Origin: Microscillaceae bacterium
GTDB lineage: Bacteria; Bacteroidota; Bacteroidia; Cytophagales; Microscillaceae
Reading direction: 5' to 3'
Assembly: GCA_011390205.1 (NCBI GenBank)
Contig: JAABSX010000023.1
Location: 1 to 60,414 of the forward strand
Length of the DNA stretch: 60,414 nucleotides
Shown piece after piece: positions 1-60,414 of the stretch. The notes beneath the pieces are model-generated. The model ran no database searches, was not told where the DNA came from, and worked only from the letters and a program-made list of their open reading frames with translations. The stretch's first letter is position 1. The number at the start of each line of letters is the position of its first letter. The translations under genes were made by a program, and so were the position numbers.

Positions 1-1190
1 TCTCCATCAGCGATGTCTATGCCATTGCCCTGTAGGTTGATTTCGGCGGGGGGGGCAGCAAATATAGCAAATCTATCATTGGTTCCTCCATTTGTAATAT
101 CTCCTCCTAAGTATAGGTCACCTGTCTCTGAGAGAAGAATGGCATAGGCATAAGAACTTACATCTAGAGTCCAAGCTGTATTAGGATTCCAGGTAGGATC
201 TGCTGCTCCTGTCCCAGTAGTACTTAATTTGGCAATAGCACTGCGAGTTGCTCCACCAATGGTTGTAAAACCTCCTCCTGCATACAAATCTCCGCCTGAA
301 ATGCCAAGAGCATATACCTCTGCATCTGCATCAGGGTTCCAAGTAAGATCTACTGCTCCTGCTCCTGTAGTGCTTACCTTAGCTATAAAGTTACGTGTTT
401 GTCCCCCAATAGCTGAAAAGTCTCCGCCTATATACAAGTCTGTACCTGAGAGCGCTAAAGCACGGATGGAAGGAAAATCTGCATCAGGATTCCACATTGC
501 GTCTGCATTTCCTGTGCTAGTGTTTACCTTAGCAATAAAATCACGTGCTTGCCCTCCAATATTATTAAAACCACCACCTACATACAGGTCTGTACCTGAA
601 ATAGCAAGAACATTGATTGTATTATCTGCATCAGGATTCCATGTTGGGTCTGCAGCTCCTGTTCCTGTAGTACTTAATTTGGCAATTCTGTTTCGTGTTT
701 CACCCCCAATAGTTGTAAAACTTCCTCCTACATACAAGTCTGTACCCGAAATGGCAAGAGAGAAAACTCTATTATTTGCATCAGGATTCCATGTAGGATC
801 TGCTGTTCCTGTTCCAGTAGTACTTAATTTGGCAATTTTGCTTCTTGTTTCTCCTCCGATAGTTGCAAAATTTCCTCCTACATACAAGTCTGTACCTGAA
901 ATGGCAAGAGAGTGGACTGTAGCATCTGCGCTAGGATTCCATGTCATATCTAATGTTAAATCACTTTTTTGGATACGAGCAATTCTATTTCGTGTTTCTC
1001 CTCCAATACTTGTAAAATTCCCTCCTATATAGATGTACAAAGCATCTTCTACTATGGCATCCACACCACCATTAGGCTGTCCACTGGCAAGGGTTCTAAG
1101 CGTTTGCCCCTGCGCCTGCCCCATACCGAAGCCCAGCAAAAGTAGGCTGAGGGCAAGCATTTGTAAGTTTTTGTAAAGTTGTTTTTTCAT
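1..1190 (-). CDS. Exported delta-60 repeat (DUF5122-like) protein, 3' end outside window
   Basis: Reading leftwards from the ATG at 1190, the frame stays open to the window edge. It starts with a signal peptide (MKKQLYK then a Leu-rich core ending GQAQGQ). After it come about six 50-residue repeats with the pattern LAISGTDLYVGG-F-IGG-R-IAKLSTTGTG-DPTWNPDA, which is the delta-60/DUF5122 beta-propeller type. At the cut end the protein reads AEINLQGNGIDIADG, the typical opening of a choice-of-anchor D (ASH-like) domain, so the complete protein is probably a large secreted or surface protein, plausibly a type IX cargo. The repeats form a DNA array of about 150 bp period and also keep the opposite strand open (229-1032), which is a shadow. 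The C-terminal sorting domain cannot be seen. Confidence 0.85.
   Translation of the reverse strand, partial: MKKQLYKNLQMLALSLLLLGFGMGQAQGQTLRTLASGQPNGGVDAIVEDALYIYIGGNFTSIGGETRNRIARIQKSDLTLDMTWNPSADATVHSLAISGTDLYVGGNFATIGGETRSKIAKLSTTGTGTADPTWNPDANNRVFSLAISGTDLYVGGSFTTIGGETRNRIAKLSTTGTGAADPTWNPDADNTINVLAISGTDLYVGGGFNNIGGQARDFIAKVNTSTGNADAMWNPDADFPSIRALALSGTDLYIGGDFSAIGGQTRNFIAKVSTTGAGAVDLTWNPDADAEVYALGISGGDLYAGGGFTTIGGATRSAIAKLSTTGTGAADPTWNPNTAWTLDVSSYAYAILLSETGDLYLGGDITNGGTNDRFAIFAAPPAEINLQGNGIDIADG
200..1030. repeat. ~150-bp tandem coding repeats (delta-60 units)
   Basis: The phrase encoding WNPDAD recurs at about 331, 484, 631, 781 and 931, a period of 147-153 bp, or one 50-residue propeller unit. 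Neighbouring units are very similar at DNA level, so copy number could change by recombination. Confidence 0.75.
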
Positions 1191-1641
1191 AAGAGAATTG
1201 AGATAAATTAAAATAGAGTGTGAGTTATTCAAGAACAATGAATAGAAAACTACTTTATTCTTCTAAGTACCTATAAAATAAAATTTATGATTATTTTATT
1301 TGCATCAAACAAAGATATTCCTGTAATTCTCTTATAAAATTAAATTTTTATTTCAGTATTCTACTTTTTGTATAAATATCTCTGTGTAAGTTTGCACGAC
1401 AATAAATTAAAAAAGTGTATGAATTGAGTACTTTATTCTTTTCAAACAGAAAAAAGCTTTGTGTAAGGCACGACTTCACACACTCACTTTTGCTTGATTA
1501 AAGTGTGTGGCGGCATCTTAAAGGATAGTTACGGACAAATTCTGTATCCAAAAAAAATGCTTTATTTTCTGTATGGGTCTCAGATGCGTTTTTCGTATTT
1601 TTCAGATAAAATACGGCAAGACAAATACGTTCATCGATTAT
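1191..1641. other. Intergenic region, no gene recognised
   Basis: This AT-rich gap lies upstream of the repeat protein and downstream of ispE, both on the minus strand. It must hold the promoter of the repeat protein. I see an AT-only inverted repeat (arms 1276-1284 and 1293-1301) but no clear TAnnTTTG box. The 69-codon plus-strand frame from 1494 overlaps the ispE end and has no family character. Confidence 0.5.
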
Positions 1642-2457
1642 TTATATCAGTCTGCCGTACCATTTGCCGCATTCATTGGGTATATCGAGAGGGATGTGGA
1701 TAGGGTTCTGAGTAAAAATCCCAAAAACAGCAGAGCCTGAGCCTGTCATAGCGGCATAGAATGCTCCAGCCTTTTGGAGATTTTGTTTTATCTCTGCTAG
1801 AAGGGGAAACTGTGGGAAAAGTGAGGCTTCAAAATCATTGACCAGAATGCCTTGCCATTCTTGAGGATTTTTTTGGAGGATTTCTTCCAGTGCCATGGAG
1901 GGCTTTTGGGGCTGTACGCCTGCATAGGCCTGCTTGCTGCTGATATGAATCTGAGGGAAAACCAGCACAATCCAGTAAGCCGATAAATCTAGAGAAATTT
2001 CTTTAAAGACATCTCCTTTTTGGAGTGCTAGGCGAGGGCGGTTTTGAATAAAAAAAGCACAGTCACTGCCAAGTTGTCTTGCATAGGTTTCCATTTGGGC
2101 ATCGTCTAAGCCTAGCTCAAATTGCCGATTGAGCATTTTGAGCACAAAGGCAGCATCAGAGGAGCCACCGCCTAGCCCTGCACCGATGGGCAGTGCCTTG
2201 TGAAGGTGAATGTGCACAGGAGGCAGTTGGAAATCTTTTTGGAGCAGATTGTATGCACGCACACAGAGGTTTTCGTGTCCGTCTTCGGGGATTTCTGCCC
2301 CTGTTACACTAAATTCAAACTTACTTGAGGGGATGATTTCTAGGGCATCAGACCAAGCGACAGGATAAAAAACGGAGGCAATGTTGTGGTAGGCATCAGG
2401 TCTTTTTTCTATAATCTGTAAGCCGAGATTTATTTTGGCATTCGGAAAATCAATCAT
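1642..2457 (-). CDS. ispE: 4-diphosphocytidyl-2-C-methyl-D-erythritol kinase
   Basis: The product is the cytosolic GHMP-family kinase that phosphorylates CDP-methylerythritol in the MEP pathway of isoprenoid synthesis. At 271 aa the length is normal. The N-terminal NAKINLGL motif carries the substrate-side lysine (K8). The glycine-rich ATP loop PIGAGLGGGSSDAA is at residues 90-103, and GSDCAFF (D132) matches the catalytic aspartate segment of IspE. The start at 2457 gives the family's usual first residues. The oxidoreductase at 2533 is divergent, and 75 bases separate the two genes. Confidence 0.95.
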   Translation of the reverse strand: MIDFPNAKINLGLQIIEKRPDAYHNIASVFYPVAWSDALEIIPSSKFEFSVTGAEIPEDGHENLCVRAYNLLQKDFQLPPVHIHLHKALPIGAGLGGGSSDAAFVLKMLNRQFELGLDDAQMETYARQLGSDCAFFIQNRPRLALQKGDVFKEISLDLSAYWIVLVFPQIHISSKQAYAGVQPQKPSMALEEILQKNPQEWQGILVNDFEASLFPQFPLLAEIKQNLQKAGAFYAAMTGSGSAVFGIFTQNPIHIPLDIPNECGKWYGRLI

Positions 2458-2532
2458 AAAATTATGTTTTTTGGCAGTACAATCAAAAATTTTCTGCTAA
2501 TTTAGGGTCTTTAGATTCTTTTTTATAAAGAT

Positions 2533-3510
2533 ATGCAAGCAATTTTATGCAAAGAATGGGGAAACCCCGATATTTTGGTATTTGACAGTCTTTCTTTGCC
2601 CCGATTGGCCCCTCATGAGGTTCGCATTAAAGTATCTTGTGTAGGCTTGCAGTTGGTAGATATTTTGATGATTCAGGGCAGATACCAAGCAAAACCTCCT
2701 TTTCCTTTCATACCTGGGGGGGAGGTTTCGGGAGAGATAGCAGAAGTAGGTGAAAAAGTAGAAGGCTTACACATAGGAGACAAAGTACTTGCTTTGTGCG
2801 AAACGGGCGGGCTGGCGGAGTATGTGCAGGTTTCTTGGAAAAATATCATTTTTATCCCTGAGTACATCAGTGCCGAGACTGTAGTGGCTTTGGGGCTAAG
2901 CTATGCGACTGCTTACTTGGGCTTGGTGCATCGTGCAAGCATTCAGCCTGGTCAGAAGCTATTGGTGCTTGGGGCGAGTGGCAGTATGGGCTTGGCAGCC
3001 GTAGACATAGGGAGTTTTCTGGGGGCAGAGGTCATCGCAGTGGGCAGTACTTCGGAGAGGTTACAAGCTGCAGAGCAAGCAGGGGCAAGGCATCTTATTG
3101 CGTATCAGGAGGTTAATTTTAAGCAAGCACTCAAAGAAATAACCGCACAAAAGGGCATTCAAGTGGCTTATGACCCTGTGGGAGGGGAGATTTTCAGTGA
3201 AATGCTGGGCTGCATGGCTTGGGAAAGTCAGATTATCTCCGTGGGTTTTGCAAGTGGTACGATTCCTCAGCCACCCATCAATAGACTTTTGATTCAGAAC
3301 ATCACACTCTCAGGGCTTCACTTTCAGGGCTACCAAAAAAGACATCCTCACAAAATCAAAGCAGCTTTTCGGACACTCCTGCAATGGCAGCAAGCCAGCA
3401 ATATTCACCCGATTATCTCAAAAATATGCACCTTTGAAAAAGCCAAGGAGGCACTCAATGCAGTGTTAAATAAACAAAAAATAGGTAAAATCATTGTAAA
3501 AATAAACTAA
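2533..3510 (+). CDS. NADPH:quinone oxidoreductase-like MDR-family enzyme
   Basis: This is a zinc-free medium-chain dehydrogenase/reductase of the quinone oxidoreductase type, 325 aa. The GroES-like N-terminal half contains GRYQAKPPFPFIPGGEVSG (about 49-67). The Rossmann nucleotide-binding turn is GASGSMG (147-153), a variant of the usual GAAGGVG. No structural zinc Cys cluster is visible. Such enzymes reduce quinones or enoyl compounds with NADPH in the cytosol; the true substrate cannot be read from sequence. The next gene follows after only 13 bases, so the two are probably co-transcribed. Confidence 0.85.
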   Translation: MQAILCKEWGNPDILVFDSLSLPRLAPHEVRIKVSCVGLQLVDILMIQGRYQAKPPFPFIPGGEVSGEIAEVGEKVEGLHIGDKVLALCETGGLAEYVQVSWKNIIFIPEYISAETVVALGLSYATAYLGLVHRASIQPGQKLLVLGASGSMGLAAVDIGSFLGAEVIAVGSTSERLQAAEQAGARHLIAYQEVNFKQALKEITAQKGIQVAYDPVGGEIFSEMLGCMAWESQIISVGFASGTIPQPPINRLLIQNITLSGLHFQGYQKRHPHKIKAAFRTLLQWQQASNIHPIISKICTFEKAKEALNAVLNKQKIGKIIVKIN

Positions 3511-3523
3511 ATCATATTCGCTG

Positions 3524-3952
3524 ATGAATCACCCCACACTACAACAAAATATAGACAAAGCCTGGGACACTTGGCATGCTTACCTTGCAGGGCATGAAGC
3601 ACATTTATTGGATGAATTGCTAGATGAAGAGGTCGTATTTCATTCTCCCGTAGTCTGGACACCCCAAAAAGGCAAAGCCCTTACCAAACTATATTTACTC
3701 TCTGCCGCCAAGGTCTTGTTAGATGAATTTCAATACATCCGCAGCATCAGGCAAGATTTGCATTGGTGCTTAGAGTTTAATTGTAAAATAGGTGATGTTA
3801 CCGTCAGAGGCATTGACCTGATTACACTCAATGAAGAGGGTAAAATTATTGATTTTGAGGTCATGGTGCGTCCGTTAAAGGCTGTCAACGCCATTCACCA
3901 AGCCATGGGGCTGATGCTTGAGCAGGTGAAAGAAAAAGGCAGCAAGCCATGA
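3524..3952 (+). CDS. SnoaL/NTF2-like small protein
   Basis: The product is a 142-aa protein with the alpha+beta layout of SnoaL-like NTF2-fold proteins: a helical start (IDKAWDTWHAYLAGH), an acidic LLDELLDEEVVFHSPVV segment, and later strands around VTVRGIDLITLNEEGKIIDFEVMVRP. In this fold the cone-shaped pocket often binds or isomerises small molecules, but no catalytic set can be assigned here. It sits 13 bases after the quinone oxidoreductase and is likely its operon partner. Confidence 0.7.
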   Translation: MNHPTLQQNIDKAWDTWHAYLAGHEAHLLDELLDEEVVFHSPVVWTPQKGKALTKLYLLSAAKVLLDEFQYIRSIRQDLHWCLEFNCKIGDVTVRGIDLITLNEEGKIIDFEVMVRPLKAVNAIHQAMGLMLEQVKEKGSKP

Positions 3953-4048
3953 TTTTGTTTGTTGAAAGCAAGCCCTTGTAAGTAAATACACTACGTTTGG
4001 ATAAAGAGCGTTATACCAACAAATGAATCTCTCACCAAAAAATAAACA

Positions 4049-4837
4049 ATGCAAAAAATATCTTTTTTAATTCTTCTTATTTTTACTTCAGCTTTATTTC
4101 TGTTCACATCTTGCAGCGATAAAGAAGAAGGAAATGCTACTTTCAGAGTGCGGCTGACTGACGCTCCTGCTGACTATGACCACGTCTATATTGATATTCA
4201 AGAAGTGCGTGTGCATACTTCTTCAAGTGCAGGGGAGGGTGATGGAGGCTGGCGAACTCTAGACCAAATCAGTGCGGGTGTGTATGACTTACTAGAACTT
4301 ACTGGAGGCATTGATACAGTTTTGGCAAGTGCCGAACTTCCTGCAGGGCGTATTTCTCAGCTTCGTTTGGTTTTAGGAGACAACAACAGTGTAGTAATCA
4401 ATGGTGTAAGCCATGATCTCAATACTCCAAGTGCACAACAATCAGGGCTGAAGCTAAACATCCAAGCGGAGCTCAGCCCCAATATTACCTATGATTTATT
4501 GCTTGATTTTGATGCTGCAAGGTCTATCGTGAGGACGGGCAGTGGAAAATATAATCTAAAACCTGTCATCCGTGCTACTCCACTAGCCCAAGGAGGTTCT
4601 ATCTGTGGCACGATTAGCCCTTTGGCTGCTTCGCCTGTGATTTATGCCATACAGGGCACTGACAGCACAAGCACTTACCCTGATGGCAATGGTAAATTTT
4701 GTTTGAAAGGCTTAGATGCTGGCAGTTATGATATTTCGATAGTGCCCGTAGAAGGGTATGTTACTGTCTATCGCAATGGCGTAAATGTCAGCACAGGGCA
4801 AGTCAGTGATGTAGGAAATATCACCATCACAGAGTAA
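4049..4837 (+). CDS. DUF4382 domain lipoprotein
   Basis: A 262-aa exported protein. The signal peptide ends at a lipobox (LFLFTSC-S, Cys at about 22), so it is lipid anchored. Residues 30-175 match the DUF4382 pattern: FRVRLTDAPADYDHVYIDI at the start, then LLELTGG, LPAGRISQLRLVLGDNNSV and a closing YNLKPVIR. The remaining 80 residues (SICGTISP to the end) look like a carboxypeptidase-regulatory or Ig-like beta-sandwich that ends in NITITE. The function of DUF4382 proteins is unknown; they are common surface lipoproteins in Bacteroidota. A strong terminator follows directly. Confidence 0.85.
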   Translation: MQKISFLILLIFTSALFLFTSCSDKEEGNATFRVRLTDAPADYDHVYIDIQEVRVHTSSSAGEGDGGWRTLDQISAGVYDLLELTGGIDTVLASAELPAGRISQLRLVLGDNNSVVINGVSHDLNTPSAQQSGLKLNIQAELSPNITYDLLLDFDAARSIVRTGSGKYNLKPVIRATPLAQGGSICGTISPLAASPVIYAIQGTDSTSTYPDGNGKFCLKGLDAGSYDISIVPVEGYVTVYRNGVNVSTGQVSDVGNITITE

Positions 4838-4860
4838 GTCAAAAAACGATTTGCCTTCAA

Positions 4861-4930
4861 AAACACCAAAACCTACCCCGAAAGAACACGAATTGTTTTA
4901 GGGTGCAGGTTTTGGTGTTTTTGTTTTTAT
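4861..4930 (+). terminator. Rho-independent terminator after DUF4382 gene
   Basis: Perfect 14-bp arms (4861-4874 and 4907-4920) are followed by a T-rich run. The hairpin begins 23 bases after the DUF4382 stop codon. Confidence 0.85.
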
Positions 4931-4970
4931 AGACTTTCATTTTTTCTAAAAATCACTTTTCTTATCAAGC

Positions 4971-5020
4971 TTTGAACATACTGGGCTTTTCTACAAAGAT
5001 AAAACCCCTCTGGGCTATGG
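4971..5020 (+). repeat. Interspersed repeat, copy C (TTTCTACAAAGAT-type)
   Basis: The segment contains CTTTTCTACAAAGAT followed by a partial palindrome AACCCCTCTGGG. It matches, in reverse orientation, the block at 28045-28091 with only a few differences over 47 bases. It lies between genes, as REP-like elements do. Confidence 0.65.
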
Positions 5021-5121
5021 AAAAATGCACAGTAGTATGAAAATACGACATCAAAAACATTCATTTCTAAGACAACTTTTAAAGGGCAAAGTTTTGACAA
5101 AAAGAATTAGATTTAAGATAT

Positions 5122-6393
5122 TTGCTTAATGACTCAAGAGAGTCTTTTATAATTGTAAACCAAAACCCTCATCTCTTGGAAATTGATTCTTTTCATATCA
5201 CCTATTGTAGCAATATCCATGCAGGCGAAAGCTGGGCGGAGGTCTTCGAAAATTTAAAAAAATACATCCCCCCCCTCAAAGCCAAGCTATCTCCCAAAGC
5301 AGCCTTCGGGATAGGGCTTCGCCTTTCTTATGAGGCGGCAGAAGAGCTTCTTAAAGCAAATCATTTAGCAGTTTTTAAAGCATGGCTTCAGCAAGAAAAT
5401 TTATATGTTTTTACCATAAATGGCTTCCCTTATGGCAATTTTCATGGACAAGTAGTCAAAGATGCCGTGCACCTGCCCGACTGGACCAGCCCCCAACGAC
5501 TTGAATATACCTATCAACTTTTTAAAATCTTGGTAGAATTACTGCCTTATGGCATAGAAGGAGGAATTTCTACCTCTCCGCTTTCTTACAAAGGCTGGCT
5601 AGAAGAGGCGGAAGCAGCCCTTGAGCTGGTCTTTGAAAAATCTACAGAGAATCTACTCAAAATATTAGACAGGCTCATACAGTTTGAGCAAGACACAGGC
5701 AAAATCTTGCACTTAGATATAGAGCCTGAGCCAGACGGATTACTCGAAAACACCGATGAAGTATTGGCATATTACAGAGATTATCTTGTGCCTTCTGCTA
5801 TAGATTTTTTAGCCAATACTCGAGGCATGAATAGCTTTGAAGCCGAGCAAAGCCTCAAAAGACATATTCAGATTTGCTACGATGTTTGCCATTTTGCGGT
5901 AGCTTTTGAAGACCATGCAGAGGCTCTAGCACGCCTTCAACAGGCAGGCATTCTGATAGGAAAATTTCAAATCAGTGCTGCCCTCAAAGCCTCTTTTGGG
6001 AAATCTGCCCAAGAAAACAAGAAAGTATTGAAGGCACTGGAAGCCTTCAACGAATCTACCTATTTGCACCAAGTAGTGCAGCGCAACGAAGACCAAAGCT
6101 ATACACAGTTTTCTGATTTGCCTTTTGCCCTTGCACAGGCAGATAAGTCTGAGATAGAAGAATGGCGGGTACATTTTCATGTGCCTATTTTCTTGGAAAA
6201 ATACACAGCCTTGGCACCTACGCAAGCAGATATTTTAGAAGTGCTGGCACTTGCCAAGGCCAAAGACCTGAGCCAGCATTTAGAGGTAGAAACTTACACA
6301 TGGGAGGTGCTGCCCAAAAGTCTGCAAACAGATTTGTCCAAATCTATAGAGCGAGAGCTGCGATGGCTCATCCAAAATCTGAAAAGACTGTGA
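5122..6393 (+). CDS. eboE: EboE-like metabolite traffic protein (TIM-barrel)
   Basis: The protein resembles EboE of the ebo cluster, a sugar-phosphate-isomerase-like TIM-barrel family tied to export of certain metabolites. The family opening HITYCSNIHAGESW is present, then FGIGLRLSYEAAEELL, a conserved NGFPYGNFHG stretch, HLDIEPEPDGLLE (metal-binding Glu candidates) and QICYDVCHFAVAF. The start is uncertain: no ATG exists in frame. TTG at 5122 gives 423 aa, while TTG at 5176 gives M-E-I-D-S-F-H-I, closer to the family norm. No other ebo genes (eboA-D, eboF) are nearby; porQ follows. The family call is firm and the exact role is not. Confidence 0.8.
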   Translation: MLNDSRESFIIVNQNPHLLEIDSFHITYCSNIHAGESWAEVFENLKKYIPPLKAKLSPKAAFGIGLRLSYEAAEELLKANHLAVFKAWLQQENLYVFTINGFPYGNFHGQVVKDAVHLPDWTSPQRLEYTYQLFKILVELLPYGIEGGISTSPLSYKGWLEEAEAALELVFEKSTENLLKILDRLIQFEQDTGKILHLDIEPEPDGLLENTDEVLAYYRDYLVPSAIDFLANTRGMNSFEAEQSLKRHIQICYDVCHFAVAFEDHAEALARLQQAGILIGKFQISAALKASFGKSAQENKKVLKALEAFNESTYLHQVVQRNEDQSYTQFSDLPFALAQADKSEIEEWRVHFHVPIFLEKYTALAPTQADILEVLALAKAKDLSQHLEVETYTWEVLPKSLQTDLSKSIERELRWLIQNLKRL

Positions 6394-6436
6394 AATATCA
6401 AGCAAAACCCTTAAATTGCAGACTTATTCTGAAACC

Positions 6437-7474
6437 ATGAAGCAGCTTTTTCTTTTCGTTTTTCTGGGCTTGGTGGCAGCATCTGCCAGTTTTGCACAAG
6501 TAGGAGGGCGCAATACTTTCGAGTTTGTGCGTGTGCCTGTAGATGCCTTTGGGGCGAGCCTTGGCGGAGTCAATATCAGCACAGGCAGCCATGAGGTGAA
6601 TGCTTTTTGGCGAAACCCTGCCCTGATGCAAGACTCCATCAACAGGCATGCCGCACTCAGCTATGTGCCTTGGCATGCAGACATTCATAATTTTACATTG
6701 GCATACATTCAGCCTTTTCAAAAAATAGGGGCTTTAGCTTTTGGGCTTCACCTCGTAAACTATGGCACACTGCAAGAGACAGACCCCTCGGGGCAAATAC
6801 TGGGAGAATTTAAGGCACAAGATTTTAATTTCAATGTGGGCTATGCCATTCAGCAAGATAATTTTAGCTTTGGGGTCAATGCCAAGCTGCTCGGCTCACA
6901 GATAGATGTCTATAGTGCCTATGCCCTTGCCCTTGATTTGGGGCTGGTTTTTCGGCATCCTCTAAAAGATTTTACCTTTGGGCTGGCAGTCAAAAATATC
7001 GGCTTCGGGATGAGCAAATACACCCCTGATACTCAGCTGAATATGCCTCTAGATGTGCAGATAGGCACAAGCTTCAGACCTGAGCAAATGCCTTTTCGTT
7101 TTTCTGTGAGCTTGCACCACCTCTATCAGTTTGACATTACCTATTTAGACCCCAACCGACAGACACAGTTAGATGCCAACGGAACGCCCGTGCGTGAAGA
7201 AAAAACTTTTTTTGACAAGGCAGCTCGGCATTTTGTGCTGGGGGGAGAGCTTTTACTTTCTTCTAAATTTCAAGTCAATTTAGGTTATAATCACCTTATC
7301 AACCGTGAAATGAAAATAGCCAATCAAGGAGGTATGCGAGGGCTCTCTTTTGGTTTTCAGCTACGCACCCAGAAGTTTGCCTTTGGTTTTGGAAGAGGAA
7401 CTTACCAAATAGGAACAGGACGCAGCTTCTTTACGCTCAGAGGGGATTTGGGGCAAGTAATGAAGCGTAAGTGA
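6437..7474 (+). CDS. porQ: Type IX secretion system protein PorQ
   Basis: This is an outer-membrane beta-barrel-like protein of the type IX secretion machinery. I chose the ATG at 6437 over the upstream frame start because it gives a clean signal peptide (MKQLFLFVFLGLVAASASFAQ) and a 345-aa protein. The mature N-terminus GGRNTFEFVRVPVDAFGASLGG and the FWRNPALM motif are characteristic of PorQ. The rest alternates aromatic beta strands (for example FGLHLVNYG, FNFNVGYAI, FAFGFGRGTY). PorQ works in the PorV/PorQ group of proteins that handle type IX cargo at the cell surface. It lies close behind eboE, but no other por or gld core genes are in the window. Confidence 0.88.
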   Translation: MKQLFLFVFLGLVAASASFAQVGGRNTFEFVRVPVDAFGASLGGVNISTGSHEVNAFWRNPALMQDSINRHAALSYVPWHADIHNFTLAYIQPFQKIGALAFGLHLVNYGTLQETDPSGQILGEFKAQDFNFNVGYAIQQDNFSFGVNAKLLGSQIDVYSAYALALDLGLVFRHPLKDFTFGLAVKNIGFGMSKYTPDTQLNMPLDVQIGTSFRPEQMPFRFSVSLHHLYQFDITYLDPNRQTQLDANGTPVREEKTFFDKAARHFVLGGELLLSSKFQVNLGYNHLINREMKIANQGGMRGLSFGFQLRTQKFAFGFGRGTYQIGTGRSFFTLRGDLGQVMKRK

Positions 7475-7626
7475 AATTTTTTATAGCTTTCTGTTTGTCA
7501 GATGCTTGTACTTAAGCTAATCTGAGACAAATACTTAGGAACTTCTACATTGTGTTTGCATTAGTTCACATTAGGCATTAACTTTATAGGCTTGTTTGTT
7601 TTAAAATCTTTTCAATAAAGCTAAAA

Positions 7627-10515
7627 ATGACGGAAGAATCACTCAACAATTTTGTATCTTATTGCCAAAAACACCTCAAAGGCGATGAAAAAGGAGAGGC
7701 CCAAATATTTCTCGAGCATTTTTTTGTGGCTATGGGGCATCCTGAAGGAGTAAAAGGAGCAGGGGCAACTCTAGAAGAACGCATCAAGAGCCAAGACAAA
7801 CGCAGCACCCGATTTGCTGACCTCGTCTGGAAGCCCCGTGTATTGATAGAAATGAAAAAAAGAGGTGAAAACCTGGCAGTGCATTATCAGCAGGCTTTCC
7901 AATACTGGATAGATTTAGTGCCTGACAGACCGCAGTATGTGGTGCTTTGTAACTTTGATGAGTTTTGGATTTATGATTTTAACAAACTAGTTTACGAGCC
8001 ACTCGATAAGGTAGCACTCACAGACCTTCCCCAAAAGAGAGCTTCTTTTTCTTTCTTATATCCCAAATTTAAGCACCCTGTCTTCAAAACAGGCGAAGAC
8101 ATTACCAAAGACATTGCCCAAAAAATAGCTTATATCTTCAAATCGCTCACTACAAGAAAAATTGAAAGAATAGATGCTTTGCGGTATTGCTTGCAGTGCA
8201 TCGTTACGATGTTTGCCGAAGATGTAGGTTTGCTTCCTAATCAGGTATTCACTCGCTTGCTCCAAGATTGTATAGACCGCAAAGAAAGTAGCTATGACCT
8301 CATAGGAGGGCTTTTTCAAGAGATGAACCGACTAGGAACCGCCCCCGCAGGACGCTACGAAGGGGTAGAGTACTTTAATGGAGGGCTCTTCGAAAAGATT
8401 ATCCCCATAGAACTGACGCATTTTGAAATAGAAATGCTTTTTGATGCCTCCAAACGAAACTGGTTTAAGGTCAATCCTGCTATCTTTGGCACTATCTTCC
8501 AGACTGCCCTCGAAAAAGGCGAAAGACACGTGCTAGGGGCGCACTATACCGCTGAAATTGACATCAAAAAAATCGTCTTGCCTTGTATTGTGCAGCCTTG
8601 GCAAGCACAAATAGACCAAGCCCAAACCCTAGACGAACACCTCGCCCTGCTCACCGCCCTGAGCCAATACACAGTGCTAGACCCCTCTTGTGGCAGTGGC
8701 AACTTCCTCTTTGTGGCTTTCAAAGAAATGAAACTCTTAGAAGCGCAAATCCTTGACCGCATCAGAAACCGATTTACCAAACCTGCCGAAGGTAAAAAAT
8801 TCTTCCAATTCCTCAATGAATATACCTACGTCAATACCGCACAGTTTTATGGCTACGACATCAAACCCTTTGCCGTAGAACTTGCCAAAGTTACGCTCAT
8901 GGTCGCCAAAGAACTCTCTTACATAGAGTACAAAGAAAGTTTTGATAGCAAATTCAAACCTCTACCCCTAGATAACCTCGACGACAATATCCTCTGCATT
9001 GATGCCCTCCTAGATGACCAAGGCAATGCCCGACAATGGCACAAAGTCGACGTCATTATCGGAAATCCGCCTTTTCAGGCGAGAAGCAAAATGCTCAGTG
9101 AATTTGGGAAAGAATACCTCGAGGGGCTATGGAAAGCATATCCTGATTTGAATAGATACGGTGATTTTTGTACACTTTGGTTTTATAAAGCACATCAAAC
9201 ACTCAAGCCCAATCACTTTGCTGGTTTAGTAGGTACTAACAGCATTAGAGAAAATAACAGCCGAGAAAACAGTTTGGATTATATCGTAAACAATGGAGGA
9301 ACTATCTTTAATGCTGTTTCTTCTCAAAATTGGGAAGGTGAAGCAGCCGTTTTTGTGTCAATAGTGAATTGGGTAAAGGGCAATTATCTCAATGATAAAA
9401 TATTATTTGTAATCAATGAAGAGGGAGAGTTGAAGCCACACACACGTACATTTATCAATAGTAGTCTTAGCTTACATGTAGATGTGAGTACTGCTGCTAA
9501 ACTTTCTTGCAATAAACTTAGAAAATACTGTTCACAAGGGCTAAAGCACGGACATGAAGGATTTTTATTAACTCCTGCTCAAGCCAAAACCTACCTAAAA
9601 GCCGATAAAAAAAATGCAGATGTATTAAAGCCTTATTTGATTGGACGTGAGCTAGTTGCCAGCTTTGCAAGCCAACCTAAAAGATTTGTCATAGATTTTT
9701 CTCAACTTGATGTCATTCAAACCGCTGGCTACAAAGAATTATTCAAACATATCCAGAAAACTGTTTATTTTGATAGAAAAGCACTGTCGGATAAACAACA
9801 ACAAGAAAATCAAAAACTATTGGCTAAAAACCCTAAAATAAAAGTAGATAAAAGCTATATCAATTACTACAAAACTTGGTGGCAATTGATTGGAAAAAAA
9901 ACAGAACTGATAAAGGAACTGTCATCAATGAAAAAATATATTGCTTGCTCAAGAGTATCCCTAAGACCTATTTTTGAATTTATTTCTACTGAAATTTCTC
10001 CAAATGACCAACTAATGGTCTTCACTTTTGAAGATGACTATAGTTTTGGGATTTTACAATCTTGTTATCACTGGGAATGGTGGAAAGCAAAATGCTCTAC
10101 GCTGAAAGGAGATTATCGCTATACTGCTGATACCGTTTGGTACACCTTCCCTTTCCCTCAAAATCCAAGCGAAAAGCAAGTAAAGGCAGTCGCAGACGCA
10201 GCCCTGACACTCAGAAAAGCACGTACAGCTACTATGCAAAAAAATCAATGGAGTTTGAGAAACATGTATGGCATACTAGATTTATACTCAGACAGTAATC
10301 CCATCAAAAAATTACACCAAGCTCTAGACAAAGCTGTAAGAGAAGCTTATGGCTTTGCTCCGAACAGTGATATACTCACGGAACTCTTATTACTCAATCA
10401 AAGCGTACATCAGCGAGAGGTGCAGGGTTTGTCAGTGCAAGCTCCAGGTTTGCCTGATTTCATCAAAAATCCACAGGACTATGTAAGTGCCGATTGTGTA
10501 AAGTGGGAGGGGTGA
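7627..10515 (+). CDS. Type IIL/MmeI-like restriction-modification enzyme
   Basis: One 962-aa polypeptide carries cutting, methylation and specificity. The N-terminal nuclease shows D65 and E75-M-K77 (PD-(D/E)XK pattern). The adenine-N6 methyltransferase has SAM motif I DPSCGSGNF near 353-361 and catalytic motif IV GNPPF at 479-483. Residues of about 600-830 form the target recognition region (LLTPAQAKTYL, PYLIGREL, WWQLIGKK), and a helical tail follows. No separate methylase, specificity or nuclease gene is needed or seen. The methyl-transfer half shares the base use of neighbouring genes, whereas about 9090-10120 is much more AT-rich, as expected if the recognition segment was exchanged. The recognised sequence cannot be deduced. 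Confidence 0.9.
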   Translation: MTEESLNNFVSYCQKHLKGDEKGEAQIFLEHFFVAMGHPEGVKGAGATLEERIKSQDKRSTRFADLVWKPRVLIEMKKRGENLAVHYQQAFQYWIDLVPDRPQYVVLCNFDEFWIYDFNKLVYEPLDKVALTDLPQKRASFSFLYPKFKHPVFKTGEDITKDIAQKIAYIFKSLTTRKIERIDALRYCLQCIVTMFAEDVGLLPNQVFTRLLQDCIDRKESSYDLIGGLFQEMNRLGTAPAGRYEGVEYFNGGLFEKIIPIELTHFEIEMLFDASKRNWFKVNPAIFGTIFQTALEKGERHVLGAHYTAEIDIKKIVLPCIVQPWQAQIDQAQTLDEHLALLTALSQYTVLDPSCGSGNFLFVAFKEMKLLEAQILDRIRNRFTKPAEGKKFFQFLNEYTYVNTAQFYGYDIKPFAVELAKVTLMVAKELSYIEYKESFDSKFKPLPLDNLDDNILCIDALLDDQGNARQWHKVDVIIGNPPFQARSKMLSEFGKEYLEGLWKAYPDLNRYGDFCTLWFYKAHQTLKPNHFAGLVGTNSIRENNSRENSLDYIVNNGGTIFNAVSSQNWEGEAAVFVSIVNWVKGNYLNDKILFVINEEGELKPHTRTFINSSLSLHVDVSTAAKLSCNKLRKYCSQGLKHGHEGFLLTPAQAKTYLKADKKNADVLKPYLIGRELVASFASQPKRFVIDFSQLDVIQTAGYKELFKHIQKTVYFDRKALSDKQQQENQKLLAKNPKIKVDKSYINYYKTWWQLIGKKTELIKELSSMKKYIACSRVSLRPIFEFISTEISPNDQLMVFTFEDDYSFGILQSCYHWEWWKAKCSTLKGDYRYTADTVWYTFPFPQNPSEKQVKAVADAALTLRKARTATMQKNQWSLRNMYGILDLYSDSNPIKKLHQALDKAVREAYGFAPNSDILTELLLLNQSVHQREVQGLSVQAPGLPDFIKNPQDYVSADCVKWEG

Positions 10516-10683
10516 TGGCATCTGTGCCACTGTCTTTAGTATCTTAGTGAAAGCAAATTTTACGAATTACTTAGACTTAAATATAAAATTAAATTCTGAG
10601 ATAAACCCTCATTAATAACAAAATCACGAATTTAAGATGCGAAAACCTTTGGTATCCCTGTCATTTCGTAGAAATCTCCCTGC

Positions 10684-10707
10684 GTGGTTCGTATTTTCAC
10701 GAATCAC
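10684..10707. terminator. Possible weak stem-loop between convergent genes
   Basis: Nine-base arms (10684-10692 and 10699-10707, one G-T pair) enclose a 6-base loop in the gap between the restriction enzyme and the FHA-ABC gene. There is only a short T run after it, so termination is uncertain. Confidence 0.3.
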
Positions 10708-10712
10708 ACCTT

Positions 10713-13124
10713 TTAAAGACTGTCTTTCTTTCTCAGACTGATATAAATGGCAATAAATAAAAGAAAAGCATGCAGACCGAGATACAACAAAATCTCTTGG
10801 AGAGAGAAATAATGAGGCAGGTCAAGCATATTAGAATTTCCTAGAATAGGCTCTGCGATGTATTGATATAGGGTATCAGGCATTTGCACTGTGGCCAGGC
10901 TGTCTTTGATTTCTTCTGTTCTGAGTGTATCTAAGGGGGAAATGTCTTTCAAGGCATCCCAATAATCAGCATTGGGGATTTTATCGGGATAATAAAAATA
11001 GGCTGTTTTTTCTATATTGGCAGAGGCCTCCATTCCCCAGCGGGCAATTGTCAGAAAACTAAGCCATTCTGACTGAGGGTTAAGCCGCTGAATCACACCT
11101 GCCAGCATAATCTGAGGCAAAATCACTAGAGGCACAAGGCTTGTTACTTTGTCGGCATTGTCAAAAATAGACGATAGCCACAAACCCAGCAAAGAACCCA
11201 CAAAAGAGAGTAGAAAAAGCAAAGCAATGCTTTGCCAATAATAAGGAATTCCCACTGTGAGATGCACCATACTTACCAAAAGAAATACCTGCAAAAAGGC
11301 AAAAAGATTGATGACCGTCAGTTTTGAAAAAATATAAGGCAAGATCTGTAAATTAAACATCCGCTCTCGCCTGTAGATAGGCAGTTCGCTGATGATTTCT
11401 CGTGCGGCATTGCTTGTGCCCAGCCAGATGGAAGCAATCACCATCAAAAAAAGCGTCTGAAGCATCAGCTTTTCAAACAAAATAGCCAAAAATAAGGCAA
11501 TGATAGGGGCTTGCAACACCAGCAAGGCAGTGTTGAGGCGGTCATTGGTTTTGATAGAAAAGTAACGCAAAGTCAGCCAGTAAAACTGCCGAAAAGGGGC
11601 TGTTCTTTTGGGGGTGATTACCTTGAGGTTGTCATTAAAATAGGCTTCTTGGGGTGTTTTGTGCTCATTCTGAAATTTTTCGGATTGTATTCGTCCCTTT
11701 TCGGCATCATTGATTTGGGCATACACGCCTATCACATTTTTGGATACAAAGTAGTCTAAATATTGCTTGGTATCTCCGAAATAGACCAGATATCCTCCTT
11801 TAGAAAGGAAAGCAACCTTATCGGCACTGTCAAGGTCATCGGGTTTGTGCGTAACCATCAGAATGGTAGTGCCAGAGGCTGCCAGTTTTTTTAAGATTTT
11901 TAAGAACTCTTCAATCGTTTCGGGGTCAAGGGGGCTAGTAGGCTCATCTAAAAACAAGACAGAGGGGTCAGAAAGTAATTCTACGGCTATAGATACCCGC
12001 TTGCGTTGCCCACCAGAGAGGTCTTTTACGAGGGCTTCTTTGGTATGTGCAATGCCTAATTTGCTCAAGATTTGATTGATTTTTTCGTCTATTTCTGCCC
12101 GGCTCACATCTGAGGCAAGGCGCAGGCGTGCGGCAAAGTAGAGAGAATCATAGACACTCAGGGGTTTGTGCACGATGTCATCTTGGGGCACATAGCCTAT
12201 GTCTTGCTTCAGGAGTTTATAATCTGCATAAAAATCTCTTCCGTGTACGAATACCTTCCCACTTGTGGCGGGTGCATCTCCGTTCATTGCTTTGAGCAGG
12301 GTAGATTTTCCACTGCCTGAGGGTCCCATAATGGCGATGACTTCTCCTTTTTTTATTTTTAGGTTGATGTTGTTAAGAATAGAGATTCTCTTGTCTGCTT
12401 TTTTGATGGTACGCCCAAGCCTTTCTACCAATATAATGGTATCTTCTTTGATTTTTTCTGCCTGTGTATCTATGCGTTTATTGAGTCTAAACTCATATTT
12501 ACCTACTTGGATGACATCATCGATGCCTATCAGTGTGGGTTGAAAGATTTGTGTACCATTGATAAAAGTCCCATTTTTAGAGCCAAGGTCTTTGACCAAG
12601 AAGTCATTTTTATTTTGGCGTGTAATCTCTGTATGTTTTCTTGAGATGGTCAGGTTGGCAAGCGTAATATCACAGTCTTGCCTGCCGATGGTGAGGGTAT
12701 TTTTTTCTTCTAAAAGTTGGTAAAGTGTACGTGTAGGAGCGATGAGATGCTCTAGAGGGGTGTATTCACTTTCTAGCTGCTGTATGCTGGCTTCGGGTTC
12801 TTGGGCATCCACAATAATCCAAAAATCAGGGTTATTTTTTTGAAAAGTAATAACATCCCCTCTTCTGAGCTCTGATTCGGTGATTTTGACTCCATTGAGG
12901 TAAGTGCCGTTGGTGCTTTGAGCATCTTCTAATTTGAGCAGCCCGTTTTCAGTTCTTTGGATGTGTGCGTGTGTTCGGCTGATGCCTTGGGCATCTATTT
13001 CCAAATCAGCTTGAAATCCTTTTCGCCCGATGCTTATTTTATTTTTTTGGGCAGGCATTTCAAAACTTTGTGCTTGTGTGTGTAGGCTTTTGAGTACAAA
13101 AGTAATGGTTCTGTGTGTTGTCAA
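10713..13124 (-). CDS. Double-FHA ABC transporter (ABCG-type half transporter)
   Basis: An 803-aa fusion. FHA 1 is at about 30-100 (SIGRKG, then ISRTHAHI and STNGTYLNG). FHA 2 is at 145-215 (IGRQDCDI, ISRKHTEI, SKNGTFINGT). The ABC ATPase spans about 228-470, with Walker A GPSGSGKST at 267-275, signature LSGGQ at 369-373 and Walker B VLFLDEPTS near 389-397. An ABC2-type membrane domain with about six TM segments fills the C-terminus. FHA domains bind phosphothreonine, so transport may be gated by Ser/Thr phosphorylation; the substrate is unknown. No Ser/Thr kinase gene is next to it. A good promoter lies just upstream. Confidence 0.9.
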   Translation of the reverse strand: MTTHRTITFVLKSLHTQAQSFEMPAQKNKISIGRKGFQADLEIDAQGISRTHAHIQRTENGLLKLEDAQSTNGTYLNGVKITESELRRGDVITFQKNNPDFWIIVDAQEPEASIQQLESEYTPLEHLIAPTRTLYQLLEEKNTLTIGRQDCDITLANLTISRKHTEITRQNKNDFLVKDLGSKNGTFINGTQIFQPTLIGIDDVIQVGKYEFRLNKRIDTQAEKIKEDTIILVERLGRTIKKADKRISILNNINLKIKKGEVIAIMGPSGSGKSTLLKAMNGDAPATSGKVFVHGRDFYADYKLLKQDIGYVPQDDIVHKPLSVYDSLYFAARLRLASDVSRAEIDEKINQILSKLGIAHTKEALVKDLSGGQRKRVSIAVELLSDPSVLFLDEPTSPLDPETIEEFLKILKKLAASGTTILMVTHKPDDLDSADKVAFLSKGGYLVYFGDTKQYLDYFVSKNVIGVYAQINDAEKGRIQSEKFQNEHKTPQEAYFNDNLKVITPKRTAPFRQFYWLTLRYFSIKTNDRLNTALLVLQAPIIALFLAILFEKLMLQTLFLMVIASIWLGTSNAAREIISELPIYRRERMFNLQILPYIFSKLTVINLFAFLQVFLLVSMVHLTVGIPYYWQSIALLFLLSFVGSLLGLWLSSIFDNADKVTSLVPLVILPQIMLAGVIQRLNPQSEWLSFLTIARWGMEASANIEKTAYFYYPDKIPNADYWDALKDISPLDTLRTEEIKDSLATVQMPDTLYQYIAEPILGNSNMLDLPHYFSLQEILLYLGLHAFLLFIAIYISLRKKDSL

Positions 13125-13153
13125 AGTATGTTGCTTGGTTTGTGTATGATGCT

Positions 13154-13183
13154 CAAAGATAAAAATACAAAATTAGATTCAAA
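13154..13183 (-). promoter_or_regulatory. Bacteroidota-type promoter of the FHA-ABC gene
   Basis: On the minus strand, TTTG (13183-13180), an 18-base spacer and TATCTTTG (13161-13154) match the -33/-7 pattern of the primary sigma factor of Bacteroidota. The likely start of transcription is about 20-25 bases before the ATG at 13124. Confidence 0.6.
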
Positions 13184-13198
13184 ATTATCAGCATTTAT

Positions 13199-13852
13199 TT
13201 ATTTACATTGAAAAGGGCTATTGAGGAGGTTAAAGGGTTGTTTTTGGTAGGAGAAGTGCCACCATTCTGTACGGATGCCCAAGAAGCCAAACTCTTTTAG
13301 CACAGATTTGAGCAGGTATCTATTGGCACGCACTTGTCTGGGCAGGTCTTGGTAGTCAGGGTGGGCTCGTTCGCCAAAGTAATCAAAATCAGTACCCATG
13401 TCTAGTTCTTTGCCATTTTTATCTACCAAGGTGAGGTCTATCGCTACGGCTCGGTTGTGCATACTTCCTTTTCGGGGGTCTGCCACATAGTTGGGGTCTT
13501 TGTACATATTCCAGAGTTTCCACTGCACAGAGAGAGGCCTGTAGGCATCAAATATTTTGATTCGGAAGCCTTTATTTTTAAATTTCTGGTGTGCAGAGAT
13601 GAGTGCAAGCGCTGCGGGTTTTCGCAGATAGGCTTTGGCACATGGGTAGAGTATTTTCCCTGTAAAATTATTAGAAGTAGCATAGCGCATGTCTATGAGC
13701 AGTGTAGGGTCTAGGCTTTTGAGCTCCACGAGGCTTGTGTCAGCAAGGGTATTTTGGATGGGGGAATGGGCATGCAGTATTGGTTTTTGCTTTAAAGATA
13801 AGCATCCTGAGCTTATCCAGAGATTGCAAAGAGAAATAAGTAGGAAGTACAT
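13199..13852 (-). CDS. D-alanyl-D-alanine dipeptidase-like M15 peptidase (VanX/DdpX type)
   Basis: A 217-aa zinc peptidase of family M15D. Key segments are LLIDMRYATSNNF, the VanX-like FDAYRPLSVQ with its conserved Arg, the zinc motif SMHNRAVAIDLTL (His and Asp ligands) and the closing EWWHF (catalytic Glu and third His). One usual Gly in the zinc motif is Ala here. The N-terminus LLISLCNLWISSGCLSL has a hydrophobic stretch and a Cys, so a lipoprotein or exported form is likely. VanX-type enzymes hydrolyse D-Ala-D-Ala; here the role is probably peptidoglycan dipeptide recycling. No vanH or vanA ligase genes are near, so vancomycin resistance is not indicated. Confidence 0.85.
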   Translation of the reverse strand: MYFLLISLCNLWISSGCLSLKQKPILHAHSPIQNTLADTSLVELKSLDPTLLIDMRYATSNNFTGKILYPCAKAYLRKPAALALISAHQKFKNKGFRIKIFDAYRPLSVQWKLWNMYKDPNYVADPRKGSMHNRAVAIDLTLVDKNGKELDMGTDFDYFGERAHPDYQDLPRQVRANRYLLKSVLKEFGFLGIRTEWWHFSYQKQPFNLLNSPFQCK

Positions 13853-13900
13853 TCTGAATTATTTTGATTTAAAAATCTCAATATAAACATCAAAAACGAA

Positions 13901-13936
13901 AAAAGCCAAAACCTATACAGGTTTTGGCTTTTTTAT
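13901..13936 (-). terminator. Rho-independent terminator after the 13977-15059 gene
   Basis: Perfect 14-bp arms (13901-13914 and 13919-13932) surround a 4-base loop, with A and T runs on both sides. Its position 40 bases past the stop of the minus-strand exported protein fits termination of that gene. Confidence 0.85.
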
Positions 13937-13976
13937 AATACCAGATTCTTTACTTGGTTCTATTTCATGCCTTGGA

Positions 13977-15059
13977 TTATTCTTCTAGGCCTGCTTTGTT
14001 TTCTGCCAAAGTAGCTTTTGTGTCAGCTTCTACTTTAATGGAAGAGACTGCATTTTGGGGGCTTCCCAGTGCTACAGCAGGGGTGCTGGCTTTGGCTGCA
14101 AGGGCTTTGTGTGCCTCTGTGGCTACATTTTCTTCTAATAAATCAGAGCTGGCATCGTGAAATTTGTTGGTCATGCTTTTGGCTTCCTTATAGAATCCGA
14201 TAACCATTTTGTTGAAGCGGTTAGAATCATCAAAGGTTGCTTTTTTGTTTTGATTGATTTTAATAATTTCTACAAAGTCATTTTTTGCTTTTTCTTGTAA
14301 GAAAGTAGTCATAGAGATGGCCAACTCAATGTAAGCTGTATGACCATCAAAATCATTCATTTTTTGCATTTGTACCAGTGCATCTTCAGATACTTCTATA
14401 AGTTTGGCCCTGGCTACTTCCATAGATTCTATTTGTTTCTTTTTCATAGCATCAAAGAAAGCTTGGCTATGCTCGGATACTTCCATATAAGCAAGATATA
14501 CGTTTCTGCAATAGCGATTGACTTCCACTACTTTGCTAAACAAACACTCGATTTGCTCGTCGTTGCGGTCAAGTGTGTGTGTACGAGTAAATTTTCTTTG
14601 TGCTTTGATAAATTCCTTGCCTGCTGCGGTGAGTTTGCTTTCTGCTTTTTCTTGTAAGTCAAAATGCGCCTTCATTTCTTCGTATTTAGATTGACTTCCT
14701 ACGGTTTGTGCTTCAGCTTCTTTGAGTTCTATTTGGTAAGTCTCTTTGTAAGTTTTGAATACGTGTAAGGCTGTGTTTTTGAGGGAATTATCTCCTTTGA
14801 AATCAGGCATAGCCTCTACTTTGCTGATAGATTCATCTAGGTGCTTGATGATTTCTTGTCTTTCTTCCTCATCTTGGCGTGCCACGTGGTCGTGTAGAGA
14901 TTTGGAAAGGTAAGCAATGTTCATATCCACTACTTTGGCTTGCTCTGCCAAGATATAATCTTGGTAGGTCTGAGCGTCTTCAAATTTTTGTGCTTTTGCA
15001 GTGATGGCAAAAAAGATAGTTAAGAACAGAGATGTCAGGTAAATAGTATTTGTTTTCAT
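13977..15059 (-). CDS. Exported helical protein, possibly LIC11966-like
   Basis: A 360-aa secreted protein with a signal peptide (MKTNTIYLTSLFLTIFFAITAKAQ). Nearly all the rest is predicted helix rich in Lys, Glu and Ala, including DYILAEQAKVVDMN at the mature N-terminus and GDNSLKNTALHVFKTYKETY, a stretch that reminds me of the LIC11966 family of surface proteins. The final 45 residues are low-complexity Ala/Lys/Val and probably disordered. No enzyme motif or metal site is visible. It is flanked by its own terminator and a long upstream gap, so it is monocistronic. Confidence 0.7.
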   Translation of the reverse strand: MKTNTIYLTSLFLTIFFAITAKAQKFEDAQTYQDYILAEQAKVVDMNIAYLSKSLHDHVARQDEEERQEIIKHLDESISKVEAMPDFKGDNSLKNTALHVFKTYKETYQIELKEAEAQTVGSQSKYEEMKAHFDLQEKAESKLTAAGKEFIKAQRKFTRTHTLDRNDEQIECLFSKVVEVNRYCRNVYLAYMEVSEHSQAFFDAMKKKQIESMEVARAKLIEVSEDALVQMQKMNDFDGHTAYIELAISMTTFLQEKAKNDFVEIIKINQNKKATFDDSNRFNKMVIGFYKEAKSMTNKFHDASSDLLEENVATEAHKALAAKASTPAVALGSPQNAVSSIKVEADTKATLAENKAGLEE

Positions 15060-15797
15060 GACCTTAGTGTTTATGTGTAAAGATTTTGGGTAATTTTATC
15101 TGATATCTTTGGTGTCTATTCTTGGGTTTTTTGTGTTTGTAAGACATTTGGTGTTTTTGAAATTTTTCTTAAAAAGTTTGTGTGTAATCTTTAAGTAATT
15201 TCTTGATAGCTAATTGACAAAGGACTTGCCAATGCCAGAAAAACTTACTTCTTGATGGCCTTATTCTTCTTAAAAACAGTGTTTTTGGGCTAAAAAAGCA
15301 CTTTTAGGGTATAAATAATTACCAAGTAAGATTTTTGGCAAAAAAGAAGAAACTCTATTTATGCTCTATTTTTGGAAAAAATGTTCCAAAAATGGAAAAA
15401 GTCTAAAATTGTTACAAGGCATGTTTAGGTGTATTTTCATCTTATATTTTTATTTTTTTTGAAAAAAATAAAAAAGATTCTTTTAACTTACTTGGGTTTT
15501 TGTGTAGGATTGAGGCAGGGCAAAGCATCCGAGACCTTTTTTAGGGCATATAGTGGCGATTTCTGCTATTTTTATTGTGTCTGCTTGTCAGATGTCATAT
15601 ATTTGAGTGTAAGTAAGTGGAGAATCGAAAATCATGTAATTCTTTGTTTTGTTTTCTTACAAGTTAAAAGACTGTCTGCTTTGTGAAGCAGCAAGACACA
15701 GACTGAGGAAATGAATGCTTGAAAATAACACAAATTGTTGATTATCAATAATTTATATTTAAAAACACCAAGTAGTTTACTCGTTTTATATGGCAGT
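15060..15797. other. Long divergent intergenic region
   Basis: About 740 AT-rich bases separate the divergent exported helical protein and crcB. I see no conserved frame: an 85-codon plus-strand frame at 15429 is Phe/Cys-rich and lacks family character. I looked for a fluoride (crcB-type) riboswitch just ahead of crcB and could not make its conserved core. No tRNA or IS remnant was recognised. Confidence 0.5.
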
Positions 15798-16190
15798 ATG
15801 ATGAAAGACATGAGCTATTTTTTGTATGTATTCGTGGGTGGGGGTTTGGGCAGCATGGCACGCTACGCTTTGGGGCTTTTCGCCAAGCATTGTTTTAAAT
15901 CAGCATTGTATCCTTGGGGCACATTCATGGCCAATGTCTTGGGCTGTTTGTTGATTGGCTTTTTGGTGGCACTGCTTGGCAAATATGGCAAGCTCGGCTC
16001 GTCTTGGTATTTGCTAGGAGTTACGGGTTTTTGTGGAGGTTTCACTACTTTTTCCTCTTTTGCACTAGAGAACCAAAATCTCTGGAAGTCAGGGGCTTAC
16101 TTTACATTTTTGCTTTATACTGGAGCCAGTTTTTTGCTCGGACTTCTTGCTATAGGCATCGGCTTGAGCATTGCGAAGCATTATTTCTAG
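15798..16190 (+). CDS. crcB: Fluoride channel CrcB/Fluc
   Basis: A small membrane protein with four TM helices that exports fluoride as an antiparallel dimer. The start is ATG 15798 or the adjacent ATG 15801; the frame is open further upstream, but the protein family begins near here. Hallmarks are GGGLGSMARYAL in TM1, WGTFMANVLGCLLIGF with the channel Asn, and GFCGGFTTFSSF with the Phe box and the central sodium-binding turn. About 130 aa is the usual length. The GNAT gene starts 14 bases downstream, so the pair is likely one transcript. Confidence 0.93.
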   Translation: MMKDMSYFLYVFVGGGLGSMARYALGLFAKHCFKSALYPWGTFMANVLGCLLIGFLVALLGKYGKLGSSWYLLGVTGFCGGFTTFSSFALENQNLWKSGAYFTFLLYTGASFLLGLLAIGIGLSIAKHYF

Positions 16191-16204
16191 ACCAACATCA
16201 CAAA

Positions 16205-16672
16205 ATGATACACTACATACAGACAGATTCCCAGAGCGTAGATTTTCAGTTACTTGTACAGGCACTTGATGCAGATTTGAAAGTAAGAGATGGAGATGAG
16301 CACGCTTTTTATGCACAGTTTAACACCATAGAGGCACTCAAACATGTGATTGTGGCATACGAGGGCAGCACTCCAGTAGGCTGTGGTGCTTTCAAACATC
16401 ATTCGGCAGAAGCGGCAGAGGTGAAGCGAATGTATGTGGCACTCACACACAGAGGCAGGGGCATTGCTTCTGGAGTGTTGGCCGAGTTGGAAGCTTGGGC
16501 TTCGGCACTGGGCTACAGCAAGTGTATCTTAGAAACAGGCACAAAACAGCCTGAAGCCATTGGGCTTTACCAAAAAAATCAATACCAGCTCATTGCCAAT
16601 TACGGGCAGTATGCAGGCTTGGCAAACAGTGTTTGTTTTGAAAAAACGCTCAAAAAATTGCAAAATGAGTAA
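16205..16672 (+). CDS. GNAT-family N-acetyltransferase
   Basis: A 155-aa GCN5-related acetyltransferase. The open frame begins far upstream inside crcB, but the ATG at 16205 gives the natural N-terminus MIHYIQTDSQSVDF. Acetyl-CoA binding is shown by MYVALTHRGRGIASGVLAELEAWA (beta4 and the R-G-R-G-I-A loop), followed by CILETGTKQPEAIGLYQKNQYQ typical of motif B. The substrate is unknown. It follows crcB by 14 bases. Confidence 0.85.
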   Translation: MIHYIQTDSQSVDFQLLVQALDADLKVRDGDEHAFYAQFNTIEALKHVIVAYEGSTPVGCGAFKHHSAEAAEVKRMYVALTHRGRGIASGVLAELEAWASALGYSKCILETGTKQPEAIGLYQKNQYQLIANYGQYAGLANSVCFEKTLKKLQNE

Positions 16673-16783
16673 AATGTTTGCTTAAGGCTTGGTTTGTACT
16701 GTGCTTTGTCTGGCAGACAGATGATTGGCAAATGAGCATATTTACAGATTGGCAGATTTACTTAACCAAGTTTTTAGCTTGTT

Positions 16784-16818
16784 TTTGTGGAAATGTATCA
16801 TAAAAACGAGTATTTTTG
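16784..16818 (+). promoter_or_regulatory. Candidate promoter of the 5'-nucleotidase gene
   Basis: TATTTTTG at 16811-16818 fits the TAnnTTTG -7 box. TTTG at 16784-16787 could be the -33 box, although the 23-base spacing is longer than usual. The ATG is 45 bases downstream. Confidence 0.35.
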
Positions 16819-16862
16819 TAAAACATGCTTAAAATTAGTGCCTACAAATATTCTACAAGAAA

Positions 16863-18410
16863 ATGAAAAAAAAGCTTTTTCCAATTTTTATATATGTCCT
16901 GATTGGGCTTACATTTCTTGCTTGCAAATCTAGCCAAGTTACACTTCCCGAAGAGAATTTTAAATTTCAAATCTTACAACTCAATGATGTCTATGAAATC
17001 TCACCCCTAGAAGGTGGTAAAGTAGCAGGCATGGCAAGAGTAGCCACACTCAGGGACGAACTCATCGGCAAAAATCCACATACACTTACGGTCATGGCAG
17101 GTGATTTTTTGAGCCCTTCACTCATAGGCACACTCAAAGAAGACGGACAAAGCGAACGCATACAAGGGCTGCACATGGTCGAGACCATGAATGCACTGGG
17201 CATGGATTATGTTACATTTGGGAATCATGAGTTTGACATCAGTGAGGAAGCCCTACAAGAAAGAATCAATGCATCTGACTTTGAATGGTTTTCTTGCAAT
17301 GTACGTCAGAAAAAAGACGAACAAATTACTCCTTTTCAAAAAATAAAAAACGGACAAAGCCGAGTTGTTCCTGATTATATCATCCATGAGTTTGAAAATG
17401 CACAAGGCAAAATACTGAAACTAGGGCTCATAGGTACTACACTTCCATTCAATCAAGCCCCTTTTGTGCATTATGAAGATGAATTTGCCTCAGTCAGAAA
17501 GACCTACGAAAGTATCAAAGATAAAGCAGACATCATCCTCATTATCAGTCATTTAGAGGCCGAAGCAGACAAAAAGCTGGCGGAGCTCATACCCGAAGTG
17601 CCACTCATCATAGGAGGGCATGACCATATCAATATGAAGATAGACACACGCCATAACTACATCACCAAGGCAGATGCCAACGCCAAAACAGTCTATGTGC
17701 ATTACTTTCAGTATGATTTCAAAACCAAAAAAACAAACCTGTACTCCGAACTCAAAGCAATCAATGCAGAAATCCCTACCCAAACCAAAACCCAAAAAGT
17801 AGTAGATAAATGGCAAAGCAAAGCACACAAAAGCATGCTCAAACTTGGCTACGAGCCAGAAGCCATTGTAGTAAAACTCAATGAAACCTTGGATGGGAGA
17901 GAGGCGACCATACGTTACGAGCCTACACTGCTAGGCAAAGCCATAGCCAAAGCCATGCTAGAGGCTTGCCCCGAAGCACAGATTGCCTTCATCAACAGCG
18001 GCTCTGTCAGAATTGATGACCAGCTCTCAGGACAAATTACACAGACAGATATTTTACGCATCTTGCCCTTCGGGGGAGATATAAGACTCAGCACCTGGAC
18101 AGGGGCAGACCTGCTCAAAGTGCTAGACATCGGGCTGCACACCAATAAAGGCATCGGGGGATATTTACAGTATGATGGGCTATACCAAATACGAAATAGA
18201 TGGTATGTCGGCAAAGAACCCATTGACCCGGCACGCTCTTACAAGGTAGTTGTCCCGAGTTTTTTGGCAGAAGGCAGAGAAGCAAACCTAGATTTCTTAA
18301 AAGAGTATCCGTTTAATGACATAGATACACAAAAGAACATCCAAAAACCAAATGACATCCGCCATATTTTGATTCATTATCTACAAAATCATAGCTTAGA
18401 AGATGAATAA
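16863..18410 (+). CDS. 5'-nucleotidase/2',3'-cyclic phosphodiesterase-family lipoprotein
   Basis: A 515-aa UshA-like enzyme. The N-terminus is a lipoprotein signal (LIGLTFLAC-KSS). The calcineurin-type metallophosphatase half contains LQLNDVYE (a divergent D-x-H site with Val-Tyr where most have D-x-H), AGDFLSPS, GNHEFD, ISHLEAE and GGHDHI. The 5'-nucleotidase C-terminal domain follows with AFINSGSVRID, ILPFGGDIRLSTWTGADLL and the substrate-binding YLQYDGL region. It probably releases phosphate from nucleotides in the periplasm or at the cell surface. It stands alone between two gaps. Confidence 0.88.
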   Translation: MKKKLFPIFIYVLIGLTFLACKSSQVTLPEENFKFQILQLNDVYEISPLEGGKVAGMARVATLRDELIGKNPHTLTVMAGDFLSPSLIGTLKEDGQSERIQGLHMVETMNALGMDYVTFGNHEFDISEEALQERINASDFEWFSCNVRQKKDEQITPFQKIKNGQSRVVPDYIIHEFENAQGKILKLGLIGTTLPFNQAPFVHYEDEFASVRKTYESIKDKADIILIISHLEAEADKKLAELIPEVPLIIGGHDHINMKIDTRHNYITKADANAKTVYVHYFQYDFKTKKTNLYSELKAINAEIPTQTKTQKVVDKWQSKAHKSMLKLGYEPEAIVVKLNETLDGREATIRYEPTLLGKAIAKAMLEACPEAQIAFINSGSVRIDDQLSGQITQTDILRILPFGGDIRLSTWTGADLLKVLDIGLHTNKGIGGYLQYDGLYQIRNRWYVGKEPIDPARSYKVVVPSFLAEGREANLDFLKEYPFNDIDTQKNIQKPNDIRHILIHYLQNHSLEDE

Positions 18411-18552
18411 ATCATGAAATCTGACCACAAAAAATGAAGATACCTTGCATAACATACAAAGAACTTTACTTTACTAAACATAATAAAGCTACTTATTCTG
18501 TATTTTTACCGTATTCAAATTGATTGTAAACCTAAAATAAATCATAGACTCA

Positions 18553-19980
18553 ATGTATAAAAACATATCCAAACTTCTAAAAACAAGTATTTTATTGCTT
18601 ACATTCTGTTGCTTTGCCCCTCAGAATGGATTCTCACAGTGCAATGTAATCACCAACACTGACCAAGACGGGGATGGCGTATCAGACATCAGTGGGCAAG
18701 ACAAATGCCCCTCTACACTCAGCCAAATAGAAGGGCAGCGTGCTACAGTCATCAATGAGTATTCGGGGCAAGAAGTAGTGGTGAGATTCCCCAAAAAACT
18801 CAAAGATTATATCTGCCAAGACCGTGTGCCGCTAGATGCCGCCAAAATAGAACTGCTCAACCAACAAGCAAAAATTAGAAGAGAACAAAAAAGAGCAGAC
18901 GAAAAATATGGCAAATATGCCGATATGAAAAGCAGCGAAAGAAAAGCCAAAATAGAAGAACTTGAACTTGTCTTGGTCGATTTTAAAACCAAAATAGACT
19001 CCGTACAAACACTCCTCAACCAAGTAAACCCCAACTCTTACGTAGAGTTCGTGAGCAGTCTTTTAGATTCCAGAGGAGCTGTAATCCAAGAAAATGTGAA
19101 ATTTAAAATCCGAATAGAAGTAAATCAGTTTGGATGCCTCCCCGATGATGACAATGACGGCTCACCCAATATCGTAGATTTATGCCCTGGCGAAGTAGGC
19201 ACTATCGAGGCCGCTGGCTGCCCCGACCGTGACAAAGACGGCATCCCCGACAAAGAAGACCGCTGCCCCGACACACCTGGCTCCGTAGAAAGCTTTGGTT
19301 GCCCTGATAGAGATGGAGATGGTGTGCCTGATTCCGAAGACGAATGCCCCGATACACCAGGAGTCATTAAACTCGCTGGCTGCCCCGACCGTGATAAAGA
19401 CGGCATCCCTGACAAAGATGATGAATGCCCCGATACCCCTGGCTCTGTGGAAGCTAAAGGCTGCCCCGACCGTGATAAAGACGGCATCCCTGACAAAGAC
19501 GATGAATGCCCTGATACTCCTGGCCCCGCAGAGACCAAAGGTTGCCCCGACCGTGATAAAGATGGTGTGCTAGACAAAGACGATGAATGCCCAGATGTGC
19601 CTGGCCCCGTAGAAAACAAAGGTTGCCCCAAAATCTTAGAAAAAGCAAGTAGGGTATTATTTGAAACAGGTAAATCCATCATCAAAACAGTTTCTTACCC
19701 ACTTTTGGATGAGCTGGTGGCACTTCTTAAGGAGTATCCTGATGCCAACATTACGCTTGCAGGGCATACAGACAGCGAAGGAGAAGAAGCCGATAACCTG
19801 CAGCTATCCATAGACCGGGCCGCCGCCGTAAAAACTTATTTGATAGAAAAAGGAATCTCTGAAGAGCGCATTAGTAGCACAGGTTTTGGTGAATCTAAGC
19901 CAATTGATAATAACGGCACTGCCGAAGGACGTGCAAGAAACCGCAGGGTAGAGATGAAATTAAGTAATAAGCAGAAGTAA
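18553..19980 (+). CDS. OmpA-family protein with thrombospondin type-3 repeats
   Basis: A 475-aa outer-membrane-to-peptidoglycan anchor. A signal peptide is followed by a calcium-repeat start (DQDGDGVSD), then a coiled-coil stretch (about 95-165, rich in Lys/Glu). Six TSP3 repeats of 27 residues, PDRDKDGIPDKDDECPDTPG, follow at about 196-358 with Asp-rich Ca sites and one Cys pair per unit. The C-terminal OmpA/MotB domain has the peptidoglycan-binding NITLAGHTDSEGEEADN and LSIDRAAAVKTYL, ending GRARNRRVEM. It lacks an N-terminal barrel. A terminator shared with the convergent gene lies directly after it. Confidence 0.93.
   Translation: MYKNISKLLKTSILLLTFCCFAPQNGFSQCNVITNTDQDGDGVSDISGQDKCPSTLSQIEGQRATVINEYSGQEVVVRFPKKLKDYICQDRVPLDAAKIELLNQQAKIRREQKRADEKYGKYADMKSSERKAKIEELELVLVDFKTKIDSVQTLLNQVNPNSYVEFVSSLLDSRGAVIQENVKFKIRIEVNQFGCLPDDDNDGSPNIVDLCPGEVGTIEAAGCPDRDKDGIPDKEDRCPDTPGSVESFGCPDRDGDGVPDSEDECPDTPGVIKLAGCPDRDKDGIPDKDDECPDTPGSVEAKGCPDRDKDGIPDKDDECPDTPGPAETKGCPDRDKDGVLDKDDECPDVPGPVENKGCPKILEKASRVLFETGKSIIKTVSYPLLDELVALLKEYPDANITLAGHTDSEGEEADNLQLSIDRAAAVKTYLIEKGISEERISSTGFGESKPIDNNGTAEGRARNRRVEMKLSNKQK
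19213..19625 (+). repeat. 81-bp tandem TSP3-coding repeats
   Basis: Units start at regular 81-bp steps (for example near 19381 and 19462) and are nearly identical at DNA level in the last three copies. Each encodes one 27-residue calcium-binding TSP3 unit. Confidence 0.8.
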
Positions 19981-20010
19981 TTTAAAATATATTTTACGCA
20001 GCAGCATCTC

Positions 20011-20048
20011 AAAAAACCTCCAAGATTTAGATTTCTTGGAGGTTTTTT
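20011..20048. terminator. Bidirectional terminator between convergent genes
   Basis: Perfect 15-bp arms (20011-20025 and 20034-20048), with an A run at one end and a T run at the other, lie between the stops of the OmpA gene and the SecA-like gene. Confidence 0.88.
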
Positions 20049-20062
20049 TATCTGAATGCTGG

Positions 20063-20689
20063 TTAGTGCATATTTCTATCAATCCATTCTTTCTGAGATT
20101 TGGCATTACTTTCTTGCAATAATTTACTTTGAATCTTCTTCTGAGCCTTGATGATGGCACTATCTACCATAGAATGGCTTATCATCTCTTGTTCAGATAT
20201 TCCCATGGTTTGTAAAACTTTGATGATACGCTCCCCTCCAAAATGCTCAAAGAAAGGCTCTTTCAGTGCTGTATAAAAAGCAATCTCAGATTCAGGGAAA
20301 TGCTCAAATATTTGCTGCAAAAGTGTATCTTCTCGCTCAAAAGCAGGATAATGCTCCGTAAAAATAAAACGCAAAGGTCTATCAGAGAAAAAAGAAACTA
20401 AGCTGCCGAGCTTATGCTCAAAATCAGAGACCTTGCCCAAAAACAAAGAAACACTAGAAGACAGCAAAGCCTCCTTACCTAACTCTTGAGTGTTTAGCCT
20501 TGTGCCACTTAGCTTTTCTTTGAGGGTATGATGGGCTTCTTCAAAAAAACTTAATAAAATTACGGGCTGTCCTGTCTCATCAAGTTTCTGCAATGCTTGT
20601 AACAAAAACGCATACTTGTCTTGCGCTTCTATCCAAATAAAATTCTGGTAAACTACCTTAGGCACTTTTTTCTTAAAAAAATTAAACAT
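20063..20689 (-). CDS. SecA NBD2-like protein lacking helicase motifs
   Basis: A 208-aa cytosolic protein. I read its layout as the second nucleotide-binding domain of SecA plus the start of the scaffold helix: EAQDKYAFLLQAL...GQPVILLSFFEEAHHTL (SecA: the GQPVLVGT strand and following helix), EREDTLLQQIFEHFPES (where SecA has the R-x-D-x-Q-L-R-G-R-x-G-R motif), AFYTALKEPFFEHFGGERIIKVLQTMGI, then HSMVDSAIIKAQKKIQ (SecA: the T-K-x-I-x-x-A-Q-x-K-V-E region). All arginine-finger and DEAD-box residues are replaced, so it cannot be an ATPase. No ATPase half is present. It may bind translocon or secretion substrates as an adaptor, but that is inference. It lies 50 bases after the 140-aa unknown and probably shares its transcript. 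Confidence 0.65.
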   Translation of the reverse strand: MFNFFKKKVPKVVYQNFIWIEAQDKYAFLLQALQKLDETGQPVILLSFFEEAHHTLKEKLSGTRLNTQELGKEALLSSSVSLFLGKVSDFEHKLGSLVSFFSDRPLRFIFTEHYPAFEREDTLLQQIFEHFPESEIAFYTALKEPFFEHFGGERIIKVLQTMGISEQEMISHSMVDSAIIKAQKKIQSKLLQESNAKSQKEWIDRNMH

Positions 20690-20739
20690 AATTCGTTTAT
20701 TTATTGGTTAGGATTGGTCTAAAAAATACTTGTTATCAC

Positions 20740-21162
20740 TCACGCACCATTGAGAACAGCACCGATTTTAAATTTGGCTCGGATAGAATAAAAAAGTGTA
20801 TTGGTAAACTCCTCAAAATAAACTTCTATCAGTTCATAATCTGAGGGAGAGATTTTTACATAATTTTTTAAAAATAAAAAATCCGAACAAACCTCCACTT
20901 CTATGCAGGGGACTTCTAAAAACTGATTCAGTTTTTGGTGTATTAGGTCAAAGGTCATTTTATCGATGATAGAGCAGCCAAAGCGGTGATAATCCATATC
21001 AGGCATAAATTCATGCAGGTACTGAAGTGTGATTTTCTCCACGACTTTGTGTAGTGCCAAGGGAGGATAGTTGAGTCCTTTGATGAGCTGACTCGCCAGC
21101 CCCAGACTTTGCCATGAGCCTTGCTCTATCAAATATGTAATGTTTTGAGTAGTCTGACTCAT
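20740..21162 (-). CDS. Unknown protein, 140 aa
   Basis: I do not recognise this family. The protein has no signal peptide or TM segment. A helical N-terminal half (TYLIEQGSWQSLGLASQLIKGLNYPPLAL) is followed by alternating strands ending FYSIRAKFKIGAVLNGA, so it is probably a small soluble alpha/beta domain. The frame, start ATG and base composition are consistent with a real gene. It precedes the SecA-like gene by 50 bases on the same strand, which suggests that they act together. Confidence 0.6.
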   Translation of the reverse strand: MSQTTQNITYLIEQGSWQSLGLASQLIKGLNYPPLALHKVVEKITLQYLHEFMPDMDYHRFGCSIIDKMTFDLIHQKLNQFLEVPCIEVEVCSDFLFLKNYVKISPSDYELIEVYFEEFTNTLFYSIRAKFKIGAVLNGA

Positions 21163-21426
21163 TTTAGTTGATTTTATTTGTGTCTGAGTTTAAAAACTAA
21201 AATACAGAACCTAATCTAATGTATATTTTAGAATCTATAAAATTTTTGCAATAAAATAAGGGCCTATAAGAGAATAAATCTTCTGAAATCAGGCTTGCAG
21301 CAGCACAAAATATATTCCATTATCGGGCTTATTTACAACTCAAAGCCTGTGTTATACAGTCTAAAAAGATGGTCTTACAAATTTTTAGGCCTAGCAGATG
21401 CAACCTTTGGGTTTTCTTAGTGTACT

Positions 21427-21456
21427 TAAGGTATATTATCATATAAAAATACCTTA
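21427..21456 (+). promoter_or_regulatory. Hairpin next to the start of the outer-membrane protein gene
   Basis: Eight-base perfect arms (21427-21434 and 21449-21456) end four bases before the ATG at 21461. Such a hairpin could block the ribosome or be an operator; no other evidence supports either. Confidence 0.3.
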
Positions 21457-21460
21457 TACC

Positions 21461-22075
21461 ATGTCAAAAAAGATTTTACTGATTTCATTTCTAATGCTTT
21501 ACCTTTTGGGTGGAAGCACACAAGCACAAAGTGACCAAACGATAGAGTTTGGCCTCAAAGGAGGAATTAACCTCAATAAATTAGTAGCTTCACAGTCGGG
21601 CTGGCAGTCAGAAGATTTGAGGCTAGGGCTTGTGGCTGGGGCTTATCTCCAGATTAACTTTAACAATGTATATATTCAGCCTGAGTTTCTCTTTTCTCAA
21701 AAAGGAGGGAATATGCGCGCTACAAATGCCTTAGGTCAATCAGAAGACTTGCGCCGTACACTCGGTACAGCAGATATTCCTGTGATGGTAGGGCTAAGGG
21801 TTTTTCGGGTTTTTCGGATGCATGCGGGCCCTGTGTTGAGTTTCCCGATTGGTGGCAATCAGAGTGAAGCTGACCCTTCGGATAGTTATGATGATTCCAT
21901 CAATGATTTTGTGCTAGGCTACCAAGCAGGCATAGGCCTAGATATCAAACGCTTAAGGCTAGGGCTTCGCTACGAGGGCAACCTAAGCAAATTAGGAGAT
22001 GAGCTTCCTGGTGGAGTACGCACAGATGACCGTATCAGCACTTTTCAGTTTACGGTAGGTTATCAATTACTCTAA
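21461..22075 (+). CDS. PorT-like outer-membrane beta-barrel protein
   Basis: A 204-aa barrel of the OMP_b-brl_2 (PorT/outer-membrane beta-barrel) type. The ATG at 21461 gives a good signal peptide (MSKKILLISFLMLYLLGGSTQAQ). The mature part opens with IEFGLKGGINLNKL and continues with alternating strands (LRLGLVAGAYLQINF, VYIQPEFLFSQKGG, LGLRYEGNLSKLG) to a terminal FTVGYQLL, as expected for an eight-stranded barrel. The function is unknown; many such proteins are merely abundant porin-like proteins, and this is not clearly PorT itself. Confidence 0.85.
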   Translation: MSKKILLISFLMLYLLGGSTQAQSDQTIEFGLKGGINLNKLVASQSGWQSEDLRLGLVAGAYLQINFNNVYIQPEFLFSQKGGNMRATNALGQSEDLRRTLGTADIPVMVGLRVFRVFRMHAGPVLSFPIGGNQSEADPSDSYDDSINDFVLGYQAGIGLDIKRLRLGLRYEGNLSKLGDELPGGVRTDDRISTFQFTVGYQLL

Positions 22076-22183
22076 GTAATCATTCAAAACTAATTTAGCG
22101 TAGCACTTCACTATAAGTTGCTGATAATCAAATCATTAGATGATAATGATATGCAGATTGGCCTGATGATTTGCCAAAAGAGT

Positions 22184-22224
22184 AAAAAATCTCCAAGCAT
22201 TGACTTGTATTGGGGATTTTTTTT
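22184..22224. terminator. Bidirectional terminator between convergent genes
   Basis: Arms at 22184-22196 and 22210-22222 pair with one G-T, with A and T runs at the ends. They lie between the barrel protein and the LRR protein, which converge. Confidence 0.75.
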
Positions 22225-22242
22225 GGTCTGAACCTCATTTTT

Positions 22243-23145
22243 TTAATCTAAGATGACATTACATTTGATATTCTGACTCTTAAACCCCTGAATATCCTCC
22301 TCTTTCAAGTATTTGCAGTGGGGGATAAATAGTTTGTGAAGGCGAGTCAAAGCATACAATGGCTCTAGGCTCACAATGGGGGTAGCCCATAGGTAGAGCT
22401 TTTCTAAGTGGGTAGAAGTGCTTAACTCATCTATGTTTTTGATATTGGTAAATCCTGCTTTGAGCACTTTTAGTTCTGTTTTGTCTTTGAGCGGGCTGAT
22501 ATCTCTGACAGCAGTAAACGAGATATTCACTTGTATCAGTTTTTTCATTCTTGTTAGTGCTTTGATGCTTTTGATGGCAGTTCTCTCTAACCACAAGATA
22601 CGCACATGCTTAAGATATCCTAGCTCACTGATGTCGGAGACCAGTGTATCATTGGCGATGAGTGTCTCTAACAATGGACAAAACTTGAGCACATCCAATT
22701 TTTTGACGGCAGTCTTTGAGCAATTAAATGTTCGGAGATACCGTGTATATTTGAGTGCCTCTATATTTTCTAGTGGAGTGCTGTGGCAAAACAAAAACCG
22801 AAGATTGCGCAAAGCACAGAGTGGGTCTAGGTCAGTGATGGGCGTAGATTGGCAGAGGATTTCTTCTAACAGGCTAATTTGCTGGAGGGTTTCTTCATTG
22901 ATGTCTTCTTGTGGCATCATAAAAGTTTCTCCATAAAATTTTTCATAGATTACTTGTGGAGTGGCATAGTAATACCTTCTAAGTATTTTTAAACTTCTGA
23001 GCTTGTTTTTCGCCATTTTTTGCGAGAGTGCCAAGTTAATTAAAAATATTTCTTGCCAAAGTGGGCTCAAAGCCCGCCACCACTCACTTAAGTCATTTAA
23101 GTCATCTATGCGGGATTGATTATTTATCATAGTTGCGGTAGTCAT
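22243..23145 (-). CDS. Leucine-rich repeat protein, cytoplasmic
   Basis: A 300-aa protein with no signal peptide. After an 85-residue helical head (LSEWWRALSPLWQEIFLINLAL) come about nine 21-23-residue LRR units, for example LRNLRFLFCHSTPLENIEAL and LETLIANDTLVSDISELGYL, in the internalin-like or SDS22-like pattern with T-x-I/V-x-D/S-I/L. The curved repeat surface should bind a partner protein. The start could instead be ATG 23130 (MINNQ). It is divergent from the dehydrogenase at 23246. Confidence 0.8.
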   Translation of the reverse strand: MTTATMINNQSRIDDLNDLSEWWRALSPLWQEIFLINLALSQKMAKNKLRSLKILRRYYYATPQVIYEKFYGETFMMPQEDINEETLQQISLLEEILCQSTPITDLDPLCALRNLRFLFCHSTPLENIEALKYTRYLRTFNCSKTAVKKLDVLKFCPLLETLIANDTLVSDISELGYLKHVRILWLERTAIKSIKALTRMKKLIQVNISFTAVRDISPLKDKTELKVLKAGFTNIKNIDELSTSTHLEKLYLWATPIVSLEPLYALTRLHKLFIPHCKYLKEEDIQGFKSQNIKCNVILD

Positions 23146-23245
23146 TCTTAACGTTATGCCAAAATAAGACCTATTTTGTGTTATACCTTGTGTTTTTTAA
23201 ATAGTTTTGTGTCAGAAGTAGTATTTTACGTAAAATTCAAAAAAT

Positions 23246-24007
23246 ATGTCAAGATTAACGAACAAGGTGGCAATCATTACGGGTGCAACAGGAGGCATAG
23301 GCATGGCTACCTCTGCGCTTTTTATAGCAGAGGGTGCGAAGGTGCTTTTGGTAGATAAAGACGAAGTGAAGCTAGAAAAACTAGCTCAAGACTTGGGCGA
23401 ATCAGCTTCTTTTATCAGAGCAGATGTAAGCAAACAAGATGAAAATCAAAAATATGTACAGGCAGCTTTAGACACGTATGGGCAGATAGATGTTTTGTTT
23501 TTGAATGCGGGCATCGCAGGCATACCCACGCCCCTCTGGGATATTTCTGAGGAAGATTTTGACCTCATGATGAATGTGAACGTAAAAGCCGTCTGGCTCG
23601 GAATGAAGTACACACTTCCTTTTATGATGAGGCAAGGCTCAGGAAGTATCATCGCTACCTCTTCTGTGGCCGGGCTCAAAGGGCAGGTAAGAGGGGCTTC
23701 TTATGTAGCCAGCAAGCATGCAGTGGTGGGATTGGTCAAAACAGCCGCTCTAGAAGTGGGCAAAATGGGCATCCGAGTCAATAGCATCAATCCTGGCCCT
23801 ATTGAGACCAATATGGTCAGAGATTTGGAAGATACCATCTCACGCAGTGATAGAGAAAAGGCCCGTAAAATCTTAGAAAGTAACATCCCTATGAAGCGAT
23901 ATGGAAGGCCCGAAGAGGTCGCAAAATTGGCTCTTTTCTTGGCAAGTGAAGAGAGTAGCTTTATCAATGGAGGCGTACACACCATTGACGGGGGAGTTTC
24001 TTGTTAA
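23246..24007 (+). CDS. Short-chain dehydrogenase/reductase (FabG-like)
   Basis: A 253-aa classical SDR. The NAD(P)-binding turn TGATGGIG is at 12-19, an acidic residue follows strand 2 (VDKDE, D37), which favours NAD+, then NAG is at 87-89 and the catalytic Ser140, Tyr153 and Lys157 (SYVASK). The end INGGVHTIDGGVSC is typical of the 3-oxoacyl-ACP reductase or glucose-dehydrogenase type. No fatty-acid genes are adjacent, so the substrate is open. It is monocistronic. Confidence 0.88.
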   Translation: MSRLTNKVAIITGATGGIGMATSALFIAEGAKVLLVDKDEVKLEKLAQDLGESASFIRADVSKQDENQKYVQAALDTYGQIDVLFLNAGIAGIPTPLWDISEEDFDLMMNVNVKAVWLGMKYTLPFMMRQGSGSIIATSSVAGLKGQVRGASYVASKHAVVGLVKTAALEVGKMGIRVNSINPGPIETNMVRDLEDTISRSDREKARKILESNIPMKRYGRPEEVAKLALFLASEESSFINGGVHTIDGGVSC

Positions 24008-24197
24008 TAAAAATCTCATACTCTAAAGCGGCAGAATTATAAACATCACTGACTAGTTTTAAATCCTGACCAGCTAGCAGACTAATTATTTGATAAGTTA
24101 AGTATTTTTTTCAAAATTGCAAGCAATTACGGGGGGTACTATAAAGCAACATTTCCTCATAATATCATTCCCAAATAAAAAAAACACAGTTTAAGAC

Positions 24198-25850
24198 ATG
24201 AATGCAATCAATCCGACTACCACAGATGCGTGGCAAAAATTAGAAGCACACGCCGAAATGGCAAAGATACGCTCCTTAAGACATTTATTTGAAAACGATA
24301 CTGAGCGTTTTGCCAAGTTTTCTATACAGTTTGAAGATATCTTACTAGATTATTCTAAGAATCTTATCACCGAAGAAACCCTCAAATACCTTACTTCACT
24401 TGCCAAAGAAGTAAAATTAGACCAAGCCATCACGGCAATGTATGCAGGAGAAGCCATTAACCAAACCGAAAAACGTGCCGTGCTCCACACTGCCCTCCGC
24501 AACCGAAGCAATGCCCCTGTCTGGGTGGATGGAAAGGATGTCATGCCTGATATCCGTGCGGTGCTGGCTCAAATGAAAGATTTTTCCGAAAAAATTATCT
24601 CGGGAGAATGGAAGGGATATACCCAAAAACCCATTACAGACATTGTCAATATCGGCATAGGAGGCTCAGACCTCGGGCCGCTTATGGTTACAGAAGCCCT
24701 CAAAGCCTACCAAAAGCCACATCTTAAAGTGCATTTTGTGTCTAATGTGGATGGGACACACCTCAGCGAAACCCTCAAAGAGGTCAATCCTGAAACCACA
24801 CTTTTCATCATCGCTTCTAAGACTTTCACCACGCAAGAGACCATGACCAATGCCCACTCAGCCAAAGATTGGTTTTTGGCACAGGCAAAAGATGAAAGCG
24901 TAGTCAAAAAACATTTTGTGGCACTCTCCACCAATCAAGCAGGCGTAGAAGCCTTCGGCATAGATCCCCAAAATATGTTTGGGTTCTGGGATTGGGTAGG
25001 TGGGAGGTACTCGCTTTGGTCTGCCATTGGGCTTTCCATTGCTTGTGCCATTGGTTTTGATAATTTTGAAGCCTTGCTTGAGGGCGCTCACGCCATGGAC
25101 AATCACTTCAAAGAAGCCCCTTTTGAAGAAAACCTGCCTGTGCTGCTCGCCTTGATAGGTATTTGGTATGGCAATTTTATGGATGCACACACAGAGGCGA
25201 TTTTGCCCTATGACCAATATCTTCATAGGTTTGCAGCGTATTTTCAGCAGGGAAACATGGAAAGCAATGGGAAATCTACGGATAGAAATGGGCAAACAAT
25301 AGATTATCAGACAGGCCCTATCATCTGGGGTGAGCCAGGCACGAATGGGCAGCACGCTTTTTATCAGCTCATTCACCAAGGTACTAAGCTGATTCCTTGT
25401 GATTTTATGGCACCTGCCATCAGTCATAATCCGCTTGGTGACCATCACCCCAAGCTATTGGCCAACTTTTTCGCACAGACCGAAGCACTCATGAGGGGCA
25501 AAAATGCCCAAGAAGTGGAGCAAGAACTCACCGCCCAAGGAAAAAGCAAAGAAGAAATAGAATTTTTGAAACCTTTTAAGGTATTTACTGGAAACCGCCC
25601 TACCAATTCTATTTTGTTCAAAAAAATGACCCCCTACACACTCGGAAGCCTCATAGCCATGTATGAGCATAAAATATTTACGCAGGGAGTCATCTGGAAT
25701 GTATTCAGTTTTGACCAATGGGGTGTAGAACTTGGCAAACAGCTTGCCCAAGAAATACTGCCAGAATTACTTTCTGAGGAGGAAGTAAGCAGCCATGATG
25801 CCTCTACCAACGGACTTATCAATGCCTACAAAGCCATGAGGAGTTCCTAG
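24198..25850 (+). CDS. pgi: Glucose-6-phosphate isomerase
   Basis: A 550-aa enzyme that converts glucose-6-phosphate and fructose-6-phosphate in glycolysis and gluconeogenesis. Present are the phosphate-binding GIGGSDLGP (about 153-161), the signature [32 protein letters not shown] with the catalytic Glu, [18 protein letters not shown] (catalytic His) and [10 protein letters not shown] with the catalytic Lys. The length matches the long bacterial form. Confidence 0.97.
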
Positions 25851-25977
25851 AAAATTTTGTAATTTACCACAATATTGAGTACCTTAAACCAAAATAGAGG
25901 AAGGTCTTTTGATAAACACAAAATCAAAGACGGACTCTATTTTGGTGATAGAATACCTAAAACAGATACTCACATAC

Positions 25978-26583
25978 ATGAAAAGATCCACTTGCCCATT
26001 GTCTAATCATCTCTGGCACAGCCTTAAAATCGGATTGCTGATATGCCTGAGCATCTTCAGCACACAGGCACAGGTCAGCACACCTACACAAGGGGCAGAT
26101 ACAGGTGGGCAAGACTCGCTCACAGTGCAAAAACTGCCTAGCATACAGGATTTAATGGCAAAATCAGCCCCTCGTTTTTTAACTTTAGAGAAAAACGGAG
26201 GAATCAAAAGGCTTCGATATTATGTAGGCAGCAAAATAGAATTTGACCTCAAAGGAGACCCTAACCGATACAATGCAGCCCTAGAGGGCATCAAAGATAG
26301 CCTCGTGATTATCTATGATACTCCAGTGCTTTTGTCTAGTTTTGAGGCAGTATATGTTACGCCCGAAAGACCTTTTGTGAGGCTTTTGAGTGGTTTTTTG
26401 ATAGGTGCAGGGTTAGGCTATCTCGCCTTAGATACAGTCAATAATTCTTTCTCACCCAATCGTGAGTCACTGATAGTCAGCAGTTCTTTTGTGTTGCCAG
26501 GGGCTGTGCTTTTGTTTTTACTCAAAAAACGCCGCATTCATCTGAATAAAAACCGCTACCTTAAGACCATTCAAGCTTTTTAA
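25978..26583 (+). CDS. Unknown exported or membrane protein, 201 aa
   Basis: I chose ATG 25978 (MKRSTCPLSNHLWHSLKIG) because the open frame upstream begins at a TTG and the ATG gives a recognisable signal sequence ending QAQVSTPTQG. After a spacer (PSIQDLMAKSAPRFLTLEK) comes a beta-rich domain around KRLRYYVGSKIEFDLKGDP, then two hydrophobic stretches (LLSGFLIGAGLGYLALD and FVLPGAVLLFLL) with a basic cytoplasmic tail KKRRIHLNKNRY. It is a conserved-looking Bacteroidota membrane protein with no known function. Confidence 0.65.
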   Translation: MKRSTCPLSNHLWHSLKIGLLICLSIFSTQAQVSTPTQGADTGGQDSLTVQKLPSIQDLMAKSAPRFLTLEKNGGIKRLRYYVGSKIEFDLKGDPNRYNAALEGIKDSLVIIYDTPVLLSSFEAVYVTPERPFVRLLSGFLIGAGLGYLALDTVNNSFSPNRESLIVSSSFVLPGAVLLFLLKKRRIHLNKNRYLKTIQAF

Positions 26584-26588
26584 AACTG

Positions 26589-27017
26589 TTATTTCTCTAT
26601 GTGTTTCTCAAAGCCTTCTATCAAATTACGGAAGGCCTCAGGAATGGGCTTGGGGCGGCGTGTGTGTAGGTCTGTATTGACCGAAATGGTTTCCCCTGTG
26701 ATAAGTAAGTCATCTTCTCCACGTCTGATTTCCCACAAAAAACGAAAACTACTATTACCCAATCGTGCACATCTGACATATATCCTGAGTTCGTCGTCAT
26801 AGCGTGCAGATTGGTGATATTCAATGCTTACTTTTTTGACGAATATATCACAGCCCAGTTCAGTAATCCCTTCTGGAAAGACAACTCCAAGATTGCGGTA
26901 ATACTCCGTAATAGCGACATCAAAATAGGTCAAATAATGGCCATTAAATACTATAGATTGTGGGTCGACCTCTGCCCAACGAACCCTTAATGGGTGAAAA
27001 AAAAGGTATTTTTCCAT
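26589..27017 (-). CDS. Acyl-CoA thioesterase, hotdog fold (YbgC/4HBT type)
   Basis: A 142-aa hotdog protein. The 4-hydroxybenzoyl-CoA thioesterase signature is clear: VRWAEVDPQSIVFNGHYLTYFD with the catalytic Asp in the loop before the long helix, followed by VSIEYHQSARYDDELRIYV. It should hydrolyse acyl-CoA thioesters in the cytosol; the chain length is unknown. It ends only five bases from the end of the convergent 25978 gene, with no terminator between. Confidence 0.9.
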   Translation of the reverse strand: MEKYLFFHPLRVRWAEVDPQSIVFNGHYLTYFDVAITEYYRNLGVVFPEGITELGCDIFVKKVSIEYHQSARYDDELRIYVRCARLGNSSFRFLWEIRRGEDDLLITGETISVNTDLHTRRPKPIPEAFRNLIEGFEKHIEK

Positions 27018-27127
27018 AAAAAAACGTGATTTCTAAACGCTGGCAAAGTTTGCATAATAAAAAAACTCCACCAAAGTTAAGGTTTAACTTTGACAAAGTT
27101 TAATTTTATGGCTTGGTAATCAACTAT

Positions 27128-27868
27128 TTAGAGAATAAAAAAAGAAATATAAGGATTTACTATTGCCTCTTTTACTTCTTTTCCAGAGGCATCTATCCTC
27201 ACCAATTCTGTTACTTTTAACTGTATTCCATCTCCTCTTTTTTCATCAAGAATTGTAAGGTCAAGCTGCTCAGAATCTAGTTTAAGACTACCGACCAATC
27301 TTCCTTCTCTGAAAAGAGATACTTCCATTTTTTTGATGATGTAATTACATTCTGTAGGATGAAGCATTGAGAATCTGCTATCTACATTGGTATTCACTCT
27401 CAAAACGGCATCTTCAGGCAGCCCCTTTTCTAATTCTACTTTTTTGGAGGTAAATATTCGTACATCCGAACCATCAGAGGAGGCGGAAGGATGGTCATTC
27501 GCTGCTTTTTCTGCATAGGTGAGCAGTACTTCTGCCTTGGGTCTGGGCAGCACTTTAAATACTTTTTGGCTTAATATTTTCCCTTTTTGTGTCAGAAATA
27601 GAGTGCTTTCTCCTTCTGCAGCAGCTACAATGCTGAGTTTGTTGCTCTCTTGGGAGAGGATTTGTCCATTTTTGATTTCGTACTGGAGGGTTCTTGCCTT
27701 TTTCTTTGATACATTAGGTAAAGTGTAAAGTACCTGAGGCACACCTGCATACAAGGGGATTTCTTGTATCTCAGCACCTAGATTCCAGTCTTTTTCTTGG
27801 GCTTGGGCATTCAAAATACCGCTCAAAAACATACAAATTGAGATAATAAATAGGGATGACTTTTTCAT
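27128..27868 (-). CDS. Exported protein with GldM C-terminal-like domains
   Basis: A 246-aa protein with a signal peptide (MKKSSLFIISICMFLSGILNAQAQ). Two Ig-like beta domains follow. The first (IPLYAGVPQVLYTLPNVSKKKARTL, then AAAEGESTLFLTQKGKILSQKVFKVLPRPKAEVLL) resembles the periplasmic D3-type domain of GldM, with the characteristic exit FKVLPRPKAE. The second (ECNYIIKKMEVSLFREGRL to the end) resembles the last GldM domain. The N-terminal TM-anchored part of GldM is missing, so it is a soluble relative rather than the gliding motor itself. It stands alone; no gldKLN genes are near. Confidence 0.6.
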   Translation of the reverse strand: MKKSSLFIISICMFLSGILNAQAQEKDWNLGAEIQEIPLYAGVPQVLYTLPNVSKKKARTLQYEIKNGQILSQESNKLSIVAAAEGESTLFLTQKGKILSQKVFKVLPRPKAEVLLTYAEKAANDHPSASSDGSDVRIFTSKKVELEKGLPEDAVLRVNTNVDSRFSMLHPTECNYIIKKMEVSLFREGRLVGSLKLDSEQLDLTILDEKRGDGIQLKVTELVRIDASGKEVKEAIVNPYISFFIL

Positions 27869-28042
27869 TGTATTGAGTTTTATGAGTGTGGAGAAAAATA
27901 CAAATATTTTTAGACAAATATGAATTTAGGGAGGATGTGTGGAGAAAAATAAATATTTTTTTAGTTAAGAGAATTGGAGACTCAGGAAAAGTCTTGCCTT
28001 TAAAATTTATTTTAGGTATAGAATAGTTTTTAAGAAGCATTT

Positions 28043-28113
28043 TATACCCCAGAGGGGTTTCATCTTTGTAGAAAAGTCCGATATGCTCAAATATGAACTC
28101 CGTAGGTATGAGG
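28043..28113 (-). repeat. Interspersed repeat, copy A
   Basis: Read on the minus strand it has CCTACGGAGTTC, a spacer of about 24, then CTTTTCTACAAAGATGAAACCCC with a palindrome CCCCTCTGGGG. Its right part is the near-identical inverse of copy C at 4971-5020. It ends against the IS110 remnant. Confidence 0.65.
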
Positions 28114-28123
28114 AGTGAAATAT

Positions 28124-28324
28124 CAATGCAAGTAGTTTCACTCGGCTACAAGGTTTAACCCTGCTTGTAAAGAACTTTATCAAAGGCTAAGACAGAAAGG
28201 TAAAGCACACAAGGTAGCTATGGTGGCAGTAATGCATAAGTTAGTCAAGCAGTTTTTTGCTATTATCAAGAGCGGAAAACCTTACCAAAATGACTTCCAT
28301 ATTGATATGCAAAAAACTACTTGA
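28124..28324 (+). pseudogene. IS110-family transposase C-terminal remnant
   Basis: One frame reads HSATRFNPACKELYQRL, RQKGKAHKVAMVAVMHKLVKQ and FFAIIKSGKPYQNDFHIDMQKT before a stop at 28322. This is the conserved C-terminal tail of IS110-type DEDD transposases (N-P-x-x-K-x-x-Y-x-R-L and G-K-x-x-K-V-A). An in-frame TAG (28133) and the lack of any upstream catalytic part show that it is a short, dead fragment. The matching N-terminal RuvC-like half is absent. Confidence 0.8.
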
Positions 28325-28364
28325 AAATGAAAAACAAATTTTATTTGGCTTTTATTTGGAATTT

Positions 28365-28440
28365 AACACAGTTCCTACGGAGTTCGCATGCATTTTGTAT
28401 CTATTTTTACAAAGATTTCACTCTTATGGAGTAGTGATGA
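28365..28440 (+). repeat. Interspersed repeat, copy B
   Basis: It has CCTACGGAGTTC at 28373, a spacer and TTTTTACAAAGATTTCACTC with a half-palindrome, matching the order of copy A read on the minus strand. The 12-bp block GAACTCCGTAGG of copy A is its exact inverse, so A and B flank the IS110 remnant as inverted copies. Confidence 0.6.
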
Positions 28441-28479
28441 TAGATTTACTAAGTCTCCAATAAGAGAAGCCAAGAAAAA

Positions 28480-30180
28480 TCAGGCTTTGGAAGCTTCATT
28501 ATTGGGGATATGTATGTCAAACTGTGTTCCAATTCCTTCTTGAGAGCTTACTTTGATGCTTCCGCCCAGCTTCTCGATGCCCTGTTTGACGATGTAAAGC
28601 CCGAGACCTGAGCCTTTTTCTTGCTCATTGGCACGGTAGAACCTATCAAAAATCTTGGGAGTATGCTCTGAGGGTATTCCCACGCCATTGTCTTTGAAAG
28701 AGAGATGTGTTTCTTTGGCTTTTATTTGTGCGGAGATTTCTAAGAAAGAAGACATTTTATTGCTATCTGAATAGCGGAAAGCATTGGATATCAGGTTATT
28801 AAGTGCTAGGTTGAGGCAGTGCTTGTCAGTATATATTTGGCTGTTTTCTTCCTGAATATCTAGTTTGATGTTGAGTTGCCTGTCTTGATTACTATATTGA
28901 TGCTGCTGAATGGCTTCTTCTAAGAGAGGTTTAAGGTTGATTTTCTCTATTTTCACCTTTGCACTTGCATTTTTGGCATGTGTAAGTATATCTTCTATAA
29001 ATTCATTGAGTTTTGTGAGGCTTTTTTCCATCATGGTGAAGTAAGTATTGAGCTGCGTGCTGTCTTTTTCGTGCTTGGCTATGTAGAGCAAGCCCATGAC
29101 AGAAGCAAGTGGTGAGCGGAGGTCATGGCTGACTTTATGGGCAAATTGCTCAAGTTCTTGATTCATTTGGGTCAATGATTGATTTTTATTTTTGATGTGT
29201 TCTTTTTGTTTTTTGCTTTGGTGGTAGCGCATCCAGATGCCTGCCAATGCAATGCCCGAGAATGTGAGCAGCAGAAGCAGTAAGCTGATATTTTGATAAT
29301 ATTGTGCTGTTTTGAGTTTAAACTCTGCATTTGCTGTTTTTTGGTAGGCGAGCATGGTTTTTATTTTTTGCATTGCTAGCAGAGAGTCTTTTAATTTGAT
29401 AGAGTCTTTTGCAATGATACTCAGGTTAAGAAAATCTATTTCGGCTTGTATTTGCTGTTTTTTTCTTAAGAATATTTTTCTGATATTCTGTAGATCAGCT
29501 CCTTTTTGCCCAAGGGCTTGCTCTAGCTCATTGATGTAAGAGAGGTAAAGTGCTGTGAGTTGGTAGGTAAGCACTTCATATTGAATCTTTTTGGGTGTAT
29601 TTTCTGTGATGACTTGATGCTTGTCAAAACCAATCAGTACCATATCTTTGGCATTGATATTCTTTTGAGTGCTTCGGTTCATTATTTCTTTGTTCAGAAA
29701 AAAACGGCTCAGTTCTGTGTATAATTCTTGGTATTTGTGCAGGGCTTTTTTATCTCGGCGGCGGCGGCGATAGGCTTCACTTGAGATAAGTTCGTAGATA
29801 GGAGCTACATTTTTGTCAAAAAAATCATAAAAAAATTGTGCAGAGATTTGATGCTGACCGAACAAATCATTGTAAATCAAAAAAGCCTGCTGGTGGTAGT
29901 CTGCTGCCTTGTCTGAGCGGTTTTCCTTCAATCCGTAGATATTTCCGAGCCAAGTATAGACCAAGGCTTGGTATGCGAGATTATTAGATTTATTAGCAAG
30001 TATCTCTGCTTGTTTGGCAAAAGAAAGACATTTCTCTGTGTCGGTTTGGTAGTATTCCTGCATTTTATCTACCAGTTGTGCCAGTTGTTGTTCGGTATTT
30101 TCATCTTGTGCCACTGATTTAAGAGGAGCAAAACAGAGCGCAAACATAAAAGTCAAGAGAGCGATGTATAAAAGTTTCAT
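28480..30180 (-). CDS. Sensor histidine kinase with periplasmic helical domain
   Basis: A 566-aa membrane kinase. The signal peptide is MKLLYIALLTFMFALCFA. A TPR-like helical sensor region of about 270 residues follows (LAQLVDKMQEYYQTDTEKCLSFAKQAEILA), then one TM helix (ISLLLLLLTFSGIALAGIW, about 300-320). The cytoplasmic kinase has the HisKA box FAHKVSHDLRSPLASV with the phosphorylated His, the N box NLALNNLISNAFRYS, DNGVGIPSEHTPKIFDRFYR and GSGLGLYIVKQG. It is complete. No response regulator gene is adjacent, so it is an orphan kinase. Confidence 0.92.
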   Translation of the reverse strand: MKLLYIALLTFMFALCFAPLKSVAQDENTEQQLAQLVDKMQEYYQTDTEKCLSFAKQAEILANKSNNLAYQALVYTWLGNIYGLKENRSDKAADYHQQAFLIYNDLFGQHQISAQFFYDFFDKNVAPIYELISSEAYRRRRRDKKALHKYQELYTELSRFFLNKEIMNRSTQKNINAKDMVLIGFDKHQVITENTPKKIQYEVLTYQLTALYLSYINELEQALGQKGADLQNIRKIFLRKKQQIQAEIDFLNLSIIAKDSIKLKDSLLAMQKIKTMLAYQKTANAEFKLKTAQYYQNISLLLLLLTFSGIALAGIWMRYHQSKKQKEHIKNKNQSLTQMNQELEQFAHKVSHDLRSPLASVMGLLYIAKHEKDSTQLNTYFTMMEKSLTKLNEFIEDILTHAKNASAKVKIEKINLKPLLEEAIQQHQYSNQDRQLNIKLDIQEENSQIYTDKHCLNLALNNLISNAFRYSDSNKMSSFLEISAQIKAKETHLSFKDNGVGIPSEHTPKIFDRFYRANEQEKGSGLGLYIVKQGIEKLGGSIKVSSQEGIGTQFDIHIPNNEASKA

Positions 30181-30331
30181 ATTTTCTTTAAGATGATATT
30201 ATTTAGCAATTTGACCTGAACAGATATTAAGCCACGTCATAAAAAATTGATTATCAGCAAGTTGTGTATATCATTTTTCCAATATTAAGATGTTTTTTTA
30301 TTTTTTTGTGCTTATGGGAAAAGTGTAAAAA

Positions 30332-31024
30332 TTACAATGTATGAATAGCCCATATAATGTCAGAAAGGGCTGTGTTTTGCCCATGAACGTACATATTTTT
30401 TAGATTTTCAAATTTGAATTGGGCAAGATATTCTTCAATTTTTGACTGTAGCCAAGTGAGTTCAGCTTTCAGCTTCCAATGTGCACCGCTAGGGTGAAAA
30501 AACACGATGAACAATCTATTTTTGAAATGCTGCCGCTTTTGTTGGCTCTGATTGGTGTAAAACCATGTGATTAGATCTTCTGGATTCTCAATGGCAAATT
30601 CAATAGAATGGGGGTACGATTTTGGGAAAACAGAGCTTTTATGGTCAAAAGGAATCCCTTTTATTTCAAAATCCTTGTATCTGTCTTTTGAATCAGGGTT
30701 GGCTTTTACATCTGATGATTGGGTAAAAATACGCTCGACCGCCGTAGCAGACCAGAAGTTATACCAGCGGTTAAGGCTGTATTGTGTAAGGGCTTCATAA
30801 TCATGATGGTTCTGAAATTTTCGCCTTATTTCTGACATCAAATCCTCAAAATATAATATCTCATAGATAAAGTTGGTTTTTGAGTCTTCTACATCATTCT
30901 GAAACCTTCCCCAATGATAGGCAAATTGACACCTTTTCTTCAGTTCTGTTTCTATTTGTGTAAGTGTTACTATATCAGACAGCATCATTTTGAATATTTT
31001 TTCAATAATAAATATTTTAGGCAT
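30332..31024 (-). CDS. Possible PD-(D/E)XK nuclease-like protein, unknown family
   Basis: A 230-aa cytosolic protein I cannot place firmly. A helical N-terminus (FEDLMSEIRRKFQNHHDYEAL, RWYNFWSATAVERIF) is followed by YKDFEIKGIPFDHKSSVFPKS. Here D118, D127 and K129 could form a D-x(8)-D-x-K metal site like that of PD-(D/E)XK nucleases, and FIVFFHPSG matches a later core strand. The rest (WKLKAELTWLQSKIEEYL) is helical. The start may be ATG 31024 or the internal MMLSD. The gene and its flanks are AT-rich and isolated, which fits an acquired gene. The nuclease call is inference only. Confidence 0.5.
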   Translation of the reverse strand: MPKIFIIEKIFKMMLSDIVTLTQIETELKKRCQFAYHWGRFQNDVEDSKTNFIYEILYFEDLMSEIRRKFQNHHDYEALTQYSLNRWYNFWSATAVERIFTQSSDVKANPDSKDRYKDFEIKGIPFDHKSSVFPKSYPHSIEFAIENPEDLITWFYTNQSQQKRQHFKNRLFIVFFHPSGAHWKLKAELTWLQSKIEEYLAQFKFENLKNMYVHGQNTALSDIIWAIHTL

Positions 31025-31206
31025 ATTTTGTTACTGCAACCAAGCCCTAATTCTTACATTTCACAGTGAATTGATAAAAATACAGCAAATTATTTCTCCT
31101 TTCCAATCAAAAATAATATAACACTACAGAAACTAAGAAATTGATTAAGGCAAAAATTTTTGTAAGTTTGAAACTTCTTAAGAAGTGTAAAAGAGATTGA
31201 AAATAG

Positions 31207-31241
31207 TTTGGGGTGTTTTTTAAAAATAAAGTGTATATTTG
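31207..31241 (+). promoter_or_regulatory. Candidate promoter of the SNase gene
   Basis: TATATTTG at 31234-31241 is a perfect TAnnTTTG box. TTTG at 31207-31210 could be the -33 box at 23-base spacing. The ATG is 61 bases downstream. Confidence 0.45.
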
Positions 31242-31302
31242 CTAAAATACTGTAACTATCTGTTTAATATTTTAGCTAAAATTACCTTAAGCCAAGTTCT
31301 CT

Positions 31303-31962
31303 ATGAAAGATATGTACGCCTTTGTCCAGCCCTACTTTAAATGGTTATGGGATTGGAGCATAGCCCATTACCCTGAATCGCTCATTCTTGTCATTCCATT
31401 GCTATACATGGTCTATCGGGTTTTGTTATACCTCCGTTTATACATCACAGCCTTAGGCCCCTACCGAGGGATGAGTACCAAGATTTACAAAGTAGTGGAT
31501 GGAGATACGATTTTGGTCAATAATCCTCTTAGAAGAAAACGCCGCTACAAAGTCCGTCTGATTGGTGTAGATGCACCTGAAAGTTTGCGTTCTTTGTATC
31601 AAAATGTAGCTCCTTTTGGAGCAGAAGCCTCTCAGTATGTCAAAAAACGCCTTTATAAAGGCAGAAGGGTTTTTTTGTATTACGACAAAGAGCCACGTGA
31701 TAAATTTGGGCGAGTGCTTGCTTATGTTTACCTCTCCAATGGAGAATTTTTAAATGCCACTCTAGTCAAAAAAGGCTATGCTTTTGCCAAGAGATACCCG
31801 CCCAACGTAAAAAATGCCCCATACTTTGAAAAACTAGAACGCAAAGCAATAAGCCGTAAACGAGGGCTGTGGCAAATTTATACTCCTGACGGAAACCTAA
31901 AAGCAAGCTACAAACGCTCACAAGATTACAAAAATTTCAAAAGAGCCCATAACTTAGGATAG
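31303..31962 (+). CDS. Membrane-anchored staphylococcal-nuclease-like protein
   Basis: A 219-aa thermonuclease-family protein. The N-terminal hydrophobic helix (SLILVIPLLYMVYRVLLYL, about 25-45) anchors it. The SNase fold follows with IYKVVDGDTILV, YKVRLIGVDAPES (Asp ligand and the first catalytic Arg), YDKEPRDKFGRVLAYVYL (catalytic Glu/Arg region) and LVKKGYAFAKRY. It should cut DNA or RNA with Ca2+ near the membrane or in the periplasm. It is followed after 35 bases by an exported EEP-family enzyme, so the pair looks like an extracellular nucleic acid degrading operon. Confidence 0.88.
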   Translation: MKDMYAFVQPYFKWLWDWSIAHYPESLILVIPLLYMVYRVLLYLRLYITALGPYRGMSTKIYKVVDGDTILVNNPLRRKRRYKVRLIGVDAPESLRSLYQNVAPFGAEASQYVKKRLYKGRRVFLYYDKEPRDKFGRVLAYVYLSNGEFLNATLVKKGYAFAKRYPPNVKNAPYFEKLERKAISRKRGLWQIYTPDGNLKASYKRSQDYKNFKRAHNLG

Positions 31963-31997
31963 ACTCTCTTAAACTTAAATTTACTTTAAAACTACCC

Positions 31998-32939
31998 ATG
32001 AAAAAAATACTCTCCACCTTTTTGTTGCTTGCAGTGATTTTGCAAGCAGGTACAGCCCAAAAGCATTTTGGCATTGCACAGCCCAGTGATTATCAGAATC
32101 CACTCAGGGATACCTTGGTGATTGCTACTTGGAATGTAGAGCATTTTGTGGATACGTATGATAACCCATATATCAAAAACACCCTCGAGGATGCACCAGA
32201 AGCAGATAAAATCAAGGCGAAAATCCAGAGATTTGTAGAGGCAGTACGCCAGCTGGATGCAGATGTGCTTGTGCTGCAGGAGTTTGAGTCACAGCCTTTT
32301 TTAGAGAGAATTGCCCAAAATTACCTCAAAGACATGGGCTATGTTTTTTTTGCAGCTGCTCCCTCGCCCGATTGGTACATGAATGTAGTGCTGATGAGCC
32401 GAGTGCCTATCGGGGTGGTCTATGGCTATGGTAATATTTACACAGCCGTGCCAGGCAGCACTGATAAAGAGGGGCGACCCGAAACCCAAAAAAATGTCAA
32501 TACACGTATGGTGAGTGTAGAAATATTGGCAAGGCCTGATTATCATTTTATACTCCATGGCTTGCATCTTAAAGCAGGACGAAATGAGCGAGATCAAGCC
32601 ATGCGACAAGGGCAGATCGATTTTTTGCTGGGGCAATGTCAGCGTTTCCAAGCCGAAGACCGCCAAACCAAGCAGGTAATTATGGGCGATTTGAATGCCA
32701 TTCCCAGCAGCGCAGAGTTTTTACAGATTCTGAAAGGCAAGCAAAAATTGAAATTTATCCACCCTTTTGAGTCTGAGGTCTTTTCACATCCTGCTGATAA
32801 GCCCGAGCGACAGCTAGACCATATCCTTCCCAATATCAAGATGTATAAAGATATGATAAAGGTAGAAGTATTTACGCCCAGTGCAGCCAGAGAAATCAGT
32901 GATCACTTGCCTGTGCGTATGCTGTTGCGGATGAAATAA
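31998..32939 (+). CDS. Exported endonuclease/exonuclease/phosphatase-family protein
   Basis: A 313-aa secreted EEP-superfamily hydrolase. The signal peptide is MKKILSTFLLLAVILQAGTAQ. The fold markers are ATWNVEHF (Asn), VLVLQEFES (metal-binding Glu), HGLHLKAG (catalytic His), MGDLNAIPSS (Asp and Asn) and the end ISDHLPVRM (Asp-His). It could be a nuclease or a phosphodiesterase; the neighbouring SNase favours DNA or RNA. It ends 112 bases from the convergent GDSL esterase. Confidence 0.9.
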   Translation: MKKILSTFLLLAVILQAGTAQKHFGIAQPSDYQNPLRDTLVIATWNVEHFVDTYDNPYIKNTLEDAPEADKIKAKIQRFVEAVRQLDADVLVLQEFESQPFLERIAQNYLKDMGYVFFAAAPSPDWYMNVVLMSRVPIGVVYGYGNIYTAVPGSTDKEGRPETQKNVNTRMVSVEILARPDYHFILHGLHLKAGRNERDQAMRQGQIDFLLGQCQRFQAEDRQTKQVIMGDLNAIPSSAEFLQILKGKQKLKFIHPFESEVFSHPADKPERQLDHILPNIKMYKDMIKVEVFTPSAAREISDHLPVRMLLRMK

Positions 32940-33051
32940 AACAGTAGGGGAGGAGGCTAGTTTTACTTGCTCTGTCCCAAGCTTTTTCTTCACTCTGTTC
33001 AGTAGTTTGTGAAAGTTAGGTGAATGTTTAGACATGAAAATTGCTTTTCAT

Positions 33052-33756
33052 CTATTCATCTTTCTCCAACAATTTTTCTAACTCTTCAAATACATTTTTG
33101 GCTACTATTTTTTGTCCTTCTGCAGTAGGGTGGATTCCGTCAGGCTGATTCAGCTCAGGAATGCCACCCACATCTTTGAGCAGAAAATCCATTAATTTCA
33201 CCTCTTTATCTTTGGCTACTTTTGGGAATATCTTCCTAAAATCTGAGGTATAAGCCTGTCCCATATTGGGGGGAGTCTCCATGCCTGTAAGTAATATTTT
33301 AGCTTCGGGGTATTTTTTTCTGACTTTATCTATAATAATGCCCAAGTTTTTTTCTGTTTCTTTGGTGTCAATCCCTCTTAATCCATCATTTCCGCCCAGT
33401 TCTAGCACAAAGACATCCAGTTTTTGTTTCAAAATCCAATCTATCCGCTCCGCTCCGCCAGCCGTAGTTTCTCCACTTAGCCCTGCATTGACTATTTTGT
33501 AAGGGTAGCCCAGAGAGTCTAGTTTTTGTTGGATAAGTTGCGGAAAAGCCTCTTCGGGTTCTAATCCATAGCCTGCGGTGAGGCTATTCCCAAAAAAGAC
33601 AATAGTTTTTTGTGTATTTGTCTCTTTGTTGTCGTTTTCTGAACTGTTTTTCTGTGTGTTCTCTTGTTTGGGTTGATTGCTTTGTGCAGCCTTGTCTTGG
33701 CAAGCTCCCAAAAATAACGAGTATAATGCAAGGATACTAAAAGCGGTATTTTTCAT
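33052..33756 (-). CDS. GDSL/SGNH arylesterase lipoprotein (TesA-like)
   Basis: A 234-aa esterase. The lipobox LFLGAC (Cys 19) is followed by a Gln/Asn/Glu-rich linker to about residue 50. The SGNH blocks are IVFFGNSLTAGYGL (nucleophile Ser), NAGLSGETTAGG, LELGGNDGLRG (Asn) and DGIHPTAEGQ (Asp, His). It probably acts at the periplasmic side on acyl or aryl esters. The amidohydrolase at 33845 lies upstream on the same strand, 88 bases away. Confidence 0.9.
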   Translation of the reverse strand: MKNTAFSILALYSLFLGACQDKAAQSNQPKQENTQKNSSENDNKETNTQKTIVFFGNSLTAGYGLEPEEAFPQLIQQKLDSLGYPYKIVNAGLSGETTAGGAERIDWILKQKLDVFVLELGGNDGLRGIDTKETEKNLGIIIDKVRKKYPEAKILLTGMETPPNMGQAYTSDFRKIFPKVAKDKEVKLMDFLLKDVGGIPELNQPDGIHPTAEGQKIVAKNVFEELEKLLEKDE

Positions 33757-33789
33757 AAAAAAATTTAAAATGGTTCTTTGCTGAATAGA

Positions 33790-33816
33790 CTTTCCAAGCT
33801 CTCAAAACTTGGAAAG
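33790..33816 (-). other. Hairpin between amidohydrolase and esterase genes
   Basis: Perfect nine-base arms (33790-33798 and 33808-33816) sit in the 88-base gap, without a clear T run. It may be a transcript-processing or weak termination signal. Confidence 0.35.
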
Positions 33817-33844
33817 TATTGCGTCTATTTACTCCAGAAACTAC

Positions 33845-35278
33845 TTAGTAGCGGATAGGTTTGCCATTGGTTTTTAATAATTTGTTATCTTGATAGACGA
33901 TTTCACCATTGACGATGACAGTATCTATGCCCTCCGAAAACTGGTTAGGATTGGCTACGGAGGCTTTTCCTGCAATGGTTTTAGGGTCAAAGATGGTCAA
34001 ATCAGCGATGTAATCATCTGCAATTTCTCCTCTGAGATTCATCGCACCACGCATTAGTTTGGCGGGCAAAGTAGTTACTTTGGATAAGACCTTTTCTAGG
34101 CTCATGCCTATGTCCATGCCATGACGGATAGCCGTAGCGAAGCAGCCCGCTCCTCTTGGGTGATTATTCGCTTTGGCATCACGCTCTATGCCTCCGTCTG
34201 AGCCAATCATACAGAAATCTGTCTGCAAGGCAAGGTTAATGGTTTTCTCGAAAGGCATCGTGCCAGGAGGCACAGCCACAAGCACACCATATTGCTGGCG
34301 GTAAAAAGGAAAATTCTGAGCAGTAATTTTTTGTCCTGTACCCACGATGGTCAGGTCCTCATAAGTCAGTCCGAAGCGTTGCTGCCAGCCAGGGTCAAAG
34401 CGTTTGGAGACTAGATACGTAGCCCAGTAGCTGTAAGGATAGACACAAGTAGTAATTTTTGAGCCAAAGTTATTGGCATTTTGGATAAGCTCTAGAGCTT
34501 GGCTCATGTTGTGCGTACCACCCGTAGAGTGCAAGTGGTCAATGTGAATCCTTGCTCCAGAATCTTGTGCAAGTTTGATGGCTTCTTTGACACCCTCCAG
34601 CTCTTTATCAGGAGAAGAATACCGCAAATGCAAGAAATAAGGTCTGTCATATTTGGCAGCGATTTTGGCATAGCCTAGCAGTTCTTCATATGGAGTAGGC
34701 TGATACTCAATGCTATGGCACACACCAAGACCGCCTTCTTCTAGCCCTTTTTCGGTCAGTTTGTAGCGTGTGGCAAGATTGGCGTATTGGTTTCTGAGCA
34801 CCATCACAAAGACACCTACGCCATAATTGACATAGTGGGGCTTAGAGTCAAACTTCTGGTGATAGCTTGCAGGGCTAGCCGCTCCTCCGTGCATCTGCAA
34901 GACAGTGCTGGCACCATCGGCTAGTTTGTATTTTTCAAAGATTTTATACGTGGTTTCGGGGCTTCCTGCATTGTCTGCCAAGATGTCTATAAAGCCAGGG
35001 CTGATGATTTTGCCTGTGGCATCTATGATTTTATCTGCTTCTAGGTTGCTGGGGCTGAGTTTGAGTTTGTTGTCGTGTGTGATACCTACACAAAGGGCTT
35101 CTATTTTACCTTGGTGATAGACCTTGGCACTTCGGATAGATATTTTATAGGGGGCGAGGGTCTTGCCCACGATGATTTGAGGTGCGAGCATGAGGGCTGC
35201 ACCTGTTAATCCGATACTTTTGAGGGCTTGCCTTCGTCCTTGTGTGGTGTTTTTAGATGGGTTAGTAGGTGTTTTCAA
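33845..35278 (-). CDS. D-aminoacylase-like amidohydrolase with altered metal site
   Basis: A 477-aa protein of the amidohydrolase superfamily related to N-acyl-D-amino-acid deacylases. A Tat signal is present (GRRQALKSIGLTGAALMLAP). The composite beta and TIM-barrel layout is complete: PGFIDILADNAGSP, FLHLRYSS, IHIDHLHSTGG, MIGSDGGIERD and RGEIADDYIADLTIFDP. The usual HxH ligand pair after PGFID is replaced by L-A-D, and the family Cys ligand is absent, while the later His and Asp ligands remain. It is either a one-metal variant or catalytically different. Deacylase function is thus plausible but unproven. Confidence 0.75.
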   Translation of the reverse strand: MKTPTNPSKNTTQGRRQALKSIGLTGAALMLAPQIIVGKTLAPYKISIRSAKVYHQGKIEALCVGITHDNKLKLSPSNLEADKIIDATGKIISPGFIDILADNAGSPETTYKIFEKYKLADGASTVLQMHGGAASPASYHQKFDSKPHYVNYGVGVFVMVLRNQYANLATRYKLTEKGLEEGGLGVCHSIEYQPTPYEELLGYAKIAAKYDRPYFLHLRYSSPDKELEGVKEAIKLAQDSGARIHIDHLHSTGGTHNMSQALELIQNANNFGSKITTCVYPYSYWATYLVSKRFDPGWQQRFGLTYEDLTIVGTGQKITAQNFPFYRQQYGVLVAVPPGTMPFEKTINLALQTDFCMIGSDGGIERDAKANNHPRGAGCFATAIRHGMDIGMSLEKVLSKVTTLPAKLMRGAMNLRGEIADDYIADLTIFDPKTIAGKASVANPNQFSEGIDTVIVNGEIVYQDNKLLKTNGKPIRY

Positions 35279-35431
35279 TCTTCTATTGGTTTAGTTAATG
35301 GGCATAAATATAGTAATTTTTAGAGATATTGCAGAATCTTTCCTTTTACCTCCTCGAAATTATATGAATTGGAGTCTGTGTTTCTGATATTGAATATCCT
35401 TTGCTAAATTACAGCTTTATTTCACAAAACG

Positions 35432-37309
35432 ATGATGCGTAACTATTCTATATATATCCTGTGCTTGCTTGGTTTATGGGCTTGCAGTTCACAAAAAAAA
35501 GAGACTCCTAGCATCGGATTTTTAGATGCCTTTGAAGATGCCACCATTGCACAGGCGAGAGTGGGCTTTATGGATGCTCTCCGTGAGCGAGGCTGGAGCG
35601 AAGAAGACAACACACTTCGAGTGCTTTATAGAAATGCCCAAGGCGATATTCCTACATTGCTGCAAAGCACAGATTATTTCATCTCTGAGCAAGTAACCCT
35701 CATTGCAGCCTGCCCTACAGGTGCTATGATTACGGCTTTGCAGCGGACTTCTGAGATTCCTGTGTGCATGATGGTAGGGCCTGACCCCGCCTTGGTCAAT
35801 CTAAGAGACAAACAAGGCAATGCTCCTAAAAATCTTTTTGGTACGTATGATGACCTTGCTTACATTGCTACTTCGGTGGGGATGCTGCGTGAGCTATTGC
35901 CCAATGCCCAAAAACTAGGCGTAATTTACAATCAGGGTGAGCCTCAATCTCAAAATGCCTACCAAGTTATCTCCCAAAAAGCCAAGGAAGTGGGCTTGGA
36001 CTTAGTGGCAAAGCCCGTGAGCAATTCTTCGGACACACAGCTTGTAGTAGAGTCATTGCTCAATGAAGGCATTGATGCTTTTTTTGCGATGCCTGATAAT
36101 GTCGTTTTTTCCTCTTTTGAAGTCATTTTTAAATCTTGCCAGCAAGCAAATGTGCCCATTTTCACCAGTGAAGAAGGGCTGGTAGAGCGTGGTTCATTGG
36201 CAGCTTATGGGGCAGATATGTATATGTGGGGCTACCAAGCAGGTGAGCAAGCAGCAGCTTACCTCGAAAATCCTGAAAAAGGTCTGCCCGCACTTTCTCA
36301 GACGAAATTTCACAAAAAAATCTACAATCCTGAAATAGCCAAACAATTTAAAGTGGAGGTAGATAGCACTTTTGAAGAAATCGGTAAATCCAAGGTAAAA
36401 GCCAAGATAGGTAAACAAAAAGCCTCTGGAAATTCATTCAATAGTTTTTATCTCTCTGCTCTGATGCTGGGCTTGGGCTATGCTGCGATGGGCTTGGGGA
36501 TTTTTATCTCTATGCGTATTTTTGACATTCCTGATATTACCACAGACGGGAGTTATACCCTTGGTGGAGCATTGACAGCTATTTTATTGCTTCAGGGAGT
36601 GGCAATGCCTTTGATATTGGTGGCAGTCATAGCTGCGGGTGTATTGGCTGGAGTAGCTACGGGTTTGATTCATACTAAGTTGAGAATCAATGCTTTGCTA
36701 GCAGGTATTTTGGTTATGACGGCTCTGTATTCTATTAATCTAGAGATGATGGGCAAATCAAACCTTCCGCTGATAGACACTGCCAATCTTTTGTATGTTT
36801 TTGAGCATAGCCTTGGGGCTGTATTTTCTCCCCTATTGGTGCTTTCGGGGCTTATTTTGTTTATTTGCGTGGCTTTGGGCTATTTGCTTAGGACAGATTT
36901 TGGGCTGGCGATGCGTGCCACAGGCAATTCTGAAACCATGGTGCGTGCCAATGGAGTCAATACTGACCGAATGAAAGTCATAGGGCTAGGGCTTGCCAAT
37001 GCCCTGACTGCTTTGAGTGGTTTTTTGATAGTACAATACCAAGGCTTCGCAGATATTAATATGGGCATTGGGATTGTGATTATCGGGCTGGGCTCGGTGA
37101 TGATAGGCGAAACATTTAACAACCTACTGGGCTTTCAGCACATTCAGTATCGGTTATTGGGGGTGGTATTGGGTACAATTGCTTTTAGGTTAATCTTGGC
37201 TTTGAGCTTGGCTTTGGGTGTGCCGCCTAATCTGCTGAAGCTCGTAACGGCTGTGCTGGTGCTGCTTGTGGTGGCATTGCCCCAAATAAACGGAAAGAGA
37301 AATCTGTAA
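35432..37309 (+). CDS. ABC transporter: substrate-binding domain fused to permease
   Basis: A 625-aa fusion. The N-terminus is a lipoprotein (LLGLWAC-SSQ, Cys near 17). Residues 24-325 are an ABC_sub_bind (PF04392-type) binding protein: SIGFLDAFEDATIAQARVGF, AACPTGAMITAL and NVVFSSFEVIFKSCQQANVPIFTS. Residues 335-625 are a BPD_transp_2 permease with about eight TM helices and the ATPase-contact loop LAMRATGNSETMVRANGVNTDRMK. The likely substrate group is tryptophan- or other amino-acid-like ligands, inferred from relatives. No ATPase gene follows in the window; downstream is a terminator and 380 bases of gap. Confidence 0.85.
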   Translation: MMRNYSIYILCLLGLWACSSQKKETPSIGFLDAFEDATIAQARVGFMDALRERGWSEEDNTLRVLYRNAQGDIPTLLQSTDYFISEQVTLIAACPTGAMITALQRTSEIPVCMMVGPDPALVNLRDKQGNAPKNLFGTYDDLAYIATSVGMLRELLPNAQKLGVIYNQGEPQSQNAYQVISQKAKEVGLDLVAKPVSNSSDTQLVVESLLNEGIDAFFAMPDNVVFSSFEVIFKSCQQANVPIFTSEEGLVERGSLAAYGADMYMWGYQAGEQAAAYLENPEKGLPALSQTKFHKKIYNPEIAKQFKVEVDSTFEEIGKSKVKAKIGKQKASGNSFNSFYLSALMLGLGYAAMGLGIFISMRIFDIPDITTDGSYTLGGALTAILLLQGVAMPLILVAVIAAGVLAGVATGLIHTKLRINALLAGILVMTALYSINLEMMGKSNLPLIDTANLLYVFEHSLGAVFSPLLVLSGLILFICVALGYLLRTDFGLAMRATGNSETMVRANGVNTDRMKVIGLGLANALTALSGFLIVQYQGFADINMGIGIVIIGLGSVMIGETFNNLLGFQHIQYRLLGVVLGTIAFRLILALSLALGVPPNLLKLVTAVLVLLVVALPQINGKRNL

Positions 37310-37454
37310 TAAAGGTCAATTATCTTATTATAAAATATTGATAATCAGATACTTAAATTTTATTAACGATTTTTTAACATTAAATTTTAGAGATAACTTG
37401 TGTATATCATCTGTATGTAGTAATATTGCAGTCCATAGCTGGTTGAAGGATATT

Positions 37455-37500
37455 GGAGGTTAAATGAGCATCCCCGCTCATACCTCCTTTATCTTTTTTA
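37455..37500 (+). terminator. Terminator-like hairpin after the transporter gene
   Basis: The arms are 37455-37460 plus 37464-37469, pairing with 37476-37481 plus 37482-37487 (a three-base bulge), and a T-rich run follows. It is about 145 bases past the stop, so a long 3' end is implied. Confidence 0.6.
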
Positions 37501-37603
37501 TAGCCTTCCTAAAAAAACATTCCACAAAAATTTACGGTTCAAAATCGGAGGCATTTCCTCAAAAGAATAAAGATTTTTAAGAAGATACTTTTCCATTAAC
37601 CAA

Positions 37604-37633
37604 CAAAAAAACCTTGGATATAATGTCCAAGGT
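37604..37633 (-). terminator. Terminator after the peroxiredoxin gene
   Basis: Eight-base arms (37611-37618 and 37626-37633) with a T run on the minus-strand side (A run 37604-37610) end the peroxiredoxin transcript, 60 bases past its stop. Confidence 0.7.
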
Positions 37634-37692
37634 CATTCCAAGAAAAGATAGTCTGTACACAATCAACCAAAAACAGCACTACTGATGCCAAA

Positions 37693-38262
37693 TCACATAG
37701 ATAGCCCGTATCCAGAAGTACCTGCAAATTCTTGAATATCTTTGATGGACATTCTGTCTGTGAGGCTTGTAGAGTAATGAATGCGGCGTATGATAAGATT
37801 TTCGTCTAGTAAAAACTCCGCAGGGATGGTATTGATAGATTCACCTGCAGCCATTGTATAGACGGGTAGTCCCTTCATTTTTGCCTTAATTGTAGATTGT
37901 ATGATGGAAGTAAGGTGGCTCATGGCTGAGATACGGCTTGATTCCTCGAGTCCGTAGGTATTGTACCATATCTTCTCAGGGTCAGAGAGGATAGGAATCG
38001 GTAAAACATCTTTGTGAAAAGTACTGCGCTGAATAAGAGTTGCTGGAGATTCAAAGAAGAAAATCATCTCTAAATTTTTGTTCTTAAAATCTTCATAGTG
38101 TTTGTTCAGTGTATGCACCCTTAGATTACAAAACGGACAGCCTGCGTGCCTAAAAAAAGCAATCAATACTTTTTTGCCCTTATAATCTTCAAGATTTATT
38201 TCTCCCCCGAATACACTAGGCAGTTTAAACTTAGGGGCGGTAATGTTTAGTTCTAATTTCAT
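37693..38262 (-). CDS. Peroxiredoxin-like (AhpC/TSA) redoxin protein
   Basis: A 189-aa thioredoxin-fold protein. The start ITAPKFKLPSVFGGEINLEDYKGKKVLIAFFRHAGCPFC is typical of the AhpC/TSA and redoxin group, but here the active-site loop is C-P-F-C (Cys 41 and 44), as in the peroxiredoxin-like group 2, rather than a single peroxidatic Cys with P-x-x-x-T-x-x-C. It probably reduces peroxides or disulfides in the cytosol. It stands alone with its own terminator. Confidence 0.8.
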   Translation of the reverse strand: MKLELNITAPKFKLPSVFGGEINLEDYKGKKVLIAFFRHAGCPFCNLRVHTLNKHYEDFKNKNLEMIFFFESPATLIQRSTFHKDVLPIPILSDPEKIWYNTYGLEESSRISAMSHLTSIIQSTIKAKMKGLPVYTMAAGESINTIPAEFLLDENLIIRRIHYSTSLTDRMSIKDIQEFAGTSGYGLSM

Positions 38263-38624
38263 GTATTATTTTAAACTAGTTTCCACTTGAATAACCTGAT
38301 TTATATGCTTTTCGTTTGGGTTTTCATATTATTTCTCATCAAAAACAGGGGCAATTTTGATGAAGTAAGGGGCAAATCGTGTAAGTTTTTGGCGTTTTAT
38401 TTTCTTTCCAATCTTGGCTTTGTATATAAGATGCAAAACTTTACTTCCACATCTTTTTTTATAGCGAAGGATTGTCAAATCATTCGCTATAAAAAAATGC
38501 TGGTGAGACGCTTGATTTTGCGAAAATATAGAGCACCAGACATCAGGAAATATAGAGCCTATTCCATGGTTTCAGGCCATTGATTTTTCTGAGAGCAAGT
38601 CCACTGACAGCTTTGGTAATCTTT
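38263..38624. other. Intergenic region with a perfect long palindrome
   Basis: The gap lies upstream of the peroxiredoxin gene and downstream of the MoxR gene, both on the minus strand. It holds the palindrome at 38454-38497. A 98-codon plus-strand frame from 38287 spans the palindrome and is Phe/Lys-rich, with no family character; I do not accept it as a gene. Confidence 0.5.
38454..38497. repeat. Perfect 15-bp inverted repeat
   Basis: Arms 38454-38468 and 38483-38497 are exact inverses with a 14-base loop. The T run lies before and the A run after the stem, the opposite of a terminator on either strand. An 11-base direct repeat (AAATATAGAGC) lies just downstream. It may be the trace of a small mobile element or an operator. 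Confidence 0.5.
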
Positions 38625-39590
38625 TTAAAGCAATTTTTTGATGATGTCTTCTAAGCTGACCCTCTCAGCCTCAGCTTTGAAATTACGCACGATTCTATGC
38701 CGCATGATAGGCAATGCTACCGCCTTGATGTCTTCTATATCGGGGGAGTATTTGCCATTGAGGAGGGCATTGCATTTGGCACCCAGTATGAGATTTTGAG
38801 AGGCACGAGGGCCAGCACCCCATTCTAAGTACTCATTGGCTTCTGGGGCGGCGTGTGTGGTCATTGGGCGGCTTTTATGCACGATTTTGACGGCATACTC
38901 TATCACATTGTCTGGCACGGGCACTCTCCTGACAAGCTGCTGAAAGTAGAGAATCTCTTCGGCAGAGATGACTTTATTGACTTTGGGCTTGATATCAGAG
39001 GTGGTTCTTTTCACGATTTCGGTTTCTGCCTCATAGCTAGGGTAGTCTAGGATGAGGTTATACATAAATCTATCAAGCTGTGCTTCGGGCAGGGGGTAAG
39101 TCCCTTCTTGCTCAATGGGGTTTTGGGTAGCAAGCACGAAAAAGGGGCGAGATAAGTCATATTTTTTGCCTGAGATAGTAACAGCAAACTCTTGCATAGA
39201 CTCTAGCAGGGCAGCTTGGGTTTTGGGGGGTGTACGATTAATCTCATCTGCCAAGATAATATTGGCAAAGATGGGGCCTTGCATAAACTGAAAATTTCTT
39301 TCTTTGTCTAATGTCTCCGAGCCTACAATGTCAGAGGGCATTAGGTCAGGCGTAAACTGTATTCTATTAAAATCAAGCTCAAGGGCATCTGCAATGGTCT
39401 GTATAAGAAGGGTTTTGGCAAGACCTGGCACACCCACGAGCAGGCAGTGTCCTTGGCAGAAAATAGCATTGAGTAGGAGATGGACGACCTCATCTTGCCC
39501 GATGATTACCTTAGAGATTTCTGTGCGTATTTTTTGGTAAATATTTTTGAGTGCATCGGCGGCTTCTACATCAGAGTTAAAATTTTCCAT
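38625..39590 (-). CDS. MoxR-family AAA+ ATPase
   Basis: A 321-aa cytosolic ATPase. Walker A is GVPGLAKTLL (about 54-63), Walker B is ILADEINRTPPKTQAALLESMQE, sensor 1 is FFVLATQNPIEQEGTYPLPEAQLDRF, and the C-terminal lid domain follows. MoxR proteins act as chaperones for metal-protein assembly or membrane proteins, usually with DUF58 and VWA partners. None of these partner genes is next to it: the downstream side is a gap. Upstream, 176 bases away, is a parvulin gene. Confidence 0.93.
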   Translation of the reverse strand: MENFNSDVEAADALKNIYQKIRTEISKVIIGQDEVVHLLLNAIFCQGHCLLVGVPGLAKTLLIQTIADALELDFNRIQFTPDLMPSDIVGSETLDKERNFQFMQGPIFANIILADEINRTPPKTQAALLESMQEFAVTISGKKYDLSRPFFVLATQNPIEQEGTYPLPEAQLDRFMYNLILDYPSYEAETEIVKRTTSDIKPKVNKVISAEEILYFQQLVRRVPVPDNVIEYAVKIVHKSRPMTTHAAPEANEYLEWGAGPRASQNLILGAKCNALLNGKYSPDIEDIKAVALPIMRHRIVRNFKAEAERVSLEDIIKKLL

Positions 39591-39766
39591 GTTTTGTTTA
39601 AAGGGTTTGTATAGGTTAGTAAGAATCGTGTAAATCTAAAATTTTGGGGCAGGATGCTCTTGGGAGCTACTCAGAACTGCGGACTGTCTAACACTTTGCT
39701 TGTGTGTGCATTGCGTGTGTTCTGAGTGGGCAAGAGCATCCTAACAAATCATTTGAAAGTCATTCA

Positions 39767-41152
39767 TTAAGGGACTTTGTTGCTGAGGAGGTCGCATTCA
39801 TTGTATTCTTCATCTATGCTGATATATACCTCTTCTTTGGTTTTTATGAACCATTCATTAACGGCTTCATTTTTTTTCATGTTGTAGGCATAGCCCGCTA
39901 TTTTATCATAGTCTTGCTCAAGGCTTGCGATGTGTGGGTTTGTTTTAGATTTGAAGTAGATAATTCTCATGGCTGTTTTGCCATCATCTGTTCGGTAAGA
40001 GACAGGGTGTGAGATTTGCCCTACTTTCATGGTATCAATCGTAAAATAAAGGTAAGAGTCTAGGTCTTCTAAGAAGATACGGCTGCTGCCATCTTCTCCG
40101 ATGATGATTCCTCCGCCTGAGGCTGTATTTTTATCATCAGAGTATTCTTTGGCTGCTTTTTCAAAAGAGATGCTATCACCCGAAATGGCATTTCGGAGGC
40201 TATCTAAGAAGTTGGCAGCATACTTTGTATCTACTTCATCGTAGTTGGGCCTGAGGAGGATATGTGAGGCGTTGTATTCATTTCCTCGGCGGTCATTGAG
40301 TTTGATGAGGTGAAAGCCATATTCAGATTCTACGACTTTAGACAATTCACCTGGCTTTAATCTAAATACAGCAGCCTCAAACTCAGGCACAGAAGAGCCT
40401 CTTGAGAGCCATCCGAGTTCGCCATTTTCTTTGGCAGAGGCATAATCTTCGGAATGTGTTTTGGCAAGTTGTCCGAAATCTTCTCCATTCACAGCACGCT
40501 GCTTGAGTTCTTCTAATCGGTCTTTGATTTTTTGTTTTTGTACTTTATTTACGCCAGGTATTTTTACGATGTGTCCTACTTCTACTTCGGTTTCAAAGCT
40601 CGGGATGCTGTCTTTTGGGAAGCTATTAAAAAACTTTCTTACCTCTTTTGGAGTGGGGCGGCTTACTTTGGATGTAATTTCTCCCTGCATTTTCTGGACT
40701 ACAAGTTGGCTGTGAATATCTCCTCTTAGCTCATCTTTGAGGTCATCTACGGTTTTGCCATAGATTTCTTCTAGTTTTTTTTCATCTCCCCCGATTTGCA
40801 CCAAGATATAGCGCATACGTCCTTCTAGTTGGTTTTCTACTTGTTTGCTTTCTACCACGATAGAGTCGATTTCGGCTTTGGCGAGCATCATTTTTTCTAC
40901 TACGATTTGCTCCAATATCTTACATTTAGCAGCACTTTCATCCATTCCATTGAGTTGGTTTTGGTAGAGGAGGTTAAAGTAAAATTTATCTACATCAGAG
41001 CGAAGTACGATGTAGTTATCGACTTTTGCCACGATTTTGTCGACGACTGTTTTTTGCGCTTGCGCTGGCATACACAGTAAAGTGCTGCATATCCATAGGA
41101 GTGCCCATATAGAGAGGAGATGCGTATTTTGTTGTTTTTTTATGTTACTCAT
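39767..41152 (-). CDS. SurA-like peptidyl-prolyl isomerase
   Basis: A 461-aa periplasmic chaperone for outer-membrane proteins. The signal peptide is followed by a SurA N-terminal helical domain (VVDKIVAKVDNYIVLRSDVD, ILEQIVVEKMMLAKAEID). Two parvulin modules follow, the first near 175-285 (EVGHIV, FGQLAKTHSEDYASAKENGELGWLSRG, YGFHLIKL) and a degenerate second (ASHILLRP, FEKAAKEYSDDKNTASGGG). It overlaps the next parvulin-type gene at 41145 by 8 bases, which shows co-translation. Confidence 0.92.
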   Translation of the reverse strand: MSNIKKQQNTHLLSIWALLWICSTLLCMPAQAQKTVVDKIVAKVDNYIVLRSDVDKFYFNLLYQNQLNGMDESAAKCKILEQIVVEKMMLAKAEIDSIVVESKQVENQLEGRMRYILVQIGGDEKKLEEIYGKTVDDLKDELRGDIHSQLVVQKMQGEITSKVSRPTPKEVRKFFNSFPKDSIPSFETEVEVGHIVKIPGVNKVQKQKIKDRLEELKQRAVNGEDFGQLAKTHSEDYASAKENGELGWLSRGSSVPEFEAAVFRLKPGELSKVVESEYGFHLIKLNDRRGNEYNASHILLRPNYDEVDTKYAANFLDSLRNAISGDSISFEKAAKEYSDDKNTASGGGIIIGEDGSSRIFLEDLDSYLYFTIDTMKVGQISHPVSYRTDDGKTAMRIIYFKSKTNPHIASLEQDYDKIAGYAYNMKKNEAVNEWFIKTKEEVYISIDEEYNECDLLSNKVP

Positions 41153-42011
41153 AAATTTTAAAGGTCTTTTGTTTTTGTGCTTTTTCGAACAGTTTTTTTT
41201 CTAGGTCTTGCAGCAGTTGTATTTTGATTTTATTTAGAATTTGTGTTTTGATTCGGGGTTTCACAAACTCAAAAGGTGCTGCGGTGCTTTCTTGTTTTAC
41301 ATCAATGATGAGTAGGTATTGTGTATTGTCTTCATTATTCTGCTCCAGCACGTTATTTTTGATTAAAAATTGTGTTTTGTTTTGAGTTTCTGCGAAGCCC
41401 CTTACACGCAATACTTCATCTAAATTATACCATGTACTATCATTGATTTGATAGCTTTGGGCAAATTTAATACAATATTCCTTTAGTTTTTGATAATCTT
41501 CGGTCTTATTGCTTTTGAGCAGTGATTTTAGTGTTTCTTTTTCTTCATTTGTTTTGGGCATGATTACCCAAGAGGCTTTGATGATGGGATTTTTGAGGAT
41601 AAAGTCAGCAGCATTTTCTTGATAGAAATCCTGCATTTCTTTGTTACTGACTTCTTTTTCAAGATTTTGGGAGATGTGCTGCTCCTCTAGAGCGTGTATC
41701 CACAAATCTGCCTGATAGTCTTTTAGTTTGTCATCTATTTGGTTTTTGGTTTGTTGATTGAGTTTTTGTTCAGCTTCATTGACCCACAGCATTTTTTTAA
41801 TCCATTTCTGGACATAGCTTTGGGTGATTTCTGCACTGTCTTTGGCGGGGATGCCAGCGGCTGTAAGTCCTTTCAAATCACTTTCATATAAGCTATAATC
41901 AGCTACGGAGGCAAGCAATTTTCCTTTTTGCTGCTGGGTATTTTCTTGGTAGCTGCTTTGGCAGGCTGTGATGAGAAGGCAGATTCCGATAAGATAGATA
42001 TTGATTTTCAA
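41145..42011 (-). CDS. Parvulin-like periplasmic lipoprotein, N-domain only
   Basis: A 288-aa lipoprotein (LLITAC-QSS, Cys 16). It resembles the SurA/PrsA chaperone arrangement (LASVADYSLYESDLKGL, the SurA N-terminal helical core) with a C-terminal QTKTQILNKIKIQLLQDLEKKLFEKAQ. A canonical parvulin domain cannot be recognised between them, so this is probably a chaperone without isomerase activity. It overlaps the SurA-like gene by 8 bases and shares its transcript with 42093 and possibly menD upstream. Confidence 0.75.
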   Translation of the reverse strand: MKINIYLIGICLLITACQSSYQENTQQQKGKLLASVADYSLYESDLKGLTAAGIPAKDSAEITQSYVQKWIKKMLWVNEAEQKLNQQTKNQIDDKLKDYQADLWIHALEEQHISQNLEKEVSNKEMQDFYQENAADFILKNPIIKASWVIMPKTNEEKETLKSLLKSNKTEDYQKLKEYCIKFAQSYQINDSTWYNLDEVLRVRGFAETQNKTQFLIKNNVLEQNNEDNTQYLLIIDVKQESTAAPFEFVKPRIKTQILNKIKIQLLQDLEKKLFEKAQKQKTFKIYE

Positions 42012-42092
42012 GTGTTTAAGTAGTTTTTAGGTTTATTTTGGCTAGCAAGATTAGTCTTTTTTTACTGATTTTACAAGTCTGTAGGCTGTGTA

Positions 42093-42662
42093 TTATTTTG
42101 TTTGGATAAGTCTGAGATAATCAGCTACGGAAACTCTAAAAGCCTCACGTTCTTGTTTATCTGCTAAGAAGGGATGTTTTTTGCCTGCTTGCTCTAGAGC
42201 TAAATCACAGTTGAGCAGTAGCCTCTGATAGATTTGGTAGGCAAATACAAGCATGGCTTCTTTGCTGCCAGACTTGAGCTGTATAAGTCCTGTGCTTTTT
42301 TCTTGGGGCAGTGTCCATTGGAGGCTGATTTGTCGAGGATTTTCGAAGAAATCATTGGGTTCTAAGAGTAGATAAGCCTCATCATACCTCCAGTTATGCA
42401 CAAGGGCAAGGTTAAGGATAGGGCGTGCTTGAGTGCTTTGGTTTTGTTTTTTGAGGCGGTAAAGTTTGAGTTGGGTATTCTCTTGGTTTTCGAGTTCATA
42501 ATAAATTTGGCGGACATTCTTAAAAAACATTTCTGTATCATCATAGGTCTGAAAGCTAGGCTTTTCTAGGTCAAGTTTTCCGTTATTTTTAGTGTTGCAG
42601 CCCATCAGCAAGCCCTGCAAGATGAGTAGCTGTAACAACAAGGTTTTGCCAGAGATATACAT
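42093..42662 (-). CDS. Unknown lipoprotein, 189 aa
   Basis: A lipoprotein (LLMGC-NTK, Cys 22). The rest is soluble with alternating strands and helices (MFFKNVRQIYYELENQENTQLKLYRL, LLEPNDFFENPRQISLQW, AFRVSVADYLRLIQ). I do not recognise a family. It lies between menD (56 bases upstream) and the parvulin-like lipoprotein (81 bases downstream) on the same strand, so it is probably part of the same outer-membrane biogenesis transcript. Confidence 0.65.
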   Translation of the reverse strand: MYISGKTLLLQLLILQGLLMGCNTKNNGKLDLEKPSFQTYDDTEMFFKNVRQIYYELENQENTQLKLYRLKKQNQSTQARPILNLALVHNWRYDEAYLLLEPNDFFENPRQISLQWTLPQEKSTGLIQLKSGSKEAMLVFAYQIYQRLLLNCDLALEQAGKKHPFLADKQEREAFRVSVADYLRLIQTK

Positions 42663-42718
42663 AAAGTTTCAATTTGGTAATGTATTAATTTTTCAATTTA
42701 TTCATTTTAAGAACTGAG

Positions 42719-44515
42719 CTATGCTTCAAATGTTTTTTGATAATCTTGTTTGAATTTTTTGTAAAATACTGCATTTTGTACCTTGTCTGTATGAATTTCA
42801 AGCAGCTTTGCCTGTGTGCCATCTAGTGCATAAAACTCTTGAAGTGTCTGTGCGATGTCTGTTTCATTTTGTAATGTGCGATAAGCAAGCCCAAAATCAC
42901 GGGCAGTATTTTCAGCATTTAGTTTTTGCTCTGTCTCAAAGTATGTTTCAAACTCAGGTTGTTGGCTTGGCCCGTCAATCATTCTAAAAATATTTCCGCC
43001 GTGGTTATTGAGCAAAATAATCCTGAGATTGTGGGGCAGTTGGTTGTTCCAGAGGGCATTTCGGTCATAAAAAAAAGCCAAATCACCAATCAGTAAGACG
43101 ACCCTTTTATCGGGCTGCGCCATCGCTGCGCCTACTGCGGTGCTCATGCAGCCATCTATGCCACTTGTGCCCCTATTTGCAAAGACCTCTATGTCTGCCT
43201 TTTTGGAGCGTAGGTGTGGAGAAAATCCCCACAGATTGGCATATCTGATGGGCATAGAGTTAGAGATGTGTAAAACAGTATGCTCAGGCAAGTTGTGTAA
43301 GACTTCACCCACTACTAGCATTTCTGGCAGATGTGCTTCTGTATCTGAGGGGTAGGTATATAAAAATTTATCTGCTTTCTGCGCTGCTTCTTGCCACAGA
43401 TTAAGGTAAGGGCTGTCTTCTTCGGGTTCGCCTTGCAGCAGGTTTTTAAAATCCAAATCGTGAAAAAGATTTCTAAAAAAATCACGTGCTTCTAGAGGGA
43501 TGATGTGCGTAACAGACTGAAAAGTATCTACGATTGTATCTCCTTGCTGCAAATGCCAGTGCACCGTGGCAGGGTAGCGGCGCAAGAAATTTTTAAGACT
43601 TTTAGACAAAAAGGCATTGCCAAAAGTAATCAGAAGCTCAGGCTGCAGAGATGCCAAGAAATCAGTATTTGAGCGAGATAAAAAAATATCTTGCCGCTGA
43701 ATGACCTCAGGCATAGAGGCAAGGTTGGCGGGTAAATCTGCTACGATGGGCACTTTATAATCTTGGTGCAGGTGTTTGAGGCTGTCTATCAGATCTGTAT
43801 CTAAGAAGCCTTGCCCTGCCACGATGAGCTTATGCTCATAGCTTTCCCATTGTTCTAAGAGGTTTTGCCATGTGCGAGTTTCTATCTTTGTTTGTGTGCT
43901 GACCTGCCGAATCATTCTTGTATTCTTAGGATACTCGAATACAGTCTCGGCAGCCGGGTAAAAGGGTTCACGAAAGGGGAGATTGATATGCACAGGCCCT
44001 GCAGGGGCTTTGCGTGCTGTGATGAGTGCTTCATGAAAAATCCGCTCAGCATGCCACTGGCTGTCTGCATGGCTTTGCACCATAGGGAGATTAAAAGAAG
44101 CCTTGATATTTTTTCCGTAAATAGGATGCTGTCTGATGGCTTGGTTGTCGGCTTGGTCTATCCATTCAGGTGGGCGGTCTGCCGTCAATATGATGAGAGG
44201 GACTTGCTGATAAAAAGCCTCTGCGATGGCAGGGGCATAATTAAGGGCTGCCGTGCCTGAGGTGCATGCAATGCCTACCAAGGGGTATTCATTGAAATTT
44301 TTGTCTTTGATGCCTTCACTGAGGCATTGTTGTGCCATTCCTAGAGCCGTATAAGCGGCTGAGCGCTCATCGGAGAGGGTATAAGTAGCTATGTGTGGGT
44401 GCCTATGGAATGCAAAAGTAAGCGGTGCAACCCTTGACCCTGGTGATAAGATTACTTTTTTGAGCCCGTGCTGAGCACAAATTTGAATACAAGATAGCAA
44501 AAAATTATAAGGCAT
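42719..44515 (-). CDS. menD: 2-succinyl-5-enolpyruvyl-6-hydroxy-3-cyclohexene-1-carboxylate synthase
   Basis: The ThDP-dependent enzyme that joins isochorismate and 2-oxoglutarate in menaquinone synthesis. At 598 aa it is slightly long. Near the N-terminus are LSPGSRVAPLTFAF (substrate and ThDP contacts), GTAALNYAPAIAEAF and LTADRPPEW. In the C-terminal third are ANRGTSGIDGCMSTAVGAA and the ThDP/Mg motif GDLAFFYDRNALWN...LNNHGGNIF. No other men genes are in the window. Confidence 0.95.
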   Translation of the reverse strand: MPYNFLLSCIQICAQHGLKKVILSPGSRVAPLTFAFHRHPHIATYTLSDERSAAYTALGMAQQCLSEGIKDKNFNEYPLVGIACTSGTAALNYAPAIAEAFYQQVPLIILTADRPPEWIDQADNQAIRQHPIYGKNIKASFNLPMVQSHADSQWHAERIFHEALITARKAPAGPVHINLPFREPFYPAAETVFEYPKNTRMIRQVSTQTKIETRTWQNLLEQWESYEHKLIVAGQGFLDTDLIDSLKHLHQDYKVPIVADLPANLASMPEVIQRQDIFLSRSNTDFLASLQPELLITFGNAFLSKSLKNFLRRYPATVHWHLQQGDTIVDTFQSVTHIIPLEARDFFRNLFHDLDFKNLLQGEPEEDSPYLNLWQEAAQKADKFLYTYPSDTEAHLPEMLVVGEVLHNLPEHTVLHISNSMPIRYANLWGFSPHLRSKKADIEVFANRGTSGIDGCMSTAVGAAMAQPDKRVVLLIGDLAFFYDRNALWNNQLPHNLRIILLNNHGGNIFRMIDGPSQQPEFETYFETEQKLNAENTARDFGLAYRTLQNETDIAQTLQEFYALDGTQAKLLEIHTDKVQNAVFYKKFKQDYQKTFEA

Positions 44516-44768
44516 AAGATTGTAAACTAAGGTTTTTTTTGCAAATTTACATTTTGATGTTAATAAATAACATGGTTCAATCTTCTCACTCGGCTAGTTT
44601 TAGCGAATGGCAAGATTATTTCATAATCACTAACAAGGCTGATACAAGTTTTGGTGCATTTTTCGAGGGTTTAAGATGTAAAAACCATCTCAATATCACA
44701 CGAGAACTAAAAACCCTATCTGCCTAAAATTAGTTTTTTTTGCTAATTTATCTTAATTTTGACAAGAT

Positions 44769-45311
44769 ATGCTAGACGTGTATAATTATTATAAGCAAAT
44801 GCAGGAACAATGCGTTATCCTGTATTTCAAGGGGGAGATTACCAATAGTCTTCTCACCTCTATACTTCAGCTAGTAGATGACCGGCTGGAGCATAAAAGT
44901 GAGAATGTAAAAACAAAAAAAAAGGTTTTTAGTGTACTCTTGGAATGCTTGCAGAACATTTACAACTATCAGCAACTAAATGAGTTTGAGCGTGATAACC
45001 TGCTATCTGCTGCACTGATGGTTCGCCGTACTGAGGATTCTTATCATATCATTACGGGCAATTTTGTGAAAAATGACATCATTCATTTTCTTAAATCTAA
45101 AATAGACAAAGTAAATGAGCTTGATGCAGAGGCTTTAAAGGATTTTTACAAGGAAGTACTTTTGGTAAGTGAACCAACACCCAACGGAGGGGCGGGCTTG
45201 GGCATTATAGACATTGCCCGCAAATCTGGCAGTGAGATATTCTACCATTTTGAACCATCCGAAGAAAACTATTCTTTTTATAGTTTAGAAGTAAAAATAC
45301 CTTTGCAGTAA
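44769..45311 (+). CDS. siaB: SiaB-family protein kinase
   Basis: A 180-aa GHKL-type kinase like the SiaB partner of SiaC. The N box is SVLLECLQNIYNY and the ATP lid region is GGAGLGIIDIARKSG. In the Pseudomonas SiaABCD system, SiaB phosphorylates SiaC and the phosphatase SiaA removes the phosphate. The next gene is siaC (66 bases away). The upstream gap contains TAATTTTG at 44754-44761, only 8 bases before the ATG, so if that is the -7 box the leader is almost absent. Confidence 0.85.
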   Translation: MLDVYNYYKQMQEQCVILYFKGEITNSLLTSILQLVDDRLEHKSENVKTKKKVFSVLLECLQNIYNYQQLNEFERDNLLSAALMVRRTEDSYHIITGNFVKNDIIHFLKSKIDKVNELDAEALKDFYKEVLLVSEPTPNGGAGLGIIDIARKSGSEIFYHFEPSEENYSFYSLEVKIPLQ

Positions 45312-45376
45312 CCTAGTGTAGCTTGTCTGCCTAGCTTGAGTTTTATTAAAAATAAAAGATTAGTACACATATATTA

Positions 45377-45754
45377 ATGGAAAATATACAATTAGAAGGA
45401 ACTGGACGCACACCCGAGGTTAGCTTTAACGCCCAAACAGGTGATTTATCTATCTCTGGGAGGTCTATCCCCGAAAATTCGATAGCATTTTATCAACCAT
45501 TGTTTGATTGGTTAGATGCGTATATTCAAGTGCCGTGTCCAGAAACTATCTTTGAGTTTAACTTAGAGTATTTTAATACAAGTTCTTCCAAGTGCATATT
45601 AGATATGCTCAGAAAATTAGAAGCACTCTCCGAAAAACGCCACGATACCAGAGTAAAATGGTATTTTGATGAAGGAGATGAAGATATGGAAGAGTCAGGG
45701 AATGATTTCAAATCTTTGATTAATCTTGATATAGAGTTAGTAATGAAATCTTGA
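45377..45754 (+). CDS. siaC: SiaC-family regulatory phosphoprotein (DUF1987)
   Basis: A 125-aa DUF1987 protein. Present are the family's conserved TGDLSISGRSIPENSIAFYQPL and EYFNTSSSKCILDML. Residue T68 in the N-T-S-S motif falls at the same position as the phosphorylated Thr68 of Pseudomonas SiaC. In that system unphosphorylated SiaC binds and activates a diguanylate cyclase; here no GGDEF gene is visible, so the downstream target is unknown. A coiled-coil gene starts 11 bases later. Confidence 0.88.
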   Translation: MENIQLEGTGRTPEVSFNAQTGDLSISGRSIPENSIAFYQPLFDWLDAYIQVPCPETIFEFNLEYFNTSSSKCILDMLRKLEALSEKRHDTRVKWYFDEGDEDMEESGNDFKSLINLDIELVMKS

Positions 45755-45764
45755 GCATTTACTC

Positions 45765-46358
45765 ATGGCAACTGAACAACCCAAAGATGTTTTTGAGAAA
45801 GAGGTGCAAGTGCTTGAGCGTGCCAAAGCCTTGCTGCTCATAAAGAATAAGTCAGTAGAAGAAATTGCACAAGAGTACAAAGACCTCAGCCATGAGTATG
45901 AAAACTTGCTGAATGATGCCCGTGTGATGACACGGGTCAGTGATAGGTTACAGATACGCCTCAATCGTGCTTATGACGAGCTGCACAATACCAATGACGA
46001 ACTCAACCAAACTAATGACAAGCTTAACCAAGCCAATGACGACCTTATACAGAGTACTGAGGAAATCAACCGAAAAAGGATTGTGCTGCAAAGTATGGTA
46101 GATGAGCTGACCAAAACTAGGATCAGTAAACGAGCGACTACGATCACACTCACTGCTGCTATCTTCTTATTCGTTGTTACCGAGGTGTTTTTTGACCCGA
46201 TTATCGATAAATACTTTGAGAATGACTTCTACTTTAACCTTATCCTAAAATTGTTTTTTGCACTGATGCTCAAGCCCATTGATTACCTTGTAGAGTGGTA
46301 TTTATTACAAGACATCAAAAGGAAGAGCAAGCACAGCGCTGTGGTAGTTTCTGAATAA
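45765..46358 (+). CDS. Coiled-coil membrane protein of the Sia-type operon
   Basis: A 197-aa protein. Residues of about 40-120 are a long coiled coil, with exact seven-residue steps ELHNTND, ELNQTND, KLNQAND and DLIQSTE. Two TM stretches follow (TITLTAAIFLFVVTEVF and LILKLFFALMLKPI) with a basic tail. No enzymatic motif is seen. The 11-base spacing behind siaC suggests it is the membrane target or scaffold of the switch, which is inference. Confidence 0.7.
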   Translation: MATEQPKDVFEKEVQVLERAKALLLIKNKSVEEIAQEYKDLSHEYENLLNDARVMTRVSDRLQIRLNRAYDELHNTNDELNQTNDKLNQANDDLIQSTEEINRKRIVLQSMVDELTKTRISKRATTITLTAAIFLFVVTEVFFDPIIDKYFENDFYFNLILKLFFALMLKPIDYLVEWYLLQDIKRKSKHSAVVVSE

Positions 46359-46392
46359 TGTAGGTTAAAAACCATTCTCTTCTTTAGGTAAG

Positions 46393-46896
46393 TTAAGAGA
46401 CCGTTTTATTCCCTTTAGACAGTACTTCGTCACGGTCTAGTTTACTCACTTCTCCATTATTGGCTACTTCAAAATACCCTCCGATGATGTTATAATTCAC
46501 GGCATCATATTCAGGAGCAATGATTTCTTGGGCATTTTTATCTATCAACCCGTATTTGCCATTAAGCAATACTTTGGCATAGTCTCCATTGTAGCCATAG
46601 ATTTTGTCATACTTAGGCTTGATGATAGTTTCCCCTTTTTTGTTGATAAACCCAAATTTATTGCCAACTTTAACCTTGGCATAGTCCCCTACAAAATAAG
46701 AAACAGACTCAAAATCAAGAGGGATGACCTCTTCGCCAGCCTCGTTAATCATGCCGTACTTTTCGCCTTGGCTCACGATGGCATAACCCCTGACGAAGGC
46801 TTCTTGCTTGTCATATTTGCTTTGGCAAGCACCCAACAAAAAGCTAAGGCCTGTATAAAGCACTAAAAAAATAAGTGTTTTGGTATTGGAAAGCAT
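46393..46896 (-). CDS. WG-repeat lipoprotein
   Basis: A 167-aa lipoprotein (LSFLLGAC-QSK, Cys 24). About five WG-type repeats follow with the pattern YGMINEAGEEVIPLDFESV, FGFINKKGETIIKPKYDKI and YGLIDKNAQEIIAPEYDAV. These fold as beta hairpin repeats of unknown function on the cell surface. It is convergent with the coiled-coil gene (34 bases). Confidence 0.85.
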   Translation of the reverse strand: MLSNTKTLIFLVLYTGLSFLLGACQSKYDKQEAFVRGYAIVSQGEKYGMINEAGEEVIPLDFESVSYFVGDYAKVKVGNKFGFINKKGETIIKPKYDKIYGYNGDYAKVLLNGKYGLIDKNAQEIIAPEYDAVNYNIIGGYFEVANNGEVSKLDRDEVLSKGNKTVS

Positions 46897-47201
46897 AAAC
46901 TAAATTAAATTATGTTTGGTAAATACGAAGCTAAAAATATGCAAATTTTAGCTTGTACGCTCATTTAAACACAATGCCGAAGAGATTGTTATGTCAGGTG
47001 CATCAATAAAAAACGATTTAAAGGGGTATATATGAGTTTTTGGGCTCAAAAGCACATCAATATCTAGACATACATTACTTTGGTATTTATGGTAAATACT
47101 ATAATATTACATCAGCATATCTCAGTATATAAGCATATATTTGTATGTTTTTTGTTCACTATCTTTAAGTTACTGTTGCTAGTCAGAATATTAGAATTTC
47201 T
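46897..47201. other. Divergent intergenic region
   Basis: About 305 AT-rich bases between the WG-repeat lipoprotein and the histidine kinase. A -7 box (47136-47143) faces the kinase; otherwise I see nothing. Confidence 0.5.
47136..47143 (+). promoter_or_regulatory. Candidate -7 box for the histidine kinase gene
   Basis: TATATTTG is a perfect Bacteroidota -7 box, 58 bases before the ATG at 47202. No convincing TTTG box is found at the expected -33 position. Confidence 0.4.
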
Positions 47202-49226
47202 ATGAGGATATTCCTTGTTATATTTTTAAGCCTTTCTGTATATCTCAATCTACTGGGTCAAGTTCCGCAAAATGTCTTTAAGTTAAATGAGCTTGAGGCT
47301 GATTATACAGCTTTGAATAAATATCTTTTCGTGTGGGAAGATACAAGTAATGGTGTATCTTTTCAATCACTTCCTCTTCACAAATTTAGCCCTTATCAGC
47401 CCACATCAAAGGCGCAAAACCCCTACACAAGCTACTGGGGCAAGATAACAATTCAAAGTAGACTAGACAGAGATACTGACTGGATACTGTATCTGGGTGG
47501 TTTTTTTATCAATGAGGCAGAGGTGTATATTTGCTCTTCTCAGGATACACTATTGAAAAAGACGGGAAGTCTGCTGCCACTTTCAGAAAAAGACATCAAG
47601 CAAGAAAGAAATGCAAATGTATCTATTTTCTTACCTGCCCAAAAGGAAGTAACTGTTTTTATGAAGATACACAACATAGACAAGAAGCCGCTTCAGTTTG
47701 ATGTAAGATTAGAACGCCCCTATACTTGGATGCAAAACATCAACAAACGCGCATGGAGGCAGGGTATTTTTCAGGGTTTTATGTGGATTATGTTTGCTTA
47801 TCATATGCTAATTTACGTCTATAGCCGTAATAAAAGCTACCTAATATACAGTCTATACATTTTGTCTAATAGCATTTATTTTTTTAATTATTACTTTTTT
47901 AGCATTGAGTTATTGTTTCCTGAGCAGCCATGGCTTTTTCTGTATTTTTATATCCTCTCTACCTCGTGCATCCCTTTGTTTTATGTACAGTTTCATCGTT
48001 TGTTTTTAAATGCACAAAAAAATACACCGAAATATGACAAACTAATGCTTCTCTGGATTTATATCCGACTGGCAGAGTTTGCCTTGGTGATGTTTTTGGC
48101 TATTTATGATTTTAACTATCACTTGGTGCACATCATTCATCCTAATTTTGCACTATTTGAGGCAGCTGTATTTGTGATATTTTTGTTTTTTATTTTTCAA
48201 AAAGAAAACAGACAGACTTACTTCATAGTAGGAGGGGCACTGTGTCTGCACCTAGGCTTGGTAACCAGTATTGTGAGTAGTCAGTATCTAAAATTAGGCA
48301 GTGGAAATTTAATTTTTGAGAGTGGTATTGTATTAGAAATCTTCATCTTTGCCCTAGGGCTTGGTTACAAACTCAAGCAAAGCGAACTGGAAAAAAGAAA
48401 CTATCAAAGCGCTCTCATAAATGAACTCCAAAAAAATGCAGTCTTGCTCAAACAAGCACAAGAAGTACAACTCAAATCCAATCAGAAGCTAGAAGTTCAG
48501 GTCAAAGAAAGAACCAGAGAACTCCATGATTTGAGTGATTTTAAAAGCCAGTTACTCTCTATCATTAGCCATGATTTTCGCAGTCCACTTACCAATCTCA
48601 AAGGAGTACTGTCTTTTTTAGATAGCTCAGAATTATCTGAAGGCGAAATAAAAATCATTCAGAGAGCTATGGAACAAAAAGTAGATAATACACTGACTTT
48701 ACTGGACAATCTCCTCAACTGGTCTAAATCACAAATGGACGGGCTTGTCATCAACAAAGAAGAAATCAATCTATACCAGCTTATTCAAGACAACATTGCT
48801 TTGTTTTTGAGTGCCATCCAGAGCAAACAAATCGCTGTATTGAGCGAAGTGCCTTCAGACCTTGTCATAGAAGCTGACCACAATATGATGGACTCTGTAG
48901 TCAGAAATCTTCTCTCCAATGCCATTAAGTTTACATCCACAGAAGGAAAAATATTTATCAGAGCACAGCAAATAGAAAACAAGGTAGAAATCGGCATACA
49001 AGATACAGGTATAGGCATGAGCAAAGAAATGCAATTGAGCCTCTTAGAGAATAAAAAAGTCATGAACCAGACCACACCAGGTACTCATAATGAGCGAGGC
49101 TCTGGGCTTGGCTTACTGCTTTGCAAAGATTTTATAGAAAAAAATAATGGCATATTTAGACTAGAAAGTAAAATAGGTGAAGGGACAATTTTTACTTTTA
49201 ACTTGCCCATCATCGCAAAAAAATAA
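47202..49226 (+). CDS. 7TM-DISM sensor histidine kinase
   Basis: A 674-aa membrane kinase. A signal peptide (MRIFLVIFLSLSVYLNLLG) precedes a 7TMR-DISMED2-like periplasmic beta domain (about 30-175: YWGKITIQSRLD, WILYLGGFFINEAEVYI). Seven TM helices follow (about 185-390), then a coiled coil. The kinase has LLSIISHDFRSPLTNLKGVL (phospho-His), VVRNLLSNAIKFTS, IQDTGIGMS and ERGSGLGLLLCKDF. It is complete. It sits between the Sia genes and the PP2C phosphatase and may feed into that circuit, but no regulator is next to it. Confidence 0.92.
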   Translation: MRIFLVIFLSLSVYLNLLGQVPQNVFKLNELEADYTALNKYLFVWEDTSNGVSFQSLPLHKFSPYQPTSKAQNPYTSYWGKITIQSRLDRDTDWILYLGGFFINEAEVYICSSQDTLLKKTGSLLPLSEKDIKQERNANVSIFLPAQKEVTVFMKIHNIDKKPLQFDVRLERPYTWMQNINKRAWRQGIFQGFMWIMFAYHMLIYVYSRNKSYLIYSLYILSNSIYFFNYYFFSIELLFPEQPWLFLYFYILSTSCIPLFYVQFHRLFLNAQKNTPKYDKLMLLWIYIRLAEFALVMFLAIYDFNYHLVHIIHPNFALFEAAVFVIFLFFIFQKENRQTYFIVGGALCLHLGLVTSIVSSQYLKLGSGNLIFESGIVLEIFIFALGLGYKLKQSELEKRNYQSALINELQKNAVLLKQAQEVQLKSNQKLEVQVKERTRELHDLSDFKSQLLSIISHDFRSPLTNLKGVLSFLDSSELSEGEIKIIQRAMEQKVDNTLTLLDNLLNWSKSQMDGLVINKEEINLYQLIQDNIALFLSAIQSKQIAVLSEVPSDLVIEADHNMMDSVVRNLLSNAIKFTSTEGKIFIRAQQIENKVEIGIQDTGIGMSKEMQLSLLENKKVMNQTTPGTHNERGSGLGLLLCKDFIEKNNGIFRLESKIGEGTIFTFNLPIIAKK

Positions 49227-49422
49227 TACAAGCATTGGCTTGATTCGGCATAATCTATGAACTTAATGCACCTGAAAGTTTGCTTTAGAAAAAATAAAAC
49301 TAATTCTAATTAAACAAACGGCAGTGCTAAACATCATCCGAAAAAAATGCATAAACAATCAGCAAAAAAAATGGTCTAGTATATGTTTAAACGTGTAGCA
49401 TGTTTTATAAAAACTGAATCAT

Positions 49423-51600
49423 ATGAGAAAAATTTTATATTGTCTGGCATTCCTACTTCTCTCTTATACATCTCAAGCTCAAAAAGCAGACAGCCTCAAA
49501 AGGCTGATTCAGACAAAAGGCATTGCAGACTCTACCAGAATACTTGCCATCATAGATCTGGCCATAGAGTACCGCAACACCCATACAGATACTTGCCTCT
49601 CATTGTCAAAAAAAGCCTTAGCACTCGCCAAAAAATCCCAATATGCTAAAGGAATGGGGCGTGCCAACCGTGCCATAGGTATCTATTATTATGTGAAGAC
49701 AGACTATGAAAAAGCCCTCGAATATTACCAAAAAGCACTCCCACTTATAGAAGAAGCAGCAGATAAAAGAGACCTCGCTTGGGTCTATACCAACATAGGC
49801 TCGGTCTATAAAAATCAAGGAGATTACCAAAAAACCATAGATTATTATTACAAAAGCCTCAAAGCATTTGAAGCCATCCGTGACCTGACAGGGGCGGGCT
49901 GGGCCTATGGAAATCTTGGGCAAATATATGCCAACCTCGGAAATGCAGAAAAATCACTGGATTACTACCTCAAAAGCCTCGAGCTCAGACTGCAAGTAGG
50001 GCACCCACCTGATGTAGCCGTGGCCTACACCAGCATCGGGAAGGCTTACGAAAAAACTAAAAACTATGATAAATCCATAGAATATCATCAAAAAAGCCTT
50101 AATATCTATCAAAAAATAAAAGATTATAACGGAATGGCCTTTACCTATGATTATATGGCAAATATACTGCTAGGCCAGAAACAATACCAAGGTGTGTTAC
50201 CATATTTGGACAAAAGTCTTGATTTTGCACAAAATGCGGACAACAAAGGAATCATCTGTGAAATTTATATCTCTTATGCAAGATACTACAACGCAAAAGA
50301 AGAATACAACAGAGCACTTGACTTTGCCCAAAAAGCACTCAAGATGGCACGCAATATCGGACAAATTAATTTAGAAATAGAAGCTGCATTTCAGACACGT
50401 GAAGCCGCCAAAAAACTCAATCAATACCGAATAGCTTATGAATCCTTTGAATTTTATCAAAAACTCGTAGATAGCCTAGACAATCAAGAAAATAAAAAAG
50501 CAGCCCTGCAAAAAGACTTTCAATTCAAGGAACAAAAACAAAAATTAGAGCGAGAGAAAAAAGAACTCGAGCTACAAGCCCAAATCAAAGAGCAAAAAGT
50601 CTATGGCTATATCTTTATGATAAGTTTTGTGATAGTACTGGCTTTTACGGCTTTTGTAGCCTATGCTTATCAAAATAAGAAAAAAGCAAACGTACTACTT
50701 GCCGAGCAGCAGAACGAAATCGTGATGCAAAACGAAGAACTTCACCAAAATCAAGAAGAACTCATCACCCTCAATGACCTGCTCACCAGCCAAAAAGGAG
50801 AAGTGGAATCTCTCTTCTCAAAACTCATCATTACCTCAGAGCAGCTCAATAAAAGTATCCGATATGCTTCAAGGATTCAAGAACTGATGCTACCCGAAAA
50901 AACAGATTTAGATAAATTTTTTACAGATAAATTCATCATCTACAGACCCAAAGATGTGGTCTCGGGTGATTTTTATTGGTTTTCGCAAATAAATCCACAG
51001 AAGGCTATTTTGGTAGTAGCTGATTGCACAGGGCATGGTGTGCCAGGGGCTTTTATGAGCATGCTAGGCTCTACACTGCTGCACCAGATTATCAACATCA
51101 ATAGGGTCTATAACCCTGCACAAATCTTGCATTACCAGCACATCAATATTCAAAACCTCCTCAAACAAAACGCAGGAAAAAATAATGATGGCATGGACAT
51201 AAGTGTCTGCCTGCTCGAAAAAAATCCAGACACAGCCACCACAGTACTTACTTTTGCTGCCGCAAAATCTTCCATCTATATCAGAAATAAAGAAAAATTA
51301 GAGAAATTAGATGGAGATAGGCATTTTTTGGGTGGAATGGATACAGTTGCAGGCTCTTTTAACAACCATACCCGAATACTGTCAGAGGGGGATTTTTTAT
51401 ATCTATTTACCGATGGGCTTTGTGACCAAAATAACAACAAACGCAAAAGAATCGGAAATGCAGCCATAGAAAATGTCCTCAATGAAAATTACCATAAAAA
51501 CCTCAATACACAAAAACAAGTACTGTTTAGATTACTCGAGCATCACCAACAACACGAAAATCAAAGAGATGACATCACCTTCTTAGGGCTTAAGATTTAG
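49423..51600 (+). CDS. TPR-containing membrane PP2C phosphatase (SpoIIE type)
   Basis: A 725-aa protein. After a signal peptide (MRKILYCLAFLLLSYTSQAQ) come about six TPR units (AWVYTNIGSVYKNQGDYQKTIDYYYKSL and similar) in the periplasm, a TM helix (YIFMISFVIVLAFTAFVAYAY, about 395-415), a coiled coil and a cytoplasmic SpoIIE/PP2C domain with RPKDVVSGDFYWF, VVADCTGHGVPGAFMSMLG, NNDGMDIS and LYLFTDGLCDQ (metal Asp residues present). Such phosphatases reverse SiaB-type kinases in partner switches, and SiaC could be its substrate. It is about 3.7 kb downstream of siaC on the same strand. Confidence 0.9.
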   Translation: MRKILYCLAFLLLSYTSQAQKADSLKRLIQTKGIADSTRILAIIDLAIEYRNTHTDTCLSLSKKALALAKKSQYAKGMGRANRAIGIYYYVKTDYEKALEYYQKALPLIEEAADKRDLAWVYTNIGSVYKNQGDYQKTIDYYYKSLKAFEAIRDLTGAGWAYGNLGQIYANLGNAEKSLDYYLKSLELRLQVGHPPDVAVAYTSIGKAYEKTKNYDKSIEYHQKSLNIYQKIKDYNGMAFTYDYMANILLGQKQYQGVLPYLDKSLDFAQNADNKGIICEIYISYARYYNAKEEYNRALDFAQKALKMARNIGQINLEIEAAFQTREAAKKLNQYRIAYESFEFYQKLVDSLDNQENKKAALQKDFQFKEQKQKLEREKKELELQAQIKEQKVYGYIFMISFVIVLAFTAFVAYAYQNKKKANVLLAEQQNEIVMQNEELHQNQEELITLNDLLTSQKGEVESLFSKLIITSEQLNKSIRYASRIQELMLPEKTDLDKFFTDKFIIYRPKDVVSGDFYWFSQINPQKAILVVADCTGHGVPGAFMSMLGSTLLHQIININRVYNPAQILHYQHINIQNLLKQNAGKNNDGMDISVCLLEKNPDTATTVLTFAAAKSSIYIRNKEKLEKLDGDRHFLGGMDTVAGSFNNHTRILSEGDFLYLFTDGLCDQNNNKRKRIGNAAIENVLNENYHKNLNTQKQVLFRLLEHHQQHENQRDDITFLGLKI

Positions 51601-51692
51601 TACTGATGCTTCGCACACGCTTTGTCAAAGGTATTTTTATATAAACCCATTCTAAAATAGTCTAAAAATATCTGATTGCAAGTGCTTTTACT

Positions 51693-51700
51693 TATCTTTG
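51693..51700 (+). promoter_or_regulatory. Candidate -7 box of the aconitase gene
   Basis: TATCTTTG is a perfect TAnnTTTG box 49 bases before the ATG at 51749. The upstream TTG at 51676 is too close to be the -33 box. Confidence 0.45.
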
Positions 51701-51748
51701 TTTTGTAGTTTATTTTTTGTTTAACTATTCAAACTAATACAATTCATT

Positions 51749-54016
51749 ATGGCTTTTGATATAGAAATGATAAAATCGGTCTATACTCGTATGGGAGACC
51801 GTATCAACAAGGCTCGCCAAGTAGTAGGCAGACCTCTGACACTTGCAGAAAAAATTTTATACGCCCACTTATTTGAGGGTATGCCCACCGAAGCCTATAC
51901 AAGAGGCAAAGATTATGTGGATTTTGCCCCTGACCGTGTAGCAATGCAAGATGCAACCGCTCAAATGGCTTTGCTACAGTTTATGCAAGCTGGCCGCCCA
52001 CAAGCTGCCGTGCCTAGCACGGTTCACTGTGATCACCTCATCCAAGCTAAAGTAGGTGCAAAGCAAGATTTAGCCACTGCCAACTCCTCCAACAAAGAAG
52101 TATATGATTTCCTATCTTCTGTTTCTAACAAATACGGCATCGGATTCTGGAAAGCAGGCGCAGGCATTATTCACCAAGTAGTGCTTGAAAATTATGCCTT
52201 CCCTGGTGGAATGATGATAGGTACTGACTCTCACACGCCCAATGCTGGCGGCTTAGGGATGATTGCCATCGGTGTAGGCGGGGCTGATGCCTGTGATGTA
52301 ATGGCGGGCTTGGCCTGGGAGCTTAAATTCCCTAAACTCATCGGTGTAAAACTTACTGGAAAACTGAGTGGCTGGACTTCTGCCAAGGATGTCATTCTCA
52401 AAGTAGCAGGTATTTTGACCGTTTCTGGTGGTACAGATGCCATCGTAGAATATTTTGGAGAAGGTGCAGACTCTCTCTCTGCCACAGGCAAAGGAACTAT
52501 CTGTAATATGGGTGCTGAAATCGGTGCAACTACCTCTGTATTTGCCTATGGTGCTTCTATCCGTGATTACCTTGTCTCTACAAGCCGCCAAGATGTAGCT
52601 GACCTCGCAGACGCTCACATTGATAATCTGCGTGCTGACAATGAAGTGTATGAAAATCCTGAAAAATACTATGACCAAGTAGTAGAAATCAACCTTTCGG
52701 AGCTTGAGCCACACGTCAATGGCCCTTTTACCCCTGATTTGGCTTGGCCCATCTCTAAATTTGCGCAAGCTGTCAGAGACAATAACTATCCGCCTGTGCT
52801 AGAAGTAGGTCTGATTGGCTCTTGTACCAACTCTAGTTATGAAGATTTGACCCGTGCCGCTTCACTTGCCAAGCAAGCCGTAGATAAAAACCTCAAAGCC
52901 AAAGCAGAGTTTACCATTACTCCAGGCTCTGAGATGGTTCGTTTTACAGCAGAAAGAGATGGTATCTTAGACACTTTTGACCAAATGGGGGGGGTAGTGC
53001 TTGCCAATGCTTGTGGCCCTTGTATCGGTCAGTGGGCTAGACACATGGATGACCCCACTCGCCCTAACTCTATCATTACTTCTTTTAACCGTAACTTTGC
53101 CAAAAGAAATGACGGAAACTCGGCTACACACGCCTTCGTAGCTTCTCCCGAAATCGTAACGGCATTCGCCATTGCTGGTGATTTGACTTTTAACCCGCTT
53201 ACAGATACCCTCACCAACGAAAAAGGAGAGCAGGTAAAACTAGATGAGCCAGAAGGCTTGATGGCACCCCCCAAAGGATATGCCGTAGAAGATGCAGGCT
53301 ACCAAGCACCAGCCGAAGACGGCAGCACAGTACAGGTAAAAGTAAATACAGACTCTGACCGTCTGCAGCTTTTAGCTCCATTCAAACCTTGGGAAGGTGC
53401 TGACCTTACAGGACTGAAGCTACTCATCAAAGCCAAAGGAAAATGTACTACTGACCATATCTCTATGGCGGGCCCTTGGCTGAAATTCAGAGGGCATTTA
53501 GACAATATCTCTAACAATATGCTCATTGGTGCAGTCAACTACTTCAATGGAAACAAAACCAACTCCGTCAAAAACCAACTGACAGGTGAGTATGGTGAAG
53601 TGCCTGCCGTGCAGCGTGATTACAAAGCTAAAGGAATTGGCTCTATCGTAGTGGGTGATCACAACTATGGTGAAGGTTCTTCTCGTGAGCATGCAGCCAT
53701 GGAGCCTCGTTTCTTGGGCGTTCGTGTGATTTTGGTGAAATCTTTTGCCCGTATCCACGAAACAAACCTTAAAAAACAAGGGATGCTAGGCATCACTTTC
53801 ATCAATAATGAAGACTACGACAAAATACAAGAGGATGACAGCATAGACATCATCGGATTGACTGAGTTTGCCCCTGGTAAAAACTTGAAAGTCGTCTTGA
53901 ACCACGCCGATGGCTCTAAAGAGGATTTTGAAGTAAAACATACCTACAATGAGCAGCAAATAGAATGGTTTAAAGCTGGTTCGGCACTAAACTTAATCGC
54001 AGCCAAAAGCAAGTAG
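51749..54016 (+). CDS. acnA: Aconitate hydratase
   Basis: A 755-aa TCA-cycle enzyme interconverting citrate and isocitrate with a 4Fe-4S cluster. Cluster cysteines are in [10 protein letters not shown] (about 359) and [10 protein letters not shown] (about 421 and 424). Other conserved blocks are [60 protein letters not shown] and [13 protein letters not shown]. The length and domain order match the mitochondrial-type aconitase common in Bacteroidota. A strong terminator follows. Confidence 0.97.
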
Positions 54017-54046
54017 TTTTAATCTTAAAAAGAACATAGATTCTTG

Positions 54047-54081
54047 ACCGACACAAGCTTAGGTTTGTGTCGGTTTTTTTG
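54047..54081 (+). terminator. Terminator after aconitase
   Basis: Perfect 10-base arms (54047-54056 and 54065-54074) and a T run begin 30 bases past the stop. Confidence 0.9.
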
Positions 54082-54090
54082 TGCCATTGC

Positions 54091-54582
54091 TTACAAATCA
54101 TCAAATACGCCTGTCTGCTTGGCAATATCAAGCAAATACCAGTGCTGGGCGTGTTGAGTGATGATAAGGGTAAACGTTTGGGATTTGCTGCCATATTGAG
54201 AGATGACATCTAGCCCATACAATCCTCCTTGCGCTGTGGGGATTTCTTGCAAGGCAGTTTCTTGAAATTTGAGCTGGTTTCTGCTGATTTTATAAAAGTC
54301 GGCTTCTTCTTTTAAAATAGCCCATTTTGATTTGAGCCTTTTTTCTACTACTTTTTTAAGTTGATTGAGTTCAGCTTTTGATTTTCCTTTGGCCTCCTCA
54401 GGAGCAATTTTTGGGTAAAGCTCTACAGGAACAAAGACGGTTTTTAACTTCTTAAAATCTTGCTTTTGGAATGCTTCGAGAAACAAACGACCCAAGACAT
54501 TTTCGTTTTCTAGCCCAGTTTGTGCTTGGGTAGAGAGTCCGAAAAATAAGCCCAGCATAAAAACTATATATTTTTTAATCAT
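54091..54582 (-). CDS. Unknown exported protein, 163 aa
   Basis: The start ATG 54582 (MIKKYIVFMLGLFFGLSTQAQ) gives a clean signal peptide, so the upstream frame start at 54624, which runs through a hairpin, is not used. The mature protein has ENENVLGRLFLEAFQKQDFKKLKTVFVP and a strand-rich end YGLDVISQYGSKSQTFTLIITQHAQHWYLLDIAKQ, reminiscent of small NTF2-like exported domains. No family is identified. It lies downstream of nhaA on the same strand. Confidence 0.65.
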   Translation of the reverse strand: MIKKYIVFMLGLFFGLSTQAQTGLENENVLGRLFLEAFQKQDFKKLKTVFVPVELYPKIAPEEAKGKSKAELNQLKKVVEKRLKSKWAILKEEADFYKISRNQLKFQETALQEIPTAQGGLYGLDVISQYGSKSQTFTLIITQHAQHWYLLDIAKQTGVFDDL

Positions 54583-54600
54583 ATTTTTATATATAAATGG

Positions 54601-54624
54601 GTGTTTTGTGAAGACACAAAACAC
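54601..54624. repeat. Perfect 10-bp inverted repeat upstream of the unknown exported gene
   Basis: Exact arms 54601-54610 and 54615-54624 enclose a 4-base loop, 36 bases past the nhaA stop and 19 bases before the ATG at 54582. There is no T run. It may act as an operator or a transcript-end hairpin. Confidence 0.45.
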
Positions 54625-54659
54625 AGACAGAAGACTCTTGGAGTATCTTATCGTGTATT

Positions 54660-56033
54660 CTAAGCCTCTACAGGGGCTGCCTCTATTTTCACATCATCAT
54701 CAAGAGATTCAGTGTCTTCGGGTGGTAAAGACAGGTGCAGCGTCAGAAAGCCTAAAAGACCTGCCACCAGAGATGCCAAAAGTATAGCTATCTTGGCCTG
54801 CACGATTTGCGCAGGATTTTCGAATGCTAGAGAAGTAATGAAAAGTGACATGGTGAAGCCAATGGCAGCAAGCATGGCTACTCCTAATAATTGGACATAG
54901 CTCATGTTTGAGGGCAGCTTCACGATGCCTGTTTTATTAAAAATAAACACAAATCCGACAATGCCCACAGTCTTGCCTAGCAGTAAGCCTAGCATAATGC
55001 CTAAGGGGATAGGGCTACTTAATGCACTCAAAGTAATATTACCCAGAGAAACCCCTGCATTTGCCAGTGCAAAAACGGGCATTACCACAAATGCCACCAC
55101 ATTGTGCATGGAGTGTTCTAGCCTTTGAAGTGGAGGAATGACTGAGTCTGTTGTGATTTTGATGTCATCCAAAATTTCTTGCATATCAGGGCTAATCATT
55201 GAGCTGGAGGTAGGAGGAGATTTTTCAAACTTTTGTAACAGATTTCCCATTTTCTGACTGTATCTCTCCTGAGATATACGGACGGATGAGGGGATGGTAA
55301 AAGCAGCAAGGACTGCCGCAATGGTGGCGTGCACTCCAGAAAGTAAAAATGCTAGCCAAACCCCACCGATGCCTAGCACACCATATATAAGCACATTGCG
55401 AACTCCCAAGCGGTTGGCGGCAATCATCAGGCCAAGAAACAACATCCCAATGCCAAGATTGCTGAGTGAAATCTCAGAGGTATAAAACAATGCAATTACG
55501 AGCACAGCTCCCAAATCATCAATAATGGCAAGAGCTGTCAAGAAAATTTTTAAGGAAAGAGGCACTCGCTTGCCCAGAAGAGAAAGCACCCCCAGCGCAA
55601 AAGCAATGTCAGTAGCCATGGGAATCCCCCAGCCTGAAGCGGCATCCGTACCCATATTAAAATACCAGTAAATTGCCGCAGGAGTAAGCATACCGCCCAA
55701 GCCAGCAAATATTGGCAACAGGGCTTTGCGTGGGTTAGAAAGCTCACCCTCTAGTATTTCTCGCTTCAGCTCTAAGCCCACCACAAAAAAGAACATAGAC
55801 ATCAGTCCGTCATTTATCCAATAAATGAGCGGTTTGTTTACTTTGAAGCTTTCAAAACCAATGCTAAACTTCATAGCCCAGACACTGTCGAGAAAAGTAG
55901 CGGCAGATGTGTTAGCTAAAATCAAAGATAAAAGTGCAGTAATAAAAAGCACGATACCACTTGATGAAGAACTGCTCATGAAATGCTTTATCGGGTTTCT
56001 TATCCGATCGATGGGCGTTTTAGCTATGTCCAT
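54660..56033 (-). CDS. nhaA: Na+/H+ antiporter NhaA
   Basis: A 457-aa inner-membrane antiporter with about 12 TM helices that exports Na+ in exchange for protons. The N-terminal region has the conserved DGLMSMFFFVVGLELKREILEGEL, WGIPMATDIAFALGVL (D142) and ALAIIDDLGAVLVIALFYT with the ion-binding pair D172/D173. The later FALANAGVSLG and LLLGKTVGI match the Lys/Asn helix region. A central insert (PTSSSMISPDMQEILDD, about 270-290) and a short acidic tail make it longer than the E. coli protein. Confidence 0.95.
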   Translation of the reverse strand: MDIAKTPIDRIRNPIKHFMSSSSSSGIVLFITALLSLILANTSAATFLDSVWAMKFSIGFESFKVNKPLIYWINDGLMSMFFFVVGLELKREILEGELSNPRKALLPIFAGLGGMLTPAAIYWYFNMGTDAASGWGIPMATDIAFALGVLSLLGKRVPLSLKIFLTALAIIDDLGAVLVIALFYTSEISLSNLGIGMLFLGLMIAANRLGVRNVLIYGVLGIGGVWLAFLLSGVHATIAAVLAAFTIPSSVRISQERYSQKMGNLLQKFEKSPPTSSSMISPDMQEILDDIKITTDSVIPPLQRLEHSMHNVVAFVVMPVFALANAGVSLGNITLSALSSPIPLGIMLGLLLGKTVGIVGFVFIFNKTGIVKLPSNMSYVQLLGVAMLAAIGFTMSLFITSLAFENPAQIVQAKIAILLASLVAGLLGFLTLHLSLPPEDTESLDDDVKIEAAPVEA

Positions 56034-56369
56034 ATTTTTTTGATAAAATAATTTGTACTTAATTTATTTTTCAAAGAATAGTAAATTGATACAACATAAT
56101 AGTAATACTATTGTTTGGTAAGACTCAAGATAATTTTGCCAAATACTCCCACAACAAATGGTTTATGACCTAGGCTATATAAAAAGGTGACGCACGAAGC
56201 TCATTCTACTGTTTGCGTCTTCACAAAAGAGTTGTATTGGTCAGTGATAGATATTGAGGAATGAAAACCTGTTTTTGGAGTGTTTTCAAGTATTATTTGG
56301 TACTGACTTATTTCCGAGCAGACAATTTTTGTCTTTGCTTTGTCTGCACGGGTATAGGAAAAAAAGAAA
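56034..56369. other. Intergenic region, nothing recognised
   Basis: AT-rich sequence between nhaA and the mini-gene, both on the minus strand. No conserved frame or clear hairpin was found. Confidence 0.5.
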
Positions 56370-56546
56370 TTAGGCTTCTTTTGCTTTCAAGGCATCTATT
56401 TTTTTAAGAATTTCTTCGGCTTCGGCAGTTTTCATATCTGCTGCCTTGCGGTCTTTTTGAGAAAGCTGGTGTGCTTCACTCATCATCTTTTGGTATTGCT
56501 CATTGAGCTTCTCTATTTCTGATTTTTTTTTGAATAATCCAAACAT
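56370..56546 (-). CDS. Lacal_2735-type small protein, 58 aa
   Basis: Read leftwards from ATG 56546 (stop TAA at 56370-56372). The protein begins MFGLFKKKSEIEKLNEQYQ and continues MMSEAHQLSQKDRKAADMK to a final DALKAKEA. This matches the small conserved Bacteroidota family Lacal_2735 (DUF6435). It is almost entirely helical and highly charged, with no known function. The short aromatic N-terminus could contact a membrane. Confidence 0.85.
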   Translation of the reverse strand: MFGLFKKKSEIEKLNEQYQKMMSEAHQLSQKDRKAADMKTAEAEEILKKIDALKAKEA

Positions 56547-56784
56547 AATTTCTTTTTTTTTAAGGTTTATAAAGATAACCTTTTATAGGCGGATATGTTC
56601 CTAAATAATTTTGAGTAATTAGGGTATAAAAATTAATTCTGATTATTTTTTACGTAATGTACTGAAAATTAGCACTTTAGTATATTAATAAATTGGCACA
56701 TTCACATATGTTTTTGAATCCACTAATTTTAGATTATATTTAACTCAGATTTTAAATATTGTGTATTTACTTTAGACTTTGAAT

Positions 56785-57774
56785 ATGTCATCTACTACCC
56801 ACAAAGAAGTTTTTGAAGCCATCAATCAGGCCTATGAGGTTTTTGAAAACTTTTCATCTGAGCAAGCACAGATTATCGAGACTGAAAAAATAAAGGGCAA
56901 GCATACTCCTGGTGAATGGCTCGCAGTCGTTTCGGATTTGATGAGATATGACCAAATGCGTGATGACATAATGATTAAAAAAAAAGGAGCCTCCTGGAGA
57001 AACCTTAGCCAGAATATTGGCTGTTTTGGCATTGCAGTATTTATCGTGGCTTTAGTAATTTTAGAAGCCATTTTAGAACTAAGTATTTCTGCCCAGTATT
57101 ATGTAGGTTTTTTAGTGATTGTAATTGCTAGTTCGGTTTTACACAGAATTAGTCCACAGGGAAGGCTTTTCGCAGAGATGGGAGCCAAACTCAAAAAATT
57201 AGAAAAAATAAATCTACCCAATTTTTTCCGTGAGATTGTTGTCCCGATTCTTGTAATTTTAAGAGAAGAAATAAAACCTAATCATCCTCTTTTATTAGAA
57301 GTTTACCTAGACAAACCTACTTTCTTGGATAGAGAAGATATACTCAAAGTAGGTTATCTTACCCCAACCAATTATCGACTGAGAAGCACAAAACAATCCG
57401 AACATGTCTGGTTTAAATTTTCGGCTAGGCTGCATGATGGTTCAGCCATTAGATGCGAAGTAAGCCACATCGCAGGGGAGCGATACTTTGTGAAATACAA
57501 ACGCAAAGGAAATAAAACAAAATACAAATACAATATCAAACTCACACATGATATTCGTTTGGTGCTGCCCAAGGCCAGATATAAATACACTCCGACAAGC
57601 AATATGCCTATTTTGCATACACAAACAGACACAAGCCATGTGTTCCGTCTCAAATCGCATCAAAAAATCAAGGGAATAAGCATGATTTCTGGAGATAATC
57701 TCCCTTCTTCCCTTGAAATGATTTTAGGATATGTCAAAAATATATACAACCAAATAACACCTGTGGAGGCCTAA
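56785..57774 (+). CDS. Unknown two-TM protein, 329 aa
   Basis: The ATG at 56785 (MSSTTHKEVFEAINQ) is preferred to a TTG six bases earlier. The protein has a helical N-terminus, two hydrophobic segments (IGCFGIAVFIVALVILEAIL and ISAQYYVGFLVIVIASSVL, about 78-115), then a soluble domain of about 200 residues with many strands (VGYLTPTNYRLRSTKQ, WFKFSARLHDGSAIRCEVSHI, KTKYKYNIKLTHDIRLVL). I do not recognise it. It ends two bases before the methyltransferase gene, so the two are translated together. Confidence 0.65.
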   Translation: MSSTTHKEVFEAINQAYEVFENFSSEQAQIIETEKIKGKHTPGEWLAVVSDLMRYDQMRDDIMIKKKGASWRNLSQNIGCFGIAVFIVALVILEAILELSISAQYYVGFLVIVIASSVLHRISPQGRLFAEMGAKLKKLEKINLPNFFREIVVPILVILREEIKPNHPLLLEVYLDKPTFLDREDILKVGYLTPTNYRLRSTKQSEHVWFKFSARLHDGSAIRCEVSHIAGERYFVKYKRKGNKTKYKYNIKLTHDIRLVLPKARYKYTPTSNMPILHTQTDTSHVFRLKSHQKIKGISMISGDNLPSSLEMILGYVKNIYNQITPVEA

Positions 57775-57776
57775 AA

Positions 57777-58970
57777 ATGAATGCCTATCTTCGTAAAAAA
57801 GAAGTCCAAGACTTTATAGAAATTCATCTTAAAAGTAACCTGAGCGAAATTGCTTTTCAAAAAAATCCATTTCCCGAAATCCCATTTCCCGAAATTATTA
57901 CACAAATAGAAGCACTCAGAAAAGCACAATCAAAAATACCTGAGTGGGCAAAATCAAAGGGCATTCTCTACCCCAAAACTTCTCTTGAGCAGAGCTCTTC
58001 CGAAGCTACTGCCCTGCTCAAAAGCCAGCTCTTGCAAGAAAAAAAACAAATCATAGATCTTACAGGAGGCTTAGGCGTAGATACCTATTTTTTTGCAAAA
58101 CAAGCCCAATCTGTTACTCATCTAGAGCCTAACCCAATACTCCACCAACTTAGCAAAGATAACTTTAAGATATTAGGTGTTCAGAATGTGCAATTTCTCA
58201 ACCAAAAAGCCGAAGATTTTCTAAGAAGCAACTGGCAAGCCGATGCAGTTTACCTAGACCCTTCTCGCCGAGATTCACAACAAAATAGAGTACACTTTCT
58301 TGAAGATTGTGAACCCAATATCATAGAAATTTCACACCTAATTTTTAAAAAATGCCCTACTGTCTTGCTCAAAGCTGCCCCTATGCTAGATATCAAGAGA
58401 GCTATCACACAGCTAAAACATGTTCAAAAAACATGGATAGTCGCCATTGATAATGAAGTCAAAGAGCTTCTTTTTAAGATAGGAAAAGATTCTATAACAA
58501 GCTTGGATATAGAAACAATTAATATCCAAGCAAATCAAGTTGCTAGATTTTGCTTTAATCTAAATCATGAATCTGAAACTCAAGCTGATTATACCCAGCC
58601 TCAAAAATACCTAATAGAGCCCAACCGAGCCATCTTAAAAGCAGGAGCTTTCAATACATTTGCAAAAGAGTTTGGCTTTCAAAAACTGCACCCACACACA
58701 CATCTTTATACTTGTACTGAACTACCTTTACCCATAGAGCAAATCCCAGGACGTGTTTTTGAAGTCTTATCACACTGTCATTATCGCAAAAAAGAAGTAA
58801 CAAAAACTTTAAAAAGTAAGAAAGTAAATATTGCTACTCGTAACTTTCCTGATTCTCCCGAACTGATGTACAAAAAACTAGGTCTGCAAGCTGGTGGAGA
58901 TACCTATCTGTGGGGAATCAAAGATAGCAAAAATCAGGTAGGTATCTTGATTACCCAAAAAGCAAGCTGA
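57777..58970 (+). CDS. Class I SAM methyltransferase with THUMP-like C-domain
   Basis: A 397-aa protein of the THUMP-like/PG_1098 ferredoxin-like type. Motif I is IIDLTGGLGVDTYFFAKQA, an acidic VTHLEPNP follows, and AVYLDPSRRD (catalytic-site-like D-P-S-R) is about 155-165. The C-terminal THUMP-like domain includes YLIEPNRAILKAGAFNTFAKE, ELPLPIEQIPGRVFEVL and the tail NIATRNFPDSPELMYKKLGL. It may methylate RNA, but the target is unknown. A 15-bp tandem duplication near 57867-57896 adds a second PFPEI. Overlapping context with the upstream gene suggests one transcript. Confidence 0.82.
   Translation: MNAYLRKKEVQDFIEIHLKSNLSEIAFQKNPFPEIPFPEIITQIEALRKAQSKIPEWAKSKGILYPKTSLEQSSSEATALLKSQLLQEKKQIIDLTGGLGVDTYFFAKQAQSVTHLEPNPILHQLSKDNFKILGVQNVQFLNQKAEDFLRSNWQADAVYLDPSRRDSQQNRVHFLEDCEPNIIEISHLIFKKCPTVLLKAAPMLDIKRAITQLKHVQKTWIVAIDNEVKELLFKIGKDSITSLDIETINIQANQVARFCFNLNHESETQADYTQPQKYLIEPNRAILKAGAFNTFAKEFGFQKLHPHTHLYTCTELPLPIEQIPGRVFEVLSHCHYRKKEVTKTLKSKKVNIATRNFPDSPELMYKKLGLQAGGDTYLWGIKDSKNQVGILITQKAS
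57867..57896 (+). repeat. 15-bp tandem duplication in the methyltransferase gene
   Basis: CCATTTCCCGAAAT recurs after one base (57867-57880 and 57882-57895). It is in frame and encodes PFPEI twice. Confidence 0.7.
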
Positions 58971-59039
58971 TTACTTATAGGCGAGATTATACCACTCTTT
59001 CTAGTTTTAATACAACATAATTAGTATCCAAGCCAATTG

Positions 59040-59183
59040 AATATTGCTACCCGTAACTTTCCTGATTCTCCCGAGATGATGTACAAAAAAAATGGATTAA
59101 AATCAGGTGGAAATATCTATTTGTGGGGAATCAAAAACACAGACGAACAACTTTTGCTCCTCATCACACAGAAAGTAAGCTAA
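59040..59183 (+). pseudogene. Duplicated 3' tail of the THUMP-like methyltransferase gene
   Basis: These 48 codons read NIATRNFPDSPEMMYKKNG then LKSGGNIYLWGIKNTDEQ and end LLLITQKVS before a stop. They align codon for codon with the last 48 codons of the intact gene (58827-58970). The first 50 bases are almost identical, but the rest differs considerably. It has no start of its own gene body upstream and lies 70 bases after the intact copy, so it is a leftover fragment. Confidence 0.8.
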
Positions 59184-59289
59184 AATATTATTGTCATGTA
59201 AGTACTATCTCGTTTTAGTACAAAAAACTATTCCAATATGTAATAAGTTTGCCTATTGTTGTAGAACATCACCTGTTAAAAAAGATAAC

Positions 59290-59868
59290 ATGTTTATAAT
59301 CGGAAATACTTATATCAGCGAAGACATTGTAGAAGAGTTTTTTGTATGTGATTTGGATAAATGCCGGGGAGCTTGCTGTGTAGAAGGCGACCTAGGCGCT
59401 CCACTTGAAGAAAATGAACTAGCTACGATGGACAGCATTTTAGAAAAAGTCAAACCTTATCTTAGCCGAAAAGGACTTGCCGAACTAGAAAAACAAGGCG
59501 CTTACATCTTAGATGAAGACGGCGACTACTCAACTCCTACCATCAATCATAAAGAGTGTGTCTATGCCTACTATGACCGAAAAGGAATCTTAAAATGTGG
59601 TATAGAAGCTGCTTACAACGATGGCAAAATTGATTTTCAAAAACCTATTTCTTGCCACCTTTACCCCATCCGTATTAGTAAATTAAGTGATGAAGAAGCG
59701 CTGAATTATAGTCGCTGGCACATCTGTAGCCCTGCCTGCAAACTAGGTCAATCTCTGGCAGTACCTATCTATAAATTCTTGAAAAATCCACTTATCCGAA
59801 AATATGGCGAAGAATGGTATGCCGAGTTAGAAAGACAGATAGAAGAAAGAGACACAAAAGGTAGATAA
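59290..59868 (+). CDS. DUF3109 cysteine-rich protein
   Basis: A 192-aa protein; ATG 59290 (MFIIGNTYISEDIVEEFF) is chosen because the family begins there and the frame upstream is unrelated. It has the DUF3109 cysteine pattern: CDLDKCRGACCVEGD, later ECVYAYYDRKGILKCG, SCHLYPIRI and HICSPACKLG. These cysteines probably bind an Fe-S cluster or zinc. The function is unknown. It precedes valS by 176 bases with a terminator between. Confidence 0.88.
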   Translation: MFIIGNTYISEDIVEEFFVCDLDKCRGACCVEGDLGAPLEENELATMDSILEKVKPYLSRKGLAELEKQGAYILDEDGDYSTPTINHKECVYAYYDRKGILKCGIEAAYNDGKIDFQKPISCHLYPIRISKLSDEEALNYSRWHICSPACKLGQSLAVPIYKFLKNPLIRKYGEEWYAELERQIEERDTKGR

Positions 59869-59972
59869 CTTAGGTTATTTTCTAGATCGAGAAGATAACC
59901 CAGTATTTACGGTCATTCTGATAAACACTTCAAACATTTTTTCCTTCCCAATAAGATTTTATGTATTTTTGA

Positions 59973-60012
59973 AGCCCTAAGCTTTTTATAAAAAAGGTCT
60001 AGGGCTTTTTTA
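59973..60012 (+). terminator. Terminator after the DUF3109 gene
   Basis: Seven-base arms (59973-59979 and 60000-60006) with additional inner A/T pairing and a T run lie about 105 bases past the DUF3109 stop. Confidence 0.7.
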
Positions 60013-60044
60013 ATTGGAAATAAGGAAACAGAAATATATACTCA

Positions 60045-60414
60045 ATGGAAATCTCTACAAAATACGACCCCAAAGACATTGAAAGCAAATGGTATGACTA
60101 TTGGCTCGAACATAAATTTTTTGCCTCCAAAAAAGACGAAAGCAAAGAACCTTTTACCATCGTAATCCCTCCGCCCAATGTAACGGGGGTGCTACACATG
60201 GGGCATATTCTGAACAATACCATTCAAGATATTTTGATTCGCAAAGCCCGCATGGAAGGCAAAAATGCCTGCTGGGTGCCTGGAACTGACCACGCCTCCA
60301 TCGCTACAGAAGCCAAAGTAGTGAAAATGCTCCGTGATAAGGGTATCAAAAAATCAGACATTGGAAGAGAAGAATTTCTGAAATACGCATGGGAATGGAA
60401 AGAAAAATATGGCG
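60045..60414 (+). CDS. valS: Valine--tRNA ligase, 5' part only
   Basis: The frame opens at ATG 60045 ([20 protein letters not shown]) and runs off the window. It shows the class I synthetase opening [20 protein letters not shown] with the HIGH motif as HMGH, and [17 protein letters not shown], diagnostic for ValRS. About 123 codons of an expected 870 are present. Confidence 0.95.

Follow-up and report, generated by a model that had tools for sequence, protein, structure and literature searches.

SecA is among the most conserved of bacterial motors and is usually taken to be a single chain. A second SecA-type protein may stand beside it, as in the case of SecA2, which is a near full-length ATPase (a 771-residue chain in the Foldseek match obtained here). 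Escherichia coli also possesses a small SecA isoform that lacks the last ~70 residues and occurs beside full SecA; it is reported to be a natural form made from secA itself that keeps the motor (PMC13178939). Artificial shortening has been employed in the E. coli SecA-N68 constructs and their deletion derivatives, all of which keep NBD1. SecA-N68 was found to self-associate via the extreme N-terminus and the segment following NBD2 (modelled as residues 591-609), while SecA-N68 without both elements was a monomer (PMC5603524). The same study states that deletion of 14 N-terminal residues weakened the SecA-N95 dimer and abolished complementation, and mentions another report in which a 9-residue N-terminal deletion was without effect. 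Furthermore, the lipid-induced change of SecA in response to anionic lipids requires the SecA N-terminus, as stated in a further report (PMC3745498).

The gene reported here is a natural one, and its product corresponds to one SecA lobe. It was found in a 60,414-nucleotide stretch of DNA from a Microscillaceae bacterium (contig JAABSX010000023.1), hereafter the window, where an ORF on the minus strand runs from an ATG at 20689 to a stop at 20063 and encodes 208 amino acids (Table 1). A search of this genome with the 208-residue query returned the query itself and one SecA frame, which is a complete SecA of 1129 residues. The short protein shares with SecA (NF009536/TIGR00963) the fold, the order of elements and the residues of the joint and scaffold helix; however, it is devoid of NBD1, the preprotein cross-linking domain (PPXD), the helical wing, the two-helix finger and the C-terminal tail, has lost motifs V and VI, and has gained an EHYP signature and a C-terminal tryptophan-bearing helix. 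Like SecA2 it is a second SecA-type protein beside SecA and adopts the NBD2 fold (VIA-align Z 15.2 against Clostridioides difficile SecA2), but it is a single lobe without ATP motifs. In contrast to the SecA-N68 constructs it lacks NBD1, and its anatomy is unrelated to that of the small E. coli isoform. Among the papers listed by searches of open-licence PMC full text, none described a stand-alone SecA NBD2 protein in its title or the start of its abstract.

Table 1. Positions of the short gene, of the segments of its product and of nearby features (window coordinates; residues numbered on the 208-residue protein).
Feature	Residues	Position	Strand	Basis
Stand-alone SecA-NBD2-like protein gene	1-208	20063..20689	-	ORF, SecA profiles, hhalign, AlphaFold2 model, Foldseek
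N-terminal tail MFNFFKKK	1-8	20666..20689	-	family pattern, low pLDDT, likeness to SecA start
NBD2 (RecA-like lobe 2) without ATP motifs	14-142	20264..20650	-	hhalign, VIA-align
EHYP, family signature replacing SecA ERHE	112-115	20345..20356	-	alignment counts
Counterpart of SecA motif VI (QLRGRxGRQ), without its arginines	123-131	20297..20323	-	alignment counts
Joint segment, equivalent to E. coli SecA 591-609 (EDALMRIFASDRVSGMMRK)	143-163	20201..20263	-	alignment counts; PMC5603524
Scaffold-helix start (SMVDSAIIKAQKKIQSK)	173-189	20123..20173	-	alignment counts; helix 173-189 in model
Family-specific C-terminal helix S..EW(F)xxN	198-206	20072..20098	-	alignment counts, model
Hairpin with T-runs on both strands, between the short gene and the convergent OmpA-like gene		20008..20052	.	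folding
140-aa ORF, upstream of the short gene with a 50 bp gap, same strand		20740..21162	-	ORF
Thioesterase-like small ORF (also at L037, L040, L043, L126 and L127)		26589-27017	-	by eye

The single 208-residue sequence is by itself enough to reach SecA, and the link is strongest where NBD2 ends and the scaffold helix begins, since NCBIfam models and phmmer both lead there. The NCBIfam SecA models NF009536, NF009538 and TIGR00963 matched with E-values of 1.8e-9, 2.9e-9 and 1.7e-7, respectively, with the strongest part at residues 137-189, while phmmer against PDB sequences retrieved the SecA of Thermotoga (residues 18-188, E 8e-4) and that of Thermus (residues 136-189, E 3e-4). These matches fall far short of the curated thresholds (36.2 bits against a cut-off of 1493 for NF009536, and 29.9 against 800 for TIGR00963), and the Pfam domain P-loop_SecA (PF21090) likewise matched at E 0.0027 and 17.8 bits, below its gathering cut-off of 27; judged by sequence, the protein passes the threshold of none of the Pfam or NCBIfam families tested. 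Among 17 family members, all matched these three SecA models (best 1.1e-15) and 11 matched P-loop_SecA at E <= 0.01 (best 2.8e-9); of the SecA2 models, TIGR04397 was matched by six members (best 4.6e-5) and TIGR03714 by one (0.0013). Finally, hhalign of the 17-member profile to the NBD2 of eight SecAs from the same order gave a probability of 99.5% and an E-value of 4.4e-22 across 175 columns, spanning query columns 14-190. The homology thus covers SecA NBD2 and the opening turns of the scaffold helix. The original prediction had aligned the protein with this region from the sequence alone; the profile matches it called for were found, and the pieces it named occur in the order of the phmmer and hhalign alignments. 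We regard derivation from SecA NBD2 as practically certain.

Structure prediction leads to the same place. The window protein was modelled with AlphaFold2 (pLDDT 90.4, pTM 0.87), and when Foldseek compared this model with the PDB, ranks 1-32 were all SecA or SecA2 (best 3iqy, E 1.1e-7, TMq 0.66). VIA-align superposed model residues 3-194 on SecA 4ys0 with a Z of 17.1 and an rmsd of 4.2 over 189 aligned residues; non-SecA rows begin at rank 27 with a Z of 12.2, the general fold being common to both. The RecA2 lobes of DEAD/SF2 helicases are alike in general fold, but their scores (Z up to 12.2) lie below those of SecA, and sequence profiles place the short protein with SecA. The longest-branch member of the family (G321), modelled with its relatives (pLDDT 87.6), also retrieved SecA or SecA2 at ranks 1-27 (best E 9.5e-10). 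An unrelated fold, which had been named as the outcome that would overturn the SecA assignment, did not turn up, and it is rejected on the two models with their Foldseek matches.

The gene is far from confined to the window: it occurs in at least 29 genomes of 11 families, two of which lie outside the window's class. An initial search of 193 genomes of the order found at least 16 with a match in a short frame (<300 aa), the other matches listed being SecA-type frames of 479-1213 aa; 15 of these 16 carriers have a second match, and ten of those, among the matches listed, are frames of 1124-1163 aa. With the 17-member profile, the short gene was found in 21 of 390 order genomes at E <= 1e-27 (matches above threshold in nine other genomes were SecA frames). 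It was also found in eight of 395 class genomes, five of them outside the order (18 SecA rows stood above the 1e-23 threshold), and, among the matches listed, in at least seven of 395 phylum genomes. The samples overlap. Searches of plasmids and phages produced no match to the short protein, none of 70 stretches of viral contigs picked out by two short patterns was confirmed, and the BFVD structure rows were general helicases and similar proteins (best E 3.7e-4); there is therefore no sign of a viral or plasmid origin in these collections. The short proteins are thus a conserved family, patchily spread in Bacteroidota, and measure some 172-218 aa when counted from the start that was chosen.

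Within this family, the proteins diverge rapidly. Among four genomes, the six pairwise comparisons gave 31-37% identity for the short proteins and 74-85% for SecA NBD2, and end branches in the tree mostly measured 0.3-1.9 in the short family versus 0.01-0.22 in SecA. In this tree, the short proteins (25 rows) and the SecAs (21 rows) fall on opposite sides of a branch with support of 100/100; a near copy (G088), two frames lacking the N-terminus (G153 and G051) and a broken copy (G111) were left out, and relations within the short family are unsure because the tree carries long-branch warnings. Seven close pairs were taken for dN/dS; one had saturated dS and yielded no ratio, and the six with finite dS gave values of 0.04-0.23. 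The broken copy consists of two short frames (L046, 8187-8817), with intact genes in two genomes of the same genus (G025 and G056); the G153 frame is without the family N-terminal part, as is G051, which lies near a contig end. The remaining 26 of the 29 copies are open, possess the family N-terminus and share one architecture. The term "degenerate piece", used in the original prediction, is consequently misleading for a gene carried by 29 genomes in 11 families and under purifying selection in the close pairs tested. The family is SecA-derived, real and conserved.

Residue counts were taken from an alignment of 28 short proteins (the broken copy being excluded from all alignments) with 21 SecA NBD2s, these being what was left of 29 chosen loci after eight lacked a usable frame by motif pattern. 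The region of the former ATP site is heavily altered. The six SecA arginines of the TERHESRR/QLRGRxGRQ stretch are kept in 2/28, 4/28, 0/28, 0/28, 6/28 and 0/19 short proteins, respectively, those of motif VI accounting for 0/28, 6/28 and 0/19; the window protein has arginine at none of the six positions, which agrees with the earlier observation that the ATP-contact arginines are replaced. Columns of the GRGTDI stretch (motif V) are mostly changed or gapped. NBD1 with its Walker A and B motifs is absent altogether, as the 208-residue ORF aligns solely to NBD2 and the scaffold start, and the chain ends 19 residues past the scaffold-helix part. In the signature replacing ERHE, E is found in 26, H in 24, Y in 20 and P in all of the 28 members, E112 being as in SecA.

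The C-terminal part of the SecA match, on the other hand, is well kept. Nine joint and scaffold residues are identical to SecA in 24-28 of the 28 short proteins: F150 (27), G151 (24) and G163 (28) in the joint, E168 (27) and H172 (27), the latter just ahead of the scaffold helix, and I179 (25), A182 (24), Q183 (26) and K185 (24) in the helix. Other joint positions are looser, for example R154 (15/28), I155 (17/28) and M174 (18/28). Beyond the SecA-aligned part, which stops at residue 191-194, lies the family-specific helix (modelled at 199-206) with S198 in 26, W202 in 28 and N206 in 24 of 28 members; together with F49 (28/28), H113 (24/28) and P115 (28/28), these residues are fixed in the short proteins only. 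The N-terminal tail is short, phenylalanine-rich, hydrophobic and basic, and residues 1-10 are modelled with a pLDDT of 53. All patterns describing it were composed after the sequences had been seen: a loose one, which was also used for start choice, fits 26 of 28 members, and two anchored ones fit 23 and 24 of 28 members versus 3 and 5 of 327 neighbouring ORFs. SecA itself begins with a similarly hydrophobic and basic tail in the four genomes examined; in one of them (G129), SecA begins MFNFLTK and the short protein MFNFFKK.

Downstream of the short gene, a hairpin was spotted by eye and then folded on the minus strand (-20.7 kcal/mol, z -6.1, with 0 of 200 shuffles as good); a scan for consensus promoters and terminators gave little output and did not list it. 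It is likely a terminator common to the short gene and the convergent gene at 18553-19980 (+), whose product appears by eye to be OmpA-like with repeated DxDxDG-type calcium-binding stretches. No partner common to many loci was seen around the window gene and 28 other copies, most neighbours being unannotated. Those identified are household genes: Pfam recognised a histidine kinase, a thiolase, a radical SAM protein, a ferrochelatase and a thioesterase, and others were assigned by eye. None of the identified neighbours is a Sec component. A urocanate hydratase-like gene (by eye, ~670 aa) follows the short gene in four genomes from two families (L128-L131; f106 and f112), either adjoining it directly or within about 230 bp of it. 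The thioesterase-like small ORF turns up in six of the 29 fetched stretches, from three families, three of the six belonging to one genus and four to one family. Elsewhere in the window, 7627-10515 (+) encodes a 962-aa single-chain restriction-modification enzyme with Pfam MmeI N-terminal, spacer, methyltransferase and target-recognition domains, and 35432-37309 (+) joins an ABC substrate-binding domain (PF04392) to a branched-chain-type permease (PF02653) in one ORF, an unusual-looking fusion by Pfam. The product of 6416-7474 (+) has no Pfam match, and presumably resembles the type IX secretion protein PorQ.

As to function, with neither NBD1 nor motif VI the ATP site should be unable to close, and a motor role is therefore taken to be excluded by anatomy. 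The original prediction that a SecA fragment without the first ATPase half would be no translocation motor by itself fits the missing NBD1 and the lost arginines, and the protein very probably hydrolyses no ATP on its own. The role that it suggested, as a possible adaptor of the Sec machinery or a regulator, is compatible with these findings. We favor a reading in which the SecA lobe is a non-ATPase modulator that would act by binding, via SecA or its membrane site, at a rough probability of 0.4. That the modulator meets SecA or that site is less likely than not, and we give similar odds to an entirely new employment of the lobe. We propose a modulator because the SecA-like tail, joint and scaffold-helix start are kept, while in E. 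coli the extreme N-terminus and the segment following NBD2 mediate SecA-N68 association, and the N-terminus of SecA is required for its lipid response. Equivalents of both SecA-N68 association elements flank NBD2 in the short protein. The phenylalanine-rich basic tail would anchor the protein to the membrane and/or the SecA motor cleft, and the retained joint and scaffold-helix start would dock at the contact between SecA protomers, or where NBD2 meets its partners; docking might then alter how much SecA is dimeric, or how readily SecA reaches SecYEG. As a guess, the C-terminal tryptophan helix might shield the surface against which NBD1 lies in SecA. The chances that the protein binds the Sec machinery at all seem even, and binding to SecA itself by the tail, joint and scaffold route is more doubtful than that. 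In its full form, the proposal is that Bacteroidota have an undescribed and ancient Sec translocase regulator or subunit that is dispensable, an engine-less SecA pseudo-lobe that would have kept SecA's self-association elements and would adjust SecA by associating with it at the membrane; we put this forward tentatively, as less likely than not.

Several observations bear on how close such a partnership could be. SecA does not need the lobe, since the latter is patchy even within the order (21 of 390 genomes). A tight, essential partnership with SecA is made less likely by the rapid divergence, by the patchy spread and by the absence of Sec genes from the neighbours identified; divergence far above that of SecA would be unusual if the main surface had to track a slowly changing SecA. 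The tail comprises only about eight residues and could have arisen by convergence. Furthermore, the segment after NBD2 forms the unstructured end of SecA-N68 in E. coli but is predicted as helices in the model of the short protein, which counts against the parallel.

The same rapid divergence would be at home in another reading, in which the lobe was taken over for a non-export job, such as the binding of RNA, of nucleotide or of an unrelated helicase lobe. Only the fold would then be inherited, and the conserved F49/EHYP/W202 set would form a new site; the newly fixed residues, some at a former ATP motif (F49, H113 and P115), are in line with this, as are the varied household genes nearby. 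However, the residues in common with SecA cluster in the joint and scaffold helix, and the N-terminal tail is SecA-like. This reading is a serious possibility, if a doubtful one.

A less probable option is that the protein is an accessory of a Bacteroidota-specific envelope route, for example type IX secretion, for which SecA first delivers the cargo to the periplasm. SprA is a marker of type IX secretion, and it was present in all 38 genomes checked; its occurrence in 29 of 29 carriers accords with this option, but it does not discriminate, because the nine window-family genomes without the short gene all possess it too. In one genus the short gene follows a gene for an FGE-sulfatase-domain lipoprotein (L034, 9135-10331 (-); L038, 6589-7785 (+)), which we take to be GldJ-like and which would suit such a role. 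On balance we consider it improbable.

The original prediction had also placed the short gene in a two-gene unit with the 140-aa gene as a possible partner; such a unit could be a toxin-antitoxin-like or adaptor pair. The product of this ORF matched nothing in Pfam or NCBIfam up to E 10, and PADLOC matched neither protein. The close spacing on one strand does hold in the window, but in none of the five other genomes with both genes are they adjacent (they lie on different contigs in four and about 61 kb apart in one). Among the 38 genomes tested, the 140-aa gene is confined to the window's family: it occurs in six of the 29 carriers, all from that family, and no match was found in the 23 carriers outside it. 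Inside the family, it is present in 6/6 carriers versus 2/9 non-carriers (Fisher one-sided p 0.0056, uncorrected for relatedness). This distribution counts against a conserved unit, though the two may still act jointly, and such a pair is a very unlikely explanation of the short gene. Last, the gene could be a contig artefact or the functionless, decaying remnant of a secA duplicate; this would account for the one broken copy and the two without the family N-terminal part, but is ruled out for the family as a whole by the 26 open frames of one architecture, dN/dS well below 1 in the pairs tested and a single clade apart from the 21 sampled SecAs, leaving it a negligible chance.

A conserved natural single SecA lobe without ATP motifs, shared by 11 families, suggests that Sec control has a further layer, or that part of SecA has been put to a new use, neither of which appears in the literature searched. 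If the lobe binds SecA, its surface would mark the contact, and the protein would be a natural reagent for the role of SecA self-association.
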